Assembly: GCA_902567045.1 (NCBI GenBank)
Contig: CACFLJ010000002.1
Location: 62,001-126,000, forward strand
DNA: 64,000 nt
Reading direction: 5' to 3'
Source of the DNA: an uncultured Pelagibacteraceae bacterium
Lineage (GTDB): Bacteria > Pseudomonadota > Alphaproteobacteria > Pelagibacterales > Pelagibacteraceae
In this document: one piece after another, positions 1 to 64,000 of the stretch
Layout of the letters: every line of letters starts with the position of its first letter
How positions within the stretch are numbered: position 1 is the stretch's first letter
The notes under the pieces: generated by a model
What the model saw: only the letters and a program-made list of their open reading frames with translations
Told to the model about the DNA's origin: nothing
Databases searched by the model: none
Made by a program: the position numbers and the translations under genes

Positions 1-194
1 TTGTTGCTTTTGCTGGGATAGGAATGATTACTCCACCGGTTTGTGTGGGAATTTATACCGCTGCCGGAGTTATAAAAGAAAATCCTGCAAATGCGTTTAA
101 AGAGGTACCATTATTTACGATTGTTGGAATTATTTATGGAATATTGATGATATTATTTCCCATATTTTCTACTTGGTTACCAAGTTTTCTCTAA
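1..194 (+). CDS. TRAP transporter large permease, C-terminal end (partial)
   Basis: The reading frame is open from the left edge (frame 3) to a TAA at 192-194 and gives 63 residues. It contains the GMITPPVCVGIYTAAG-type segment typical of the last transmembrane region of DctM/TRAP large permeases, then a final hydrophobic helix ending in STWLPSFL. DctM proteins form the 12-13 TM channel of TRAP transporters, which import organic acids or sulfonates with sodium. The gene body and substrate-binding protein lie outside the window, so the substrate cannot be read. It lies less than 5 kb from suyAB, so a sulfonate is possible, but that is inference only. Confidence 0.8.
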   Translation, partial: VAFAGIGMITPPVCVGIYTAAGVIKENPANAFKEVPLFTIVGIIYGILMILFPIFSTWLPSFL

Positions 195-218
195 AAATTA
201 ATTTTAATAATTTCATCA

Positions 219-410
219 TCAATTTTTAATTTCTTTCTCGCAAATTATTCTAGCTTCCGCAGGTTTAAGTTCTTTTTTCAGTTTACTTTTTGCTATTACA
301 CATGCTGAGATTGATTTTTTAAGACTAAATTCCTCATATTTATCTACACTCATATAAAGAAATATTATAGCCGCTCCTAAAAATAACAACAATTTGTAAT
401 TTTTATACAT
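219..410 (-). CDS. Small single-TM hypothetical protein
   Basis: A 63-residue protein with one N-terminal hydrophobic helix (about residues 6-21), then a charged Lys/Glu-rich tail holding two cysteines (motifs SACVIAK and RIICEKE). Its ATG overlaps the stop of the upstream desaturase as TAATG, which suggests translational coupling and supports the start. I do not recognise a family. It could be a small accessory of the desaturase (for example an electron-transfer or assembly partner), but nothing in the sequence proves this. Confidence 0.6.
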   Translation of the reverse strand: MYKNYKLLLFLGAAIIFLYMSVDKYEEFSLKKSISACVIAKSKLKKELKPAEARIICEKEIKN

Positions 411-1411
411 TAAGAGGGTTGTTGCTCAGGTAAAGAGATATCTAAATGATAGTTTGGTTCATCTCTTTGTTTTTTAATAGCTGGAATTATTTCTTTATAG
501 GTTTCAAATAATCCACTTTTAATTTCGGGTAACTGATCTTTTAAATGGTAATGTAATTTTTCTAAATTATATGCTGGAACAGTCGGAAAAATATGATGCA
601 CACAATGGTACTCCATCTTCCAATAAAGAAAGCTTAGTATTGGGTTTAATTTCATATCCCTTGCTGACAATCTGTGATCTTTTACATCTCTAGCTAAACC
701 AGCATGTTGTGTAAATGCAACAAATTTATGCAAACCTTTTCCATAATAGTGAGGCAACAAAAGATATAATGCTGGTAGCCAAGATGATATCAAAAGAGAC
801 CAGATAATTATAGAGATCCAAATTAAAACATAAATTCTTGATATTAAAATAGCTCTTGGTCTTGCTTTTTCAGGAATACTATCAGTCATTACTTTAGTTT
901 TTACTCCAAAAGCATGTTTTATAACTTCATTAGCAATGCTTTTTTTGAAAAATAACAATTCACCAAAAGGGATTAAATTCATTATTAGTTTTTTAGGAGT
1001 ATCTTTTAAATTATTGTCATATTCAATTTCATGATCATAAGGATCTTTTGTCGAATAAGTATTTCCATGGTGAACAAAGTGGGTATATCTCCATCTAGTG
1101 GGTTCAAAGTATGCCATGTAACTTGAGATATAATAAAATATTTCATTTAAAAATTTAGTCTTGAATGCTGTTTTATGACCTGTCTCGTGCCAAATTGGAT
1201 TACAAAAACAAAAAATGTTTCCATAAATGTAAAACCAAAATACTGACCACCAGGTACCCCAAGTTAAATATGCTAAATATCCAACAATACTTAATAAGCT
1301 AAAGTAAACGCCCACATGTACCAATCCTTTGATATCAGATTTTTTTGTTAGTTCTCTTAGTACTTCTTTATCAATATTAGGTCTAAACCACTTATCTAGT
1401 TTTACTTCCAT
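410..1411 (-). CDS. Membrane fatty-acid desaturase family protein
   Basis: A 333-residue integral membrane di-iron enzyme. The three histidine clusters of the fatty-acid desaturase/alkane hydroxylase superfamily are visible: HETGH at about 75-79, HFVHH at about 111-115 and HCVHH at about 269-273. Hydrophobic segments lie at about 35-70 and 187-220. Family members insert double bonds (or hydroxyl groups) into acyl chains using O2 and an electron donor. No ferredoxin or reductase gene is adjacent. It is coupled to the 63-aa gene downstream and lies just beyond xsc on the same strand (38-nt gap), so the three may share a transcript. Exact substrate and regiochemistry cannot be read. Confidence 0.85.
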   Translation of the reverse strand: MEVKLDKWFRPNIDKEVLRELTKKSDIKGLVHVGVYFSLLSIVGYLAYLTWGTWWSVFWFYIYGNIFCFCNPIWHETGHKTAFKTKFLNEIFYYISSYMAYFEPTRWRYTHFVHHGNTYSTKDPYDHEIEYDNNLKDTPKKLIMNLIPFGELLFFKKSIANEVIKHAFGVKTKVMTDSIPEKARPRAILISRIYVLIWISIIIWSLLISSWLPALYLLLPHYYGKGLHKFVAFTQHAGLARDVKDHRLSARDMKLNPILSFLYWKMEYHCVHHIFPTVPAYNLEKLHYHLKDQLPEIKSGLFETYKEIIPAIKKQRDEPNYHLDISLPEQQPS

Positions 1412-1448
1412 AAATTAGAGTATGAATTTACATCATACACATATTTAT

Positions 1449-3233
1449 TTAACCAACCAATGATTTTTGAGGCTTCATATCACCTTTTTCAATTCCTGCT
1501 ACTTCAACCGGTTTCTTCATAGCATCTCTTCTAAATGGCTCACCTAATTCTTGGTTCAAAATTACTTCTATAAATGTTGTAATTCCTTTTTTTTGATCCT
1601 CACATGATTGTTTGATTGCTGCAGTTGTTTCTTCCATAGTTTTAACGGCAACTCCCTTTAAACCACATGCATTAGCAACTTTGGCGTAGCTTAGTTCAGG
1701 ATCTAATTCTGTTCCAATAAAATTATCATCAAACCATAAAATAGAATTTCTCTTTTCTGCTCCCCATTGGTAATTTCTAAATATTACCATTGTAATTGCA
1801 GGCCATTCTTCCCTTGCACAAGAACTCATTTCATTCATACTTATTCCAAATGCACCATCGCCTGCAAAACCAATTACAGGTGTATCTGGACATCCTATTT
1901 TTGCTCCAAGTATTGATGGAAAACCATAACCACATGGACCAAACAAACCTGGTGCTAAATATTTTCTTGGCTTTTCAAAAGTTGGATATGCGTTACCTAT
2001 TGCACAATTATTTCCTATATCGCTTGAAATGATTACATCATTTGGCATTCCAGCTTGTATTGCTCTCCAAGCTTGTCTTGGGGACATTCTATCTGAATCT
2101 CTTTCTCTAGCTTCTTTATTCCAAACTGTCCCTGGATCATCATCTTCATGATCTAAACTTGTAAGAGTTTGTAACCAAGCTGATTTTGTTTGATGAATTA
2201 AATTTTTTCTATCATCTCTACCATTATCGCCAGCTGTTGATGAAAGTTTTTCTAAAATCTGTTGTGAAACCATCTTCGCATCTCCACAAATACCAACTGT
2301 TACTTTTTTTGTAAGCCCAATTCTATCGGGATTCATGTCGACTTGAATTATAGTTGCATCTTTTGGCCAATAATCAATTCCGTATCCTGGTAAAGTCGAA
2401 AATGGATTTAACCTTGTTCCTAAAGCTAAAACAACATCTGCTTTTGAAATTAACTCCATTCCGGCTTTAGATCCATTATATCCTAATGGGCCTACTGCTA
2501 AAGGATGACTCCCTGGAAAACTATCATTATGTTGATAACCATTACATACCGGGGCATCTAGCTTTTCAGCTAACTTTTTACATTCATCAATTGCATTGCC
2601 TATTACTACACCCGCTCCAGATAATATAACTGGAAATTTAGCATCTGATAATAGTTTTGCAGCTTTTTCGATTGCTTCTTTTCCTCCACCTTGTCTTTCA
2701 AATCTTACGATTGGTGGTAACTCAATATCTATAACTTGTGTCCAATAATCTCTCGGTACATTTATTTGTGCTGGAGCTGATCCTCTGAATGCTTTTTCTA
2801 TTACTCTATTTAAAACCTCTGCCATTCTTGATGGATCTCTTACTTCCTCTTGATAGCAAACCATATCTTTGAATAAATTCATTTGTTCTACTTCTTGAAA
2901 ACCACCTTGACCCATAGTTTTATTTGCTGCTTGAGGAGTAACTAGTAATAAAGGTGTATGGTTCCAATAAGCAGTTTTGATAGGTGTAACTAGTCCTGTT
3001 ATTCCTGGCCCATTTTGAGCAATAACCATTGACATTTTTCCGGTCGCTCTTGTGTATCCATCTGCTATTAAACCACCGTTAGTTTCATGTGCCACATCCC
3101 AAAATGTAATTCCTGCTTTAGGAAATAAATCAGATATTGCCATAAAAGCTGATCCTATTATTCCAAACGAGTGTTCAATTCCGTGCATTTGAAGAACTTT
3201 AATAAATGCTTCTTCAGTTGTCATTTTAGTCAT
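1449..3233 (-). CDS. xsc: Sulfoacetaldehyde acetyltransferase
   Basis: A 594-residue ThDP-dependent enzyme that converts sulfoacetaldehyde plus phosphate to acetyl phosphate plus sulfite, the C-S bond-breaking step of taurine degradation. The N-terminal pyrophosphate-domain glutamate is in VAHETNGG (Glu50), followed by the Xsc-typical TPQAANKTMGQGGFQE and PRDYWTQVID segments. The ThDP/Mg site is in the C-terminal GDGAFGISMNE region. Length matches the family (about 580-600). Other ThDP enzymes (acetolactate synthase) lack these blocks. It is divergent from suyA across a 90-bp control region. Its products feed Pta (47042-47953) and the AprBA/TauE sulfite routes in the same window. Confidence 0.95.
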   Translation of the reverse strand: MTKMTTEEAFIKVLQMHGIEHSFGIIGSAFMAISDLFPKAGITFWDVAHETNGGLIADGYTRATGKMSMVIAQNGPGITGLVTPIKTAYWNHTPLLLVTPQAANKTMGQGGFQEVEQMNLFKDMVCYQEEVRDPSRMAEVLNRVIEKAFRGSAPAQINVPRDYWTQVIDIELPPIVRFERQGGGKEAIEKAAKLLSDAKFPVILSGAGVVIGNAIDECKKLAEKLDAPVCNGYQHNDSFPGSHPLAVGPLGYNGSKAGMELISKADVVLALGTRLNPFSTLPGYGIDYWPKDATIIQVDMNPDRIGLTKKVTVGICGDAKMVSQQILEKLSSTAGDNGRDDRKNLIHQTKSAWLQTLTSLDHEDDDPGTVWNKEARERDSDRMSPRQAWRAIQAGMPNDVIISSDIGNNCAIGNAYPTFEKPRKYLAPGLFGPCGYGFPSILGAKIGCPDTPVIGFAGDGAFGISMNEMSSCAREEWPAITMVIFRNYQWGAEKRNSILWFDDNFIGTELDPELSYAKVANACGLKGVAVKTMEETTAAIKQSCEDQKKGITTFIEVILNQELGEPFRRDAMKKPVEVAGIEKGDMKPQKSLVG

Positions 3234-3262
3234 GGTTCAACCTTTCTTAATTCTTTTTTTAT

Positions 3263-3290
3263 TTGTCAAAGTGCCTGATTAATATATAAG
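3263..3290 (+). promoter_or_regulatory. Candidate sigma-70 promoter of suyAB
   Basis: In the 90-bp space between xsc and suyA there is TTGTCA at 3263-3268 and TATAAG at 3285-3290, spaced 16 bp, with the suyA ATG about 33 bp further on. The spacing and boxes resemble a sigma-70 promoter. AT-richness makes chance matches easy, so support is moderate. The divergent xsc promoter must lie in the same short region. The TGTCYAAAATGGGTT motif seen at tauA is absent here. Confidence 0.35.
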
Positions 3291-3323
3291 ATTTAGCGAA
3301 TTTCAAATAAAGAAATCGTCACA

Positions 3324-3611
3324 ATGTCTAATACTGATATAATAATACACGATGAAAAAGATAATGTTGGTGTAGTTGTTATTGAAAAAATAACCCCGGA
3401 TCAGGACTGTAGTTGTTGGATTATGGAAAATGATAAATCAGTTTCAATACAATCAAAAGACGAAATACCTTTAGGTCATAAAATTGCAATGATAGATCTA
3501 AATGAGGGAGATACTATTTTAAAATATGGTCATGATATTGGAAAAGTAGTTAAAAATATTAAAAAAGGTGAACACGTACATGTTCATAACGTAAAAACAA
3601 AAAAGTGGTAA
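3324..3611 (+). CDS. suyA: Sulfolactate sulfo-lyase, small (alpha) subunit
   Basis: A 95-residue SAF-domain protein of the altronate/sulfolactate dehydratase small-subunit type. It ends with the typical GDTILKYGHDIG and I-KGEHVHVHNVKTKKW pattern. With SuyB it cleaves (R)-3-sulfolactate to pyruvate and bisulfite. It is followed by suyB after a 3-nt gap, the usual suyAB arrangement. Altronate (UxaA) and galactarate enzymes are relatives, but the separate small subunit beside xsc and tauE argues for the sulfonate function. No strong Shine-Dalgarno precedes the ATG. Confidence 0.9.
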   Translation: MSNTDIIIHDEKDNVGVVVIEKITPDQDCSCWIMENDKSVSIQSKDEIPLGHKIAMIDLNEGDTILKYGHDIGKVVKNIKKGEHVHVHNVKTKKW

Positions 3612-3614
3612 TAA

Positions 3615-4781
3615 ATGGAAATTCCAAAGAGTTTTTTAGGATATAAAAGAGAAAATGGTCGTGCTGGTACACGTAATCACGTTATTATACTTCCTGTAGA
3701 TGATATTTCAAACGCATGTGCAGAGGCAGTAGCAAATAATATAAAAGGTACAATAGCTCTACCTCACTCTTATGGACGATTACAATTTGGTGCAGACTTA
3801 GAACTTCATTTTAGAACAATGATTGGTACAGGAAAAAATCCTAACGTTGCAGCTGTTATAGTTGTTGGTATTGAGCCAAAATGGACAAAAAGAATTGTAG
3901 ATGCAATTGCAACAACGGGTAAACCAGTTGAAGGTTTTAGTATAGAAGGTGTTGGGGATATAGATACTATTGCAAAAGTTTCAAAAAAAGCACAAGAGTT
4001 TTCAATGTGGGCGTCAGAAAAACAAAGAGAAGAATGTCCAATGAGTGATTTATGGATTTCGGTAAAATGTGGAGAGTCTGATACAACGTCCGGATTAGCA
4101 TCTAATCCAACTGTAGGAAATCTTATGGATAAATTAGAACCGCTTGGTGTTCATTTGTGTTTTGGTGAAACCTCTGAACTTACAGGAGCTGAAACAGTTT
4201 GTGAAAAAAGAGGTAAAACGCCAGAAGCTCAAGCCAAATTTAAAAAAACATGGAATGATTACAATGATTTCATTCTTAAAGAAGCAACAGATGATTTATC
4301 GGAAAGTCAACCAACCGCAGGCAACATCGCTGGTGGATTAACTACTATTGAAGAAAAAGCATTTGGTAATTTTCAGAAAATTGGAGGATGTCAATTTATT
4401 GATGTTTTAGAGCCAGCTGAGGAACCAACAAAAGGTGCGGGATTGTACTTCATGGATACTTCTTCAGCTGCTGCAGAATGTGTCACTTTACAAGCTGCAG
4501 GGGGTTTTAATATTCACTTATTCCCAACAGGACAAGGGAATATTATAGGAAATCCTATAGAACCTGTAATAAAATTGACAGCAAATCCTCTTACAGCAAA
4601 AACTATGAGTGAACATATTGATGTGGATGTTTCTAAAATTTTATCTAGAGAAATGAATTTGAGTCAAGCGGGAGATGAGTTAATCAAATCAACTTTAAGG
4701 GTTGCTAATGGAAGATTAACTTGTGCTGAAGCTCTTGGTCATAAAGAGTTTGTTATGACTAAATTATATAGAAGCGCCTAA
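3615..4781 (+). CDS. suyB: Sulfolactate sulfo-lyase, large (beta) subunit
   Basis: A 388-residue protein of the UxaA/SuyB family. It begins with [21 protein letters not shown], where the GR.GTRN segment is the family signature. Cysteines in [18 protein letters not shown] and GGCQFID are positioned like the metal or cluster ligands of the family. It is the catalytic part of sulfolactate sulfo-lyase, which makes pyruvate and sulfite in the cytoplasm. Its TAA abuts the stop codon of the convergent tauE gene with no spacer, so the two transcripts overlap at their ends. The likely sulfolactate source is the HpsN-like enzyme at 47996. Confidence 0.92.
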
Positions 4782-5867
4782 TTATTTTTTTAATTTTGCT
4801 AATCTTTTGTCATCCCAATTAGAATAAACTCTTCTAATCATTGCAGCACCAACACCCAGAACAACAGCAAGAAGCACAGACGTTAGACCATAAAATACTG
4901 GTAAATCTCTTGAAAAATTTAATATAAATTCACTTAATGGTCCTAAATTATCTTTAGCATTAACAATTGAACTTGTTGTTTTTTCATCTTTGATAAAAGT
5001 ATCATAAGCAATTGCTATACCAACTAATAATAATAATATTGCTAAAATAGTTTTAAATTCTGAGCTATCAATTTTTTCTCCAATCTTTTGTCCGAACTGT
5101 ACACCTATTATTGAACCTAAAATTAAAACAGTAACTAATATTAAATCTATGGTTCCATAATTCAAAGCATGCAAAATTGTTACGATTGCACTGACAAATA
5201 TTGTTACAAAAAGTGAAGTTCCTGGAATTAATCTTGTCGGCATACCAATAATATAAATCATTGCTGGTACTAAAATAAAAGCACCACCTATTCCCATAAT
5301 TGCAGCGATGAAACCAACTATCAGACCTATTATTATTGGTGTAAACGCACTTTCATAAAGTTGTGACTTTTTAAAACGCATTCTTAAAGGAAGACCATGT
5401 ATCCAATAATGTTTATGTAACTTTTTTCTTTCAGTAATTTTTTTTCTTGCTTTGTCAATTTCTGATACACCTTGAATAAGCATAAAGGTTCCTAAAATTG
5501 CAAGAATGTACATATAAGCTAAAGAGATAACTACATTGATTTTTCCAATGTCTTTGAAATATGAAAAAGTTATAATTCCAAGTATTGTTCCTACAGTTCC
5601 TCCAATTACAATCAAGAAACCCATTTTATAATCAAGTGTTCCTTTAAGATAATGAGTTGTAGATCCAGAGACGGAAGTTCCTAAAATATTACTAGCCTCA
5701 TTGGGAACTGCATAAATAGGAGGGACACCTAAAAAAATTAAAAAAGGTGTCATCAAAAAACCACCACCTACCCCAAACAAGCCAGATAAAATTCCTACAA
5801 CTAAACTTAAACCAAATATAAAAAGTAAATTAATTTCGACTTGTGCGATTGGAAGAAAATATTCCAT
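4782..5867 (-). CDS. tauE: TauE/SafE-family sulfite/anion exporter
   Basis: A 361-residue membrane protein with duplicated TauE/SafE halves. The repeat signature GLFGVGGGFLMTPFLI near residues 30-45 recurs as IMGIGGAFILVPAMI near 190-205. There are about eight to nine TM helices, with a loop of basic residues between the halves (about 145-170). TauE proteins move sulfite, sulfoacetate or related anions out of the cell. It lies last in the apr gene string and is convergent with suyB, fitting disposal of the sulfite made by Xsc and SuyAB. It is longer than the usual 250-aa TauE but like other 'long' family members. Substrate is inferred from context. Confidence 0.85.
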   Translation of the reverse strand: MEYFLPIAQVEINLLFIFGLSLVVGILSGLFGVGGGFLMTPFLIFLGVPPIYAVPNEASNILGTSVSGSTTHYLKGTLDYKMGFLIVIGGTVGTILGIITFSYFKDIGKINVVISLAYMYILAILGTFMLIQGVSEIDKARKKITERKKLHKHYWIHGLPLRMRFKKSQLYESAFTPIIIGLIVGFIAAIMGIGGAFILVPAMIYIIGMPTRLIPGTSLFVTIFVSAIVTILHALNYGTIDLILVTVLILGSIIGVQFGQKIGEKIDSSEFKTILAILLLLVGIAIAYDTFIKDEKTTSSIVNAKDNLGPLSEFILNFSRDLPVFYGLTSVLLAVVLGVGAAMIRRVYSNWDDKRLAKLKK

Positions 5868-5917
5868 TTAAAGTAATTATTCCTCTAGGAATACAAAGTC
5901 AATAAATATGAGTATTT

Positions 5918-6064
5918 TTAAATAAAATTCTGAGCAGTACTAAGAAGAATTATGCCCCAAGCAAAGAAGATGAATAGATATAAAAATGATTTAATTATTT
6001 TACTTAGTTGATTTTCAAAGAATAAAGGAAGTTTTTTTAAATTATTATTTATTGTTTGAAGCAT
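5918..6064 (-). CDS. Small single-TM protein between the apr genes and tauE
   Basis: A 48-residue frame from an ATG at 6064 to a TAA at 5918. The N-terminal half is polar (MLQTINNNLKKLPLFF), followed by one hydrophobic helix (about residues 28-42, FLYLFIFFAWGIILL). It lies in the same direction as aprMBA and tauE in a 248-bp gap that would otherwise hold no gene. Ribosome-binding evidence is weak. No family recognised; it may be a small subunit or accessory of the sulfite-handling membrane proteins on either side. Confidence 0.45.
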   Translation of the reverse strand: MLQTINNNLKKLPLFFENQLSKIIKSFLYLFIFFAWGIILLSTAQNFI

Positions 6065-6115
6065 ACTCGCGGAATACCACAAGTTGTAATAAATGCAAAT
6101 ATTATTTAAAAATAT

Positions 6116-6466
6116 TTAGAAAATTGTTGCGCCGAAGACTTTTACTTCGTCTCCCTCTTCTCCGAGAACTAATCTTCCCAAAAAGTCTCCAGGGATCTTC
6201 GTGCTAGTCTGTTTATATAAGACTGTTATGTAAAGACCTCTTCTAAGACAGCCAATAGCTTTACATCCTTCAGCTAAACTTGAAATCAACTCGTTATTTG
6301 CCCATTGCTTTCCAAGTTCGACTTCATTAGCTCCATACATCATTTGAGAGGACAAATCTCGAGTAAATCCTCCATAATCTTTGATGTTTGAGGACTTAAC
6401 CAAGTTGGCCCACATAGGATCTGCAATTTTAATAATTTCCTCGTCGGATTTATCTAAAAGAGCCAT
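6116..6466 (-). CDS. Small hypothetical protein downstream of aprA (NTF2-like?)
   Basis: A 116-residue soluble protein placed 16 nt after aprA on the same strand, so almost surely in the apr operon. It starts MALLDKSDEEIIKIADPMWANLVKSS and ends with a strand-rich part (GLYITVLYKQTS, RLVLGEEGDEVKVFGATIF). The pattern of N-terminal helices then a curved sheet is like small NTF2-like/DUF3887-type proteins, but I cannot confirm the family by eye. Its operon position suggests a role linked to sulfite oxidation. Confidence 0.7.
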   Translation of the reverse strand: MALLDKSDEEIIKIADPMWANLVKSSNIKDYGGFTRDLSSQMMYGANEVELGKQWANNELISSLAEGCKAIGCLRRGLYITVLYKQTSTKIPGDFLGRLVLGEEGDEVKVFGATIF

Positions 6467-6482
6467 TTCTGATTTGTTTCAA

Positions 6483-8345
6483 TTAAGAAGCTTCTTTTTT
6501 CTTCTCGTTCTCATCCACAATATGGTAAACGGGTACCTTTTCCAAAGAAAACTTACCAGTTTTAGGATCACGTCTAGAAACTGTCAGACAGTGCCAGTTA
6601 TCATCATCAAGCTTCATGTGATCGCCTCTATAATAATAACCTGGCCATCTAGTTTCTTCTCGGAACATAGTGTGTTCTGTTACACACTGTGAAGTTAAAG
6701 CTCTATGTTTAAGTTCCCAAGCTCTCATTAACTGATGATAATCCTCTGCTCCAACATTTTCTAAATCCTCTTCAAGCCATTTGAGTAATTCTAGACCTTT
6801 TTTTAGCATATTTGCGTTAGTCATGTAGTTTGTTGCAATTCCTCCAACATACTCATCCATAATTCTTTGTAATCTTTGAAGGCCTTGAATTGGAGAGATA
6901 TAGCTAGGTGAAACAGTTCCACCGGTTATCTCGTTTCTTCCAACAGTATAATTTTCAAGTGGTTTATAAACAGCTGTTTTAAAATCCTCACATTGCTTAT
7001 CGCTTACTTTAATATCATTAGCTTTTTGATCTTCAATATATTTTACTGCAGCTTTTGCAGCTAAACGACCTTCAGTAAATGATCCTGAAGAAAATTTATG
7101 TGCGCTTCCTCCGACAGTATCTCCAGCTCCAAAAAGGCCCTCGATTGTTAACATTCTATTGTAACCCCAGAAATATTCTGGTGGCGATAGATCTTCTGGT
7201 CCGCTTACCCATGCCCCTGAACATGTAGCATGTGAACCCATAACATAAGGCTCGGATGTAGTAAGTTCTGGATTTGTATATTTAGGATCAATATTCTGTG
7301 ATGCCCATACAACTGCTTGGCCAACCGTCATTCCAAGGAAATTTTCCCAGCCGACAGTTTCTAGATGCGGATCTTGGAAAGCTTCCGTAGTAACCATGTG
7401 AATTGGGCCTCCGCCTGCCATTGTTTCTTGGATAAATGCGTGGTTTCTTAAGCATGTAGGCGTTGGATGATGATCTATATATTCACCTACTAATTCTTTA
7501 GTTTGTTCATACCATTTCTTCTCGTAGTTTTCTCCATTAGCATTTTGAGTGTAAGTTTTTAAGTGAAGGAAATATGCACCAACTGGACCATATCCGTCTT
7601 TAAATCTACATAATACGATTCTATTTTCCATTTGAGTCATTTTAGCTCCAGCGGCAATAGGAAGTGCATATGCTGAACCATTACTCCAAGGAGCATACCA
7701 GGTTCTTCCCATACCTTCTCCAACAGCTCTTGGTTTAAATATATGAGATGCTCCACCTGCAGCAACAATAACTGTTTTTGCTCTGAAAACGTGGAAGTCT
7801 CCAGTTCTCATATTAAACCCAACAGCTCCACCTACTCTATTTTCTTTTTCCTCATCCATTAAAAGATGAGTAACCATTATTCTATTGTAAATTTTATCAG
7901 CTGATTTCTTAGCTGCTTCAGCAACTATCGGTTTATAACTTTCACCATGTATCATGATTTGCCATTTACCTTCTCTTAGGTAACGACCAGTTTTTTCGTT
8001 TTTCATCATTGGTAAGCCCCACTCATCAAACATGTGAACTGTTGAGTCTACGTGACGAGCCATGTCATAACCTAAATCTTCTCTTACCATTCCCATTAAG
8101 TCATTACGTGCGTATCTTACATGATCTTCAGGTTGGTTTTCACCCCATTGCATACCCATATAGCAGTTAATTGCGTACAATCCTTGAGCAACTGCACCAC
8201 TTCTGTCTATGTTTGCTTTTTCAACACAAACAATTTTTAAATCTCTTCCCCAGTGCCTTGCTTCAAAAGCAGCACCTGTTCCAGCCATTCCACCTCCAAC
8301 TACTAGAACGTCACAATCTTCGTAATGTGTTTTATGCTTAGCCAT
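6483..8345 (-). CDS. aprA: Adenylylsulfate reductase, alpha subunit
   Basis: A 620-residue flavoprotein of the fumarate reductase/succinate dehydrogenase superfamily. The FAD dinucleotide fold is at the start (VLVVGGGMAGTGAAFEA), with AprA-type segments RSGAVAQGLYAINCY, GFNMRTGDFHVF and GDTVGGSAHKFSSGSFTEGR. AprA interconverts APS and sulfite plus AMP. In SAR11 and other organisms without a dissimilatory sulfate-reduction pathway it is expected to run as a sulfite oxidase. Its start overlaps the aprB stop by one base. No ATP sulfurylase (sat) or dsr genes are in this window. Confidence 0.95.
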   Translation of the reverse strand: MAKHKTHYEDCDVLVVGGGMAGTGAAFEARHWGRDLKIVCVEKANIDRSGAVAQGLYAINCYMGMQWGENQPEDHVRYARNDLMGMVREDLGYDMARHVDSTVHMFDEWGLPMMKNEKTGRYLREGKWQIMIHGESYKPIVAEAAKKSADKIYNRIMVTHLLMDEEKENRVGGAVGFNMRTGDFHVFRAKTVIVAAGGASHIFKPRAVGEGMGRTWYAPWSNGSAYALPIAAGAKMTQMENRIVLCRFKDGYGPVGAYFLHLKTYTQNANGENYEKKWYEQTKELVGEYIDHHPTPTCLRNHAFIQETMAGGGPIHMVTTEAFQDPHLETVGWENFLGMTVGQAVVWASQNIDPKYTNPELTTSEPYVMGSHATCSGAWVSGPEDLSPPEYFWGYNRMLTIEGLFGAGDTVGGSAHKFSSGSFTEGRLAAKAAVKYIEDQKANDIKVSDKQCEDFKTAVYKPLENYTVGRNEITGGTVSPSYISPIQGLQRLQRIMDEYVGGIATNYMTNANMLKKGLELLKWLEEDLENVGAEDYHQLMRAWELKHRALTSQCVTEHTMFREETRWPGYYYRGDHMKLDDDNWHCLTVSRRDPKTGKFSLEKVPVYHIVDENEKKKEAS

Positions 8346-8815
8346 TAATAATAAACTCCCTTTTTGAAAGTTTCTTTTGGAACTGATGGAAGTTCTCCAT
8401 CAATATTTAAACCTTCTGGCTCAGTGTATAATCTTTGAGAATTTATCTCTCCTTGATTTGGTTTATCGCCTTCTGCAAGTTTTGGAATAAACTTTCCCCA
8501 AGGTTTAGTTGTGATTGGAGATACAAAATCTTTTGTAGTTCCATTTCTAAATTTTATTTTCCATGAAATAGTTCCTTTTTCTTCCTCACGTCTAACTCTT
8601 ACGCTGTGTCCCATTGGTGCAAAATCTGCATAGCCTCTCACATCGATAGCATGATTAGGGCATGCTTTCACACATGAATAACACTCCCAACAAAAGTTTG
8701 GTTCAATATTCTTTGCTCTTCTAATTGTCTCATCGATATGCATTATATCTGAAGGGCAAATATCTACACAGTGACCACAACCATCACAACGGGTCATATA
8801 TACAAAAGTTGACAT
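8345..8815 (-). CDS. aprB: Adenylylsulfate reductase, beta subunit (2x[4Fe-4S])
   Basis: A 156-residue ferredoxin-type subunit. Two clusters of cysteines near the N-terminus are visible, CDGCGHCVDICP and CWECYSCVKACP, which bind two [4Fe-4S] centres that pass electrons from the AprA FAD. The C-terminal tail (from about residue 75) is the AprB-specific part that wraps AprA. It is translated just before aprA (stop/start overlap of one base) and after aprM. The length is normal for AprB. Confidence 0.95.
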   Translation of the reverse strand: MSTFVYMTRCDGCGHCVDICPSDIMHIDETIRRAKNIEPNFCWECYSCVKACPNHAIDVRGYADFAPMGHSVRVRREEEKGTISWKIKFRNGTTKDFVSPITTKPWGKFIPKLAEGDKPNQGEINSQRLYTEPEGLNIDGELPSVPKETFKKGVYY

Positions 8816-8849
8816 AATTTAAATTTTCTCCTTTTTATTTTTTATCATA

Positions 8850-9650
8850 TTAATAGTGTTTTGGCTCTTCTCTTTTTATACCTAGGCCAAATTGCTCAGG
8901 TGCATCTGCTTCTGGTGGTAGATTATCTCTAGAACCATCAGCCTCTGCTAAATTTTTTTGTATTGCTGCTCCCGGTTTATAAAACATATGAGCAAATTTT
9001 GACCAATATACTCCACCAAATAAAACTAGATTTGCAACAATAAATAATGCTAAAAAAACCATGTCATCATATCTTCCAACGAGATTTAGTGATTGGAGGT
9101 AAGACCATATTAGACCGAATAAGGATGATAATATTAAAGCTAAAACAAATAAGTCAGCTTTTATCACTCTAAACCAAGGTTGTGCCTCAGAATAAACATC
9201 AACTCTTAGAAAGAACCAAAACCAAGATCCTCCTAATACAGTTAGTGCTGCTCCAATGTGCCATATCATTGGCCATACAGTTGGAGTAGTAGATCCTGGA
9301 GATGTATAGAAGAATATCATTACAACTGAACCTACCCAAAAAAGTATTGTTCCGTACATTCCCATTACATGCGCCACTCTTCTTTTACCTGCACCAAGTT
9401 CTGATGTAGTAGCAATATCGCTTGCTATAGTTTTTGAAATTACAGATATTCTCTCACCTGTTGATAAGGTTTTCGTAGCTGATAATTTTGCTTTTTTTGC
9501 GTTATTAAAGAAATACTTCACGTTTTTTTTATGAATAATATCCATTACTGTTCCAACTAGAATTAGTAAGCCCATTAATATAACAAAAGATTGCATCAAA
9601 AATGGAGGTACTGTCTCCGCTAGTGTTAAGAATGGATTAGTTGATACCAT
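8850..9650 (-). CDS. aprM: AprM membrane anchor of adenylylsulfate reductase
   Basis: A 266-residue membrane protein with about five TM helices (near residues 15-38, 95-113, 128-150, 165-185 and 195-215), and histidines in HVMGMYG and WHIGAALTVLGG that could ligate heme or sit near quinone. AprM is found next to aprBA in sulfur-oxidising bacteria and is thought to carry electrons from AprBA to the quinone pool. Gene order aprM-aprB-aprA, with 34 nt between aprM and aprB, supports the assignment. The role is known from family context, not proven here. Confidence 0.85.
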   Translation of the reverse strand: MVSTNPFLTLAETVPPFLMQSFVILMGLLILVGTVMDIIHKKNVKYFFNNAKKAKLSATKTLSTGERISVISKTIASDIATTSELGAGKRRVAHVMGMYGTILFWVGSVVMIFFYTSPGSTTPTVWPMIWHIGAALTVLGGSWFWFFLRVDVYSEAQPWFRVIKADLFVLALILSSLFGLIWSYLQSLNLVGRYDDMVFLALFIVANLVLFGGVYWSKFAHMFYKPGAAIQKNLAEADGSRDNLPPEADAPEQFGLGIKREEPKHY

Positions 9651-9746
9651 TGTGATTTTGTTCCTTCCGCTTAAGATTTCTAGTACACTTATTTAAATAG
9701 ATCAACCGCGATATAATGACATTTCAACAGCTTATAAACGTATTTA

Positions 9747-10148
9747 TTATTTGGTTTTACGCACATAATGTTGTTTAGAGGCAATTACGCTTCTAACACC
9801 ACCTTGGGGATTATCAACGTCTCCTGATCTTCTTGGAATCAGATGAATGTGACAATGATTAATTGATTGTCCTGCAGTTTTGCCAGAATTTGATCCAACA
9901 TTAAATCCCTCAATTGTATCATCTTTAATTTCAAGCTTTTTTTTAAGTTTTTTCAGAAGAGCGTCACAGGCTAAGACTTCCTCATTATTAAGTTCAAAAT
10001 AATTTTCAACATGTCTCTTTGGAACAATTAAAGCATGATACTTTGAAACTGGGTAAGTATCATAACTCGCGTAGGCCAATTCATTTTCTAGTTCGAAATC
10101 ATTGGTGGATATATTACAAAATAGACATGGGTTATTAGGATCTCTCAT
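9747..10148 (-). CDS. HIT-family nucleotide hydrolase/transferase
   Basis: A 133-residue protein with the histidine triad HCHIHLIPRR (HxHxH type) near residue 106 and an N-terminal CLFCNI motif. HIT proteins hydrolyse or transfer nucleoside monophosphate from substrates such as AMP-lysine, Ap4A or APS. It is three bases after pabC and probably ends that operon; the apr operon follows after about 96 bp. APS-active HIT enzymes are known in other organisms, so the location directly upstream of aprMBA is notable, but this is inference. Confidence 0.85.
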   Translation of the reverse strand: MRDPNNPCLFCNISTNDFELENELAYASYDTYPVSKYHALIVPKRHVENYFELNNEEVLACDALLKKLKKKLEIKDDTIEGFNVGSNSGKTAGQSINHCHIHLIPRRSGDVDNPQGGVRSVIASKQHYVRKTK

Positions 10149-10151
10149 TTT

Positions 10152-10922
10152 TTAATTATAAATATATTTTTGTTTTTTAAATTCTTTTTCAAAAGTTTTA
10201 TACATTGAATTAAATATTTTGTTTTTTCTTCTCTTCCAGTTGCTATCAACAATATAACTTGTGGAAACTACTCCTTTGCCTGAACCAATAAGCAGGATTT
10301 CATCAAATTGTTTTAATTCTTTTAGATAAATATCTTTTTTTATTATATTAAATTTTTTCTCATAAAATTTAAGGTTTGTCCCTCTATAATATTTATTTTT
10401 TGCTGAATAAATTTTGTTGTTTTTAATAAATAATAAATTTGAAGTTCCAGTTTCAAATATTTTATTATTTACACATAAAGCTATGTCTTCTTTAGATGTA
10501 TTCATTTTGGATAGATAACCTAGTATTTTTTTGTATTTTAAATTTTTATACTCAGGTTTCACTCTTTCATAGTGGACTAATTTTATACCAAATTTTTGGT
10601 TGAGTTTAACTTTGTCTCTAAGAGATATTGAAATAGTTTTTTTATTTAAAGCAACTCTAAGTAAATGATTATAAGATTTTGTTTTATCTATATTTTCATT
10701 TATTAGTTTTAATATATTACTTTTTATTCCTTTTTCATAAATCTTATAGGCCTTTAATGATTTTATTAAATTGTCAATGTGTGTTTTAAAAAAAAGAATT
10801 TTAGGTGGCTTATTATAGATCCACATTGTTGTAAAAACTCCATCCTTGTTCCATAGATCATCAAACTCAACTTCTTTAAAGTTTTTACGCTGATAAGATT
10901 TTTTTAATAAGTATTTTACCAT
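10152..10922 (-). CDS. pabC: Aminodeoxychorismate lyase-like class IV aminotransferase
   Basis: A 256-residue PLP fold-type IV protein. The order of segments GVFTTMWIYNKPP, THIDNLIKSL, LLRVALNKK, and the C-terminal ETGTSNLLFIKNNKIYS and EILLIGSGKGVVS agrees with PabC/IlvE. The place after pabB and pabA points to 4-amino-4-deoxychorismate lyase, giving p-aminobenzoate for folate. It overlaps the 3' end of pabA by 38 bases, an unusually long overlap, but no better internal start is visible. A branched-chain or D-amino-acid aminotransferase is the alternative. Confidence 0.8.
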   Translation of the reverse strand: MVKYLLKKSYQRKNFKEVEFDDLWNKDGVFTTMWIYNKPPKILFFKTHIDNLIKSLKAYKIYEKGIKSNILKLINENIDKTKSYNHLLRVALNKKTISISLRDKVKLNQKFGIKLVHYERVKPEYKNLKYKKILGYLSKMNTSKEDIALCVNNKIFETGTSNLLFIKNNKIYSAKNKYYRGTNLKFYEKKFNIIKKDIYLKELKQFDEILLIGSGKGVVSTSYIVDSNWKRRKNKIFNSMYKTFEKEFKKQKYIYN

Positions 10923-11442
10923 TATTTGTCAAAAAAGATTCTGGGTGAAACTGAAATCCATATACATCATCTTGAGTATTTTCGAAACCCATTGCAATAT
11001 CAGATTTTGTACATCTCATTGTGATATTAAAGTTTTCATTCATAAAAGGTTCTTTTAACTTTAGGGAATGATACCTACCAACCTTAAAAATTGAATTTTT
11101 TTTAAAAATAGAATGATTGCTTGTAACTTTTACAGTTGATTGAAAACCATGGTAAATATTTTTTTGCTGAATAATTTTTCCATTTTCACTATGTAAGATC
11201 AATTGATAACCTAGACAAATACCAATAATTTTTTTTGATCCTTTGAATTTGTTATAAATCTTTATAGATGTTGGATAATCTTTAGGTGATCCTGGTCCTG
11301 GAGAAAATACTATTGTTTTACATTTATCTAATAATTTTTTATTTATATCAAAGTAATTTGAGCAATATACTTCATCAAATTCAGAAAATTGATGAACTAC
11401 GTTCCAAGTAAATGAATCTTGATGATCAATAATATAAATCAT
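10885..11442 (-). CDS. pabA: Aminodeoxychorismate/anthranilate synthase, glutamine amidotransferase subunit
   Basis: A 185-residue class I glutamine amidotransferase. The nucleophile cysteine is in GICLGYQ, and the His/Glu pair in FQFHPESF. FSPGPGSPKDYP is the oxyanion-strand motif. It provides ammonia to PabB, with which it overlaps by four bases (ATGA). TrpG is the homologous alternative; the neighbouring pabC supports the folate branch. It may serve both, as in some compact genomes. Confidence 0.85.
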   Translation of the reverse strand: MIYIIDHQDSFTWNVVHQFSEFDEVYCSNYFDINKKLLDKCKTIVFSPGPGSPKDYPTSIKIYNKFKGSKKIIGICLGYQLILHSENGKIIQQKNIYHGFQSTVKVTSNHSIFKKNSIFKVGRYHSLKLKEPFMNENFNITMRCTKSDIAMGFENTQDDVYGFQFHPESFLTNNGKILIKKILSA

Positions 11443-12653
11443 TTAAATAATTCCAAAAGTGATTTTGCTTTAATAAAGTTTTCATTAAATTCTTTCTTTG
11501 AATTACTATCCAATACAACTCCAGAAGCTGCAGATACTTCTGATCTATTTTTAAAATTTAAAATTGATCTAATAATTATATTAAACCTCATATCTTCATT
11601 AAATTTTATATAACCAAAACTCCCTGTGAAAATATTTCTATCTTCTTTTTCTTGCGAATTAAGTAATTCCAATGTTCTTATTTTAGGACAACCAATGACA
11701 GATCCGCCCGGCATCATTGACTTAATTATTTCTTTAACAGATGTTTTTTGATTTAATTTTCCAATAATACTAGTTACGTAATGATATAGGTGCTTATATT
11801 CTTCTACATATTTTTGTTTTTTGATTTTTACTGAACCTGGTTTGCATATTCTAGATAAATCGTTTCTCTCAAGGTCAACAATCATATTATGTTCTTTGGT
11901 TTCTTTGATGTTATTTCTGAAAAATTTGAGAGCTTTAGATTTTGTTGTATATTTATTTTTTTTCAAGGTTCCGGCTATTGGTTTAGTATTAATAATATTG
12001 CCAACCCTATTGATTAAAGTCTCAGGCGAACAGCTAACTATTGAATAATCTTTATCTCTAATCATAAATGACTCAGGTGAAGAGTTAATCTTCATTAGTT
12101 TCCAAAAGAAATTTACTGAATTAATTGTAGATTTATTTTTGTACTTTGTGCATATTTTAATTTGGTAAGTTTCTCCTTCTCTAATTTTTCTAGAAAATGC
12201 ATCAAATATTTTTTGGTATTTGTTAAATTCTATATTTAGTTTGAAAGGGCTAAGAATTTTAGTTTTTTGAAAAACTTCTTTGAATTCAGCTTTTTTTAAA
12301 TTTGAATGAATTTTAATTTTGTTTCTAATTTTAATTAGAGTTTCAGGCTTATAAAAAATACCTTTATAGAAGTTCATTTTTTTTTGATTTTTTATAGATA
12401 AATTTAAAAGACTACATAAAATCTCATAACCAAAAAATCCCACATATAGGTCGGTTTCTTTTTTATATTTTTTCGAAGAAAAACTATCTAAAAATTTTGC
12501 AATATTATTTTCGTTAAGCGCTATTTTCTTTGAAAAATCTGTATAAATATTATACCCCCCATCAACTTTATAGATAATAAGAGGCTTATTAGACTGGTAA
12601 AGTTTTTCTAAATATTTATTAAATTTAAGTTTATGCTGGTTGAGCTCTTTCAA
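11439..12653 (-). CDS. pabB: Aminodeoxychorismate synthase component I
   Basis: A 404-residue chorismate-binding enzyme. The C-terminal catalytic domain shows PIAGTLKKNK, DLERNDLSRICKPGSV, KSMMPGGSVIGCPKIRTLELL and the final FTGSFGYI blocks. It aminates chorismate together with PabA. It is overlapped at the front by the MFS gene (23 bases) and at the back by pabA (4 bases), so translation in this operon is tightly coupled. PabB and TrpE are paralogs; operon context favours PabB. Confidence 0.85.
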   Translation of the reverse strand: MKELNQHKLKFNKYLEKLYQSNKPLIIYKVDGGYNIYTDFSKKIALNENNIAKFLDSFSSKKYKKETDLYVGFFGYEILCSLLNLSIKNQKKMNFYKGIFYKPETLIKIRNKIKIHSNLKKAEFKEVFQKTKILSPFKLNIEFNKYQKIFDAFSRKIREGETYQIKICTKYKNKSTINSVNFFWKLMKINSSPESFMIRDKDYSIVSCSPETLINRVGNIINTKPIAGTLKKNKYTTKSKALKFFRNNIKETKEHNMIVDLERNDLSRICKPGSVKIKKQKYVEEYKHLYHYVTSIIGKLNQKTSVKEIIKSMMPGGSVIGCPKIRTLELLNSQEKEDRNIFTGSFGYIKFNEDMRFNIIIRSILNFKNRSEVSAASGVVLDSNSKKEFNENFIKAKSLLELFK

Positions 12654-13854
12654 TTGTTTTCTCTTTAATGGGTAAATGTATCACGCCTGCAAAAATTGAT
12701 AATGCGATAGATGCGTACCATGCATAATCAAAATTTCCATACATCTCATAAAAAACTCCCCCAAGATAAGCGCCAAGAAAAGACCCAATCTGATGACTAA
12801 CAAATACAATACCGTATAAAAGACCTAAGTGTTTTGTTCCAAAAATATGCCCTACTAAACCATTCGTTGGTGGAACAGTAGAAAGCCATAAAAGTCCAAA
12901 TGTTACACCGAATACAACCGAGTTAAATATACTTGGTGGTAGAAATAAAAAATAAATTAAAGAGACTCCTCTTAATAAATATATAGCACTTAAAACTTTC
13001 TTTTTACTAAACTTAGTTGCTAAATAACCACTACCAAGAGTTCCTATCATATTAAACACTCCGACTAATGCTAATATCATTGCAGCTGTCCAATCGGGCA
13101 TCCCTTTATCCATCATATATTTTGGAATGTGTGTAGCTACTAATGCGATATGCCAACCACAGACAAAAAATCCAAGTGTTAAAAATATAAAACTTTTATT
13201 AGTGAAAGCTTCTCTTAAGGCCTCTGAGGCTGTTTGTTTATTATCTTGATTGTTAGTTCCTGCTGGAATTTTAGGGGTGCTTACAAATAATGAAACAATT
13301 AAGCCAATGCCTAATAAAAAACAGAAATACAAAATAGTAATTTCCCAACCTATTTCAATTAAAGAATATCTAACAAGCAACGGTGATACAAAAAATCCAA
13401 ATGAACCTGCGCATGTTACGATCCCAGTAGCAATTGTTCTATTAGAAGCAGGAAAATGTTTAGCTACAACAGATACTGGAATACTTATCGCAGTTCCTCC
13501 TAGACCTATTCCAATTAATAGACCAATAGTTAATGTGAAATTATATCCTGTATTTAATCCAGAATAGAAAAGTAACAATCCCGCTAAGTAAAATAAAAAA
13601 CCAATAAATATTGCGGCTGCACCCCCATACTTATCAGTTATATAACCAAACACAGGACTAAAAACACCCCACATCAAAAGCTGCAATCCGATTACAAAAC
13701 CAAAATGTGAAATAGAGATATCAAGGTCAGTATTAAAATCAAAATAAAATAATCCAAAAGTCTGTCTAATTCCGAGTGAAACAATTACGACAGACGACGC
13801 TGCTATTAAAGTAATTAATGCTTTTTTTGTAGTGAAAAATTTCTCAGAACTCAT
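12631..13854 (-). CDS. MFS transporter
   Basis: A 407-residue major facilitator protein with about twelve TM helices, the loop 2-3 motif FGYITDKYGG and a central cytoplasmic loop near residues 195-215. Sequences such as GWHIALVATHIPKYMMDKGMPDW are typical of the oxalate/monocarboxylate-like MFS group. It lies between metC (4-base overlap) and pabB (23-base overlap) in one operon, but this does not define a substrate. Direction of transport is unknown. Confidence 0.8.
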   Translation of the reverse strand: MSSEKFFTTKKALITLIAASSVVIVSLGIRQTFGLFYFDFNTDLDISISHFGFVIGLQLLMWGVFSPVFGYITDKYGGAAAIFIGFLFYLAGLLLFYSGLNTGYNFTLTIGLLIGIGLGGTAISIPVSVVAKHFPASNRTIATGIVTCAGSFGFFVSPLLVRYSLIEIGWEITILYFCFLLGIGLIVSLFVSTPKIPAGTNNQDNKQTASEALREAFTNKSFIFLTLGFFVCGWHIALVATHIPKYMMDKGMPDWTAAMILALVGVFNMIGTLGSGYLATKFSKKKVLSAIYLLRGVSLIYFLFLPPSIFNSVVFGVTFGLLWLSTVPPTNGLVGHIFGTKHLGLLYGIVFVSHQIGSFLGAYLGGVFYEMYGNFDYAWYASIALSIFAGVIHLPIKEKTIERAQPA

Positions 13855-15026
13855 TTAATGAATTTAAGCGATTTTCGCAAATCTTCAATTAAATCTTTTG
13901 GATCTTCAAGACCAACATGCAACCTTACAATTGTTTCATCATCTTTAATTTCTGAATATATCCTGTTACCTCGTTCTGCTTTACTTTGATGTAGCGCTAA
14001 ACTTTCAAAACCTCCCCAACTGTAACCATAACCAAATAATTTTAGTGAATTAACAAACTTTATTACTGATTTTTTCTCTTTGGTTTTAATTTTAAGACCC
14101 ATTAAACCAGAAGCACCGGAATAATATTTTTTCCATAATTTGTAATTAAGTGATCCTTTCAGGTATGGGTATAAAAGTTTTACTTTTTTATTCTTTGATA
14201 AAAAGGCTGCGACTTTTTTAGCGTTTTCTTGATGTTTATCTAATCTTACATCTAAAGTTCTAAGACCTCTTGTTATTAAATATGCATCATCAGGCCCTAA
14301 TCTCAAACCAATTATTTTTTGAGTTTTCTCTACATGTTTAAAAACTATTTTATTAACTGCTAAAGTCCCTCCCATTACATCTGAATGTCCTGAATAGTAC
14401 TTGGTTGCAGATACAATTGACATATCAAAACCTAATTTCATTGGTTTAAAAAAATATGGTGTTGCCCATGTATTGTCGATAGCTGTCAAAACTTTTCTTT
14501 TTTTTGCTATAGATATTATTTTTGATAAGTCCTGAAATTCAAACGAGTTACTACCTGGATTTTCAACAAAAATTAATTTAGTTTTATTATTAATTATTTT
14601 ATTCAGTGAATTTAAATCATGAGGATTATAAAATGTAGTTTTGATATTAAATTCTTTTAAAAAATCTTGAGTAAGAACTCTGGTTGGATTGTAGACTGGG
14701 TCGGCAACTATAATTTCATCACCCGGTCTTACAACGCTAAAAATAGCTAAAAAAATAGATCCAAATCCTGTAGGAGTTAAAAAGACATGATAAGACTCTT
14801 CTAATTTTGTAAGTATTTTTTGTAAAATATGTGTCGTCGAAGTGCCCTGTCTTCCATAATCAAAATATCCTCCACGAGGATCTTTTTTATATTTATTCTG
14901 AGTTTTCCTAATATCGTTCATGGATTTAAAAATTATTGTAGATGCTCTTACAACAGGTGGATTTACTGAATGATTATGGAAATCTTTAGCTGTATGTTTT
15001 AAGAATGTTTTAAAAGAATTGCTCAT
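13851..15026 (-). CDS. metC: Cystathionine beta-lyase / Cys-Met metabolism PLP enzyme
   Basis: A 391-residue PLP enzyme of the trans-sulfuration family. PLP lysine is in SATKYYSGHSDVMGG; the PLP phosphate segment is PTGFGSIFLAIFSVV and AIDNTWATPYF precedes the lysine. MetC breaks cystathionine to homocysteine, pyruvate and ammonia. The open frame extends upstream to 15122, but that extra stretch is hydrophobic and not family-like; the start MSNSFKTFLKH at 15026 fits homologs. First gene of the operon leading to the pab genes. Confidence 0.82.
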   Translation of the reverse strand: MSNSFKTFLKHTAKDFHNHSVNPPVVRASTIIFKSMNDIRKTQNKYKKDPRGGYFDYGRQGTSTTHILQKILTKLEESYHVFLTPTGFGSIFLAIFSVVRPGDEIIVADPVYNPTRVLTQDFLKEFNIKTTFYNPHDLNSLNKIINNKTKLIFVENPGSNSFEFQDLSKIISIAKKRKVLTAIDNTWATPYFFKPMKLGFDMSIVSATKYYSGHSDVMGGTLAVNKIVFKHVEKTQKIIGLRLGPDDAYLITRGLRTLDVRLDKHQENAKKVAAFLSKNKKVKLLYPYLKGSLNYKLWKKYYSGASGLMGLKIKTKEKKSVIKFVNSLKLFGYGYSWGGFESLALHQSKAERGNRIYSEIKDDETIVRLHVGLEDPKDLIEDLRKSLKFIK

Positions 15027-15101
15027 AAAAAAATTGCTATGTTGTTTGGACAATGCTATATCCACCAAATAAGTCAATAAAATAGTAAAACTAAGGAGAT
15101 T

Positions 15102-15185
15102 ATGGGATACCCAAAAAAACACAGAGGCCGAAGAAAAATGGGCTCTAAAAAGAGACGAGCAAGAAAAAAAAATAAAAAGAAATAA
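15102..15185 (+). CDS. 27-aa basic mini-protein, mS38/COX24-like ribosomal protein
   Basis: A very short frame with a strong Shine-Dalgarno (AAGGAG, 4 nt before ATG). The product begins MGYPKKHRGRRKMGSKKRR and is made almost wholly of Lys and Arg. The pattern RRKMxxKKRRxRKK resembles the AURKAIP1/COX24 (mS38) C-terminal motif, which bacteria carry as tiny proteins that sit in the small ribosomal subunit. Size and ribosome-binding site support a real gene. It is divergent from metC and convergent with mnmA. Family call is by eye. Confidence 0.7.
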   Translation: MGYPKKHRGRRKMGSKKRRARKKNKKK

Positions 15186-15191
15186 AAATTT

Positions 15192-16307
15192 TTAATCTTT
15201 AATCCAACCACCACCTAAAACCTTGTGACCAAACTGGTCCTTCTTGTAAAATACACAAGCTTGGCCTGGAGATATTCCGTATTCTGGTTTTAGGAGACTT
15301 ACTTTAACATTATTATCTTCTATATTTACTTTTGCATCTAAAAGTTTGCCGGTAGACCTGACTTTAACCAATATGTTTTCATTAAATTCCTCTTTTTTGG
15401 TTAATAAATTTAAATTTTTTAAATTAATATCAATTCTAGCTAATTCTTCTTTTGGGCCTATATAGATTTCATTTTTTTCAGCATCAATTCTAATTACATA
15501 AAATGGCTCTTCATTTGAAACTTTAATTCCTTTTCTTTGTCCAATAGTAAAATTAACTATACCGTCATGTACTCCCACGACTTTACCATCCAAATTTTTT
15601 ATATTTCCTTTTTTGTACGACTCTGGTTTAAATTTTTTTATTACTGAAGCATAATCTCCATTGGGTACAAAGCATATATCTTGACTATCTGGTTTGTCAG
15701 CAACATTCAAATTCAGATTTTTTGCAATTTCTCTCGTTTTATCTTTAAGAAGTCCACCTAGTGGAAATCTTATATAATTTAGTTGCTCTCTTGTTGTATT
15801 AAATAAAAAATAACTTTGATCTCGATTTTCATCAATTGCTTGGTACATATTAGTTAAGTTATCTTGCGTTAAACTTTTTACATAATGACCTGTGATTAAC
15901 GCATCAGCATTTAAATCTTTTGAAAATTCAAATAAATCTTTGAATTTAACTGTCTGATTACATTGTACACATGGTATTGGTGTTTCACCCTTTAGATAAC
16001 TATCCACAAAATTGTCAATAACTCCTTGTTTAAACTTATCCTGATAATATAAAATCTTATGCTCAATATCTAATTTGTGTGCAACTCTTTTTGCATCCAT
16101 TATATCTTGCCCTGAACAGCATTGTTTTGAAGCGGCAACTTCTTTGCCATCGTTGTAAAGTTTTAAAGTAATTCCAATTACTTTATAACCTTCTTGCTTC
16201 ATCATCCCAGCAACTGTTGACGAGTCAACACCTCCGGACATGGCTACCACTACTGTAGTTTCTGACGGTTTTTTATTAAATCCTAATGAGTTAGTTTCTA
16301 AATTCAT
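15192..16307 (-). CDS. mnmA: tRNA-specific 2-thiouridylase
   Basis: A 371-residue ATP-pyrophosphatase. The P-loop is [16 protein letters not shown] near residues 20-35. The catalytic cysteines are in [11 protein letters not shown] and [13 protein letters not shown]. It makes the s2 modification at U34 of tRNAs for Lys, Glu and Gln using persulfide sulfur. It has the full three-domain length, with the C-terminal beta barrel ending in [11 protein letters not shown] and the GGGWI motif. Stop codon is only six bases from the mS38-like gene end. Confidence 0.95.
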
Positions 16308-16348
16308 TTGATGGTATTTATACTTATTTCTATTATAAGTTAAATTAA

Positions 16349-16525
16349 ATGATTTTAGATTTTGAACCAGGTGACAAAGTTATTAATCCAGCAAATAAAA
16401 GTTGGGGTATTGGTCAAGTTCAGTCAATTATTAATAACAAAGTAACTGTTAATTTCCAAAATGTCGGAAAAAAAGTAATAAATGCAAATAATATTGAACT
16501 CGAAAGAATTGATAACAATGGATGA
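16349..16525 (+). CDS. DUF3553 family small protein
   Basis: A 58-residue frame, beginning [20 protein letters not shown] and continuing [22 protein letters not shown]. This matches the small beta-rich DUF3553 proteins of alphaproteobacteria, which often look like 'PG.rV.hP..peWG.GQVqs..g..vtVNFe..Gk..i'. It ends in an 8-base overlap (ATGGATGA) with cysQ, so the two genes are coupled. Function of the family is not known; the fold resembles a CarD/Tudor-like barrel, which is inference. Confidence 0.8.
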
Positions 16526-17291
16526 AAGTAAAATAAGGAGTGTGGTCGAGGATTTAATTGACACTTTTCTAATGGCTGGTGAATTGTCTATTAAACTAAG
16601 AGATAAAGGTTTGAATAAAGAGATTAAATCTGACAATACCCCTGTAAGCAATGGTGATCTTGAGGTAAATAAAATTATCACAAAAAAATTGTTAGAGTTG
16701 ACACCAGATATACCAATTGTTTCTGAGGAAACTTCACACAATAAATCCAAAACAAACTTAAAAAACTTCTGGTTAGTTGATCCAATTGACGGAACATACG
16801 ACTATATAAATGATGGTGAGGAATTCACTATTAATGCTGGATTAATATTAAATGGAAAAGCATCAGCCGGTTTAATTAATGTGCCTGCAAAAAAAAGGAT
16901 GTTTTATAGTTTTGGAAAAGATCAATCATATGAATTGACCTCAAACAAAACTACAAAGTTAAGCTGTAAGAAAATTACTCCTAAAGGTTCAATAAAAGTA
17001 GTTTCATATTCAAATAAACTAAAACCTGAAATTGAAAAAATACATAAGGATTTAGGAGTTACACAGCACGTTCGAATGAAAAGCTCTCTTAAATTTTGTG
17101 TGATAGCTTCAGGGGAATTTGATGGATATATTGCAGAGCCAAGGGCTTGTGAATGGGATATAGCTGCAGGACATGCTATACTTGAAAACGCAGGTGGAGT
17201 AGTAACAGATTTTAATGGCAATGAAATTACGTATGGTAAAAAAGATTTTAAAAATCCAAGTATAATTTTAAAGAGAAGTAAAAATTTATAA
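16518..17291 (+). CDS. cysQ: 3'(2'),5'-bisphosphate nucleotidase (inositol-monophosphatase family)
   Basis: A 257-residue Mg-dependent phosphatase. It shows the metal-binding EE segment in PIVSEETSH, then WLVDPIDGTYDYINDG (DPIDGT motif) and CEWDIAAGHAIL near the C-terminus. CysQ removes phosphate from PAP, a by-product of sulfonation and acyl-carrier-protein chemistry. The open frame starts earlier (16482), but ATG 16518 overlaps the DUF3553 stop and begins [13 protein letters not shown] as in homologs, so I chose it. Inositol monophosphatase is the alternative. Confidence 0.85.
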   Translation: MDESKIRSVVEDLIDTFLMAGELSIKLRDKGLNKEIKSDNTPVSNGDLEVNKIITKKLLELTPDIPIVSEETSHNKSKTNLKNFWLVDPIDGTYDYINDGEEFTINAGLILNGKASAGLINVPAKKRMFYSFGKDQSYELTSNKTTKLSCKKITPKGSIKVVSYSNKLKPEIEKIHKDLGVTQHVRMKSSLKFCVIASGEFDGYIAEPRACEWDIAAGHAILENAGGVVTDFNGNEITYGKKDFKNPSIILKRSKNL

Positions 17292-17437
17292 TGAGTGAAC
17301 AATTAAGAATAATTTTAATTATAATTGTGTCTGTATCAATATTTGGTTTAATAGTATTTGTGATGGTTAAAAACTATATAAGAAACAAAATTCAATACTA
17401 TTTAGAAGAAAAAAATAAAAAAATTAAAGAAGATTAA
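17291..17437 (+). CDS. 48-aa single-TM protein
   Basis: The ATG at 17291 overlaps the cysQ stop codon (TAATG), giving 48 residues: one strong hydrophobic helix (about residues 7-26) then a basic/acidic tail ending LEEKNKKIKED. Coupled translation supports it as a real gene. It overlaps the 3' end of convergent recX by 14 bases. It has no recognisable family; a small membrane-tethered coiled tail is all that can be seen. Confidence 0.6.
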   Translation: MSEQLRIILIIIVSVSIFGLIVFVMVKNYIRNKIQYYLEEKNKKIKED

Positions 17438-17987
17438 TTATTTTCAAATATTCATCTTTTTCAAGATCCATAACTCTTCTTGAAACTTCGAAATCAAATC
17501 CTGAACGAGCTAATACTCCTATATCCTTTTTATAAAACAGAGGTCGATTATCCTCTTGCCTTGATGGTCCAATTCTTTTCTTTTTACAAATTTTTATGGC
17601 TGAAAAAAAGTCCTGATCCTCATTTTTATCTTTAATTTGTTCAATTGTATTTTTAATATATTTTTCTCCTACACCTTTATTTATTAAGTAATTTCTTATT
17701 TTATTAATAGACGATCCTCTTTGTATTAAACTTTTTGCTTTAGACTCTGAATAAAATTTATCGTTTATAAACTTTGATTTCTCTAAATCCTCAAGAACAA
17801 TATCTATAAGATTAGAAACATCGTTTTTTTTAATATTTGGGGTTCTTGATGTTAAATATTTTTTTAGTAGATAAGTTCTTAACTGTTGTTTAGAAGGTGC
17901 AAATTTTTCTACATAATTAAGTGCAAAATTCGTCATCTCATCCACGGTTACTTCTAATGTCTTTTTTTTATTTTTTATGGGAATCAT
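17424..17987 (-). CDS. recX: Regulatory protein RecX
   Basis: A 187-residue all-helical protein with repeated three-helix units: ALNYVEKFAPSKQQLRTYLLKKY, DLEKSKFINDKFYSESKAKSLIQRGSS and RNYLINKGVGEKYIKNTIEQI. This is the RecX pattern, a modulator of RecA filaments. recA is not adjacent. Convergent overlap with the 48-aa gene. Length is normal. Confidence 0.82.
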   Translation of the reverse strand: MIPIKNKKKTLEVTVDEMTNFALNYVEKFAPSKQQLRTYLLKKYLTSRTPNIKKNDVSNLIDIVLEDLEKSKFINDKFYSESKAKSLIQRGSSINKIRNYLINKGVGEKYIKNTIEQIKDKNEDQDFFSAIKICKKKRIGPSRQEDNRPLFYKKDIGVLARSGFDFEVSRRVMDLEKDEYLKIINLL

Positions 17988-18016
17988 TATTTTATTTAAT
18001 ATAATATAAAAATATT

Positions 18017-18490
18017 ATGATTGAACAAATAGCAGCTTTTTTTACCATTGAGATGATTTATTTGTGGTTAAATATAGGTGTAATACCCTTCTGGTTAATT
18101 CTGATTATTTTTCCACAGTCAAAGATTTGTGGATTATTGGTTACTTCTGTGTTTCCATTTTTAATTTTAACGGCTGTCTATGTTTATCTAGGTTATTATT
18201 TTTATATTTCTGGATATGACTTTGATTATAATTTTACGTTATACCTTGGTCTGTATGACTTAAGAAATCTTTTTGAAGCTGAAGCTTTTTTGATAATGTT
18301 TTGGACGCACTTTTTAGCAATAAACTTATTTTGTGGAGCGTGGATAATGAAAGATAGTCAAAGATTATTTATGTCTAGATATATAGTCTTCACTCCAATA
18401 ATAATAACTTATTTTATTGGTCCCTTAGGTTTGGTTGTTTATTGGATAATAAGAATGTTCTACGCTAAGAGAATTAATTTGTTAGATTAA
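18017..18490 (+). CDS. ABA4-like (DUF4281) membrane protein
   Basis: A 157-residue protein with four TM helices. The segments NIGVIPFWLILIIFP, THFLAINLFCGAWIMKDSQR and TYFIGPLGLVVYWIIR correspond to the conserved blocks of ABA4-like proteins, named after the plant factor needed for neoxanthin synthesis. In bacteria the role is unknown; association with carotenoid or retinal metabolism has been suggested for some members. Its neighbours (recX, rhodanese) give no clue. SAR11 bacteria make beta-carotene for proteorhodopsin, so a pigment link would be plausible but unproven. Confidence 0.75.
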   Translation: MIEQIAAFFTIEMIYLWLNIGVIPFWLILIIFPQSKICGLLVTSVFPFLILTAVYVYLGYYFYISGYDFDYNFTLYLGLYDLRNLFEAEAFLIMFWTHFLAINLFCGAWIMKDSQRLFMSRYIVFTPIIITYFIGPLGLVVYWIIRMFYAKRINLLD

Positions 18491-18498
18491 AATTTAAA

Positions 18499-18885
18499 TT
18501 ACTTTACTACTTTAAAACCTGAGTTTTGCATCGCTCCAAAACCACCTTCAATATGGCAGACATTTGTGAAACCCATTTCTTGTAAAGATTTAGTAGCTAA
18601 TGCTGATCTCAATCCACCGGCACAAAATAAAACCATTTCTTTATTCATATCAATTTTGCCATCTTTAAAATATTGGCTATCAGGATCCATCCAAAATTCT
18701 AACATTCCTCGTGGCACGTGAGAAGAGTTCTCTATTCTTCCTAATCTTTCCAACTCTCTTATGTCTCTAATATCTATTAAATTACAACTTTTATTATTTA
18801 TTTTTTCTAAACCTTCTTTAGGAGAAATAGTTTTAATTTCAGATAAAGCTTCTGTTACTAGATCTCTTGAAGATTTAATTTTCAT
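18499..18885 (-). CDS. Rhodanese-like sulfurtransferase
   Basis: A 128-residue single rhodanese domain. The active-site loop is FCAGGLRSALA with its cysteine, preceded by LIDIRDIRELERLGRIENSSHVPRG and followed by HIEGGFGAMQNSGFKVV. It would carry persulfide sulfur, for example for tRNA thiolation, sulfide detoxification or cyanide. It has its own short region after an AT-rich 191-bp gap in which I see no other gene. Convergent with the ABA4-like gene. Confidence 0.88.
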   Translation of the reverse strand: MKIKSSRDLVTEALSEIKTISPKEGLEKINNKSCNLIDIRDIRELERLGRIENSSHVPRGMLEFWMDPDSQYFKDGKIDMNKEMVLFCAGGLRSALATKSLQEMGFTNVCHIEGGFGAMQNSGFKVVK

Positions 18886-19076
18886 ATTTTTCTTAAATTA
18901 TTTTTAGTTTTAAAAATACTTATTATTAGCACCTAATTATAATTAGATAAATACATAATATTTATAAATCTTGATTTAATTAAAATTAATTTTTTTTAAA
19001 ATTCTTTTAATGTCATTACAAACAAAAAACTGTACAAATATTGAAATGTTTAAATAATGACATATAAAATTTATTA

Positions 19077-20072
19077 ATGGAAAATAAAAATATTTGCATT
19101 GTTTACTCACATACAAAAGTAGGAGACTTAATATGGCAATTACCATATATAAAGGCTATTAGTTTATATCATAAAAAAAATATTGTTTTAATTACTAGAG
19201 AAGAAACTCGAGCAAAAATAATTTTTAAAGATTTAGATTACATAGAAGTTGTTAAGTACAACCAGTTTAGAAAGAACATTAATTATTGGATAGATACATT
19301 TAAACTTTTTAAATTTTTAAAAAGTGGTTATTTTAGTCATTTATATGTACTTGATAAAATTAGTAGACCTGCTATCGCAGCAAAATTTGCAGGTATCAAA
19401 AATATAATTGGCCCAGGATTGGGTAATCAAAAAAAATGGTTAACTTGTAAAAATTTTTTTAATGAAGAAGATTGGAATCTAACCTACTCTGATCAATCAC
19501 AAAAATTATTATTATTAAATAATATATCAGTTAAAAATATATTTCCAGAATTAAAAATTAATTTTGAAAGAGACGATATTGATATAAATATAAAAAAAAT
19601 TGATAATAAAATCATTTCATTTGGGATTGACTCAAGTGAAGAATTTAGAATGTGGTATGAAGAACTATTCGTTGAACTAGCAAATGTTTTATTTGAAAAA
19701 AATCTATTCGAGAAAATCTATTTAATTTGTAGTAAAAGAAACGACCACATGGCATCTAAAATCATAAGCCTATCAAAAAAAAAATACTTTATTAACTGCT
19801 CAAAATATGATTTGGCAAATATTATGGGTATATTGAAAAAATCTTCTTTTTTTGTTGGAAACAATTCTGGACCCATGAATATGGCTGCGGCACTTGGTAC
19901 TAAAAGTTTTGGATTAATTTGTAATGATCCAGTAAGCGAATTGAAATATAGTAATATTTTAGCGATTACTCCTGATAACTATGATGAAAATATCTTGAAT
20001 AGAGATAGAAATGATATGAAAAATTTAACTGTGGAGAAAGTTTCTAATTTCATTTTAGAGAGAATTGAGTAA
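19077..20072 (+). CDS. Glycosyltransferase family 9 (heptosyltransferase-like)
   Basis: A 331-residue two-domain GT-B protein. Start YSHTKVGDLIWQLPYIKAI matches the GT9 N-terminal loop, and the donor site is FVGNNSGPMNMAAALGTKSFGLIC in the C-terminal half. Family members add heptose or other sugars to lipopolysaccharide core. It is followed by bcp after 16 nt. The region before it (18886-19076) is AT-rich with no visible gene; it probably holds the promoter. Confidence 0.82.
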   Translation: MENKNICIVYSHTKVGDLIWQLPYIKAISLYHKKNIVLITREETRAKIIFKDLDYIEVVKYNQFRKNINYWIDTFKLFKFLKSGYFSHLYVLDKISRPAIAAKFAGIKNIIGPGLGNQKKWLTCKNFFNEEDWNLTYSDQSQKLLLLNNISVKNIFPELKINFERDDIDINIKKIDNKIISFGIDSSEEFRMWYEELFVELANVLFEKNLFEKIYLICSKRNDHMASKIISLSKKKYFINCSKYDLANIMGILKKSSFFVGNNSGPMNMAAALGTKSFGLICNDPVSELKYSNILAITPDNYDENILNRDRNDMKNLTVEKVSNFILERIE

Positions 20073-20088
20073 AAGTTAAAAAAAAATT

Positions 20089-20532
20089 ATGAAAGCACCA
20101 AACTTTAAATTATCCTCCACATCAGGTAAAACTGTTGAATTAAGTAAAGTAAAATCAAAATTTATCATTATCTATTTCTATCCAAAAGATAATACAAGTG
20201 GATGCACAATTGAAACAAATGATTTTAACAAACTTTTAAGTAAATTTGAGAAACTTGGATGCACAATTTTTGGAATATCCAAAGATAGTTTAGAAAGTCA
20301 TGAAAAATGGAGCAAAAAACTAAATTTAAAATTCGAACTATTAGCAGACGAAGATAAAACTTCTTTAAAAGCTTACAAAGCTTGGGCCAAAAAGAAATTC
20401 ATGGGTCGAGAATTTATGGGTACAGTAAGAAGTACTTTTATTATTGAGAAAAATAAAATCGTTAAGGAATGGCGAAATGTTAAAGCTGCTGGCCATGCTG
20501 CAGAGGTTTTAGACTTCATAAAAAATTATTAA
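20089..20532 (+). CDS. bcp: Peroxiredoxin, BCP/PrxQ type
   Basis: A 147-residue thiol peroxidase. Peroxidatic Cys39 lies in YPKDNTSGCTIETNDF, keeping the PxxxTxxC pattern, though the usual TPGC proline is serine. The resolving cysteine five residues later in classic BCP is missing; Cys58 (KLGCTIFG) is the only other one near, so it may act as a 1-Cys or variant 2-Cys enzyme. C-terminal RSTFIIEKNKIVKEWRNVK is typical. A strong terminator follows right after the stop. Confidence 0.85.
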   Translation: MKAPNFKLSSTSGKTVELSKVKSKFIIIYFYPKDNTSGCTIETNDFNKLLSKFEKLGCTIFGISKDSLESHEKWSKKLNLKFELLADEDKTSLKAYKAWAKKKFMGREFMGTVRSTFIIEKNKIVKEWRNVKAAGHAAEVLDFIKNY

Positions 20533-20560
20533 AAAAAAGGCCCCAGTTAAGGGGCCTTTT
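20533..20560. terminator. Bidirectional intrinsic terminator between bcp and amtB
   Basis: A perfect hairpin AAAGGCCCC-AGTTAA-GGGGCCTTT is flanked by A-runs on the left and T-runs on the right. It can end bcp transcription on the plus strand and amtB transcription on the minus strand. Confidence 0.9.
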
Positions 20561-20590
20561 ATCAACTATAGAGAGAGAGATAGTTATTCT

Positions 20591-21892
20591 TTAGTCTCTT
20601 ATTGCGTATGCGATTACACCAGACTCTGTAACATCTGTACCAAGTCTTTCTGCTTCTTTACTCAATCTAATACCCATTGTACCTTTCATAATTCCCCATA
20701 CTATTAGAGATACTACAAATACAAATGCATTAATTGAAATTACTCCTAGAAGCTGCGCTCCGAATGATGCATCACCATTAGTTAGTGGAACTGCTAAAGT
20801 TCCCCAAATTCCAGCGAACAAGTGAGCAGGTACTGCACCTACTACATCATCGATTTTTAGTGAGAATAATAATTTAGTTCCGAAGACAACTATTATTCCA
20901 CCAATCGCACCTATAAGAATTGCTGCTAGCGGTGAAGGCATTAATGGTTCAGCTGTAATTGCAACAAGACCACCAATTGCTCCGTTAAGCATTTGAATAA
21001 CATCAGTTTTACCCGACATTAATCTTGTTATTGCACCAGCTGCTAACACACCACCACAGGCTGCTAAGTTTGTATTAATGAAAATGTTTGATACTGCTAC
21101 CGCGTCATCAAATGTTCCCATTGCTAATTGTGATCCACCATTAAATCCGAACCAACCTAGCCATAAAATAAATACACCAACTGTTACCAATGGTACAGAA
21201 GACGCCGCAAATGGCTTCATAGGTTTAGCTGCTCCAGATTTATCAAATCTACCTGTTCTAGCTCCTAAAAGAATTGCTCCAGCTAATGCTGCTGCACCTC
21301 CAGTTGAGTGAACAAGTGTAGAGCCAGCAAAGTCGGAGAAACCAGCAGCTGCTAACCAGCCACCTCCCCACTGCCAACCCATAACGATTGGATAGATAAT
21401 TCCTGATAGAATAGCCGCAAATAAAAAGAACGGCCATAATTTAATTCTTTCAGCTAATGTTCCAGATACAATTGAAACTGTCGTTGCACAGAAAACCATT
21501 TGGAAATACCAATCAGATCCATCTGCATATCCGGTATCTACTGAACTTGCATCAGACCATGGCGTAAAGCTTCCTATGTATCCACCTTCTGGAATTCCGT
21601 ATGCTAAATTATATCCAACCATCCAGAACATAATTCCAGCTATTGAAAATAATCCGATATTTTTGGCACATATTACTGATACACTTTTTGATGTTACCAT
21701 CCCTGATTCGAGCATGGCAAAACCTGCTGCCATGAACATTACTAAGAAACCACAAACCAAGAAAAGAAATGTATTGAATATGAAACCAACCTCAGCTGAA
21801 ACTGTAGTTTCAGCATAACCTGCGCTTGTCATATTTAGTAAGAAAAATAAACTCACTAATGGACCAGCCAGTTTTTTTAAAAGTTTAACCAT
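20591..21892 (-). CDS. amtB: Ammonium transporter
   Basis: A 433-residue Amt/MEP/Rh channel. It has an N-terminal signal-like helix (residues 8-28, ending TSAGYAET) and eleven TM segments. The Amt signatures are DFAGSTLVHSTGGAAALAGAILLGAR (first conserved His) and the later VPAHLFAGIWGTLAVPL (second pore His). It takes up ammonium, a key nitrogen source for ocean bacteria. No glnK lies next to it, unlike in many bacteria. A shared terminator is at its 3' end and a 117-bp leader upstream. Confidence 0.95.
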   Translation of the reverse strand: MVKLLKKLAGPLVSLFFLLNMTSAGYAETTVSAEVGFIFNTFLFLVCGFLVMFMAAGFAMLESGMVTSKSVSVICAKNIGLFSIAGIMFWMVGYNLAYGIPEGGYIGSFTPWSDASSVDTGYADGSDWYFQMVFCATTVSIVSGTLAERIKLWPFFLFAAILSGIIYPIVMGWQWGGGWLAAAGFSDFAGSTLVHSTGGAAALAGAILLGARTGRFDKSGAAKPMKPFAASSVPLVTVGVFILWLGWFGFNGGSQLAMGTFDDAVAVSNIFINTNLAACGGVLAAGAITRLMSGKTDVIQMLNGAIGGLVAITAEPLMPSPLAAILIGAIGGIIVVFGTKLLFSLKIDDVVGAVPAHLFAGIWGTLAVPLTNGDASFGAQLLGVISINAFVFVVSLIVWGIMKGTMGIRLSKEAERLGTDVTESGVIAYAIRD

Positions 21893-22009
21893 TTCACCTC
21901 CGTTTAATTAAAGAGGTTGTTATAAATTTAATAAAACTAAAAACTATTGATTGTTATTTAAAAGAGATATGCAGTATTTGCATGTAGTGCACCATAAGCT
22001 TATATAAAA

Positions 22010-22055
22010 AAACAGCCCTTATTAAATTCTTATTTTTAATAAAGGCTGTTTTAAA
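22010..22055 (-). terminator. Terminator of the HU gene
   Basis: A hairpin with arms AACAGCC-CTTATTAAA and TTTAATAA-AGGCTGTT, flanked by A-rich sequence on the left (U-rich on the minus transcript). It sits 5 bases after the hup stop codon, so it most likely ends that transcript. It may work both ways. Confidence 0.75.
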
Positions 22056-22059
22056 AAGT

Positions 22060-22335
22060 TTATTTATTGAAAACTTCTTTAAGCGCTTTTGCAGGTAAAA
22101 ACTTTACCTTTTGAGAAGCAGCGATTTGGATTTGTTCTCCAGTTCTTGGATTTCGACCAATTCGGGCTTTTCTTTTAGCCACTTTATATGTTCCAAAACC
22201 AGCAATTTTAACATTATCGTCGCCTTTTAAAGCGTCCAAAATAGTGTTGGTAATCGTATCAAATGTACGCTCAGCATCAGCTTTACTTTGATTTAATGAC
22301 CCTGCTAATTTTGCTATAAGTTGTTTTTTGTTCAT
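22060..22335 (-). CDS. hup: HU family nucleoid protein
   Basis: A 91-residue DNA-bending protein. It starts MNKKQLIAKLAGSLNQSKADAE and carries the DNA-arm motif GRNPRTGEQIQIAAS; the tail KVKFLPAKALKEVFNK is usual. Single gene with its own terminator. It stands alone between amtB and rseP with a 151-bp upstream region that probably contains its promoter. Confidence 0.95.
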   Translation of the reverse strand: MNKKQLIAKLAGSLNQSKADAERTFDTITNTILDALKGDDNVKIAGFGTYKVAKRKARIGRNPRTGEQIQIAASQKVKFLPAKALKEVFNK

Positions 22336-22486
22336 TTTAGCTCCGGTTTTAAAGGTTATATTTATATAGTTAACAAAATCGTTGATAATTCAAGCTTTTT
22401 TTTTGTGTCTCTAATTAAATTTACCACAACATATAGTTGTAAATAAGTATTGATTTATATAGCCTTTTTAACGTTAGAAAATCCCT

Positions 22487-23596
22487 TTAAAATAAGCCTA
22501 AATCTTTAAGGTCATTGAATGTTGCAAAAAACATTAAAGTTAACAATAAAAACATTCCGATTCGAAAAAAACCTTCTTGTGTTTTTTGACTTAATGGCTT
22601 CCCTAAAACCTTTTCAAATGCATAAAACATTAAATGGCCCCCATCTAAAAGTGGTATTGGAAAAAGGTTAATTAGGCCTAAACTTATCGATATATAAGCC
22701 ATCATACTAATAAATGGTAATATCCCAAATTCAGCCACTTGTCCTGAAATCTTTGCTATTCTAATTGGTCCACCTAACTGTGAACTATCTCCAGATCCAG
22801 TAAGCATTGAACCCATATATTTAAGAGATGAAGTAGTTACAAAATATACTTCTTTAACAGACTCTATTAATGCATTTGCTGGCCCTAATCGTTTATGATT
22901 TATTTCATTGTTATATGGACTTAGTTTAATACCAACTATTCTTTTATTAATTTTATTTCCTAAATTATCAACGCCTGCAACAATTTTTGGTTTAACCTTT
23001 AATAATACCTCTTGATCATATCTAGAAATTTTGAAATCAACTATCTCAGATGTTGACATTAATATCAGTTTAGAAACGTCGAGAATACTTTCAACTTTAT
23101 TGTTATCTATTTCAAGTATCACATCATTTTTTTGCATTCCAGCTACTTCTGCTGGACTATCTTTTTGAACTTCGTCAATAACTGCTGGCGTAAAGTCTTT
23201 TCCAGCAAACATGTATATGAATAAAAAAATAAATATTGCTAAAACGAAATTTGCTATTGGCCCACCTGCTACAATTAAAGACCTTTGATACAAAGGTTTT
23301 GTTACAAAGAGTTTTTCCTGGTCCTCTTTGTTATATTTTTTTAACAATTCTTCTTGATCGGCTTGAGAAAATACATTTCTATCACCAAAAAATTTGACAT
23401 AACCTCCAAGAGGTATCAAGCAAATTTTCCATCTTGTGCCTGATTTATCATTCCAACCAATTAATTCCTTGCCAAAACCGATAGAAAAGTCAGTTACTCC
23501 AACACCATATTTTTTGGCAAAATAGTAATGGCCATATTCGTGTATGAAAACAACCACTAATATTAGTATTATGAATGGTATAATAAAAGAGAACAT
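22487..23596 (-). CDS. rseP: Site-2 intramembrane metalloprotease
   Basis: A 369-residue membrane protease. The zinc motif HEYGH is at residues 19-23 in the first TM helix and the third ligand motif LLDGGHLMFY is near the C-terminus. One PDZ-like domain lies in the middle (about 125-205, with DSPAEVAGMQKNDVILEIDN). RseP cleaves anti-sigma factors or signal peptides in the membrane. bam/lpx genes that often lie next to it are absent here. Confidence 0.93.
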   Translation of the reverse strand: MFSFIIPFIILILVVVFIHEYGHYYFAKKYGVGVTDFSIGFGKELIGWNDKSGTRWKICLIPLGGYVKFFGDRNVFSQADQEELLKKYNKEDQEKLFVTKPLYQRSLIVAGGPIANFVLAIFIFLFIYMFAGKDFTPAVIDEVQKDSPAEVAGMQKNDVILEIDNNKVESILDVSKLILMSTSEIVDFKISRYDQEVLLKVKPKIVAGVDNLGNKINKRIVGIKLSPYNNEINHKRLGPANALIESVKEVYFVTTSSLKYMGSMLTGSGDSSQLGGPIRIAKISGQVAEFGILPFISMMAYISISLGLINLFPIPLLDGGHLMFYAFEKVLGKPLSQKTQEGFFRIGMFLLLTLMFFATFNDLKDLGLF

Positions 23597-23749
23597 GCTT
23601 ACTATTTATAATAGCTAAGAATACTTTTACAAGTTTCAAAGTGACCAGTTTATGTCAGTTTTAAGCATTAAAAGGCTTAATTTAAATGACTTATTGTAAT
23701 TAACATTAGAACATATAAGCATTTTGTAAAATCGTAATAGGAATTAAAG

Positions 23750-25195
23750 ATGAAAAATTTCAATGAACTAGAAATAGAAAATAAACTAAAAAGTTCAATA
23801 AAATACTCAAATTTTATCACACCAACACCTATTCAAAGTCAAGCAATACCCATCGCACTTGAAGGCAAAGATGTGCTTGGAACGGCTCAAACGGGAACTG
23901 GAAAAACTTTGGCATTTACAATTCCACTTATTAATAAATTAATCATAGATAAAAATGCAATGGCATTAATAATTTGTCCAACAAGAGAGCTTGCAAGTCA
24001 AGTTATGGGTACCGTCTCTAAGCTTACACTTGGCGATATAAGAATAGGGAATGCTCTATTAATTGGCGGTGAAAGTATGCAGAGACAGCTAAGACAACTA
24101 AACAAAAGAGCTCGAATAATTGTTGGAACTCCAGGAAGAATTAATGACCATCTTAAAAGAAAAAGTTTAAATTTATCTAGAGTTAATTATTTGGTTCTAG
24201 ATGAGACCGACAGAATGCTAGATATGGGCTTTACACCACAAATTGAGCTAATTTTAAAATTTGTCCCAAAAGAACATCAAACTTTATTATTTTCCGCAAC
24301 CTTACCAAACAATATACTTAAAATTTCTGAAAAATATTTAAGAAAACCAGAAAGAATTTCAGTGGGCTCTCTTTCGACGCCAATTGAAAAAATTAAACAA
24401 GAAACATTTCAATTAACACAGGACAAAAAATATCATGAATTAATAAATCAATTAGTTGAAAGACAAGGCTCGATACTTGTGTTTGTCAAAACTAAACACG
24501 GTGCAGATAAAATAGTTAAAAGATTAAAGTATGATGCTCATTCAGCAGAGGCTATACATGGAAACTTAAGACAAAGTAAAAGAGATAGAGTCATAAGAGG
24601 ATTTAGAGCAGGAAAAAATAGAATTCTTGTTGCAACAGATGTAGCTGCTAGAGGGTTAGATATTCCACTTATTCAACATGTAATTAATTATGACCTACCG
24701 CAAGTACCCGAAGACTACATTCATAGAGTAGGAAGAACTGGGAGAGCTGGAAAAGATGGTTCAGCATTAACATTCTTAACAAATAATGATCGAAGTATGT
24801 GGAGAGAAATCCAAAAATTAATAAATCCTAATTTTAAGTTAGAAGAAAGTTTTAATAAAAAATCTAACAAAAAAAATAAAAAATTTAAAAAAAGAGGTAA
24901 ATCGTTCAAAGATAGTGGAAATAGAAATGAGCGAAGAGATAACAAAGGAAAATTCAAATTTAAGAATAGTAAGTTTAAAAAGTTTAATTCAGATAAATCA
25001 AATAATACTGATGGCGATTTTGATAAAAAAAAGAATTTTAAATTTAAATCTAATAAATTTAAAAATTTTCGTAACGATAACTTAAATGAACGAGAAGAAA
25101 GCTCCGGTGATAGAAAAAAATTTAAATTTAAGAAAAAATTTAAAAACAGAAAAAGGCCTAAAAATTTCTCCTTTAAAAAATTTAAAAAAAATTAA
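23750..25195 (+). CDS. DEAD-box RNA helicase with basic low-complexity tail
   Basis: A 481-residue helicase. Motifs seen: Q-motif FITPTPIQSQAIP, Walker A GTAQTGTGKT, motif II DETD (instead of DEAD) in LVLDETDRMLDMGF, SAT, and HRVGRTGRAG. The last 120 residues are nearly all Lys, Phe, Asn, Arg and Ser with repeated KFKF/KKFK units, a disordered RNA-binding tail. RhlE-like proteins work in ribosome assembly and cold adaptation. The stop is 1 nt from the convergent thiV stop. Confidence 0.9.
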   Translation: MKNFNELEIENKLKSSIKYSNFITPTPIQSQAIPIALEGKDVLGTAQTGTGKTLAFTIPLINKLIIDKNAMALIICPTRELASQVMGTVSKLTLGDIRIGNALLIGGESMQRQLRQLNKRARIIVGTPGRINDHLKRKSLNLSRVNYLVLDETDRMLDMGFTPQIELILKFVPKEHQTLLFSATLPNNILKISEKYLRKPERISVGSLSTPIEKIKQETFQLTQDKKYHELINQLVERQGSILVFVKTKHGADKIVKRLKYDAHSAEAIHGNLRQSKRDRVIRGFRAGKNRILVATDVAARGLDIPLIQHVINYDLPQVPEDYIHRVGRTGRAGKDGSALTFLTNNDRSMWREIQKLINPNFKLEESFNKKSNKKNKKFKKRGKSFKDSGNRNERRDNKGKFKFKNSKFKKFNSDKSNNTDGDFDKKKNFKFKSNKFKNFRNDNLNEREESSGDRKKFKFKKKFKNRKRPKNFSFKKFKKN

Positions 25196-25196
25196 A

Positions 25197-26627
25197 TTAC
25201 TTCAGTTTCCACGTAACCACAGGTAAAAGTGTTGCAACAATAAATGAACAGAACAACAAAGATTGTGAAATTAATATTGGAAAAAAATCAGCAGGTAATA
25301 TTATTCCTACAAGTATGGATTTTGAGAAATCGGGACTAGGAAATAATAGAATTCCACCAATTAAACCAATTATAATTGAAATATAAGCATTTTTTTCATT
25401 ATATGATTTTGAATAAAAACCATAAAATACACTTAACACCGCTGCACAACAAAATAAATCAGCTAATAAAAATAGATATAAAATACTTAATCCTTTTGAA
25501 GCAACAAAAAATGAAATCAAGGATAAAAATATTATAATTTGTTTAGATAATTTTAAATAATTACCCTTAAATTTTATAACTTTATTTCCATCAACAATAA
25601 TCAAACTAGAGATAGCATTTACTAGTGTATCTATACTGCTCACTGTCAGTGAAATTGCTAAAATAGTTATTACTATTGATAAAAAGATGGCTTGGTCTTT
25701 TAACAATAAAGAAAAGAATGCAAGGTCAGGAACTACGCTTGGATTTTGAGAGGTTGCAACTAAACCTGAAAAGCCCATCATGAATACTATTGGTATAATG
25801 ATTATAAAAGAAACTATTAAGCTATTTTTTAAAACTTTATTATTTTTAGCAGCATAAACTCTTTGCCAGTTACCTTGATGAAAAAGATTTGTTGCTGCAA
25901 CAGCTATAAAAAAAGTTAGGCCTGCAGTAAAATTAGGTAAATAACCTGAACTTAATAAATGAGGCTTGTTCTGTTTTACAAACTCAAAACTAAAGTCATT
26001 AGAATTAAAAGAAATTAAATAAGAAAATGCAATTATTAAGAGCAAACCAAAAACTATAAATTGTATATTATCTGTGAATATTGAAGCTCTAAGCCCTCCA
26101 TACAAAGTGTAGACAAGTGAGCTGACAATTACAATAGATGCCGTGATCCATAGATCAGTTCCTGAAATATAATTAATCAAAATTGAAACGGCGGTAACTT
26201 CTGCTATTAAAAAAATAGTCATATAAAAAATTGATAAAAACAAAATTAATTTAAATAATTGTGTGCCAAATCTAGATCTAATTACCTCAATTAATGATTT
26301 TCCTGTTGGATATTTATCTCTAAATTTTTTTCCTAAATAAATTAATGCAAAAAGAGGAAATGCTGTCCCTAAAGAATATCCAATAACAGCCCCTACTCCT
26401 CCCCAGGTTGCTGCTGATGCGGGACCGAATAAAATCCATGCTCCAAGGGCAGATGCAACTAAACTAGTTGTTAGTGAAAAAGTTCCTACAGATCTACTTG
26501 CAACTAAATAATTGTTTAACCCTTGATATTTTTTTGAATATACAAGGCCAAGTATTACAAAAATGATACTAATAATTAAGGTTAATAAAATTGCAGATGA
26601 TTGATTTAAGATGTTTATCTGATCCAT
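25197..26627 (-). CDS. thiV: SSS-family transporter under TPP riboswitch, probable thiamine-precursor (HMP) importer
   Basis: A 476-residue sodium:solute symporter with about thirteen TM helices. N-terminal NNYLVASRSVGTFSLTTSLVASALGAWILFGPAS is the family's first broken helix. A TPP riboswitch directly precedes the start codon, so expression falls when thiamine pyrophosphate is abundant. SAR11 strains lack pyrimidine (HMP) synthesis, and ThiV, an SSS protein placed behind a TPP riboswitch, has been proposed as their HMP importer. Substrate is thus from context and family knowledge. No thi biosynthesis gene is in the window. Confidence 0.85.
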   Translation of the reverse strand: MDQINILNQSSAILLTLIISIIFVILGLVYSKKYQGLNNYLVASRSVGTFSLTTSLVASALGAWILFGPASAATWGGVGAVIGYSLGTAFPLFALIYLGKKFRDKYPTGKSLIEVIRSRFGTQLFKLILFLSIFYMTIFLIAEVTAVSILINYISGTDLWITASIVIVSSLVYTLYGGLRASIFTDNIQFIVFGLLLIIAFSYLISFNSNDFSFEFVKQNKPHLLSSGYLPNFTAGLTFFIAVAATNLFHQGNWQRVYAAKNNKVLKNSLIVSFIIIIPIVFMMGFSGLVATSQNPSVVPDLAFFSLLLKDQAIFLSIVITILAISLTVSSIDTLVNAISSLIIVDGNKVIKFKGNYLKLSKQIIIFLSLISFFVASKGLSILYLFLLADLFCCAAVLSVFYGFYSKSYNEKNAYISIIIGLIGGILLFPSPDFSKSILVGIILPADFFPILISQSLLFCSFIVATLLPVVTWKLK

Positions 26628-26630
26628 TTT

Positions 26631-26697
26631 TCCCTTTCTGAATTACCGGACAGGTTCATTGGGTATTTCTCAGCCTATAGGCACCCCATGAGTAATT
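26631..26697 (-). promoter_or_regulatory. TPP riboswitch (THI element), compact
   Basis: Read on the minus strand, the THI-box pieces occur in order: GGGGTGCC (26687-26680), CTGAGA within GGCTGAGAAATACCC, GAACCTG, then CCGGTAATTCAG. The P3 arm is cut to a CC-TATA-GG mini-hairpin, smaller than in enterobacteria. The AAAGGGA ribosome-binding site of thiV lies at its 3' edge, so control of translation is likely. No separate terminator hairpin is visible between it and the gene. Confidence 0.92.
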
Positions 26698-26842
26698 ATT
26701 AATATCAAATAATAAATTTGTAAATAGTTATTAAAGTTAACGTACAATAATCGCATAGCTATTATTTACTATAAGCGCTTCTAATATACGACTAATGCTG
26801 TATGTGTTAATTTCTCTCTCTTATTATAAGTTAATTATAATA

Positions 26843-26867
26843 CTAGGCTTCGCAGATTGAAGCCTAG
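26843..26867. other. Unassigned stem-loop in the thiV/thioredoxin spacer
   Basis: A perfect 9-bp stem CTAGGCTTC / GAAGCCTAG with a 7-nt loop (GCAGATT), followed on the plus strand by purines and then a short T-run. It lies in the 337-bp divergent gap 26628-26964, of which only the riboswitch part is explained. No gene on the plus strand runs into it, so it is not an obvious terminator. It may belong to a small RNA or to the thiV leader. Confidence 0.4.
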
Positions 26868-26964
26868 AGAAGAAATTTTTGTTGAATTTCAGCCTTAATT
26901 GAAAACACATGTGTCATTATAAATTATTTTCTTTAGTCGTCTAAATGTGTAATTTTTTATCTTA

Positions 26965-27354
26965 ATGAAAAAATTTTTTATTTTAATTTTCTGTTTTTTT
27001 GCATTTGCTGCAAATTCAATGGAAAAGAAAACAACATTTGATAAAGATTTGTTTAACAAAGCCCAATCTGAGGGCAAAATTATAGTTATCAGTTCTTGGA
27101 TCGAATATTGTGGATCTTGTGCAAATCAAATGAAAGTTTTGCAAAAAGCAAAAAAAGAGGGTGAATTATTAGATATTAAATTCGATAACATCGAATATTT
27201 TGCATTTGATGTAACAAACAGAGATATAGCAAATTCGTTTGATGTGCTTTATCAAACTACTCTATTAATTTTCAAGGGTGATACAGAAGTTTACAGAAGT
27301 ATTGGTGAAGTTACTGAAGATTTAATTTATCAAGCTTTAAAAGCTTCTATTTAA
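26965..27354 (+). CDS. Exported thioredoxin-like protein (CGSC)
   Basis: A 129-residue protein with an N-terminal signal helix (residues 2-17, FFILIFCFFAFAANS) and a thioredoxin redox motif CGSC at Cys49/Cys52 in SSWIEYCGSCANQM. The later cis-proline region is changed (YQTTLLIF). It probably works outside the inner membrane, like the C-terminal thioredoxin domain of DsbD, in disulfide reduction. No DsbD or cytochrome c genes are nearby. Confidence 0.75.
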   Translation: MKKFFILIFCFFAFAANSMEKKTTFDKDLFNKAQSEGKIIVISSWIEYCGSCANQMKVLQKAKKEGELLDIKFDNIEYFAFDVTNRDIANSFDVLYQTTLLIFKGDTEVYRSIGEVTEDLIYQALKASI

Positions 27355-27380
27355 AACCAAAATCTAAAAAATATTAAATC

Positions 27381-29915
27381 TTATTCATTTCTGACGAGTG
27401 GATAAACTTTTGGACTTAGATACTTAAGGTTTGTAAAAACTATCAATATCATTGTTACTAATCCAACTGTAATTGTTACATTTAAGAATATATCAAATTC
27501 AAATAGCCATTTGAGTTGAAAAATATTTTCAATAATAAATTTTGATGAAATTATTGAAAAAATTGTAGAAAAAAGAATTATAGAAAAAAATGTAATTATG
27601 AACTCAATTAAGGATGAATAAATTATTTCTTTTTTTGAAAATCCCAAAATCTTAAAAACTAAATTTTGGAAAGTTTTTATTTTTCCTTGCACTATAATTG
27701 CACTGGATATAACAACCAATCCTATTATCACTGTAACAGTTGAAATTATAATGACCGCTATAAATACTTTGTTAAGAACATCGGTAACTTTTTTTAAGTA
27801 ATCAGAGATTTTTACAATAGAAACGCTAGGAAATTCATCTAGAAAATTAATATCATCAAATTTATCAATATTATTAAACTTCACTGTCGAAAGGTACTCA
27901 TGAGGAATTTTATTTGCAAATTGAGGGTTTAGTAACATTGCAAAATTAATGCTCAGATCTCTATAATCAACTAATCTAAAATTCACTACCTCACCATCTA
28001 TTTCTCTTCCATAAATGTTTAGAGTGAATATATCTCCAATTTTTACTCCAAAATCTTGTGCCACTTTACTATCCAAAGAAATTTGTAATTTGTCTGGGCT
28101 TGATAAATCCCACCAGCTTCCTTGTGTTAAAGGATTATCTTTTGGTATCTCATCTGACCAAGATATTCTTCTATCATTCATTATAACCCAATAACTATCA
28201 TTAGTATTTTTGATGTAAGAATTAGGATGTATCCCATTAATTTTTACAAGTCCTGCTGAAACCATAGGAACTACCTCTATTTTTGACTTATTATCAGAAT
28301 TGAATATCATTTTTTCGAATTTTTCTCGTTGATCATTTTGAATTCCTAAGAAAAAATAATCTGGCGCAATTTCTGGAATAGATTTGGCAATTTCTCTTTT
28401 AAAATTTGAGCCTACAAATGCCAGTGTTAACAAAAGTGTCATTCCAAGACCTAAAGACATTATTGTAATGGGTGTGATACTTTTTGATTGAGTTATATTT
28501 TTGACAGCTATTTTTACTGAAATCTTAGAATTTTTATATTTTTTTAATAAATAAATAATTGTTACAGAAAGATAATAAAAAATTAATAAACAAATAAAAA
28601 ATGATACGAAATATGTAACACTATAAAATGGTATTGAAGACCTAATTGCAAAAAGACTAATTAATATTAACAATAATACTATGCTAATTATCACAGATTT
28701 CACTGAATAATTAAATTGCAGACTTTGAAATACATTTCTAAATAAATTAGATGCTTTAACTTGATCTATAGAATTAACAGTTGGTATAGAAAATATTATC
28801 ATAACCAACATTCCAACTAAAAAAACTATAATTAAATTTATAACAGAAAAACTTGCTTCTATATTTAAACCCAAACCATCTGAAATATATTTATCGACTA
28901 TTGGAATTAAAAAAAAACTTAATCCATATGAAAATGCGGTGATTAAAACTAACAAGATAGCTAATTGCAAATAATAGATTGCCTTTATATTTCCAGAAAA
29001 TACGCCTATTGCTTTTTGAACTGCTATTGATGAATTTTTTTGATTTATAAACGATAGAAGAGTATTCGCTATACCAATGCCAGCAATTAACATAGCGCTT
29101 ATTGATACAAGAGATAAAAATTGTGAGAAATTATCAACAATCCGTCTAATGCCTCCCGCTGAGTTTTCGGGGTATCTTAATCTAACTCTATTTTGATCTT
29201 TAAATAAGCTCTCTATTTTTTTAATACCCTCTTTACTGTTAACAGATTTGTTAAATTTAACTTTATATTCATAATTTAAAAAACTACCGAGGGTATTTAA
29301 ATCTAGCTTATCTAAGGTTTTTTTTCCTGTTAAGGCAAAATCTCCAAATACAAATGCACCCCCTATATCTGGTAAAACTTTAACTATACCAATAACTTTA
29401 AACTCTTTGTCTTGAACTTTTACAATATCATTTATTTTTAAGTTTAAATTTTTAAAAATATTTTCATTTACTAATATTGAACTTTCTATCTGATTTAATT
29501 TTTCTAAGGCATTATTGGGTTCATAGAGTGCTTTTCCGTACAATGGATAAAATTGATCAACTGATTTTACTCTAGTAAATGAAGTTTTATTGATTTTTTT
29601 ATTAACAGTTGAAATCATTGTACTAAATTCAACCATTTGTGAGACTGTAGCAAATTTAGTAATTTTATCTATTTTAGTTTGATCACCTTCTCTATTGTTG
29701 TAGTCAATTTCTATATCACCCCCTAATAATAATTTTGCATTTTCATTAAGTTCATTTTCTAAACTGTCTTCAATTGTCATTATAGAACTTAAAATAAAGA
29801 GACTTATAAAAAGAGTAATAATTATACTTGAGATCTTATTATAACTTCTTGTTAAATCTCTAAGAGCATATTTAAAATAAAGACCAAAATTTTGATTTTT
29901 ATTCAATTTTACCAT
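27381..29915 (-). CDS. ybbP: FtsX-like ABC transporter permease (YbbP type)
   Basis: An 844-residue permease with two FtsX domains: a TM helix near 30-45, a large periplasmic part (50-250), three TM helices (about 260-390), then a second unit ending with LVVISSAIIVQGKIKTFQNLVFKILGFSKKEI and final TM helices. Together with the overlapping ybbA ATPase gene (17 bases) and tesA it forms the classic ybbA-ybbP-tesA group. The complex may release or remodel lipids or lipoproteins; its substrate is not known. Confidence 0.87.
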   Translation of the reverse strand: MVKLNKNQNFGLYFKYALRDLTRSYNKISSIIITLFISLFILSSIMTIEDSLENELNENAKLLLGGDIEIDYNNREGDQTKIDKITKFATVSQMVEFSTMISTVNKKINKTSFTRVKSVDQFYPLYGKALYEPNNALEKLNQIESSILVNENIFKNLNLKINDIVKVQDKEFKVIGIVKVLPDIGGAFVFGDFALTGKKTLDKLDLNTLGSFLNYEYKVKFNKSVNSKEGIKKIESLFKDQNRVRLRYPENSAGGIRRIVDNFSQFLSLVSISAMLIAGIGIANTLLSFINQKNSSIAVQKAIGVFSGNIKAIYYLQLAILLVLITAFSYGLSFFLIPIVDKYISDGLGLNIEASFSVINLIIVFLVGMLVMIIFSIPTVNSIDQVKASNLFRNVFQSLQFNYSVKSVIISIVLLLILISLFAIRSSIPFYSVTYFVSFFICLLIFYYLSVTIIYLLKKYKNSKISVKIAVKNITQSKSITPITIMSLGLGMTLLLTLAFVGSNFKREIAKSIPEIAPDYFFLGIQNDQREKFEKMIFNSDNKSKIEVVPMVSAGLVKINGIHPNSYIKNTNDSYWVIMNDRRISWSDEIPKDNPLTQGSWWDLSSPDKLQISLDSKVAQDFGVKIGDIFTLNIYGREIDGEVVNFRLVDYRDLSINFAMLLNPQFANKIPHEYLSTVKFNNIDKFDDINFLDEFPSVSIVKISDYLKKVTDVLNKVFIAVIIISTVTVIIGLVVISSAIIVQGKIKTFQNLVFKILGFSKKEIIYSSLIEFIITFFSIILFSTIFSIISSKFIIENIFQLKWLFEFDIFLNVTITVGLVTMILIVFTNLKYLSPKVYPLVRNE

Positions 29916-30564
29916 CTTTTATTTTAATAATTCTCTTAGAAAGATTTGCCAATTTATTATCGTGCGTAACCATAATTAAACTTGCATTTTCCTCTTTCAC
30001 ATAATCAAAAAGAATATTTGATATAAGCTCAGAATTTTCACTATCTAAATTTCCAGTAGGCTCATCTGCTAAAATTAATTCAGGCTTCATAACAATTGAA
30101 CGTGCAATTGCTACTCTTTGCTGTTCTCCTCCAGATAATTGACTGGGTAAATTACGTAGCCTTTTTCCAAGGCCAAATTTATCTAGGATTTCTTTTGCTT
30201 TATTAATTGGATCTTTAATTTTATTAATTTCCAATGCTAAACTCACATTTTCTATAGCTGTATAATTGGGTATTAAATAAAATGATTGAAAAACAATGCC
30301 AATATCCTTTCGTCTTATCTCTGAAATTTCATCTTCTTTTAAACTTGAAATCTCAAAGTCTTTAAACTCAATTTTTCCTGAAGATGCTTTTTCCAAACCA
30401 CCTATCAACATTATTAAGCTTGTCTTTCCTGACCCACTTTCTCCTACTACAGATATTGTTTCCTTATAATCAACTTCAAAGCTTACATCTTGTAAAACAT
30501 TTATAAGATTGTTATCAGTATTATAGTTTAAGTTCACATCTGTTAGTTTAAGAAGTTTAGTCAT
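29899..30564 (-). CDS. ybbA: ABC transporter ATPase, YbbA/LolD type
   Basis: A 221-residue ATPase. Walker A GESGSGKTSL, Q-loop VFQSFYLIPNYTAIEN, signature LSGGEQQRVAIARS, Walker B LILADEPTGNLDSE, switch His in MVTHDNKLA. It powers the FtsX-like permease whose gene overlaps its end. The ATG shares the four bases CATG with the divergent tesA start, so there is no room for a promoter between the two genes. Confidence 0.9.
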   Translation of the reverse strand: MTKLLKLTDVNLNYNTDNNLINVLQDVSFEVDYKETISVVGESGSGKTSLIMLIGGLEKASSGKIEFKDFEISSLKEDEISEIRRKDIGIVFQSFYLIPNYTAIENVSLALEINKIKDPINKAKEILDKFGLGKRLRNLPSQLSGGEQQRVAIARSIVMKPELILADEPTGNLDSENSELISNILFDYVKEENASLIMVTHDNKLANLSKRIIKIKDGKIE

Positions 30565-31174
30565 GTTTAAAAAATGTATTATTAAAATAATTATATTATG
30601 TCTAGTTGCATTTGGGGTAAATGCTGAGAATAAAGTTGTTTTATTTGGAGATAGTTTGATGGCTGGTTATGGACTTAATAAAGAAGATCATTTGTCTACA
30701 GTGCTTGAAAAAAATTTAAATAATAATGGACTAGATGTCAGAATTATAAATGCAAGTGTCTCAGGTGATACAACTGCAGGAGGTTTAAATAGAATAAATT
30801 GGACTCTATCTGAAAAGAATATTGATATTTTAGTTTTGTGTTTAGGTGCAAATGATATGTTAAGAGGTATAAAACCAAAAGAGACAAAAGAAAATTTAGA
30901 GAAAATAATTAAAATTATAATTGATAAAAATATTAAAATTATATTAGCAGGTATGATTGCCCCTGAAAGTCATGGTAAAGAATACAGGGATAAATTTAAT
31001 ATAATTTATTCTAACCTTTCTGATAAATATAGCTTAACTTTTTTACCTTTTCTTCTGGAAGGTGTTGCCTTGAAGCCAGAGCTAAATCTAGAGGATGGAA
31101 TGCATCCAAATCCTAAAGGTGTACAAATTATAAGTAAAAATATTGAAAAAAAGATAACTAGTTTGATTAATTAA
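30563..31174 (+). CDS. tesA: GDSL-type lysophospholipase/thioesterase I
   Basis: A 203-residue exported SGNH hydrolase. The signal peptide covers residues 1-21 (MFKKCIIKIIILCLVAFGVNA). Catalytic blocks: VLFGDSLMAGYG (Ser), GANDMLRG (Asn) and DGMHPNPKG (Asp-His). The enzyme hydrolyses acyl esters and thioesters in the periplasm. It is divergent from ybbA with a 2-base start overlap, and its end overlaps that of ald by 4 bases. Upstream Shine-Dalgarno is weak. Confidence 0.88.
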   Translation: MFKKCIIKIIILCLVAFGVNAENKVVLFGDSLMAGYGLNKEDHLSTVLEKNLNNNGLDVRIINASVSGDTTAGGLNRINWTLSEKNIDILVLCLGANDMLRGIKPKETKENLEKIIKIIIDKNIKIILAGMIAPESHGKEYRDKFNIIYSNLSDKYSLTFLPFLLEGVALKPELNLEDGMHPNPKGVQIISKNIEKKITSLIN

Positions 31175-32286
31175 TTTAAAGCCTCACCAGCGCTTAAATA
31201 ATTATATCCAAAAACATCTGCAACTGCTTTGTATGTTACTTCACCCTTATGAACATTTAAACCAGCTAAGAAATTTGGATCATCTTTTAAAGCTTTGTAA
31301 TAACCATCACTAGCTAATCTGTTTAAAAAAGGAAGCGTAGCATTATTTAATGCGATGGTTGATGTTCTAGGGACACCACCTGGCATATTTGCTACACAAT
31401 AATGAACAATATCATCAACTATATAAGTTGGTTCAGCATGAGTTGTAGGTTTACTGGTCTCTACACATCCACCTTGATCAATTGCAACATCAACTATTAC
31501 TGATCCTCGTTTCATATTCTTAATCATATTTTTAGTAACTAATTTTGGTGCTTCTGCTCCAGGAATTAAAACTCCTCCAACTAACAAATCGCATTCTGAA
31601 ATTAATTTTTCTAAATCAGTTTTATCACTAAGTTGGGGAATAATTTTATCACCAAACATTTCTGATAGTTGTTTTAGTCTCGCCTCTGACTTATCTACAA
31701 CGTGAACTTTTGCTCTCATGCCAGTTGCAATAATTGCAGCATTTTCTCCAACAACTCCTCCACCAAGAATTACCACTTCCGCAGGCTCTCCACCTGGAGC
31801 GCCTCCTAATAAAATACCTCTTCCTTTTTGATTTTTTTCTAAACAATGTGCGCCTGCCTGAACTGACATTCTTCCAGCAACGGCACTCATAGGAGCTAAT
31901 AATGGTAACCTGCCTTTGTTATCAGTTACTGTCTCATAGGCGATACAAACAGCTTTAGAGTCTACCAAACCTTTTGTTAACTCTTTAGCTGCAGCTAAAT
32001 GCAGATAAGTAAAAACAATTTGATTTTCTCTTAACATTTTTACTTCATTTGAAAGGGGTTCTTTAACTTTTACAATTATCTCTGCATCATTAAAAATATC
32101 TTCTGCCTTATCAATTATTTTAGCTCCTGCAGATTTATATTGATTGTTATCAAAGCCTGCTTCAAAACCACCGTTATTTTCAACTAAAACTTCATGACCA
32201 TTTGAAGTAAGTGTCTTAACACTATCAGGTGTTAATCCAATTCTATTTTCTTGAGGTTTTATCTCTTTAGGAACACCTATTTTCAT
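31171..32286 (-). CDS. ald: Alanine dehydrogenase
   Basis: A 371-residue NAD-dependent enzyme. N-terminal MKIGVPKEIKPQENRIGLTP, substrate-site lysine in VKVKEPL, His in YLHLAAAKELT, and NAD fold VVILGGGVVGENAAIIATGM. It converts alanine to pyruvate and ammonium. It is placed 9 nt after the aminotransferase gene, so the pair can recycle pyruvate as amino acceptor and release taurine nitrogen as ammonium, as in the classical taurine pathway. Confidence 0.94.
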   Translation of the reverse strand: MKIGVPKEIKPQENRIGLTPDSVKTLTSNGHEVLVENNGGFEAGFDNNQYKSAGAKIIDKAEDIFNDAEIIVKVKEPLSNEVKMLRENQIVFTYLHLAAAKELTKGLVDSKAVCIAYETVTDNKGRLPLLAPMSAVAGRMSVQAGAHCLEKNQKGRGILLGGAPGGEPAEVVILGGGVVGENAAIIATGMRAKVHVVDKSEARLKQLSEMFGDKIIPQLSDKTDLEKLISECDLLVGGVLIPGAEAPKLVTKNMIKNMKRGSVIVDVAIDQGGCVETSKPTTHAEPTYIVDDIVHYCVANMPGGVPRTSTIALNNATLPFLNRLASDGYYKALKDDPNFLAGLNVHKGEVTYKAVADVFGYNYLSAGEALN

Positions 32287-32295
32287 ATAAGTGAA

Positions 32296-33639
32296 TTAAT
32301 TTTTTTTACTTTTAGAATAATTCGTAATTCCAGTTCTTAATTTATCAATTATTTCATCTATATGTTTTTTCTCACAAATAAACATTGGAGCAATAATTAA
32401 ACAATCACCTGTTGCTTTGAAGTTAACACCTGCATCATAACAATGTTTAAAACATGTAAATCCAGCTGCTCCAGGTTTTTTATCCATTTTAATATCTATT
32501 CCACCCATCATTCCATATCCTCTGATGTTGTCTACAACATCAATATCCTTTAATGACATCAATCCTTCTTGGAAGTATGGAGCTAAATTTTTAGCTCTAT
32601 TAAATATATCCTCTTTTTCAAATATATCTTGTACTGCTAATCCCGCTGCTACTGAAACTGGAATTCCTGAATATGTGTAGCCATGAAATAATTCAACTGA
32701 CCCATGGGGTGATGCATCCATTACCGCATCATAGATTTCTTCTTTACAAGCAACAGCACCTAAAGGACTTATTCCGTTTGTTGTTGCTTTTGCCATTGTA
32801 ATAATATCTGGAGTAACACCATATTCTTGTGATGCGAACGGAGAACCTGTTCTTCCCCATCCAGTGATAACTTCATCAAAAATTAAAAGGATTCCATGTT
32901 TGTCACATATTTCTCTTAATCTTTGTAAATATCCTTTTGGTGGAACAAGCGTTCCTGTTGATCCTGCGATCGGTTCAACGATGCAAGCAGCAATATTTTC
33001 TGATCCAAAGTTTATACAAATTCTCTCTAGGTCATCTGCAATTTCTCCACCTGTTTCTGGTTGTCCTGAAACAAATTTATGTTCTGGTAAATGAGTATGT
33101 CTCATATGAACAACACCCGGCATTAAAACGCTCGCAAATGTTTTAACGTTGTTGATCATACCACCAACTGATGTTGCTCCAATATTCATACCGTGGTAAG
33201 CTCTTTCTCTTCCAACAAATCTAAATCTCTGCCCTTCTCCTCGAGCTTTGTGATAAGCAACTGAAATTTTTATTGCTGTCTCAACAGCAGTTGATCCACA
33301 AATAGTATAAAAAATTCTATTTAAATTTCCTGGCGTGTGTTTTGAAATTCGTGTTGCTAATTCAAATGACCCGCCGAAACCCTGTTGGAATGGCTGTGCA
33401 TAGTCTACTGTTCTTAGTTGTTTAGTTATTGCCTCAATAATTTCTTCTCTACCATGTCCTAATGGGTTACAAAATAATCCTGAACTTGCATCGATTTGTG
33501 TTTTACCGTGGTGGTTTTTTAAATAAACACCTTTTGCCTCTACTATTAATCTTGGGTTTGCTTTAAAATCTCTATTTGAAGAGAATGGCATCCAATGCTC
33601 ATTTAAAGAATTAGGTATTTGTGGCTTTTCTGAACTCAT
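32296..33639 (-). CDS. Class III aminotransferase, probable taurine/beta-alanine:pyruvate aminotransferase
   Basis: A 447-residue PLP enzyme close in pattern to beta-alanine:pyruvate transaminase and taurine:pyruvate aminotransferase (Tpa). Start EHWMPFSSNRDFKANPR, PLP contacts CGSTAVETAIK, FDEVITGWGRTG, and Lys in ITMAKATTNGISPLGA. In tpa/ald/tauABC context, taurine plus pyruvate to sulfoacetaldehyde plus alanine is the most likely reaction, which then feeds Xsc. Beta-alanine or a polyamine-derived amine could be used too. It is divergent from tauA over a 229-bp control region. I give no symbol because sequence alone cannot separate the substrates. Confidence 0.88.
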   Translation of the reverse strand: MSSEKPQIPNSLNEHWMPFSSNRDFKANPRLIVEAKGVYLKNHHGKTQIDASSGLFCNPLGHGREEIIEAITKQLRTVDYAQPFQQGFGGSFELATRISKHTPGNLNRIFYTICGSTAVETAIKISVAYHKARGEGQRFRFVGRERAYHGMNIGATSVGGMINNVKTFASVLMPGVVHMRHTHLPEHKFVSGQPETGGEIADDLERICINFGSENIAACIVEPIAGSTGTLVPPKGYLQRLREICDKHGILLIFDEVITGWGRTGSPFASQEYGVTPDIITMAKATTNGISPLGAVACKEEIYDAVMDASPHGSVELFHGYTYSGIPVSVAAGLAVQDIFEKEDIFNRAKNLAPYFQEGLMSLKDIDVVDNIRGYGMMGGIDIKMDKKPGAAGFTCFKHCYDAGVNFKATGDCLIIAPMFICEKKHIDEIIDKLRTGITNYSKSKKN

Positions 33640-33753
33640 AAATTTTTTTAAAACGTTATAATCACTCTCTCATAGACTAAAATAAAAAAATAGAAAATAA
33701 TTTCTGTGCATTTTTAGTATGTCATTAAGTAATATTAAATACAACCAAAAGTT

Positions 33754-33771
33754 GAACCCATTTTAGACATC
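33754..33771 (-). promoter_or_regulatory. Operator-like motif upstream of tauA and the aminotransferase
   Basis: On the minus strand the sequence reads GATGTCTAAAATGGGTTC. It matches the TGTCYAAAATGGGTT repeats found at the regulator gene at 45 kb (15 of 15 core positions allowing Y). It sits about 98 bp before tauA and 115 bp before the aminotransferase, close to where a transcription factor would act. An adjacent ACCAAAAGTTG (33744-33754) has a partner, ATCAAAAGTTG, at 40663. Confidence 0.5.
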
Positions 33772-33868
33772 TTCAAATCACCTATGATTAATATGCTTAC
33801 AAAATTCGTTTACTTACATTCAAAATTGAACTTAAATAAGACTAATTAAATTTAATTAAGGAGAAAAA

Positions 33869-34810
33869 ATGAAGAAACTAATTAGCTTTATTTTAGGAAG
33901 TTTATTCGCTCTTAACTTGTCGATTTCAGCTGCAAATGCTGCTGCAAATGAAGTAAGAGTTGCTTACTTTCTAGAATGGCCAAGTCCAAATTTAGAGGAC
34001 ATGCAAAAAAAGAATTTTGCTAAAGCGCTAGGAGTTCCAGTAAAATGGACTAACTTCACTAACGGTGGAGCTATGACTGATGCAATGCTAGCTGGGGATA
34101 TTGATATTTCTTATTCTCAAGGTTTAGTACCTTTTATTAATGCTGTAAAATCTAATGCACCTATCAAATTAGTTGATATTGCAATGGAATATGGAATGGG
34201 TGGAACAACTTGTGTTACATCTAACGCTTCTGGAATTACAAAAGCAAACGGTTCTGAACTAGAGGGCAAAAAAGTTGCAGTTCCACTTGGAACTATGGCT
34301 GAGTACGTCTTTGACGAAAGTATGAAAGTTGTTGGAGCTGACAGAAGTAAAATGGATATAATTCAAATGGATCCTGAAGAAGGTGCTGCTGCATTAGTAA
34401 GTGGTGATGTTGTAATGGCATGTTTATTTGGTGGAAATTCTATCAAAGCTGCAGTTGCAGTTGGTTCAAGACTTTTAACAGTTCAAGAAGCAAGAGATGC
34501 TGGTATCTTAGGAATAGATATTACATCTGTAACTGACAAATTCATGAAAGAAAATCCAGGTATGCTTAGAACTTTTATAGAAGTAACTCATGAAGCAAAT
34601 GACAGATATAGAGCTGGTAAAAGCGATATGAATTCAATGTCTAAAGCTTCAGAAATGAAAGTTGCTGACATGAAAGAAACTTTAAGTGGATTTAAATTTC
34701 TTACTCCAGAAGAGACTAAACAGTCAATGGAGAGCGGTAATCTTGATGGTTTCCTAAAAGGTATGGGAACTCCAGGCGGTGCCGTTGATACTAGTTTTTT
34801 ACCTTTATAA
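33869..34810 (+). CDS. tauA: Taurine ABC transporter, periplasmic binding protein
   Basis: A 313-residue secreted protein: signal peptide residues 1-24 (MKKLISFILGSLFALNLSIS...ANA) and an NMT1/SsuA-TauA-type fold with SYSQGLVPFINAVKSNAPIKLVD and KKVAVPLGTMAEYVFDESMK. It would capture taurine or a similar sulfonate in the periplasm. A clear AAGGAG lies before the ATG. It is followed by a hairpin terminator before tauB, which should let this gene be expressed above the rest of the operon. Confidence 0.87.
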   Translation: MKKLISFILGSLFALNLSISAANAAANEVRVAYFLEWPSPNLEDMQKKNFAKALGVPVKWTNFTNGGAMTDAMLAGDIDISYSQGLVPFINAVKSNAPIKLVDIAMEYGMGGTTCVTSNASGITKANGSELEGKKVAVPLGTMAEYVFDESMKVVGADRSKMDIIQMDPEEGAAALVSGDVVMACLFGGNSIKAAVAVGSRLLTVQEARDAGILGIDITSVTDKFMKENPGMLRTFIEVTHEANDRYRAGKSDMNSMSKASEMKVADMKETLSGFKFLTPEETKQSMESGNLDGFLKGMGTPGGAVDTSFLPL

Positions 34811-34832
34811 TATTAAAGAGTAAAACAAATTT

Positions 34833-34866
34833 AATAGGCGCTAATTATTTAGCGCCTATTTTTTTT
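34833..34866 (+). terminator. Intercistronic terminator/attenuator after tauA
   Basis: A perfect 11-bp hairpin, AATAGGCGCTA-ATTATT-TAGCGCCTATT, followed by six more T. This is a textbook intrinsic terminator placed between tauA and tauB, whose ATG is 25 bases further on. It is likely leaky and sets the excess of binding protein over transporter core. Confidence 0.9.
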
Positions 34867-34891
34867 AACATAAGTTTTATATAAAGTTTCT

Positions 34892-35689
34892 ATGAGTGAC
34901 TTAATTTCCAAAGATCTAAATATGATTTTTAAAACTCCCAAAGGAGAAACTGTTCACGCATTAAAAGATGTAAATTTTACTTTAAAAAAAGGAGAACTTC
35001 TCACTGTTCTTGGTCCTTCAGGATGTGGAAAAACTACGCTTTTAAATATTGCAGCAGGGTTTTTAAGACCTACCTCAGGTTCTATTGTTTTGGCTGGCAA
35101 TGAAATTAATGGTCCAGGAGTTGAAAGAGGAATGGTTTTCCAACAAGGAGCTTTATTTGAGTGGTTAACAGTTGCAGAAAATGTTGATTTTGGACTTAGG
35201 ATGAAAAAAGAAGATCCAATAAAAACTGCAAAAAGAGTTGAAGAATGGTTAGAAATTGTTGGCTTAAAAGGGTTTGGTAATACTCCTACCTACCAATTAT
35301 CAGGTGGAATGCAGCAAAGAGTGGCTCTTGCTAGATGTCTAATAAATGACCCTGATTTAATATTGATGGATGAGCCTTTAGGTGCATTAGACGCATTAAC
35401 TAGAGAAAAAATGCAATCTTTGGTTCTTAAAATTTGGAAAGAGACAGGAAAAACTATCATATTAATTACTCACTCTGTCGAGGAAGCATTGTTACTTGGT
35501 GAAAGACTATATGTAATGGCACCAAGACCAGGAAGAATACATAAAGAATATAATCTACCTTTTGCAGAAATGGGGCTAAAGGAAGATTTAAGAGAAATAA
35601 AAAAAAATAAAGAATTTTCATCTAAACGTGAGGAAATTTTATCCATGATTTGGAATATGGAAGAAGAAATTATGGGAAAAGAAAATTAA
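34892..35689 (+). CDS. tauB: Taurine ABC transporter, ATPase
   Basis: A 265-residue ATPase of the TauB/SsuB/NrtD group. Walker A GPSGCGKTTL, Q-loop VFQQGALFEWLTVAEN, signature LSGGMQQRVALARC, Walker B LILMDEPLGALDAL, switch His in LITHSVEEALLL. It energises TauC, which starts one base after its stop codon. Substrate follows from the neighbours (tauA, aminotransferase, ald). Confidence 0.9.
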   Translation: MSDLISKDLNMIFKTPKGETVHALKDVNFTLKKGELLTVLGPSGCGKTTLLNIAAGFLRPTSGSIVLAGNEINGPGVERGMVFQQGALFEWLTVAENVDFGLRMKKEDPIKTAKRVEEWLEIVGLKGFGNTPTYQLSGGMQQRVALARCLINDPDLILMDEPLGALDALTREKMQSLVLKIWKETGKTIILITHSVEEALLLGERLYVMAPRPGRIHKEYNLPFAEMGLKEDLREIKKNKEFSSKREEILSMIWNMEEEIMGKEN

Positions 35690-37615
35690 ATGTTAACCCA
35701 AATAATAACCATACTTATTTTTGTATCCATAATTGGATGTATTATGTATGGCAGAAGATTAGTCCGGACTGAAAAAGTTGATGCTGTATTTGGAAATCCT
35801 GAAAGAGCTAAAGGTGGAACCCATTGGGTTATTGTTGGAAGCGCTGCAATATTGCTAGTATGGCTTTATTACTCTTGGGACATAGCAAAAGGTTTTTATC
35901 CAAAATCAGCAAATGAATTATGTCAAGTTGCTAAAATAAATGAATCACTGTTAGGATTAAAATATCAATTTCCAATAGAAGAACGTGAATTTAAAAGTAC
36001 ATCGATCATAAAGATTGAAAATAAAAACCTTAAAAAAATAACAGCTGAAATCCAAAATTCTAAAGATCTTAATAATGAACAAAAAACAATTTTAGTTGGA
36101 TATATAAATAAAACAAAAAAATTAATTCCTTTATTAACTAATGAGGGTTTAATTGAAATGGATACTAAAATTAAAATAAGTGAAATGACAAATGAGATTA
36201 AGCAATTAAGTTCAAATTTTAAAAAAGAAGATTATCCATTTGAAACTGAAGTTCAAAAAAATGAAAGGTTAAAAACAATATCAGAACAAGGTAACTGGGG
36301 CATAACAACAGTTAGATCAGGAACTGGTACTATAGAAAATACTATTGAAGTTCCGTTTGTTGCAGAAACTTCAAAAGGTTTAAAATTTCAAGCTGCAGCA
36401 GAGCAACTAAAAAAAATTAATGATAAATTTTTTAAATTAAGAAATCATAATCCACAGTTCAAAAGTTCAATTAAAGAACTGAAAGAAGAAGTCAAAACTT
36501 ATCGAAAAAGTTTAGATGATAATGAGGAAATTGCCTCAGATTACGCCAAAAATATAGTCAAAATTGCAAGAAGAATTGAATTTGCAAGCATTTATCCGCC
36601 AAATGCACTAAATGAAATGCAAAAGGCAATTATTGAATTTGATGACCTTCAGGAGAAAGAACAAGCTGGTCTTAGATTGATTGATATTGTTTTATTTCCA
36701 GCTGGAACAATAGTTGCGAGTGGACCGAGTTGCTCAGAACAAGGTTCTGGTAGATGGTTACCTAAACCGTCAGACACATTAAATAAATTCATCTTAATGT
36801 CTAATCCAAGTGTTGGATATAAAAATATACCTCTTCTCTGGATAGAAATGATTGATGTTAGTTCAATAGTTGGATTTATTTTGCCAGATTGGATTGCTGA
36901 TATTTTACCAGGCGAATACCCTGTTCATACAAGCGAAGGGATAGTTAAAGAAAACTTTAAAGGTAAAGTTTTAAAAGTTGTTACGGGTGATTTTAAACTA
37001 TTCAAGATACCTGTTCCTTATGGCCATATCTGGGACTCGTTCTTAAGAGTATTTTTAGGATTAGTTTTTGGAATAATTATAGGGGTTCCATTAGGTTTAT
37101 TTATGGGACTAAACAGATTTGCTAAAGGATTTTTTGATCCTTTGATTGAATTATATAGACCAGTGCCTCCACTTGCTTGGGCTCCTCTTATAATTTCGGT
37201 ACTTGGAATTGATAATACTGGAAAAGTATTTTTGTTATTCATGGTTTCACTATCAATTATGATTATTTCAGCAAGAGCTGGGGCATCAGGAACACAATTA
37301 TCTAAAATTCACGCTGCTCATTCTTTAGGTGCTTCTAAAAGACAAATACTAAGACATGTTATATTTCCAAATTCTTTACCTGAAATATTGACTGGAATTA
37401 GAGTCGCTGTTGGAATGTGTTGGGGAACTTTGGTTGCTGCTGAATTTTTAGCTGGAACAACAGGTATTGGATTTGTTGAAAATGTTGCAAAAAAATATTT
37501 TCAATATGAGGTAATTTGGATAACAATTTTCATTATGGGAATGTTAGGATTATTATTTGATATAACTTTAAGAAAAATAATTGATAGAACAATACCTTGG
37601 AGAGGCAAAGGTTAA
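35690..37615 (+). CDS. tauC: Taurine ABC transporter permease with a large N-terminal insertion
   Basis: A 641-residue protein, more than twice the usual TauC (about 260-280). Two TM helices lie near 3-19 and 45-64, then a long charged, helix-rich stretch (about 70-350, many Lys/Glu) that would sit outside the membrane core, then a hydrophobic segment near 392-412. The canonical permease domain starts near residue 445 (WDSFLRVFLGLVFGIIIGVPLGL) and holds the EAA loop HAAHSLGASKRQILRHVIFPNSLPEI that contacts TauB. The frame has no break, so this is a true fusion or extension. Role of the extra domain is unknown. Confidence 0.85.
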   Translation: MLTQIITILIFVSIIGCIMYGRRLVRTEKVDAVFGNPERAKGGTHWVIVGSAAILLVWLYYSWDIAKGFYPKSANELCQVAKINESLLGLKYQFPIEEREFKSTSIIKIENKNLKKITAEIQNSKDLNNEQKTILVGYINKTKKLIPLLTNEGLIEMDTKIKISEMTNEIKQLSSNFKKEDYPFETEVQKNERLKTISEQGNWGITTVRSGTGTIENTIEVPFVAETSKGLKFQAAAEQLKKINDKFFKLRNHNPQFKSSIKELKEEVKTYRKSLDDNEEIASDYAKNIVKIARRIEFASIYPPNALNEMQKAIIEFDDLQEKEQAGLRLIDIVLFPAGTIVASGPSCSEQGSGRWLPKPSDTLNKFILMSNPSVGYKNIPLLWIEMIDVSSIVGFILPDWIADILPGEYPVHTSEGIVKENFKGKVLKVVTGDFKLFKIPVPYGHIWDSFLRVFLGLVFGIIIGVPLGLFMGLNRFAKGFFDPLIELYRPVPPLAWAPLIISVLGIDNTGKVFLLFMVSLSIMIISARAGASGTQLSKIHAAHSLGASKRQILRHVIFPNSLPEILTGIRVAVGMCWGTLVAAEFLAGTTGIGFVENVAKKYFQYEVIWITIFIMGMLGLLFDITLRKIIDRTIPWRGKG

Positions 37616-37634
37616 GTAGAAATATTTTTAAGAA

Positions 37635-38144
37635 CTAAGTCTTTTTCATAAGAGAAATTGCAGCACCAATTGTCGTTAAAAATCCTGCTAACGGTAAGAT
37701 CGCAACTGCGTATTTCTTTGGCATATAATTCTCTTTGAACTCAATACCTTGGAAGCTAATTTCAAAATACCACATTTCCCAATACTTTCCACGCATCCCT
37801 TCTACAAGTTCAACTCCATAAATTATCAAGACAATACCAATTACCATAATCATAATTTTCCAGAACTGTCGTATATATAACGAAAGTTTACTGGGTAATT
37901 TTTCATATATTAAATTTAAAGCTATGTGTTCATTATCCCTCGCTGTCAGAGCAAGTGCTATAAACATTAGCCAAATATTACTTAATACTGTTAACAAATC
38001 TCCCCAAACAGGAGGGTTATTAAAAACATATCGCATGATTACGTTATAGAGAGTGAAACCAACCATCGAAGCCAAAAAGAGTGAACACATGGCTTCCAAC
38101 ATGCGATGGATAAAACGGTCAATGGTGTTAAAAAATTTTAACAT
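37635..38144 (-). CDS. TRAP transporter small permease
   Basis: A 169-residue DctQ-type protein with four TM helices. Segments MVGFTLYNVIMRYVFNNPPVWGDLLTVLSNIWLMFIALALTARDNEHIALN are family-typical. It pairs with the large permease encoded four bases before it. The gene order (binding protein, large, small) differs from the common P-Q-M order. Arginine codons are often CGN, unlike the AGA-rich neighbours. Confidence 0.87.
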   Translation of the reverse strand: MLKFFNTIDRFIHRMLEAMCSLFLASMVGFTLYNVIMRYVFNNPPVWGDLLTVLSNIWLMFIALALTARDNEHIALNLIYEKLPSKLSLYIRQFWKIMIMVIGIVLIIYGVELVEGMRGKYWEMWYFEISFQGIEFKENYMPKKYAVAILPLAGFLTTIGAAISLMKKT

Positions 38145-38148
38145 ATTT

Positions 38149-39432
38149 CTAATTGCTCATTAAGTTTGGAAGAAACATGGTCAACCCTGGAATAACGAGG
38201 ATTAAAAATAAAAGTACAAATAGACCAATCAGATAAGGAATTAATGCAATAGCTACCTTTTCTAAACGGACTTGCGCTATTGTTGCAGCAGTAAAGTAAG
38301 CGACACCGACAGGTGGTGTTACTGATCCTATTAAGAAACCAACTATTACAACTATAGCTGCTTGTACCTCTGGAAAGCCAGCTTGAGCCATAACATTGAC
38401 TAGAACTGGGCCAACTATAATAATATTTACCGCAGAGTCCATTACCGTTCCAAGAAGAAAAATAAATAGTATCACTGCTAAAATAAAAATAATGGGAGAT
38501 TCAGTGAGACTTAAAAGCCATCTCTCCAGATCACCGATTGCACCTAAAGAAGTAAGCAACCAACTAAAAGGTCCGGACGCAGCTATGATAATAAAAACCA
38601 TTGCTGAGTTACGGAATGCCCTACGAAAAGCACCAGTACACTCTTTCCATTTAATTGTTCGGTAAACAAATACACCTGTTAATAATGCAACCATTGCTGT
38701 AATAGCGCCTGCCTCAACAACTGAAGCCACGCCACCCATTACTGATCCTACTAAAACTAAGGGTATTAAAAGGGCAAAAGATGATCGATATAATTCCTTA
38801 CCAGCCCGACGTATCGAAAATGGTTCATCACTTCGCTCGAAGTTATATTTGATTGCGAAATAATGATTAATTATCATGATCACAACGCCTATCAATATGC
38901 CTGGTATAATCCCAGCTGCAAATAATGCTGCAATAGAAATCTCAGTCGAGTTAGCAAGTACAATCATCATAATACTAGGAGGAATAATCCCTCCGATAGT
39001 AGAACTTACACCTGTAACTGCAGCAGAAAACGCTGCAGGATATCCAGCTTTTTTCATAGCTGGTAAAACCAATGCTCCCACAGTAGCTGTATCTGCTACT
39101 ACTGAACCATTCATCCCCGCAAAAAACATACTCACAAGCACATTTACTTGAGCTAACCCTCCTCGTATTCGTCCAATTAATGCTCTGCTCAAAGCTACTA
39201 ACCGATCTGTTATTGTAGCACTTGTCATTAACTCACCTGTCAACATAAAGAATGCAATCGCGGTCAATGGAACTGAGTCAATTGCTGTAAACATTTGACT
39301 AGGTATTAATACAAGAGGAACGGCATCTGTTAGTAGAATATAAACAAATGGTATAAGTATTAATATAAAACCAATCGGAGCTCCTAATAAAATTAAAAAA
39401 AGGAGTACTACGAGTAAAATAATACTTTCCAT
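38149..39432 (-). CDS. TRAP transporter large permease
   Basis: A 427-residue DctM protein with about twelve TM helices; typical parts are AFFMLTGELMTSATITDRLVAL, GMNGSVVADTATVGALVLPAMKKAGYPAAFSAAVTG, SSTIGGIIPPSIMMI and FLIGSVTPPVGVAYFTAA. It works as a sodium-coupled elevator importing an organic acid or sulfonate delivered by the binding protein. CGA, CGG and CGT arginine codons dominate here, which is odd for this genome and may mean transfer. Substrate not readable. Confidence 0.92.
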   Translation of the reverse strand: MESIILLVVLLFLILLGAPIGFILILIPFVYILLTDAVPLVLIPSQMFTAIDSVPLTAIAFFMLTGELMTSATITDRLVALSRALIGRIRGGLAQVNVLVSMFFAGMNGSVVADTATVGALVLPAMKKAGYPAAFSAAVTGVSSTIGGIIPPSIMMIVLANSTEISIAALFAAGIIPGILIGVVIMIINHYFAIKYNFERSDEPFSIRRAGKELYRSSFALLIPLVLVGSVMGGVASVVEAGAITAMVALLTGVFVYRTIKWKECTGAFRRAFRNSAMVFIIIAASGPFSWLLTSLGAIGDLERWLLSLTESPIIFILAVILFIFLLGTVMDSAVNIIIVGPVLVNVMAQAGFPEVQAAIVVIVGFLIGSVTPPVGVAYFTAATIAQVRLEKVAIALIPYLIGLFVLLFLILVIPGLTMFLPNLMSN

Positions 39433-39461
39433 AAATATTTATAAGTTATGATTTGTTTTAG

Positions 39462-39505
39462 GTAAAGATCATCTAACTCTATTAATTGAGCTAAATGATC
39501 TTTAC
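39462..39505 (-). other. Stem-loop after the TRAP binding-protein gene
   Basis: Arms GTAAAGATCAT (39462-39472) and ATGATCTTTAC (39495-39505) make an 11-bp perfect stem between the binding-protein gene and the large permease gene. It has no long U-run, so it may protect or process mRNA rather than end it. It parallels the hairpins after tauA and proX. Confidence 0.6.
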
Positions 39506-39523
39506 ACTGATTTTTTGAGCGAT

Positions 39524-40564
39524 TTACAGAGCTCCAGCTGCCTCTAACTGAGCTACAAATCCATCCATACCTTGTTCCATAAGCACTCTTTTTGCTACTG
39601 CTGGTTCAAAAGTACCCTTGGCATCTAACCAAGCACCGATTGCGCCTGCTCTCCACTTAGACATTTCTGCTTCAGATGGTACATACCACTCTTTAGCAGA
39701 TGCTTTAATTGCATCTTCACCATTCTTAATCCAAGCGTTATCAAGCTCATTTACTTTTTCTCCATAAGCATCAGCTGCTGTATGTAGCCATTTTTTTTCT
39801 TGAGCAGACAATGCATTATACTGTTTTGCATCCATCGCTAAAATGTTTCCTGACCACATTCCTCCGATCTCGGTGAAATACTTCGCAACTTCATGAAGTT
39901 TAGCTACATGCTGCCAAGGTGATGCTACATACTGACCTTCAACTACACCTGACTGTAGGCCTGAATATAGTTGACTCCAGTCATAAGGAGTTGGAGTTGC
40001 ACCCCAATTTTTAACTAGCATGAACTCAACTGGACTTTTAGTAGTACGCCATTTTAGTCCCTTCATATCATCTGGAACATGAACTGGTTTAGTTGCATTT
40101 CCAAGTTGTCTAAATCCACCACTTGAATATACAGAAAGGCAAATGTGACCAGCATTTTCAAGTGCGAGTTTACACTGTCTTTCAGCTAACCACTCATCTG
40201 AAATTCTTTTTGCATCTTCCAGTGATTTGAAAATGAAAGGCAAATCAAAAATTGCTAACTCTGGTCCAAAATTACCGTAGTTTGCTGTAGAACTAGTCCA
40301 TAGAGCTATAAGCCCTTGATTGGCTTGTTCTCCACATTTTTGCTCTGCACATAAACTTTTTTGATAATGTGGTTCGATTTTCATTTTACCACCAGAAGCT
40401 TTTGCCAAAGCTGGTATCAATGCTTGATCTATGGCATCTCCGATTGGCATTCCCAATCTACCAGTAGTTCCAAGCTTTAGAGTTACCTCTGCATAGGCAG
40501 CTTGAGCAAAGAAAGCTACTGCAAACACTGTAAGTAATGACTTACAAATTTTTTTAATAAACAT
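39524..40564 (-). CDS. TRAP transporter substrate-binding protein
   Basis: A 346-residue secreted DctP-family protein. Signal peptide residues 1-25 (KSLLTVFAVAFFAQAAYA). Family segments: LGTTGRLGMPIGDAID, LPFIFKSLEDAKRISDEW and MKGLKWRTTKSPVE, the last holding the conserved arginine that usually binds a carboxylate. It has four extra cysteines (SLCAEQKCGE, RQCKL, GHICLS) that might form disulfides. Its own hairpin separates it from the permease genes. Uptake of DHPS or another C3-C4 acid is possible; unproven. Confidence 0.9.
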   Translation of the reverse strand: MFIKKICKSLLTVFAVAFFAQAAYAEVTLKLGTTGRLGMPIGDAIDQALIPALAKASGGKMKIEPHYQKSLCAEQKCGEQANQGLIALWTSSTANYGNFGPELAIFDLPFIFKSLEDAKRISDEWLAERQCKLALENAGHICLSVYSSGGFRQLGNATKPVHVPDDMKGLKWRTTKSPVEFMLVKNWGATPTPYDWSQLYSGLQSGVVEGQYVASPWQHVAKLHEVAKYFTEIGGMWSGNILAMDAKQYNALSAQEKKWLHTAADAYGEKVNELDNAWIKNGEDAIKASAKEWYVPSEAEMSKWRAGAIGAWLDAKGTFEPAVAKRVLMEQGMDGFVAQLEAAGAL

Positions 40565-40645
40565 AAAATTTCCTTTTAATTAATTAAATTATTAATATTT
40601 AAATTCAATTTGAAGAGGAAGTAAAACAAAAAAGAAATTTTTATT

Positions 40646-40660
40646 ATCAAAATGGGTTTG
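40646..40660 (+). promoter_or_regulatory. Operator-like motif between TRAP and aldehyde dehydrogenase genes
   Basis: ATTATCAAAATGGGTTTG at 40643-40660 matches the core AAAATGGGTT motif, with a TATC in place of TGTC. It is 86 bp from the TRAP binding-protein start and 110 bp from the aldehyde dehydrogenase start. ATCAAAAGTTG follows at 40663-40673, as beside the tauA copy. Confidence 0.45.
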
Positions 40661-40769
40661 CAATCAAAAGTTGTAATAATAATTATTAGTTAATCTATTT
40701 ATTTTAGTCTAAAGGTGCCTTAGATTTAAAATTTAGAAATTAAAAAAACAAATTTATAGAAAGAAATTT

Positions 40770-42257
40770 ATGAGCTCAGGAAACAAATATAAAATAATAT
40801 CAAATAAACTTAAATTTGAAGGAAGAGCATTCATTAATGGTAAATATGTAAATGCTATTGATGGTAAAAAGTTTGAAACAATCAATCCTGCAACTGGTAA
40901 AAAGCTTTGTGCTGTTGCAAAATGTAATCATAAAGATGTTGATTTGGCGGTTAAAGTTTCAAGAAAAGCTTTTAATAGTGGAGTTTGGTCTAAAAGTTCA
41001 CCTGAGCATAGAAAAGAAGTTTTATTGAAATTTGCTGAATTACTGAGAAAACACGGTGATGAAAATTCAGTTTTAGAATGCATAGATACAGGTAAACTTA
41101 TTGCTGACTGTATCAATGAAGTTGCAAATGATGCTCCAATGCATTTTCAGTGGTATGGAGAATTAATTGATAAAGTATTTGGAAAAGTTGGCCCAACTGA
41201 ACCATCAATAACTAGTTTAATTGTTAAAGAACCAATAGGTGTTGTTGCTGGAATTGTTCCATGGAACTTTCCTTTAATGATGGCAGTATGGAAAATGGCA
41301 CCAGCTCTTGCAGCTGGTTGTTCAGTTATTATTAAACCAGCAGAAGATACGCCTCTCACAGCTATTAGAGTTGCTCAAATTGGAAAAGAGGCTGGAATAC
41401 CAGATGGTGTTTTAAATGTACTTCCAGGTTATGGTGATGTTGGCGAGGCTTTAGGTCGACACAAAGATGTAGATGCAGTTTCATTTACAGGCTCAACCGA
41501 AGTAGGTGGTTATTTTTTAAAATACTCAAGTGAAAGTAATTTAAAACCTGTTGCATTAGAGATGGGTGGAAAAAGTCCATTTATAGTTTTAGAGGATGCT
41601 AAAATTACAGATGATTTAATTGATAATGCTATGAATTCTGCATTTTGGAATGGTGGACAAAACTGCTCAGCAAATATGAGACAGATAGTTCATAAAAAAG
41701 TTAAAGATGAATTTTTAGACAAAGTTATTAAAAAAGTTAAAAAGCTAAAAGTAGGAGATCCATTAGATTTAAAATCAAATATGGGATCTATGATTTCAAA
41801 AGGACATTTGCAAACTGTTGATGGATATATCCAAAAAGGTATAGATGAGGGAGCAAAACTTTTAACCGGAGGAGTTTCAAATAATAAGCAAAAAGGTTTT
41901 TATGCAAAGCCAACCTTATTTGATGGATTAAAAGAAAATATGACCATTGCTCAAGAGGAAATATTTGGACCAGTGCTTGGTGTTTTAACTGTTAAAAATG
42001 ATGAAGATGCTTTGAAAGTTGCTAGTAATTCGAAGTATGGATTACACGCTAGTGTTTTTACTCAAGATATTAATAGAGCATTTCATTTAGCAAAAAGTTT
42101 GCCTTGTGGAACTGTGTCAGTAAACACTTTCTCTGAAGGAGATATTAAAACTCCATTTGGGGGTTATAAGCAATCAGGCTCACTAAGTAGAGATCAAGGC
42201 ACTGAGGCTCTAAATTCATTTCTTCAAACTAAAACAATTTGGATAAGTCATAATTAA
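40770..42257 (+). CDS. NAD(P)-dependent aldehyde dehydrogenase
   Basis: A 495-residue ALDH superfamily enzyme. The catalytic Cys is in NGGQNCSANMRQIVHKK, the general-base Glu in ALEMGGKSPF, and the coenzyme fold at SFTGSTEVGG. IVPWNFPLMMAVWKMAPALAAG is the N-terminal signature. Pattern is close to gamma-glutamyl-aminobutyraldehyde and betaine-aldehyde type enzymes. It is the first gene of an operon with the epoxide hydrolase-like and Ldh2-type genes. Substrate is open. Confidence 0.9.
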   Translation: MSSGNKYKIISNKLKFEGRAFINGKYVNAIDGKKFETINPATGKKLCAVAKCNHKDVDLAVKVSRKAFNSGVWSKSSPEHRKEVLLKFAELLRKHGDENSVLECIDTGKLIADCINEVANDAPMHFQWYGELIDKVFGKVGPTEPSITSLIVKEPIGVVAGIVPWNFPLMMAVWKMAPALAAGCSVIIKPAEDTPLTAIRVAQIGKEAGIPDGVLNVLPGYGDVGEALGRHKDVDAVSFTGSTEVGGYFLKYSSESNLKPVALEMGGKSPFIVLEDAKITDDLIDNAMNSAFWNGGQNCSANMRQIVHKKVKDEFLDKVIKKVKKLKVGDPLDLKSNMGSMISKGHLQTVDGYIQKGIDEGAKLLTGGVSNNKQKGFYAKPTLFDGLKENMTIAQEEIFGPVLGVLTVKNDEDALKVASNSKYGLHASVFTQDINRAFHLAKSLPCGTVSVNTFSEGDIKTPFGGYKQSGSLSRDQGTEALNSFLQTKTIWISHN

Positions 42258-42260
42258 TTG

Positions 42261-43412
42261 ATGATCAAAAAATTCAAAATAAGTGTGCCTAAAAGCACGC
42301 TTAACGAAATTTATAAAAAAGTAAGAAACTTTCCTTGGAGTGCTGCTCAAAATATGAATGGTTGGGAGTATGGAACCAATTTGAACTATCTTAAGAACAT
42401 ATCTAAATACTGGATTACAAAGTATAATTGGAAAAAATTTGAAAACAAAATCAATTCATTTAAAAATTATAAAACTAAAGTTGAAGATATAAACTTACAT
42501 TTTATTTTTGAGAAAAGTAAAAATCCTAATTCTAAACAATTATTACTTTTACATGGATGGCCAGGAAGCATAACTGAATTTTTAGATATCATTCCAAGAC
42601 TTGCTCACCCAGAAAAATTTGGAGGAAAAATTGAAGACGGATTTGATATAATTGTTCCCTCTTTACCAGGATTTGGATTTTCGTCGCAAATCAAAAAAGC
42701 TTTAGGTCCAAGAAAAATAGGAAAAATATTAAATAAATTTATGGTTAAAAACTTAGGCTATAAAAATTATTTCGTACAAGGTGGCGATTGGGGAGCAACT
42801 ATTGCCGGATGGATTGGTCTTGATAGCTCAAAGAATTGTAAAGGAATACATATTAATTGCTTACCCCTTAGACATCCAAAAGGAACAAAAAATATAAAAG
42901 AGAAAAAATGGGAAAAAAAATTTAACTTTGATCAAATTATGCAGGAGGGATATAGAACTCAACAAGCTACTAAACCTCAAACCTTATCTTATGCAATGAT
43001 AGATAGTCCTGTAGGAACAGCAGCATGGATTTTGGAAAAATTTCATGGTTGGTCAGATTTAAAAATAGGTAAGATTGAAAAAACATTTTCAAAAGATGAA
43101 CTATTATCAAATATAATGATTTATATAATAACTAAAAGTTTTAATACTGCTAGTTGGATATATTTTGGAAGAAGAAAAGAAGGTGGCAGATCTTTTCCAA
43201 AAAATTTTAAAAAAATAAAAGTTCCTACTGCAATAGCAATTTTTCCAAAAGAAATGCTAGAATGGCCTCCTAAATCATACGTAAGTAGAATTTTTAATAT
43301 AAAAAGGTGGAGGAAATTTCCAAACGGTGGTCATTTTGCAGCTTTGGAAGAACCAGATATTCTAGTGAGTGATATACTTTCATTTTTTAATAAGGATTTA
43401 AAAAATATTTAA
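42261..43412 (+). CDS. Epoxide hydrolase-like alpha/beta hydrolase (EHN type)
   Basis: A 383-residue protein with an N-terminal EHN domain (VRNFPWSAAQNMNGWEYGTNLNYLKNI) and alpha/beta hydrolase core. The oxyanion motif is LLLHGWPGSITEF, the nucleophile Asp is in VQGGDWGATIAGWIG, and the His is in GGHFAALEEP. It would open an epoxide ring to a diol. The frame begins with TTG at 42258, three bases before an ATG; I use the ATG. Coupled by TAATG to the next gene. Confidence 0.85.
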   Translation: MIKKFKISVPKSTLNEIYKKVRNFPWSAAQNMNGWEYGTNLNYLKNISKYWITKYNWKKFENKINSFKNYKTKVEDINLHFIFEKSKNPNSKQLLLLHGWPGSITEFLDIIPRLAHPEKFGGKIEDGFDIIVPSLPGFGFSSQIKKALGPRKIGKILNKFMVKNLGYKNYFVQGGDWGATIAGWIGLDSSKNCKGIHINCLPLRHPKGTKNIKEKKWEKKFNFDQIMQEGYRTQQATKPQTLSYAMIDSPVGTAAWILEKFHGWSDLKIGKIEKTFSKDELLSNIMIYIITKSFNTASWIYFGRRKEGGRSFPKNFKKIKVPTAIAIFPKEMLEWPPKSYVSRIFNIKRWRKFPNGGHFAALEEPDILVSDILSFFNKDLKNI

Positions 43413-44416
43413 TGGAAAAAAATAAACTTAAAAAAATCATAGTTGAAATATTTAGAAAACATAAACTCTCGATAAATCACTCAAAAATATGTGCTGATGC
43501 AATAATCAATGCTGAATTAGTTGGTGCCCCTACGCATGGATTATCAAGGCTAAAAATGTATTGTGACCGTATAAATCATAAATTAATTAACCCTAAACCT
43601 AAAATAAAAATAAAAAAAATTTCTCAATCTGTGGCACACATAAATGCAGATGATAGCATTGGATTTGTCGCTGCAGATTCAGCTATTAAAAAAGCCATAA
43701 AAAATGCAAAAAAAACAGGAATAGGACTTGTGGCAGTTAAAAACAGTGGCCATTACGGCATGTCAGGATATTACGCTGAACAAGCTGTAAAAAAAAATAT
43801 GATCGCCTTAGTATTTACTAATGCACCCCCTGCTATAGCCCCACATGGAGCTATAAAATCCTTATTTGGTACAAACCCAATCTGCTTTGGATCGCCAACT
43901 GGTTCTAAAGTTCCATTTATATTAGATACATCTGTCTCAATGATTAATAGAGGAAAAATAAGAGTTGCATCAAGATCTAATTCAAAAATTCCTGAGGGTG
44001 TTGCTTTGGATAAATTTGGTAATCCGACAACTGATGCAAAAAAAGCACTTGAAGGTGTTCAACTTCCTATAGCAGGATTTAGAGGATCAGGACTTGCATG
44101 GATGGTCGATATATTAAGTGGCGTTTACACAGGGGGTAATCACGGTGGGAAAGTGAAAGATCCTTTTGATGATTTTTCTGGCCCACAAAATATTGGTCAT
44201 TTATTTATTGTTATGAAAGCAAACTTGTTTCAATCTAATTATAAAAAAAGAATAAAAGAAAACATAAAAAGAATTAAAAAACTTCCTAAGCTAAAAGGAC
44301 TAAAAGAGTTATTATATCCTGGAGAAAACAAATTAAGAAGATATAAAAAGAATTATAAATCTGAAATTAAAATTCCGGATAATATAATGGAGGATATTCG
44401 TATTCTAATGAAATAG
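43412..44416 (+). CDS. Ldh2/malate-sulfolactate dehydrogenase family oxidoreductase
   Basis: A 334-residue protein of the malate/L-lactate dehydrogenase (Ldh2/ComC) family. Family parts: AELVGAPTHGLSRLKMYCDRI, VAVKNSGHYGMSGYYAEQAV, FTNAPPAIAPHGA with LFGTNPICFGSPT, and GFRGSGLAWMVDILSGVYTGG. Members oxidise malate, lactate, ureidoglycolate or (R)-sulfolactate (ComC) with NAD(P). With suyAB, xsc and an HpsN-like enzyme in the window, sulfolactate is a possible substrate, but this operon (aldehyde dehydrogenase, epoxide hydrolase) points to some other hydroxy acid as well. Confidence 0.85.
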   Translation: MEKNKLKKIIVEIFRKHKLSINHSKICADAIINAELVGAPTHGLSRLKMYCDRINHKLINPKPKIKIKKISQSVAHINADDSIGFVAADSAIKKAIKNAKKTGIGLVAVKNSGHYGMSGYYAEQAVKKNMIALVFTNAPPAIAPHGAIKSLFGTNPICFGSPTGSKVPFILDTSVSMINRGKIRVASRSNSKIPEGVALDKFGNPTTDAKKALEGVQLPIAGFRGSGLAWMVDILSGVYTGGNHGGKVKDPFDDFSGPQNIGHLFIVMKANLFQSNYKKRIKENIKRIKKLPKLKGLKELLYPGENKLRRYKKNYKSEIKIPDNIMEDIRILMK

Positions 44417-44425
44417 ATTAAATGA

Positions 44426-44761
44426 TTAGCCTGCTCGTCCTAGATAATTCACCATTATAACTCCAGTTACAATTAAGCAAATTCCAATTAATCCATAAAT
44501 ATTAGGAACTTGATTATATTTTAACATCCCAAACAAAACTACACCCGCAACTGTTAATCCGCTGTAAGTTGAGTAACTAAATGCAACAGGTATCACTGAC
44601 ATTGCTTTAGCTAAAGAGAACATTGTAACACTCATTAAAAGCAAACAAGCAATAGTTGGTGTCAGCTTTGTAAAACCATCTGAAATCTTTGCAAAACTGT
44701 TTGCAGCTATGCCTGTAGTAATTCCTAGGGCTAAAATTAAATATCCTGCAAATGGTTTCAT
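44426..44761 (-). CDS. SMR-family-like small membrane protein lacking the key glutamate
   Basis: A 111-residue four-TM protein aligning along its length with EmrE/SugE-type transporters (KISDGFTKLTP near 25-35, AFSYSTYSGLTVAGVVLFG near 60-80, GICLIVTGVIMVNYLGRAG at the end). The membrane glutamate required for proton-coupled export (Glu14 of EmrE) lines up with Gly17 (TTGIAANSFAK), and the conserved Trp63 lines up with Tyr (STYSG). So drug/proton antiport is unlikely and a changed function is probable. Convergent with the Ldh2 gene. Confidence 0.8.
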   Translation of the reverse strand: MKPFAGYLILALGITTGIAANSFAKISDGFTKLTPTIACLLLMSVTMFSLAKAMSVIPVAFSYSTYSGLTVAGVVLFGMLKYNQVPNIYGLIGICLIVTGVIMVNYLGRAG

Positions 44762-44852
44762 ATCGTTATTATTTACTAATTATTATTTATTACAATAACT
44801 GATAATTGTTGAGAATGCCTAAATTTTTAGATTATTTATTTAATTATTAAAG

Positions 44853-45065
44853 CTAAATAGAAAAAAAATATCCAATTACTCCTAATCCAAAAAATAGTGA
44901 CACGACAATAGCTTTATTTTTAAAATTATTTTTTTTTTCTTGTTTAATCATTTTGAGTTTAAGAGCATCAATATTTACTTTTTGAGGGGTATCAATATTT
45001 ACGTCACCTGTTAATTGAGAAGAAACTTCAATATTAGATGCTCTTTTTAGGCTATTCAAACTCAT
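44853..45065 (-). CDS. Small C-terminally anchored hypothetical protein
   Basis: The open frame starts at 45161, but the likely start is ATG 45065 (MSLNSLKRASNIEVSS), giving 70 residues. The body is polar (LTGDVNIDTPQKVNIDALKLKMIKQEKK) and the last 20 residues form one TM helix (IVVSLFFGLGVIGYFF). No family recognised. It is divergent from the double-winged-helix regulator, with the operator-like repeats in between, so both may be controlled together. Confidence 0.55.
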   Translation of the reverse strand: MSLNSLKRASNIEVSSQLTGDVNIDTPQKVNIDALKLKMIKQEKKNNFKNKAIVVSLFFGLGVIGYFFSI

Positions 45066-45111
45066 ATAAATACTATTAAAACATATATAAGTTTTGATGC
45101 TATTTCCCAAG

Positions 45112-45178
45112 TGTCCGAAATGGGTTATTAAAATTTTATTTGATGTCCAAAATGGGGTCAAAAGACTAAAATGGGTTT
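45112..45178 (+). promoter_or_regulatory. Three direct repeats, operator-like (TGTCYAAAATGGGTT)
   Basis: Copies are TGTCCGAAATGGGTT (45112-45126), TGTCCAAAATGGGGT (45144-45158) and AGACTAAAATGGGTT (45163-45177). ATGGG cores start at 45120, 45152 and 45171, so spacing is 32 and 19 bp, near three and two helical turns. The third copy covers the first codons of the annotated regulator start. The same motif appears at 33754 (tau) and 40646 (TRAP). This suggests autoregulation by a protein that binds direct repeats. Confidence 0.6.
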
Positions 45179-46136
45179 GCGGAAAATGATTAAAAACTCG
45201 TCACTATTAAGTGAAAACAAAATTCAAAAAGTTATTGTAGAAAATTTTGATGAAATAGCTCCTTTTTACTACAAGTTATTGTCTGAATGGACTAATTCAT
45301 CCTATGAAACATTTCAAGACATAGATAAGTATTTAATAATTCTTTATCTTATAAATAAAGATTTCGATTATTATATCCAAAATGGACTTGTAGAAAGTTA
45401 TGATACTTTTTTCTTATATGATAAATCATTAGAACTAGACAGAATAAATATTATTGAAATATCAAAAAATTTAATTATTCCCAAAGAGAGTGCTAGAAGA
45501 AAAATTCTTCGCTTAGAAGAATTTGGTGTACTAAAAAAAATTGCTAAAAAGATTTATATTGATAGATCAGCTTTTAGGCTGGTTCAACCTAAAAATACTC
45601 TTCAAAATTTATGTGCATTACTTTCAAAGATTGCTGAGTTATGTGAAAAAAATAATTTAATTAATCAATCTAAGCAATTTGATGAAATCTCAAATGAAAT
45701 TAAAAATAATTTCACATATTGTTGGTATTTTTTTTTAGAGTTTATTTTTATTTTTACAAATAGATGGAAAAAACAAGTAGGAGATCTTGAAATATTTTCA
45801 GTTGGAATGGTTATAATGTGGCATTCACTTGTTACAAAATCTTATGAAGCTAATGGATGGAACTTTTCAAAGTGGAAAAAGAACAAAATATTAGTTCCTG
45901 AAACTGGTGTGAATACCATGTCAATTTCAGAAATAACTCATATTCCAAGACCAACTGTTGTTAGAAAATTAAATTATTTGCTAAAAAATAAATATATAAG
46001 TGTTAATAAAAAAAAACTGTTTAATGTTAACATGCAAGACAAAACATTAACTGATACCATTAAACTGCAGGAGAAAAATGTACTCTCACTTTCTCATTTA
46101 ATCTTTAAGATATTCGGGCAAATAAATATTAAGTAG
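45171..46136 (+). CDS. Putative transcription regulator with two winged-helix domains
   Basis: A 321-residue protein of no family known to me. Two similar helix-turn-helix/wing segments are seen at about 92-133 (NIIEISKNLIIPKESARRKILRLEEFGVLKK) and about 250-287 (SISEITHIPRPTVVRKLNYLLKNKYISV); both share IPxxxxxRKLxxLxxxxxI. This looks like an internal duplication with a helical domain between (140-240). The start may be ATG 45186 (MIKNSSLLSENK) because the first ATG lies inside the third repeat. It likely binds the repeats in front of it. Its 3' end overlaps convergent BASS gene by 8 bases. Confidence 0.75.
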   Translation: MGLRKMIKNSSLLSENKIQKVIVENFDEIAPFYYKLLSEWTNSSYETFQDIDKYLIILYLINKDFDYYIQNGLVESYDTFFLYDKSLELDRINIIEISKNLIIPKESARRKILRLEEFGVLKKIAKKIYIDRSAFRLVQPKNTLQNLCALLSKIAELCEKNNLINQSKQFDEISNEIKNNFTYCWYFFLEFIFIFTNRWKKQVGDLEIFSVGMVIMWHSLVTKSYEANGWNFSKWKKNKILVPETGVNTMSISEITHIPRPTVVRKLNYLLKNKYISVNKKKLFNVNMQDKTLTDTIKLQEKNVLSLSHLIFKIFGQINIK

Positions 46137-46977
46137 ATCTTCTAAGTATAAAAATCATTATAAAGCCAGTTAAATACATAATCAGAGCATATGCTGCTGT
46201 TGGAATAATATAACTAATGTCACTAAATATTTGTGTAGCTACAAATATTGCTAATGTGCCATTTTGAAGTCCACATTCAATTGAAATGCATTTTCTTTGC
46301 TTTATGCCAGTGGCTAATAACTTGGCTATGTAATATGCAAGCACCATCATGACAATATTAAGCACAAGAACAGCAAAACCCGCTTGTTTTATGTAGTTGA
46401 ATATATTCTCTCTTTCTTCAATCCATATTGTTGCAAAAACAATTACAAATAAAACAGTTGTGATTTTCTCGATTATAGAAATATTTGAAGAAACAAAATT
46501 TTCTGCAAATTTTCTTATAATCATTCCTAAAATAACAGGCACTGTAACAACTAGAGCCATTTTTAATGCAATACCAGTCATGGTGATATCAGAAGATATA
46601 TCTGTAACTCCCAATAAGTTTGCTGATTTAAAAATAATAAAAGGAACAGAAATAATGCTAATAAGACTTATTATAGCAGTTAAAGAAATTGATAATGCAA
46701 CATCTCCATTTGCAAATTTTGTCATTACATTTGATGTTACTCCGCCAGGAGCTGCAGCTATAATCATAACGCCTACAGCAATTTCAATTGGCAAATCTAA
46801 TATTAATACAATTATAAATGCAACTATTGGTAAAAGTATCAGTTGACTGACAAAGCCAATTAAAAAATCTTTAGGATTATTGATTACTCTTAAAAAGTCA
46901 CGTCCAGTTAATCCTAATCCAAGACCTAACATTATAAGAGCTAGAGCGATCGGAGCTATTTTGGTAACTACTTCCAC
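46129..46977 (-). CDS. Bile acid:sodium symporter (BASS) family transporter
   Basis: A 282-residue protein with about nine TM helices and the family segments MLGLGLGLTGRDFLRV, AAPGGVTSNVMTKFANGDVALSISLTAI (sodium-binding region) and ISIECGLQNGTLAIFVATQIF. Bacterial members move organic anions such as pantoate, 2-oxo acids or sulfonates with sodium. Divergent from pta over 64 bp and close to the HpsN-like gene, so an organic (sulfo)acid is possible. Confidence 0.88.
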   Translation of the reverse strand: MEVVTKIAPIALALIMLGLGLGLTGRDFLRVINNPKDFLIGFVSQLILLPIVAFIIVLILDLPIEIAVGVMIIAAAPGGVTSNVMTKFANGDVALSISLTAIISLISIISVPFIIFKSANLLGVTDISSDITMTGIALKMALVVTVPVILGMIIRKFAENFVSSNISIIEKITTVLFVIVFATIWIEERENIFNYIKQAGFAVLVLNIVMMVLAYYIAKLLATGIKQRKCISIECGLQNGTLAIFVATQIFSDISYIIPTAAYALIMYLTGFIMIFILRRST

Positions 46978-47041
46978 TTTTTATCCTTATATCAATAATA
47001 CTATATTAGTTTTTTTATTAATTTAGTATATATAAATTCAA

Positions 47042-47953
47042 ATGCTTTCAGATAAATCAACAGTCTGTCCATTCAATTTACTTGATATTGCTCACCAAAA
47101 AAGAGGAGCCAAAGCAGCAATCGTAAATGCAGGCAAAAGACTTCCTATGCTATCTATAATGGATTGCGTAAAAGAAAAATTGATCATCCCTGTTTTTATA
47201 GGTGATGAAATAGAAATTAAAAAAACTGCTGAGGATTTAAAATTCGATATCTCTGAATATGAAATAATAAATGAACCAGTTGAAAATAACACTGCTAAAA
47301 TTGCAGCAAAGCTTGCTGGTGATGGAAAAGTCAAAATAATTGTTAAAGGTCATATACACACTGACATTTTAATGAAAGAAGTTCTGTTACGAAAATATAA
47401 TTTGATTGGTAAAAAAAGATTGAGTCATATTTGGCATATGACTTTGGATAAAGAGGACAAACCATTAATAATAACTGATGGTGCTCTAAATGTTAATCCA
47501 AATGTTAAAACAAAAATGCATATTTTAAGAAATGTAGTTGATTTTTGTCATAGAATAAAAATAGCAAGACCAAAAGTTTCCATTCTTTCTGCAACAGAAG
47601 AAGTTTTAGACAGTATGCAAAGTTCACTTGACGCTAAAGAAATATGTGAATTAGCTGAAAAAGAGAGTCTTAATGCAGATATATTTGGACCTCTAGCATT
47701 TGATAATAGTGTGTCAAAAAAATCTGCAGAGATAAAAGGTATAAACAATATAGTTGCAGGAGATGCAGATGTATTGTTAGTTCCAAATGTTGAAACAGGT
47801 AACGCTCTAGTTAAAATGATGATTTATTTTATGGGAGCTTGTGCAGCAGGAGTGGTTATAGGAGGAAAAGTTCCAGTAGTAATTACTAGTAGATCAGATG
47901 ATGCGACAGCAAGGCTAGCGTCTATTGCGGCAGCTGTGGTAGCTTTGGATTAA
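47042..47953 (+). CDS. pta: Phosphate acetyl/butyryltransferase
   Basis: A 303-residue phosphotransacylase of the short PTA/PTB type. Segments VKGHIHTDILMKEVLL, RLSHIWHMTL, IITDGALNVNPN, ADIFGPLAFDNSVSKKSAEIKGINNIVAGDADVLLVPN and ITSRSDDATARLASIAAA are family-typical. It would turn acetyl phosphate from Xsc into acetyl-CoA, completing taurine carbon use. It is followed by the HpsN-like gene after 42 bases on the same strand, so both may belong to one sulfonate operon. Confidence 0.9.
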   Translation: MLSDKSTVCPFNLLDIAHQKRGAKAAIVNAGKRLPMLSIMDCVKEKLIIPVFIGDEIEIKKTAEDLKFDISEYEIINEPVENNTAKIAAKLAGDGKVKIIVKGHIHTDILMKEVLLRKYNLIGKKRLSHIWHMTLDKEDKPLIITDGALNVNPNVKTKMHILRNVVDFCHRIKIARPKVSILSATEEVLDSMQSSLDAKEICELAEKESLNADIFGPLAFDNSVSKKSAEIKGINNIVAGDADVLLVPNVETGNALVKMMIYFMGACAAGVVIGGKVPVVITSRSDDATARLASIAAAVVALD

Positions 47954-47995
47954 ATGAATATTGAAAAAAAATAATAATTAAATTAGGATTTAAGC

Positions 47996-49282
47996 ATGGC
48001 AATAAATTATTTAAAAAAATCACCAAAAACATCTTCTACTGATGATACAAAAACAAGAGAGATTGTAGAAAATATTCTAAAAGATATAGAGAAAACAAAA
48101 GAAGAGGGATGTATCGAGTTATCAAAAAAATTCGATAAATATGAAGGAGAAGTAGTAGTTACAAGAGAAAAAATTGAACAAATTAAAAAAAATTTAGATC
48201 CTAAAACAAAAGACGACATTCAATTCTCTCATGAAAGAGTAAGAAAGTTTGCTGAAGCACAATTAAAAAATTATGGCCAAGATTTTGAGGTAGAGCTTTC
48301 TGATGGATTATTTGCTGGACAAAAATTAATTCCTGTTAATACAGCGGGTTGCTATGTACCAGCAGGAAGATATGCTCATATTGCTTCCGCAGTAATGAGT
48401 GTTACCACAGCTAAAGTTGCAGGAGTTAAAAATATTATTGTTTGCAGCTCACCAAAACCAGGGGTTGGAGTTCATCCTGCTATTGTTTATACAGCTGACT
48501 TATGTGGAGCAGATGTAATAATGAATTTAGGTGGAGTTCAGGCTATTGCTGCAATGACTTATGGTCTTTTTGGTAATGCACCTGCAGATATGCTTGTTGG
48601 CCCTGGAAATCAATTTGTTGCAGAGTCAAAAAGAATTTTATTTGGCAAAGTGGGAATAGATTTATTTGCTGGTCCTACAGAAATTGCAGTTATAGCAGAT
48701 GAAACAGCTGACCCAGAATTAGTTGCTTTCGATTTAGTTGGACAAGCTGAGCATGGTTACAATTCTCCTGCATGGTTATTTACTACTAGTAAATCATTAG
48801 CTGAATATGTAATGAAAAGAGTGCCAGAATTGATTGCAGACTTACCAGACTTACCGAGAGAAAACTCTGGTGCAGCTTGGAGAGACTATGGGGAAGTTAT
48901 TTTATGCGATACAGACGAAGAAATGGCAAAAATCAGTGATGAATATGCTCCTGAACATTTAGAGATACAGACTAAAAACCTTCAATGGTTTCATGATCGA
49001 TTAAAAAACTACGGATCATTATTTATTGGAGAAGAAACTACAGTTGCTTATGGTGATAAATGCTCTGGGACAAACCATATTTTACCAACAAAAGGTGCGG
49101 GAAAATATACAGGCGGTTTATTTGTCGGAAAATTCATTAAAACATTGAGTTTCCAAAGAATGACAAAGGAATCAACTAAAGAAGTGGGCGCAGCTTGTGC
49201 AAGAATTTCAAGATATGAAGGTATGGAAGCTCATGCTCGAACTGGAGATGTAAGACTTAGAAAATACGGATTTTCTAATTAG
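47996..49282 (+). CDS. hpsN: HpsN-like sulfopropanediol dehydrogenase (HisD family)
   Basis: A 428-residue protein of the histidinol dehydrogenase superfamily. The zinc-site parts are seen: VGQAEHGYNSPAWL (Gln/His), YGDKCSGTNHILPT (Asp), and YEGMEAHARTGDVRLRKYG (His), plus GGVQAIAAMTYG and VGPGNQFVAESKR. It lacks his-operon neighbours and is next to pta, so the catabolic paralog HpsN, which oxidises 2,3-dihydroxypropane-1-sulfonate to sulfolactate, is more likely. Its product is the substrate of SuyAB. A true HisD cannot be fully excluded by eye. Confidence 0.8.
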   Translation: MAINYLKKSPKTSSTDDTKTREIVENILKDIEKTKEEGCIELSKKFDKYEGEVVVTREKIEQIKKNLDPKTKDDIQFSHERVRKFAEAQLKNYGQDFEVELSDGLFAGQKLIPVNTAGCYVPAGRYAHIASAVMSVTTAKVAGVKNIIVCSSPKPGVGVHPAIVYTADLCGADVIMNLGGVQAIAAMTYGLFGNAPADMLVGPGNQFVAESKRILFGKVGIDLFAGPTEIAVIADETADPELVAFDLVGQAEHGYNSPAWLFTTSKSLAEYVMKRVPELIADLPDLPRENSGAAWRDYGEVILCDTDEEMAKISDEYAPEHLEIQTKNLQWFHDRLKNYGSLFIGEETTVAYGDKCSGTNHILPTKGAGKYTGGLFVGKFIKTLSFQRMTKESTKEVGAACARISRYEGMEAHARTGDVRLRKYGFSN

Positions 49283-49284
49283 CT

Positions 49285-50184
49285 TTAAACTCTAGAAAGC
49301 AATAAAATTGTGACACCAATCACAAATACAACAATACCTAAAATTTCTGTTAACTTTACTTTTTCCTTGAATAAATATTTTGAGGAAAAATAACTAAATA
49401 ATAATTCAATTTGACCAACTGCTCTGACAAAGGATGCTTGAATTAAGGTGAATGCATAAAACCATGAGAGTGATGCAAAAAAACCTCCAATGCCAATTAA
49501 CACACAGTCGTATTTATCATTATATAATTTTTTAAATTCTTTTTTTTCAAAAACTAAAAGGTATATCGTTAAAATAATTGTCGGAATTAATAATCCAAAA
49601 AGTAAGGTTGATATTACTTTTTCAAAATTTGAATCAAAATTTTCTAAAGATAAGGCGGCAGATCTAAAATAAACAATACTCAGCGCTAAGAATAAACCAG
49701 ATATTAGTCCAATTAATGTTGTTTTTGAAAATATGTTTTGAAGAAATAATTTTAAATCTTTTATCGATAAAATTATTACACCTAGAGTTGATATTACAAT
49801 TCCACTAATTCCTAATTTACTTAATTTTTCGTTTAATATTAAGTATTCAAACATAGCAACTTGTACAACTTCTGTTTTACTTAGTGAGGTTCCAACAACA
49901 AAATTTGAGAACTTAAATAAGTATAATAATACAAAGGTAAATATTACTTGAAAAATTGATGCTAGAGTTACATTTATTAAAAAACCTGGTTGATTAAGTA
50001 TTTCATTAATCACAGAAACTTCTCTAAAATATATAAAGAACAATACTAATGCTAAAGGTAGAGCAAAGGAAAACCTTACATAAGTTGAAGCTATAGTCGA
50101 GACATCTTTATTAATTTTTTTTTGAAATGAAGACCTTAAATTCTGAAAAAAAGCCGCAATAACTGTAACAACTATCCAATTCAC
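49285..50184 (-). CDS. EamA/DMT-family transporter
   Basis: A 299-residue protein with ten TM helices in two EamA repeats; each half ends with a characteristic KLSKLGISGIVISTLGVIILS or KVKLTEILGIVVFVIGVTILL segment. Family members export metabolites or amino acids. It is convergent with the HpsN-like gene (2-base gap) but on the opposite strand, and 34 nt downstream of the ABC ATPase. Substrate unknown. Confidence 0.8.
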   Translation of the reverse strand: MNWIVVTVIAAFFQNLRSSFQKKINKDVSTIASTYVRFSFALPLALVLFFIYFREVSVINEILNQPGFLINVTLASIFQVIFTFVLLYLFKFSNFVVGTSLSKTEVVQVAMFEYLILNEKLSKLGISGIVISTLGVIILSIKDLKLFLQNIFSKTTLIGLISGLFLALSIVYFRSAALSLENFDSNFEKVISTLLFGLLIPTIILTIYLLVFEKKEFKKLYNDKYDCVLIGIGGFFASLSWFYAFTLIQASFVRAVGQIELLFSYFSSKYLFKEKVKLTEILGIVVFVIGVTILLLSRV

Positions 50185-50218
50185 GTGAAATTATTTATTT
50201 AAGAGTTTGTTTAGAAAA

Positions 50219-51268
50219 CTAAATTCTATTTCCATCTTCATCAAATATAAAAATATCTTTCGAGTCAAAATTTATTTCATTTTGAAAATCTTCTTGGCTG
50301 GAAATTTTTGCACTTAGTTCTAGATTATCATTGCTCATATAAACAATCTTCTCATTTCCTAAATTCTCAACTAAATCAATTTTAGGGTTAATTTTAAATT
50401 GCGAACTACTTGATAAATTAAAATGCTCAGGTCTTATTCCCAAAAAATATTTTTTTTTATCAAATTTAATTTTTTCAAAAATTATTTCATTGCCTAAAAA
50501 ATTAATTTTATTATCTGAAACAATATTTTCATTGTTTAAGGGTAAAATATTCATTTTTGGTGTTCCTATAAATTGAGCAACAAATATATTAGCAGGATTG
50601 TTATATATTTCATCTGGTGTTCCAACTTGTTCAATGTTACCAAGATTTAATATTACAATCCTATCAGCAAGTGTCATTGCCTCTACTTGATCATGTGTGA
50701 CATAAATCATATTTGTTTTAATTTGATTATGTAACTTTGAAATCTCAACTCTCATTTCAGATCTTAAGGCAGCATCTAAATTCGATAAAGGTTCATCAAA
50801 TAAAAAAATTTTAGGATTTCTTGTAATTGCACGTCCGATTGCAACTCTTTGTCTTTGTCCTCCTGACAATTGTTTGGGTCTTCTTTCCAACAACTCCTCA
50901 ATTTTTAAAATCTTAGCTGCTTCAATTACTTTTGTTTGAATTTCTTCTTTGGATCTTTTTTCAATCTTTAGTCCAAAAGACATATTTTCATAAACATTCA
51001 TATGAGGGTAAAGAGCGTATGACTGAAATACCATCGCTGCTTGTCTTTTAGAAGGGTGTAAGTCATTTATTTTTTGATCATTTATAAAAATTTCACCTTC
51101 ATCAATCTTTTCTAATCCAGCAATCATTCTCAATAATGTTGATTTACCACATCCAGAGGGACCAACTAAAACTAAGAATTCATCTTCTTTACCTAATAAA
51201 CTAAAGTCAGTTATTATTTTATTTGATCCAAATGATTTGTTTACACCATTGAATTTTATATTAGACAT
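50219..51268 (-). CDS. Orphan MalK/UgpC-type ABC ATPase
   Basis: A 349-residue ATPase of sugar/glycerol-phosphate importers. Walker A GPSGCGKSTL, signature LSGGQRQRVAIGRAI, Walker B IFLFDEPLSNLDAALR, switch His in VTHDQVEAMTLADRI, and a C-terminal regulatory OB domain (about 235-345). No permease or binding-protein gene for a CUT1 system is in the window, so it may serve transporters encoded elsewhere, as a shared 'MsiK-like' ATPase. That is inference. Confidence 0.88.
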   Translation of the reverse strand: MSNIKFNGVNKSFGSNKIITDFSLLGKEDEFLVLVGPSGCGKSTLLRMIAGLEKIDEGEIFINDQKINDLHPSKRQAAMVFQSYALYPHMNVYENMSFGLKIEKRSKEEIQTKVIEAAKILKIEELLERRPKQLSGGQRQRVAIGRAITRNPKIFLFDEPLSNLDAALRSEMRVEISKLHNQIKTNMIYVTHDQVEAMTLADRIVILNLGNIEQVGTPDEIYNNPANIFVAQFIGTPKMNILPLNNENIVSDNKINFLGNEIIFEKIKFDKKKYFLGIRPEHFNLSSSSQFKINPKIDLVENLGNEKIVYMSNDNLELSAKISSQEDFQNEINFDSKDIFIFDEDGNRI

Positions 51269-51384
51269 TAACTTCTATACTCCCCCCAACAAAACTATGA
51301 GTAGTTTTATTATAAGAAGTATACCAATTAGAAACTATTTTACGATATTTCGTAATCAGAAAATCTTGATTAAAATATCTAGAT

Positions 51385-51837
51385 TTATAATGAATTTATT
51401 AAATCTGGAGCCATTTTCTTAGATTTAGATGAAAATCTAAGTTTTTTTATTGCTTCTAGGTTTGATTTATCATCACCAACAACTACAAAACCAATCATAC
51501 CCATATTTTTATGGGGTGTGCACCAGTATGCGTAAATTCCAGGAACTTCAAATTTGTATTCAACATCCTTATTGAATTTTGACTTAAATTTACCAACGCC
51601 TTCTGGAACTCCTTTTTTAATAAATTCAACGTTGTGACCTTTGTCTTTAGCTTTCCAAAGAACTGTATCTCCAACGTTTACTCTTACTATCTTTGGCTCA
51701 AAAACATTTGACTGTTTATCCAGTCTATTTAACATTTCTACTGTTACATCTGCAGCTAAACCGACATTTGCAAAAAGTGTTGATAATAAAAAGGTAGTGA
51801 TGATTAAAAATTTATTGTGTGATTTCATGTGATGCAT
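51385..51837 (-). CDS. Pseudoazurin-type blue copper protein
   Basis: A 150-residue exported cupredoxin. Signal peptide about residues 5-29 ending VGLAA. Copper ligands His68 (KGHNVEF), Cys106 (YWCTPH), His109 and Met114 (MGMIGF) have the spacing of pseudoazurins. It carries single electrons in the periplasm, usually to nitrite reductase or cytochrome oxidase; no denitrification gene is near. Start could be Met4 (51828). A lysine-rich C-terminal tail follows the domain. Confidence 0.9.
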   Translation of the reverse strand: MHHMKSHNKFLIITTFLLSTLFANVGLAADVTVEMLNRLDKQSNVFEPKIVRVNVGDTVLWKAKDKGHNVEFIKKGVPEGVGKFKSKFNKDVEYKFEVPGIYAYWCTPHKNMGMIGFVVVGDDKSNLEAIKKLRFSSKSKKMAPDLINSL

Positions 51838-51901
51838 ATATGCTTTTAAAATAATCTTACAATAAGCAATATCTGTTACAAGTTGACACGGCCTATAAAA
51901 A

Positions 51902-53068
51902 TTAAACTTTTTTTAATAATCTATCTGCTCTTAGTGTTGTAAAAATAATTATAATTAAAAAAGGTATGCAAAGCATATTCATTGTTTTCCAGCTAGTATA
52001 ACTTAAAACTACACCAGCTGTTAAACTTGCAGTAGCTTGAATTGAAAAAACTATAAAATCATTAAAACCTTGAGCTCTAAACCTTTCTTCTTCTCTATAA
52101 TTTAATACAAGTAAGCTTGTCCCTGATATAAATAAAAAATTCCATCCAAGACCTAAAAATATTAATGAAAATAAATAGTTTGTAACTGTTTGATCAAGAT
52201 AACTCAGAAATATTGTGATTATAAAAAATAATACGCCACAATACATAATTTTGCTGTGTCCGAATTTTTTAATTAGATTTCCAGTAACTAATGCTGGCAG
52301 GAACATGCTAATTATATGTAATTGAATTACAAAACTGGTGCTGTTTAAAGACATATTATCATTAATATGCATACTTATTGGGGTAGCTGTCATTAAAAAA
52401 GACATTACTGCATAAGCAAAAGATGAGGAGACTAAAGCCTGAAAAAACCTTGGTTGAGAAATTAATTCTAAAATTGATCTTCCTCTTGAAATTTTTTTTT
52501 TCTCGGTAACTTTCTTTTCATTATAAAAAACTAAAAAAATAATTGATGATAAAGTTAATAATGACAAACATAGATAAGAGCCGACATATAAACCCTCTGA
52601 AATTAAATTCTTTCCAAGATTTGCTAGATTAGGACCTAATAGAGCTGATAAAATTCCTGCAAAGAGTAATAAAGAAATAGCCTTTGGAGCCTGTTTTTTA
52701 TCTACACTTTCAGCAGCAGCAAAACGATATTGATGAGCAAATGCCATCCCAAATCCAAGTGAAAAGCATGAAAATGAATAAAGAATAAAATTTTGTTTCA
52801 TCACTGCATAGGCTGCCAGTAAAGCAAACAATGAGGTTGTTATGGATGATAATATAAAGCCTTTTTTTCTACCAGTGATACTCATTATTTTGGAAGCAGC
52901 TATTATAAAAAGAGCTGTGCCTACAATTGATAAAGACATTGGTAAAGTCGACAAAGATTTAATTGGGCTTATGCTAGAACCAATTATTCCACTTAAAAAC
53001 ACCGTTACAGGTGCAACTGAAAATGCACATGCATTGCTAGCGAATAGCAACCATACATTTTTATTCAT
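51902..53068 (-). CDS. MFS transporter
   Basis: A 388-residue major facilitator protein with about twelve TM helices. The loop 2-3 region is MSITGRKKGFILSS, and the middle loop with EKKVTEKKKISRGRSILEL separates the halves. It begins MNKNVWLLFASNACAFSVAPVTVFLSG, as in a group of bacterial MFS proteins without known substrate. It ends the minus-strand run from proXVW (7-nt gap), but a shared function is not evident. Confidence 0.8.
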   Translation of the reverse strand: MNKNVWLLFASNACAFSVAPVTVFLSGIIGSSISPIKSLSTLPMSLSIVGTALFIIAASKIMSITGRKKGFILSSITTSLFALLAAYAVMKQNFILYSFSCFSLGFGMAFAHQYRFAAAESVDKKQAPKAISLLLFAGILSALLGPNLANLGKNLISEGLYVGSYLCLSLLTLSSIIFLVFYNEKKVTEKKKISRGRSILELISQPRFFQALVSSSFAYAVMSFLMTATPISMHINDNMSLNSTSFVIQLHIISMFLPALVTGNLIKKFGHSKIMYCGVLFFIITIFLSYLDQTVTNYLFSLIFLGLGWNFLFISGTSLLVLNYREEERFRAQGFNDFIVFSIQATASLTAGVVLSYTSWKTMNMLCIPFLIIIIFTTLRADRLLKKV

Positions 53069-53075
53069 TAAAGTA

Positions 53076-54578
53076 TTAAACTCTTTTCTTACCTTGAACT
53101 ACTCTGTCCAATATTAAAGCAACAAATAATATTGCAACACCAGCTAAAATACCTTGGCCTACATTTGCATATTGTAGTGCCTCAAGCACGTCTTGTCCTA
53201 GGCCTTTAGCTCCTATTAATGATGCTACTACAACCATCGCTAAGCTTAACATCACAGTTTGATTTACTCCAGCAAGTATTGATGGAGTTGCTAAAGGTAA
53301 ATCAACTTTTCTAAGTAAATACCATTTAGATGCTCCATAAGCTATTGCAGCTTCTCTGATAGTTTCAGGTACTCCTCTTAAACCTAAAACTGTAAGTCTT
53401 ACAACAGGTGTTCCTCCAAAAATCATTGTAATGATGACAGCTGCAACCTTCCCTGTTCCAAAAAATGCAATAACAGGAATCATAAATACAAATGCAGGCA
53501 TAGTTTGCATAAAATCCATTATCGGTCTTATCATTGAATAAAATCTTTGACGTCTTGCACAATAAATTCCTAAAGGTATTCCTATAGCAATACTTAAAAT
53601 TGCAGCTGTACCTAGTAAAGCAAGTGTTGTCATTGCTTTAACCCAAAATCCTAAAAAACCCATGTAAGCTAAAAATCCTGCTGAGTAAATTGCAGTTCTT
53701 ATCCCAGCTGATAAAGCAGTTAAAACTACAATGGTGGTTATAATTACTATCCATGGAGTTTTTACAAATAAAAGTTCTAAAAAGTCTAGAACTGATCTGA
53801 TACCAATAGTTATAGCAGTAAATACTGCGTCCCCCTTTATCACCGCATAATCAAAAATTGTTTCAACCCATTTTATGGATGTAAGTCTTATCTCTGGATG
53901 GGTAGGAAAATCATTCATTATAGAAAAAAAACCAGGGAAACTGTAATGAATAACTGAAAAAAACATGATGACTATTGTAAATCCTATGCTTAACAAGTAG
54001 TTTTTTGTTTTCATGCCAGGACTTATTGATTTGTTAGATAGCCATTCTGAATATCTTTTCTCTAAAATTGTATTGGCGAGTACACCTTGAATAAGTTTAA
54101 TGAAAACTAATAAAGCAATTCCTGATATGGTAATCCATATAGCTGAGGCCTCGATTATTTGAACATCTACCACATATTCTTTCATTGCCTTTTCAAGAGA
54201 TTTTATAGCTCTTTCGTAAACTTCGACCTTGTCTGGATTATTTTCGATTGCTGACTGCAGCTGCTTATTTCTAAAATCAATCGTGGACTGAATTTTATCA
54301 ATTTTTTCTAAAGCATCTTTAGTGATGTTTCCAAATAATCCTCTTATAATCTGAACAACTGCAAATGTTTCAACTATTAAAAATGTTAAGGCATAATTCC
54401 AAACATTTCTTAACCCAAACCAAATCGGTCCAAACAATGCAGCAAATAAATTAAAAGAAAAAGAGTATGATGGCTTGCTACCAATTTTTTTAAACTCTTT
54501 GATATAATAATCTGGATTTGTGATTACAAAATTTTTAATAAGTTCGGATCTTGATAGATTTTTAATTTCGTTACTCAT
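53076..54578 (-). CDS. proW: Glycine betaine ABC transporter permease with extended N-terminus
   Basis: A 500-residue permease. The canonical ProW domain covers about 290-495 (LALLGTAAILSIAIGIPLGIYCARR, EAA loop REAAIAYGASKWYLLRKVDLPLATPSILAG). The first 250 residues are extra: FNLFAALFGPIWFGLRNVWNYALTF near residue 45 resembles the DUF2628-type membrane motif, followed by a helical stretch (75-130) and more TM helices. I use ATG 54578, which overlaps the proV stop by 8 bases (ATGAGTAA) and has GAAGGA at the right distance; the open frame extends to 54596. Confidence 0.85.
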   Translation of the reverse strand: MSNEIKNLSRSELIKNFVITNPDYYIKEFKKIGSKPSYSFSFNLFAALFGPIWFGLRNVWNYALTFLIVETFAVVQIIRGLFGNITKDALEKIDKIQSTIDFRNKQLQSAIENNPDKVEVYERAIKSLEKAMKEYVVDVQIIEASAIWITISGIALLVFIKLIQGVLANTILEKRYSEWLSNKSISPGMKTKNYLLSIGFTIVIMFFSVIHYSFPGFFSIMNDFPTHPEIRLTSIKWVETIFDYAVIKGDAVFTAITIGIRSVLDFLELLFVKTPWIVIITTIVVLTALSAGIRTAIYSAGFLAYMGFLGFWVKAMTTLALLGTAAILSIAIGIPLGIYCARRQRFYSMIRPIMDFMQTMPAFVFMIPVIAFFGTGKVAAVIITMIFGGTPVVRLTVLGLRGVPETIREAAIAYGASKWYLLRKVDLPLATPSILAGVNQTVMLSLAMVVVASLIGAKGLGQDVLEALQYANVGQGILAGVAILFVALILDRVVQGKKRV

Positions 54579-55623
54579 TCTCATTTCCTTCAACAACTGC
54601 TTTTAATAGGTCTGATTGAGTAATAATTCCAACTTCCGTATTATGGTCATTTACAACTACAATTGGTTTATCTTTAGAGACAGAAGTTTCAATAAGTTTG
54701 CTTAATATATCGTTTTCATTTACTTTTTCATTGTTACTTAAATTTTCCCCGAAGTTTTTTTTATATTGCTCTAAAGATTGCATAATTGTCTTAGCCTGAA
54801 CAACTTTTAATCTTGAAATTCCTTTTACAAAATCTGCAACATATTCATCAGATGGGTTTACTACTATTTCCTCTGGCGTTCCAATTTGTACTACTTCTCC
54901 ATCTCTCATTATAGCTATTCTGTGACCTACTCTTACTGCCTCATCTAAATCATGAGTTATAAATACAGTTGTTTTTTTCATTTGCTTTGAAAGTTTTATA
55001 AATTCACTTTGAAGTTGTCGTCTAATTAAAGGGTCTAAAGCACTGAAAGGTTCATCCATCAAAAGAAATTCTGGATCTGCTGCTAATGCTCTAGCTAGAC
55101 CTACTCTTTGCTGCATTCCTCCAGATAATTCATGAGCATATTTATTTCCCCATCCTTGTAATTCGACAATGTTTAAAATGTTATTTGCAGCATCTAATCT
55201 ATCATTTTTGCTAACACCTCTAATTTCCAAAGGCATAGCTATATTATCTAAAACTGATCTGTGAGGCATTAGTGCAAAATTTTGAAAAACCATACCAATT
55301 TTTTTGTTTCTTAATTCTTGAAGGTTTTCCTTATCAAATTGCATTACATCCTGATTGTTTATAAATATTTTTCCAGATGTTGGCTCTAATAATCTATTAA
55401 TATGCCTTACAAGTGTTGACTTACCGCTTCCAGATAATCCCATAACACAAAAGATTTCACCTTTATTAACATCAAACGAAACATCAGAAACCCCAATTAC
55501 TGAGTTATACTTTTCTAAAGCTTCTTGTTTTGAAATTTTTTTATTTTGGATTGCGTCCAATGCGTCATCGGATGTGTTTCCAAATATTTTCCAAACATTT
55601 TGGATCTGTATGGCAGCTTCCAT
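54571..55623 (-). CDS. proV: Glycine betaine ABC transporter ATPase with CBS region
   Basis: A 350-residue ATPase of the OpuAA/ProV group. N-terminal VWKIFGN, Walker A GLSGSGKSTLVRHINRLLEP, signature LSGGMQQRVGLARALA, Walker B LLMDEPFSALDPLIRRQLQ, His in FITHDLDEAVRVG. The C-terminal part (about 285-345) looks like a short CBS domain (DKPIVVVNDHNTEVGIITQSDLLKAV), which in this family senses ionic strength. Only one CBS-like unit is clear, as opposed to two in OpuA. Confidence 0.92.
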   Translation of the reverse strand: MEAAIQIQNVWKIFGNTSDDALDAIQNKKISKQEALEKYNSVIGVSDVSFDVNKGEIFCVMGLSGSGKSTLVRHINRLLEPTSGKIFINNQDVMQFDKENLQELRNKKIGMVFQNFALMPHRSVLDNIAMPLEIRGVSKNDRLDAANNILNIVELQGWGNKYAHELSGGMQQRVGLARALAADPEFLLMDEPFSALDPLIRRQLQSEFIKLSKQMKKTTVFITHDLDEAVRVGHRIAIMRDGEVVQIGTPEEIVVNPSDEYVADFVKGISRLKVVQAKTIMQSLEQYKKNFGENLSNNEKVNENDILSKLIETSVSKDKPIVVVNDHNTEVGIITQSDLLKAVVEGNENE

Positions 55624-55657
55624 AAAAGGATTTTAGCTTAAAATTATTGAAAATGAT

Positions 55658-55682
55658 ACCTGGCAACTATAAGTCGCCAGGT
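55658..55682 (-). other. Stem-loop between proX and proV
   Basis: ACCTGGC (55658-55664) and GCCAGGT (55676-55682) pair perfectly; the stem can be extended inward by AAC/GTC-type pairs. It lies 24 bp after the proX stop and 35 bp before proV. No long U-run follows, so it may act to stabilise the proX mRNA or as a weak attenuator. Confidence 0.6.
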
Positions 55683-55705
55683 AAATTAAATTTAAATTGA
55701 CTAAA

Positions 55706-56668
55706 TTAAAGACCTAACCAACCATCAACTGTTGATTTGTTTTTAGCCATCCAGTCTCTTGCAACTTCTCCTGGGTCTCTTTTTTGAACTGATACTTCAT
55801 ATGCCATCCAAGAAACGTCATCCGCTGTAATCTGAAAATTTTTGAAAAATTCAACAATCGCTGGTGATTTACTTTCTAAAGAAGTTCCCCATCCGATTTG
55901 AATTTGTTTCAAAGCATCCTTTGAAGCTACAAATGATTTTTGATACCAATCTGCATCTGCTTTTGGTTGAATCATTTTGTATTTAGCTGGATCATACTTT
56001 GGTTCTTCCAACATAACTACATCAGCCATTCCCCAAATAGCATGAGGTTTGTAACAATAAAATGCATAACCTTCACCTTTTTTAATAGAGTCAAGAACTC
56101 TAGCATTTTTAACTGCTTCAGCAGCTCTTATTGGTTCTATACCAGCATCGTAAAGTTTATAGTCTCTAAGTTTTACCTGGTTTACATTTGCAGATGCCCA
56201 TCCGTCTGCACCAATCCAAAACTCACCTTTTCCATTTCCATCGCTATCCATTGCTTTAACAACTTCTGGTCTCCCCAAATCCTCAATTGCAGTAATATTC
56301 ATTTTTTTTGCAAATTGTTGAGAAACACAATAGCCTTGATTTCCTTCATAAGGATTTTTGCTTAGTTTTAATGTTCCTTTTGGCACTAAATCTTTTGTAT
56401 AAGCTTCTTGATTTGGTAGCCAAATATCAGGGTGAACTTCGATTTCACCTTTGCTTCTATCAATCGCTCCATATATTGCAGTATTGTTTCCTGGGACTAA
56501 CTCTGCTTCACCACCCATTTTATCAATGACAACAGCAGCAAGTAAATTTGCAATTGCAGTTGCACCTGTCCAACCGGGATCACCTATTTTTACCTTTTCG
56601 GCAAAACTTGAAGCTGGCACAAATAATGAAATTATTCCAGCCACAAGGATTTTTTTGATTACGTTCAT
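55706..56668 (-). CDS. proX: Glycine betaine/proline betaine-binding protein
   Basis: A 320-residue secreted protein of the OpuAC family: signal peptide residues 1-23 ending SSFA, then KVKIGDPGWTGATAIANLLAAVV, VHPDIWLPNQ, EGNQGYCVSQQFAKK, and YCYKPHAIWGMADV. Tryptophans in PGWTG, DIWLP, and IWGMA can form the aromatic box for the trimethylammonium group. In the ocean it would capture glycine betaine, proline betaine or DMSP. First gene of the proXVW operon. Confidence 0.92.
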   Translation of the reverse strand: MNVIKKILVAGIISLFVPASSFAEKVKIGDPGWTGATAIANLLAAVVIDKMGGEAELVPGNNTAIYGAIDRSKGEIEVHPDIWLPNQEAYTKDLVPKGTLKLSKNPYEGNQGYCVSQQFAKKMNITAIEDLGRPEVVKAMDSDGNGKGEFWIGADGWASANVNQVKLRDYKLYDAGIEPIRAAEAVKNARVLDSIKKGEGYAFYCYKPHAIWGMADVVMLEEPKYDPAKYKMIQPKADADWYQKSFVASKDALKQIQIGWGTSLESKSPAIVEFFKNFQITADDVSWMAYEVSVQKRDPGEVARDWMAKNKSTVDGWLGL

Positions 56669-56787
56669 ATTTTCCTCACTTAATTAATTTTATATAAATA
56701 AAATCTAACTTTGTTTTAAATTTAGAGTCAACTTTTCTAATAAGCTAAAAAGTAAATACTGCTATGCAAAAGCCTAAAATGGACTAT

Positions 56788-57540
56788 TTAATTAAGAAAA
56801 TACTCAACAACTTGATTAAATTTCTCAGGCTGCTCTAGATGTACATTATGGCAGCAGTTTTTAAATATTTTTAAATCACTATAAGGAATATTATTGTTAA
56901 GTGTTGAGACTTGTTCAAAATTATAAGATTTGTCTTTATCTCCCCAAATTATCAAGGTTTTATTTTTTATTTTTTTTAAATTTTCTAATCCATTCCAATC
57001 TCTCATAGCTATCAAGGCGTTACGTGCTGTTTTTTCAGATATATTTTTAACTGCATTTTCACATAAATAATAATTTTTGGCTTGATCTCCTTCAACAAAC
57101 CACTTTGGTGGTATTCTTTTTACTTGTTCCTTAATTCCTTCCTCACCCAGCTTTTTTATCGATGTATTTATAGGTTCAAATCTTCCTGGGATATCACCAA
57201 TAGGTCCTGTAGCAAAACAAATCAATTTATTTATTCTATCTCCAGATAGTTTTGCAATTTCTTGAACTATCATTCCACCCATCGAGTGACCCATTAAATT
57301 AAACTTATCTATATTTTTTAAATCAATTTGTTGGATAATAAATTTAGCCATTAAACTAATACTATTTAAAGATTTTGCATTAAAGCTTTCGCCAAAACCA
57401 GGTAAAGCTGGTGCAATAATTCTAAATTTTTTATGCAGATAATCTTTTTGAAGTTTCCACATTTCCGATGACCCTAGATATCCATGAACTAAAACTAGTG
57501 GATATCCTGAACCTATATCATCAATATAAATATCTTGCAT
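56788..57540 (-). CDS. Alpha/beta hydrolase
   Basis: A 250-residue hydrolase with nucleophile Ser in NLMGHSMGGMIVQEI, oxyanion HGYLGSSEMW near residue 19, Asp in IIWGDKDKSYN and His in NCCHNVHLEQPEKF. Close in pattern to esterases, haloperoxidases and 3-oxoadipate enol-lactonase-like proteins. It is divergent from the racemase gene by 60 bp. Substrate unknown. Confidence 0.85.
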   Translation of the reverse strand: MQDIYIDDIGSGYPLVLVHGYLGSSEMWKLQKDYLHKKFRIIAPALPGFGESFNAKSLNSISLMAKFIIQQIDLKNIDKFNLMGHSMGGMIVQEIAKLSGDRINKLICFATGPIGDIPGRFEPINTSIKKLGEEGIKEQVKRIPPKWFVEGDQAKNYYLCENAVKNISEKTARNALIAMRDWNGLENLKKIKNKTLIIWGDKDKSYNFEQVSTLNNNIPYSDLKIFKNCCHNVHLEQPEKFNQVVEYFLN

Positions 57541-57600
57541 AATTGTTTATAAAATATAGTTGTATATTGTAACTTTTAAAACAAAATTCAAAGTAGATTT

Positions 57601-58299
57601 ATGATAGGTATTCTTGGAGGAATGGGAACACAGGCTGGATTAGATTTTTGCAATAAACTTGCAAAAATAAATGCTGGAAAACTTGATCAACAATATCCAA
57701 TGTTTGTTTTATATAATAAGTCTAACATCCCAAAACGACCAGAAAATTTAAAAAAATATTACAACGTTTTAAATTCACTTGTTGAAGGGTGTAAAATGTT
57801 GCAAAAAAATAATTGTAAATTTATAGTAATGCCATGTAACACAGCTCATTATTGGTACGATGATTTAAGAAAAAAAGTTAAAATACCAATACTTAGTATG
57901 CCTAGAGAAGTTTACTTAGACACATCAAAAAACTGTAAAAAAAACTCTAAGATTGGTATTTTATCTACTGAGGCTACATTAAGTACTAAAGTTTATAATA
58001 AATATTTTGATAAAAATTTTAATTTAGTAAGTCCTAACAAAAGTTTACAAAAAAATTCAGTAAATAAATCAATAAAGCTAGTTAAAATGGGAAAAATCAA
58101 AGAAGCAGAAAAAGCAATTAGACCAGCAGTAAGTTACTTAATGAAAATTAAATGTAAAAAAATAATTCTAGGCTGTACTGAGCTTCCGATAGCAATATTT
58201 GCTTACAAATCTTTTAAGAAAATAAAACAATCAAAAGTATTTATTGATCCAAACCTTTTGTTGGCAAATATTTCTATGAAAAAATATAAAAGATTTTAA
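57601..58299 (+). CDS. Aspartate/glutamate racemase family protein
   Basis: A 232-residue cofactor-free racemase. N-terminal MIGILGGMGTQAGLDFCNKLAK, the first cysteine in MPCNTAHYWYDDL and second in LGCTELPIAIFA. Most similar in layout to the YgeA/aspartate racemase group. It could make D-amino acids for cell wall or degrade them. It stands alone and ends at a strong hairpin. Confidence 0.87.
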   Translation: MIGILGGMGTQAGLDFCNKLAKINAGKLDQQYPMFVLYNKSNIPKRPENLKKYYNVLNSLVEGCKMLQKNNCKFIVMPCNTAHYWYDDLRKKVKIPILSMPREVYLDTSKNCKKNSKIGILSTEATLSTKVYNKYFDKNFNLVSPNKSLQKNSVNKSIKLVKMGKIKEAEKAIRPAVSYLMKIKCKKIILGCTELPIAIFAYKSFKKIKQSKVFIDPNLLLANISMKKYKRF

Positions 58300-58303
58300 T
58301 TTA

Positions 58304-58337
58304 ATCTCAGTTCTAATTATTAAACTAGAACTGAGAT
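58304..58337. terminator. Hairpin between convergent racemase and peroxiredoxin genes
   Basis: A perfect 12-bp stem, ATCTCAGTTCTA / TAGAACTGAGAT, with a 10-nt AT-rich loop. It lies between the two convergent stop codons and can end both transcripts. U-runs are short, so termination strength is uncertain. Confidence 0.7.
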
Positions 58338-58360
58338 AATGAATTAATCCGAAATCCTTA

Positions 58361-59020
58361 TTACTTTGTTGGATCTGGAACTTTTCTTAAATAAGGCTTA
58401 ACTGTTTCCCATCCATCTGGATATATTTTTTTAGCCTCATCGTCTTTTACAGCTGGAAGAATAACTACGTCCTCACCTTTTTTCCAATTAGCTGGAGTAG
58501 CAACTCTATGTTTTGCAGTAAGTTGCATTGAGTCTATGGCTCTCAAAATTTCATGGAAATTTCTACCTGTAGCCATTGGGTAAGTTAAATAAAGACCAAT
58601 TCTTTTATCTGGTCTTACAACAAAAATAGTTCTAACAGTCTCATTATCAACTGCTGTTCTTCCCATTGAAGTTGTTCCTGCATCGGCCTCTAACATATTG
58701 AAAAGTTTTGCAACTTTTAAATCTTCATCAGCGATAATAGGATAATCAGGCATCGTTCCAGATACATCTTTGATATCTTCCAACCATTTTTTGTGATCCT
58801 CGACCCCATCTACACTTAGTCCGATTACTTTTACATTTCTTGCATCAAACTCAGCTTTCATTTGTCCTAATGAACCTAATTCTGTAGTACAAACTGGTGT
58901 AAAATCTTTTGGGTGAGAAAATAATACGCCCCAACTATCTCCAAGCCACTCATGGAAAGAGATATCTCCCTCTGTAGTTTTGCATTGAAAATCAGGACAC
59001 ATACTGTTTATTTTTAACAT
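58361..59020 (-). CDS. 1-Cys peroxiredoxin (Prx6 type)
   Basis: A 219-residue peroxidase with peroxidatic Cys44 in HPKDFTPVCTTELGS and the long C-terminal domain of the Prx6 group (RAIDSMQLTAKHRVATPANWKKGEDVVILP). It reduces peroxides in the cytoplasm. It is divergent from the sulfide:quinone oxidoreductase gene over 130 bp, so oxidative and sulfide stress genes adjoin here. Confidence 0.92.
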   Translation of the reverse strand: MLKINSMCPDFQCKTTEGDISFHEWLGDSWGVLFSHPKDFTPVCTTELGSLGQMKAEFDARNVKVIGLSVDGVEDHKKWLEDIKDVSGTMPDYPIIADEDLKVAKLFNMLEADAGTTSMGRTAVDNETVRTIFVVRPDKRIGLYLTYPMATGRNFHEILRAIDSMQLTAKHRVATPANWKKGEDVVILPAVKDDEAKKIYPDGWETVKPYLRKVPDPTK

Positions 59021-59150
59021 TCTTCACTCTCCTTTTAATTAATTAGAACCATTATAAATTATTGATTAGGTTTATCAACGATATTTAAGTTTTAAAAACA
59101 ACTTATAAGACGTGTATCTTAAGCAAACTATAAATGTTAGGTTTTTTGAT

Positions 59151-60392
59151 ATGAATAACTCTAATCACTCAAATATTTTGATTATCGGTGGCGGATGCGC
59201 TGGTATATCAGTTGCCACAAGACTTAAAAGTTTAAAGTCTGACTTATCAATATCAATTATAGAACCTTCAGAAAAATCTTTATATCAAGCTGCATGGACT
59301 TTAGTGGGTGCAGGTGCTTATGATGTAAACAGCACTATAAAGCCAATGTCATCTGTAATGCCTAATTATGTTAATTGGATAAAAGAATATGCTGAAAGTT
59401 TTTCTCCAGAGTCAAACTCTGTAAAGACATCAAGTGGTGAATATTCATATGACTACTTAGTAGTTTGTCCTGGTTTAAAAATTAACTTTGATGGAGTGGC
59501 CGGGTTAAAAGAAACTTTAGGAAAAAATAATGTTTGTACCAATTATAGTTCAGATATGGCTGTTTATACTTGGGAATGTCTAAAAAATTTACAGGGAGGA
59601 AATTTACTATTCACTGAACCTCCAATGCCAATTAAGTGTGCAGGAGCGCCTCAAAAAATAGCATATTTAGCTGCTGATCACTTAAAGAAAAAGGGGGCTC
59701 TTAAAGATAGTAATTTAGAATTTTTATGTGCGAAGCCAGTTATTTTTGGTGTACCTCACTTTCAAGGTCCACTAAATGAAATATGCGACTCATATGGAAT
59801 CAAAAGAAGCTTCCAACATAATTTAATTTCAGTAAATGGTGAAGCCAAAGAGGCTGTCTTCAAACAATCTGATAAAGATGGAAATTCCAAAGAAGTTACA
59901 AAAAAATTTGATTTTATTCATGTAACACCGCCTCAAACTTCTCCAGACTTTATTAAGAATAGTCCATTAGCTGATGCTGGTGGATGGGTTGATGTAGATC
60001 ATAAAGAAGGGACATTAAGACATACTAAGTATGAAAATATTTACAGTTTAGGAGATGTAATGAATGCACCTAATGCAAAAACAGGTGCAGCAGTTAGAAA
60101 ACAAGCACCAATAGTTGCACATAACATTATAAAGGATATTAATAAATCATCTGAAGCATATAGACTTTACGATGGATACGGAGCTTGTCCTCTAACAGTT
60201 GCATATGGAAAAGTAATGTTAGCTGAATTTTGTTACGGTGGAAAAGTAACTCCAAGTTTACCTTTTGACCCAACAAAACCTAGTTCTTTATATTGGCAAA
60301 TGAAATCAAAGCTATTTCCCTGGTTGCAATGGAATGTGATGTTTAAAGGCAAAGAATGGAGCAAGCCTAATCATAAAGCTATTGAAAATTAG
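59151..60392 (+). CDS. sqr: Sulfide:quinone oxidoreductase, type II-like
   Basis: A 413-residue FAD protein. N-terminal NILIIGGGCAGISVATRL is the dinucleotide fold; LLFTEPPMPIKCAGAPQKIAYLAADHL with its cysteine is the signature seen in mitochondrial-like (type II) SQR; ENIYSLGDVMNAPNAKTGAAVRKQAPIVAHN closes the FAD site. It oxidises sulfide to persulfide and feeds quinone. An upstream in-frame GTG (59112) exists, but ATG 59151 fits the family better. The persulfide dioxygenase gene follows after 35 bases. Confidence 0.88.
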   Translation: MNNSNHSNILIIGGGCAGISVATRLKSLKSDLSISIIEPSEKSLYQAAWTLVGAGAYDVNSTIKPMSSVMPNYVNWIKEYAESFSPESNSVKTSSGEYSYDYLVVCPGLKINFDGVAGLKETLGKNNVCTNYSSDMAVYTWECLKNLQGGNLLFTEPPMPIKCAGAPQKIAYLAADHLKKKGALKDSNLEFLCAKPVIFGVPHFQGPLNEICDSYGIKRSFQHNLISVNGEAKEAVFKQSDKDGNSKEVTKKFDFIHVTPPQTSPDFIKNSPLADAGGWVDVDHKEGTLRHTKYENIYSLGDVMNAPNAKTGAAVRKQAPIVAHNIIKDINKSSEAYRLYDGYGACPLTVAYGKVMLAEFCYGGKVTPSLPFDPTKPSSLYWQMKSKLFPWLQWNVMFKGKEWSKPNHKAIEN

Positions 60393-60427
60393 TCTCAATT
60401 TTATAAAATTTTAATTATTTTATAATT

Positions 60428-61120
60428 ATGATTTTTGAACAACTATTTGACACTAAATCCTCAACTTACACTTATATTATTTCTAGTGGAAAAGGACGTG
60501 AGGCATTAATCATAGATCCTGTAATTGAGCACACTGATGAATACATAAAAATTTTAGAAAATTTAGATCTAAAACTTGTAAAAGTAATTGATACTCATAT
60601 TCATGCAGATCATGTAACTGGATTAAATGAACTTAATGAAAGAACTAAATGTGTACGTATAATGGGTGAAAACTCTAAATCTGAAGTTATTGATATAAAA
60701 TTAAAAGATGATGAGAATATAAATATAGAGAATATTGAACTTAAAGCCATTTATACGCCGGGTCATACAGATTGTTCATATAGTTACTTAATGAATGATA
60801 GAGTTTTTACAGGAGACACGCTTTTAATTAATGGGACAGGAAGAACTGACTTTCAAAATGGTAGCGCCCATGAAGCCTATGACTCATTATTTGGTAAACT
60901 TTTAAAGCTTCCAGAAGAAACTCTTGTTTATCCTGCTCATGATTATAATGGGAAAAAAAGCTCCACAATTGGTAACGAAAAAAGTAATAATCCTCGATTA
61001 CAAGTTAGCTCAAAAGAGGAATATGCTGAAATAATGGATAATCTTAATCTTGCCAATCCAAAAATGATGGATATCGCAGTACCAGCAAATCTAAAGGGAT
61101 TAACGCTTAAAGAACTCTAA
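60428..61120 (+). CDS. ETHE1-like persulfide dioxygenase
   Basis: A 230-residue metallo-beta-lactamase-fold protein. Metal ligands lie in DTHIHADHVTG (His, His, Asp, His), PGHTDCS and VYPAHDYNG, and the GTGRTDFQNGSAHEAYDSLF segment is the ETHE1/PDO signature. It oxidises glutathione persulfide to sulfite. In line with SQR it forms a sulfide-to-sulfite route, whose sulfite can go to AprBA or TauE. Confidence 0.9.
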   Translation: MIFEQLFDTKSSTYTYIISSGKGREALIIDPVIEHTDEYIKILENLDLKLVKVIDTHIHADHVTGLNELNERTKCVRIMGENSKSEVIDIKLKDDENINIENIELKAIYTPGHTDCSYSYLMNDRVFTGDTLLINGTGRTDFQNGSAHEAYDSLFGKLLKLPEETLVYPAHDYNGKKSSTIGNEKSNNPRLQVSSKEEYAEIMDNLNLANPKMMDIAVPANLKGLTLKEL

Positions 61121-61174
61121 AATCAGGGTTATTATTAGTATTGTTTTTAAAAAATATACAATTATATAACTCTT

Positions 61175-61285
61175 ATGGCATGCAATAATTCACACTGTAA
61201 ATGTAAAAACTGTTCTTGTGACAGATGCGTCTGCAAAAATTGTAATTGCAAACCATCATCTGAAAACTGCTGTTGTAACAAGTAG
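61175..61285 (+). CDS. 36-aa cysteine-rich mini-protein, metallothionein-like
   Basis: A short ATG-to-TAG frame, product beginning MACNNSHCKCKNCSCDRCVC and holding 12 cysteines in 36 residues, arranged as repeated CxC and CxxC units and a final CCC. No ribosome-binding site is strong. It lies 54 nt after the persulfide dioxygenase gene and 30 nt before cysE, same strand. Cys clusters and Lys content fit a metallothionein or a thiol/persulfide buffer. I know of no matching family. Confidence 0.65.
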   Translation: MACNNSHCKCKNCSCDRCVCKNCNCKPSSENCCCNK

Positions 61286-61315
61286 TTAAATTTAAATAAC
61301 TAATCTTAAACAAAC

Positions 61316-61897
61316 ATGAATGATTTTTTAGAGTCGATAATTAAAAGAGATCCTGCTGCAAGATCAAAGTTAAGTTTAATACTAACTTATCCTGGTGTTA
61401 AAGCTGTATTTTTTCATAGAATTGCAAATTTTTTTTCAATTGCAAAATTTCATCTTGTTGCAAGAATAATTTCTCAGTTCTCAAGATTTTTAACAGGTAT
61501 AGAAATTCATCCAAATGCTAAAATTGGAAAAAATCTTTTTATAGATCATGGTATGGGAGTGGTTATAGGAGAAACTTCTGATATTGGAGATAACGTAACC
61601 ATCTATCACATGGCAACATTAGGTGGAATTGCTCCGAGTATTAATTCAGATGATCAAAGAAATGTTAAGAGGCACCCAACATTAAAAGAAAATGTTGTTG
61701 TTGGATCAGGTGCACAAATACTTGGACCAGTTGTGGTTGGTAAAAATGCAAAAATTGGAGCTAATGCTGTTGTTACTAAAGATGTTCCAGAAAATGCAGT
61801 AATGGTTGGAATTCCTGCAAAAAATGTTGGAACTGCATCCGAAGAATTTAAACCCTATGGTGTTGCACCAGGGGGTGATACAAAGCTTGATGTATGA
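61316..61897 (+). CDS. cysE: Serine O-acetyltransferase
   Basis: A 193-residue left-handed beta-helix acetyltransferase. N-terminal LIRDPAA-type [15 protein letters not shown], then [40 protein letters not shown] with the catalytic His, and hexapeptide repeats to the end. It makes O-acetylserine for CysK, with which it overlaps by four bases. It lacks the long helical N-terminus of the enterobacterial form. Confidence 0.93.
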
Positions 61898-62895
61898 AAA
61901 CTTTACAAAATAATTTTGTCGAAGCAATAGGAAATACACCTTTATTTAAATTAAAAGCTGCATCAGAAATTACTGGTTGTAATATTTATGGAAAAGCAGA
62001 GTACCTTAATCCAGGTGGTTCAGTTAAAGATAGAGCAGCTCTAGCTTTAATAAGAGATGCTGAAGAAAAAAAACTAATTTCAAAAGGTGGAACAATTGTT
62101 GAAGGAACTGCTGGTAATACTGGAATTGGATTATGTCTATTAGGAAATTCTATTGGTTATAAAACTATTATTGTAATGAACGATAATCAAACACAAGAAA
62201 AAAAAGATTTATTAAGAAATATTGGAGCTGATTTAAGGTTGGTTCCACCAAAACCATATAAAGATGAAAATAACTTTGTTAAATATGCAGGAAGATTGGC
62301 TGATGAATTGAAGAGTAGTAACAATCACGGTGTAGTTTGGGCTAATCAATTTGACAATACTGCTAATTCTAAAGGTCATTACGAAACAACCGGACCAGAA
62401 ATATGGGAACAGACTGACGGCAAAATTGATGGTTTTGTATGTTCATCTGGTACTGGTGGTACAATTGCAGGGGTTAGTAGCTTTTTAAAAGAAAAGAATA
62501 AAGATATTAAAATATATTTATCGGATCCAACAGGTTCCTCTCTTTATAGTTACATTGAAAATGGTGAATTAAAGAGTGAAGGTGGTTCAATAACTGAAGG
62601 TATTGGATCTAGTAGGGTTACTGCAAATTTTGCAAAAGCAAAAATTGATGGAGCATTTTCAATAAGTGATCATGAGTCTTTGCCTGTTTTATTTGATTTA
62701 ATTGAAAAAGAAGGCTTAAGTTTAGGTACAAGTTGTGGAGTAAACATAGCTGGAGCAATAAGATTGGGTAAACTTTTAGGACCAGGTAAAACGATTGTAA
62801 CAATACTTTGTGATAAATCTGATAAATACAACTCTAAGATGTTTAATAAATCTTTTTTAAAAGAAAAAGGTCTTCCCTATCCTCACTGGATATAA
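61894..62895 (+). CDS. cysK: Cysteine synthase
   Basis: A 333-residue PLP enzyme. Lys in [16 protein letters not shown], then [15 protein letters not shown] (substrate loop), [20 protein letters not shown] (phosphate site) and [18 protein letters not shown]. It makes cysteine from O-acetylserine and sulfide. Its start ATGA overlaps the cysE stop. Together with SQR and PDO upstream, sulfide can be either assimilated or oxidised in this block. Confidence 0.93.
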
Positions 62896-62980
62896 TCACG
62901 CATAGCAGTGCTGTAATAAATTCATTACATTTCTATCTTATAATAAATTCTAATATTAAAATAAATTTAAAGGAGAAACT

Positions 62981-63364
62981 ATGGACGTAAAAGAACAAAC
63001 AAAAAAAGCATATGAACTATTTGGTTCAGGAGATATGGAAACATTTTTTAAAGATATGATTGATGATGAAATCGTTTGGACATTTCCAGGCAAAGAAGGT
63101 GTACATCCACTTTCTGGAGTTCACAAAGGAAAACAAGCTATGATGGCTGCAATGTCTAAAATTCCTGCAACATGGCCAAATTTCCATTTGAAAGTTTTAG
63201 ATATGATAAGTGAAGGAAATAAAGTTTTTGCAAGAGTTCATGCAACTGCGGATAACATGGATACAATGTTTGGTCACTATTTTGAAGTAAGTGATGAGGG
63301 AAAAACTAAAGTTATGATGACATTTGATGACACGCTTAGCATGTTCAACGCTATGAAGAAATAA
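62981..63364 (+). CDS. SnoaL/NTF2-like protein
   Basis: A 127-residue protein with the SnoaL-like pattern: KKAYELFGSGDMETFFKDMIDDEIVWTFPG near the start, then HKGKQAMMAAMSKIPATWPN and VFARVHATADNMD. It has a strong AAGGAG ribosome-binding site. The fold binds small hydrophobic ligands; many are enzymes of unknown substrate. First of three genes in a row with the next NTF2-like gene and the cupin. Confidence 0.82.
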   Translation: MDVKEQTKKAYELFGSGDMETFFKDMIDDEIVWTFPGKEGVHPLSGVHKGKQAMMAAMSKIPATWPNFHLKVLDMISEGNKVFARVHATADNMDTMFGHYFEVSDEGKTKVMMTFDDTLSMFNAMKK

Positions 63365-63372
63365 GGAACAAT

Positions 63373-63702
63373 ATGTCAATTTTAGAAAAATTAAATAAAG
63401 TCATCATGGAAAAAGATGGTGCAGCAGCAGCTGAGATTATTCATGATGATTATAAGAGATATTCTCATCTTCAGGGAGCCTATACTGAAAGTGGAAAAAC
63501 AGGTATGATTGAAGCAATTAACAAAGGTTTCATGAAAGTTGATAAATATAGAATTTTATATGAAAACGATGAAATAGGTTTTGATCATTCTATTGTTACT
63601 TATGCCGAAGATGGAAATAAAGAGGCTTTAATGTGTTATTGGAAATTTAAAGATGGTAAAATCATTGAACTCGAAACAGGCGCAACCAAAATACCAAAAT
63701 AA
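63373..63702 (+). CDS. Second NTF2-like protein
   Basis: A 109-residue protein with a similar layout: LNKVIMEKDGAAAAEIIHDDYKRYSH, GKTGMIEAINKGFMKVD and EALMCYWKFKDGKIIELETGATKIPK, the last typical for SnoaL-like ends. It starts 8 bases after the previous stop, with AAGGA in front. Function is not known; it may pair with the previous protein. Confidence 0.78.
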   Translation: MSILEKLNKVIMEKDGAAAAEIIHDDYKRYSHLQGAYTESGKTGMIEAINKGFMKVDKYRILYENDEIGFDHSIVTYAEDGNKEALMCYWKFKDGKIIELETGATKIPK

Positions 63703-63728
63703 TTATAAACTAACAGAAGGAGTTTGAT

Positions 63729-64000
63729 ATGAGTAGTATTGAAGTTAAAACCTTTGATAAAGCAGATGAGGTAGTTGATAAGTTTAATAATGCTAAAATA
63801 GAAGCAGTTAAAGTAGGCGGTCAAAGAGTAGTTAGATTACATTTAAAACCAGGATGGAAATGGTCTACAGATGTTAAGCCACATATTGGAACTGACAGTT
63901 GTCAGGCAAACCATATTGGAATTATCACAAAGGGATCTGTTTGTGCAAAACACGATGATGGAACAGAGGTTACATATAAAGCGGGAGACTCTTACTCCGT
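63729..64000 (+). CDS. Cupin-domain protein (3' truncated by window edge)
   Basis: The frame starts at ATG 63729 behind AAGGAG and is open to the window end (90 codons). VVRLHLKPGWKWSTDVKPHIGT, SCQANHIGIITKGSV and TEVTYKAGDSYSV fit a single cupin barrel, with His in PHIGT and NHIGII as possible metal ligands. It follows the two NTF2-like genes at 26 nt, so it seems part of their operon. Role is unknown. Confidence 0.75.
   Translation, partial: MSSIEVKTFDKADEVVDKFNNAKIEAVKVGGQRVVRLHLKPGWKWSTDVKPHIGTDSCQANHIGIITKGSVCAKHDDGTEVTYKAGDSYS

Follow-up and report, generated by a model that had tools for sequence, protein, structure and literature searches.

A SAR11 variant of the TPP riboswitch ahead of thiV that appears to have lost the canonical pyrophosphate sensor

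The window analyzed here is a stretch of 64,000 nucleotides from an uncultured Pelagibacteraceae bacterium. On its minus strand lies thiV, preceded by an RNA element related to the TPP riboswitch. The features of the gene and of its upstream region are the following.

25197..26627, minus strand: thiV, a sodium:solute symporter of 476 amino acids and proposed HMP importer (Pfam SSF, 68.8 bits; literature)
26625..26627, minus strand: ATG start codon of thiV, the first in-frame start in the list of open reading frames
26631..26688, minus strand: variant aptamer of 58 nt, from the closing base of P2 to the A after AGGG (RF00059 match; homologous block in a 48-sequence alignment)
26695..26724, minus strand: possible promoter, TTTACA-18-AATAAT, with 6 nt between its end and P2 (consensus match only)

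The ATG (26627-26625) sits 3 nt 3' of an AGGGA motif (26635-26631) that belongs to the RNA element. Upstream of the thiV leader, between divergent genes, positions 26843-26867 of the minus strand hold a 9-bp inverted repeat, CTAGGCTTC...GAAGCCTAG, with an AT-rich tail after it, and this stretch appears terminator-like in a consensus scan.

ThiV is an SSS-fold protein in a SAR11 thiamin context, with the Pfam SSF match given above and ThiV matches in 170 of the 247 genomes drawn from the order; its match to TIGR00813 falls below the cut-off of that model. It has been put forward as the importer of HMP, described as a growth requirement of SAR11 (an abundant group of marine bacteria), and HMP transport was reported to be likely for HTCC7211 (PMC11452348). 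In the genome of the window (86% complete), no ThiC was found. The matched stretch of ThiD (HMP-P kinase) reaches 291.9 bits and passes the NCBIfam cut-off of 204.95, and that of a ThiE homologue, at 143.8 bits, is just under the cut-off of 145.1. ThiD and ThiE families without a detected ThiC fit the expectation for an HMP auxotroph.

The link between riboswitch and transporter is already in print. Meyer 2009 (PMC2704228) lists SAR11_0811 of P. ubique HTCC1062 as preceded by a TPP riboswitch, which agrees, together with the proposed role of ThiV, with the original prediction of a thiamine-precursor importer. A putative TPP riboswitch at thiV was later noted in all SAR11 phylogroups, its ligand specificity and activity being described there as remaining to be confirmed (PMC11452348), and a predicted structure for the thiV riboswitch is provided in the supplement of McRose 2014 (PMC4260697). 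The element of the window is probably the same as the SAR11 thiV riboswitch of Meyer 2009, and the variant arm described below is present in three loci from Candidatus Pelagibacter ubique records. In the passages that treat the element in Meyer 2009 and in later papers, it is called a TPP riboswitch and the missing pyrophosphate pocket goes unmentioned; likewise, no discussion of the missing pocket or of P1 was found in the main-text passages searched of the SAR11 thiV riboswitch literature.

Using cmscan on 401 bases, RF00059 was matched at 26698-26614 of the minus strand with 44.8 bits and an E-value of 1e-7, and a search of the 1.18-Mb genome, where the window lies in contig C2, gives this match as the single one (E 7.1e-8). 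Homology to TPP-type riboswitches is thereby established, and a THI-box-like RNA does stand where it had been predicted. The score nevertheless falls short of the 54.3 bits that Rfam sets as its gathering score, which is the threshold for membership of the family. For this reason, a default Rfam scan of the window returns no match. With the limit set at E <= 1, cmscan of the element region yields, besides RF00059, only a match to S4-Flavobacteria below the cut-off of that model. In a draw of 61 related genomes, 44 were matched by RF00059 at E <= 0.001; the cut-off is attained by two matches only, each of them from the sister family f2, and by none of the 27 same-genus matches, which means that the element escapes default Rfam thresholds. 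The plain folding energy of the element is unremarkable (z -0.71). The reality of the element is founded instead on its covariance-model match and its conservation; the RF00059 E-value and this conservation rule out a chance THI-box look-alike.

The 5' part of the element corresponds to the P2-P3 arm of TPP riboswitches, including the UGAGA pyrimidine pocket.

26685..26688, minus strand: P2 5' strand, U GGG, pairing with 26663-26660
26660..26663, minus strand: P2 3' strand, CCC A, pairing with 26685-26688
26673..26682, minus strand: P3, GCC-UAUA-GGC, three pairs and a 4-nt loop (pairing in 165 relatives)
26668..26672, minus strand: J3/2 UGAGA, the pyrimidine-sensing T-loop motif, intact (alignment A1; role from PMC3764141)

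Pairing was followed in 165 distinct RNAs picked by the arm pattern, and in A1, an alignment for which 48 sequences were selected out of 115 distinct cores. Among the 165, the closing pair of P2 is standard in 146, with five pair types, and for the three pairs of P3 standard pairing is seen in 165, 165, and 164, where compensatory exchanges turn U-A into C-G. UGAGA is invariant in A1, whose members had also been selected by this motif. The optional P3a is absent from the element in the RF00059 alignment. P3 had been described as a two-pair stem and as the unusual part of a THI-box core otherwise present in full. It is in fact a GCC/GGC stem of three pairs with a UAUA loop that covaries normally, which rules it out as the anomalous part. 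What is unusual is the pyrophosphate-sensor arm and the absence of P1; the core lacks C77-G78 of J5/4 and a detectable P1.

Concerning P1, pairing in the canonical register concerns 43% of the cells in the 165 RNAs, compared with 40.5% (sd 1.3, maximum 45) when the 3' ends are shuffled. Over nine registers, z ranges from -3.4 to 2.5, with a slight excess (z 1.8) in the canonical one, and a weak P1 is possible in some members. In 156 relatives, -10-like hexamers are commoner just upstream of P2, an observation that is suggestive, considering that the background stretch may include coding sequence. A promoter-like site directly upstream of P2 would leave no room for P1, and this too is only suggestive.

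The 3' part of the element is where it departs from the family. The canonical arrangement CCUGAU-P5-CG(U/A)AGGGA is replaced here by CCUGUCCGGUAAUUCAGAAAGGGA, and the arm can be divided as follows.

26631..26656, minus strand: 26-nt arm, AACCUGUCCGGUAAUUCAGAAAGGGA, in place of the canonical P4/J4-5/P5/J5-4 (conservation in same-genus loci)
26652..26654, minus strand: P4 5' strand, CCU, invariant, pairing with 26635-26633
26651, minus strand: G equivalent to G60, facing A 26636 in a single mismatch, not in an open internal loop (covariance-model alignment; fold of the isolated arm)
26646..26650, minus strand: P5 5' strand, UC-C-GG, with C 26648 facing A 26639 (pair counts in A1)
26642..26645, minus strand: L5 UAAU, the canonical P3-docking loop, kept and invariant (role from PMC3764141)
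26637..26641, minus strand: P5 3' strand, UC-A-GA, after which the canonical C77-G78 is absent (covariance-model alignment; A1 pairs)
26631..26635, minus strand: AGGGA, made of the P4 3' strand (AGG) and GA, overlapping a Shine-Dalgarno-like sequence that would serve as ribosome-binding site

P4 with U59-A80, G60 and L5 UAAU are those of a TPP riboswitch, and CCUG, AGG, and UAAU are invariant in A1. By contrast, C77-G78 of J5/4 is gapped or replaced, the gaps of the covariance-model alignment falling on AU of J4/5 and CG of J5/4. Two alignments with the canonical arm, differing by one base, are possible (J4/5 is G or GU, J5/4 is A or AA), but C77-G78 is missing from genus g1 under either alignment; some arms of genera g8 and g9 retain a G that is possibly G78. 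As a control, J5/4 of non-SAR11 loci was read. CG is found in 25 and UG in one (L274) of 26 readable loci among the 27 best examined, L288 having been left out of the reading. C77 and G78 have indeed been described as being among the highly conserved bases of the TPP aptamer. In one account, G60, C77, and G78 bind metal on the pyrophosphate and G78 alone touches the pyrophosphate itself (PMC3764141), and in another both C77 and G78 are hydrogen-bonded to the pyrophosphate (PMC7824784).

Folding the isolated arm returns the same closed structure as its minimum. In A1, the first pair of P5, which closes the former loop, is U-A in 41 sequences, A-U in 6, and G-U in 1, and the top pair is G-U in 47 and A-U in 1. 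Between genera, the loop-closing pair thus covaries, U-A becoming A-U or G-U in g8 and g9, where the top pair also becomes A-U in a few members. Over the whole alignment, 96.7% of the cells are paired compared with 91.3% after shuffling, and 42 cells are changed on both sides compared with 13.3, the number of pairs with changes on both sides (5 vs 4.1 in shuffles) showing no excess. Within the arm, five of the seven pairs never vary, and covariation comes from two pairs and mainly from one change between genera. A competing hairpin of UCC with GGA of AGGGA was considered; by inspection, it is not kept in g8 and g9, where UCC becomes ACC or GCC. Genus g6 has a different closed arm that is also devoid of CG, and one g6 arm lacking C77-G78 scores 59.3 bits, above the Rfam cut-off.

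Selection by arm pattern makes the invariance of the arm partly a matter of construction in the 165 distinct RNAs and in the pattern scan of genome contigs, for which 19 positions were fixed beforehand. Two other sets were not picked by the arm, namely 28 same-genus loci (27 found through RF00059 and one through thiV) and the comparison of the thiV list with the arm list in the draw of the order. In the first, the 26-nt arm is identical at all 28 loci, where ThiV identity goes down to 62%; genome streamlining, offered earlier as the explanation of the compact RNA, fails on its own to account for such a block. In the draw of the order, the arm is exact in 134 of 137 same-genus places among the matches listed, the other three sharing one G-to-A change, and 13 of the matches listed, from g8 and g9, differ from it by 2-3 mismatches. 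Such constancy, next to the covariation of P3, speaks for strong selection on the arm. An arm within three mismatches occurs in 159 of the 247 genomes, and 156 have both arm and thiV (lists compared by eye). The 14 genomes with thiV and without the arm are four having fragments only (G122, G233, G221, G228), G206, two of g5, four of g7, two of g6, and G264, whose arm has a fourth mismatch. Three genomes have the arm without a thiV match (G110, G196, G247), and the locus of G110 ends inside an apparent thiV start. RF00059 found no match in the 13 genomes tested among the 19 same-genus genomes without thiV and arm. These 13 genomes (G071, G150, G160, G163, G009, G178, G181, G182, G193, G194, G195, G207, G022), devoid of both thiV and RF00059 matches, are 90-99% complete.

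The position of the element relative to the gene is as constant as the arm. In all 165 distinct relatives, a start triplet is located 2-6 nt 3' of AGGGA, and in 161 the first such triplet opens the thiV frame. Two of the remaining four precede an NMT1/THI5-like gene, L118 is cut off after 29 residues that look ThiV-like by eye, and the first ATG of L184 is out of frame. The NMT1/THI5-like gene is a second target. It is preceded by the g9 form of the arm, near position 1500, in G247 (L220) and G196 (L221), and the protein of L221, the only one submitted to the Pfam run, scores 90.2 bits. This protein has no obvious signal peptide and is possibly an HMP-P synthase; G247 and G196 show no thiV match.

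Canonical arms also occur next to the same gene. Arms with CG are found upstream of thiV or of its operon in g5, in g7, in G206, and outside the order (f17, f32), which rules out the argument that the presence of thiV alone implies a new ligand. In genome G143 of g7 (L261:779-1477), a Gcw_chp-family gene stands between the TPP element and thiV, and the two genes may be co-regulated. For the sister family f2, all 17 loci read have canonical arms; the one downstream gene tested is thiB-like, with 227 bits for TIGR01254 (cut-off 93) and 241.5 for TIGR01276 thiB, whose cut-off of 317 is unreached. In a ThiV tree of 39 rows, the rows with the variant arm and those of g6 form one group (100/97), except that the long-branched outgroup pair f32 is placed inside it at weak support (80/37). 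From these sequences, a single origin of the variant arm appears likely, and the simplest account would be that the pyrophosphate loop was lost once in the family, before the arm froze. The thiV of G206 (L306/L256), a genome of the window's genus, has 51% identity and groups with g7 and g5 on the tree, and its arm is of canonical type, as if thiV and riboswitch had been exchanged together.

With RF00059, the element thus shares P2, P3, the UGAGA pocket, P4, L5 UAAU, and a thiamin-pathway gene downstream. It differs in lacking C77-G78 of J5/4 and the J4/5 bases, in its undetectable P1 and sub-cut-off score, and in its arm, nearly free of sequence variation, where P5 closes onto P4 apart from two single mismatches. 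In the aligned sequences, the pyrophosphate-holding J4/5-J5/4 loop has given way to an almost helical arm, all the other parts just named being kept. What is new would therefore be a variant TPP aptamer, SAR11-wide in its spread, which departs from the family in two of its defining features as used here, C77-G78 of J5/4 and P1. We consider it probable that this is a cis-acting RNA derived from a TPP riboswitch that controls the translation of thiV, with the pyrimidine sensor kept and the canonical pyrophosphate sensor lost. It can be proposed that the P2-P3 pocket receives a ligand carrying the HMP ring, that L5 would then dock on P3 and P4 close, and that the closed P4 would hide the AGGGA ribosome-binding site. 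The importer would be off when the pyrimidine or the vitamin is plentiful, and the aptamer would be its own expression platform and its own off switch. Ensemble prediction for the RNA of the window does not yield P4/P5 (probability of P4 0.00 at 15, 20, and 37 C), and the mean gap between model structure and minimum free energy, 9-13 kcal/mol over the 165 RNAs, speaks against a stable unliganded aptamer.

This raises the question of the ligand. Published explanations of thiV control assume a TPP riboswitch, and the original prediction did the same; the homology and the position ahead of an SSS gene hold, but TPP as the ligand is an assumption, and one that is open if the pyrophosphate pocket is gone. 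The question can be directly addressed with the 58-nt RNA. TPP, held in another way, and HMP, HMP-P, HMP-PP, or thiamin, which do without the pyrophosphate of TPP at that place, appear to us about equally likely.

A substantial possibility, although short of a probable one, is that the element is an ordinary TPP riboswitch able to work with a shortened arm, other bases or metal ions holding the pyrophosphate, and that it represses thiV translation. TPP is the end product of the pathway, and published work proposes it as the ligand at SAR11 thiV (PMC11452348). The homology to RF00059 points in the same direction, since the RNA still scores as TPP, which is a point against an altered pocket, as do the canonical TPP aptamers found before thiV in sister genera. 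In addition, the UG of L274 indicates that the C77-G78 dinucleotide is not absolute. On the other hand, g1 is devoid of both pyrophosphate-contacting bases and of their layers, its loop is closed by a covarying pair, and tolerated decay is not expected to produce a 26-nt block identical in nearly all the same-genus places listed. Retention of TPP binding by another route is at least as defensible as a change of ligand.

More tentatively, the element may have become a variant class with a changed ligand, namely HMP, HMP-P/HMP-PP, or thiamin and not TPP, gating the provision of the vitamin's pyrimidine half. The combination of lost pyrophosphate contacts and a retained pyrimidine pocket points to ligands that contain HMP and do not need the pyrophosphate of TPP. 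The targets fit, 161 of the 165 distinct RNAs opening thiV and two an NMT1/THI5-like gene, with two unassigned, and so does HMP as a growth requirement (PMC11452348). In the sister family, it is a canonical aptamer that precedes thiB of the thiamin transporter, at the one locus tested. Elsewhere, however, thiV also accompanies canonical aptamers. Moreover, known TPP aptamers bind HMP alone poorly, which counts against a changed ligand. A new SAR11 riboswitch class, born of the TPP aptamer by closure of its pyrophosphate sensor and reading the HMP half directly, is accordingly put forward with reserve. In such a class, the P4 strand would itself be the ribosome-binding site, and the RNA would set the uptake of the vitamin precursor on which SAR11 depends.

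Finally, it is improbable that the element is a decayed riboswitch that no longer binds any ligand and whose 26-nt arm is maintained for another use, either as a translation-initiation hairpin or as a protein-binding site. In favor of this, P1 is undetectable, the RF00059 score is under the Rfam cut-off, and uptake is called constitutive in one sentence of PMC11452348, but the compensatory pairing in P2 and P3 would be needless for a mere ribosome-binding hairpin.

Among known systems, the element resembles the HMP-PP riboswitch (thiS motif; Atilho 2019) in being a thiamin-pathway switch whose aptamer overlaps the expression platform; the latter differs by its other architecture, its place inside a terminator, and its tie to thiazole genes (PMC6478431). 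The sister genera with canonical arms before thiV would provide a natural series for following the way in which a riboswitch may come to bind another ligand. Variant classes whose ligand specificity is altered, and in which a homologous scaffold carries changed bases in the binding site, were reportedly described by Weinberg in 2017, and the SAR11 element would be like them in principle.

The spread of the arm was also followed beyond the order. A model built from A1, run with strict filters, matched 80 of 385 genomes drawn from the class; scores are 79-88 bits in the three g1 genomes and at most 45.5 bits in the others, and the best matches outside SAR11 are ordinary TPP riboswitches. Spread of the arm by phages was considered, and the exact pattern has no match in a collection of viral contigs. 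Among named genome records, 118 of the 119 pattern matches listed bear SAR11/Pelagibacteraceae titles. A record titled Rhodospirillaceae (AG-919-A04; L147) carries the SAR11 arm, which may reflect misassignment or transfer.
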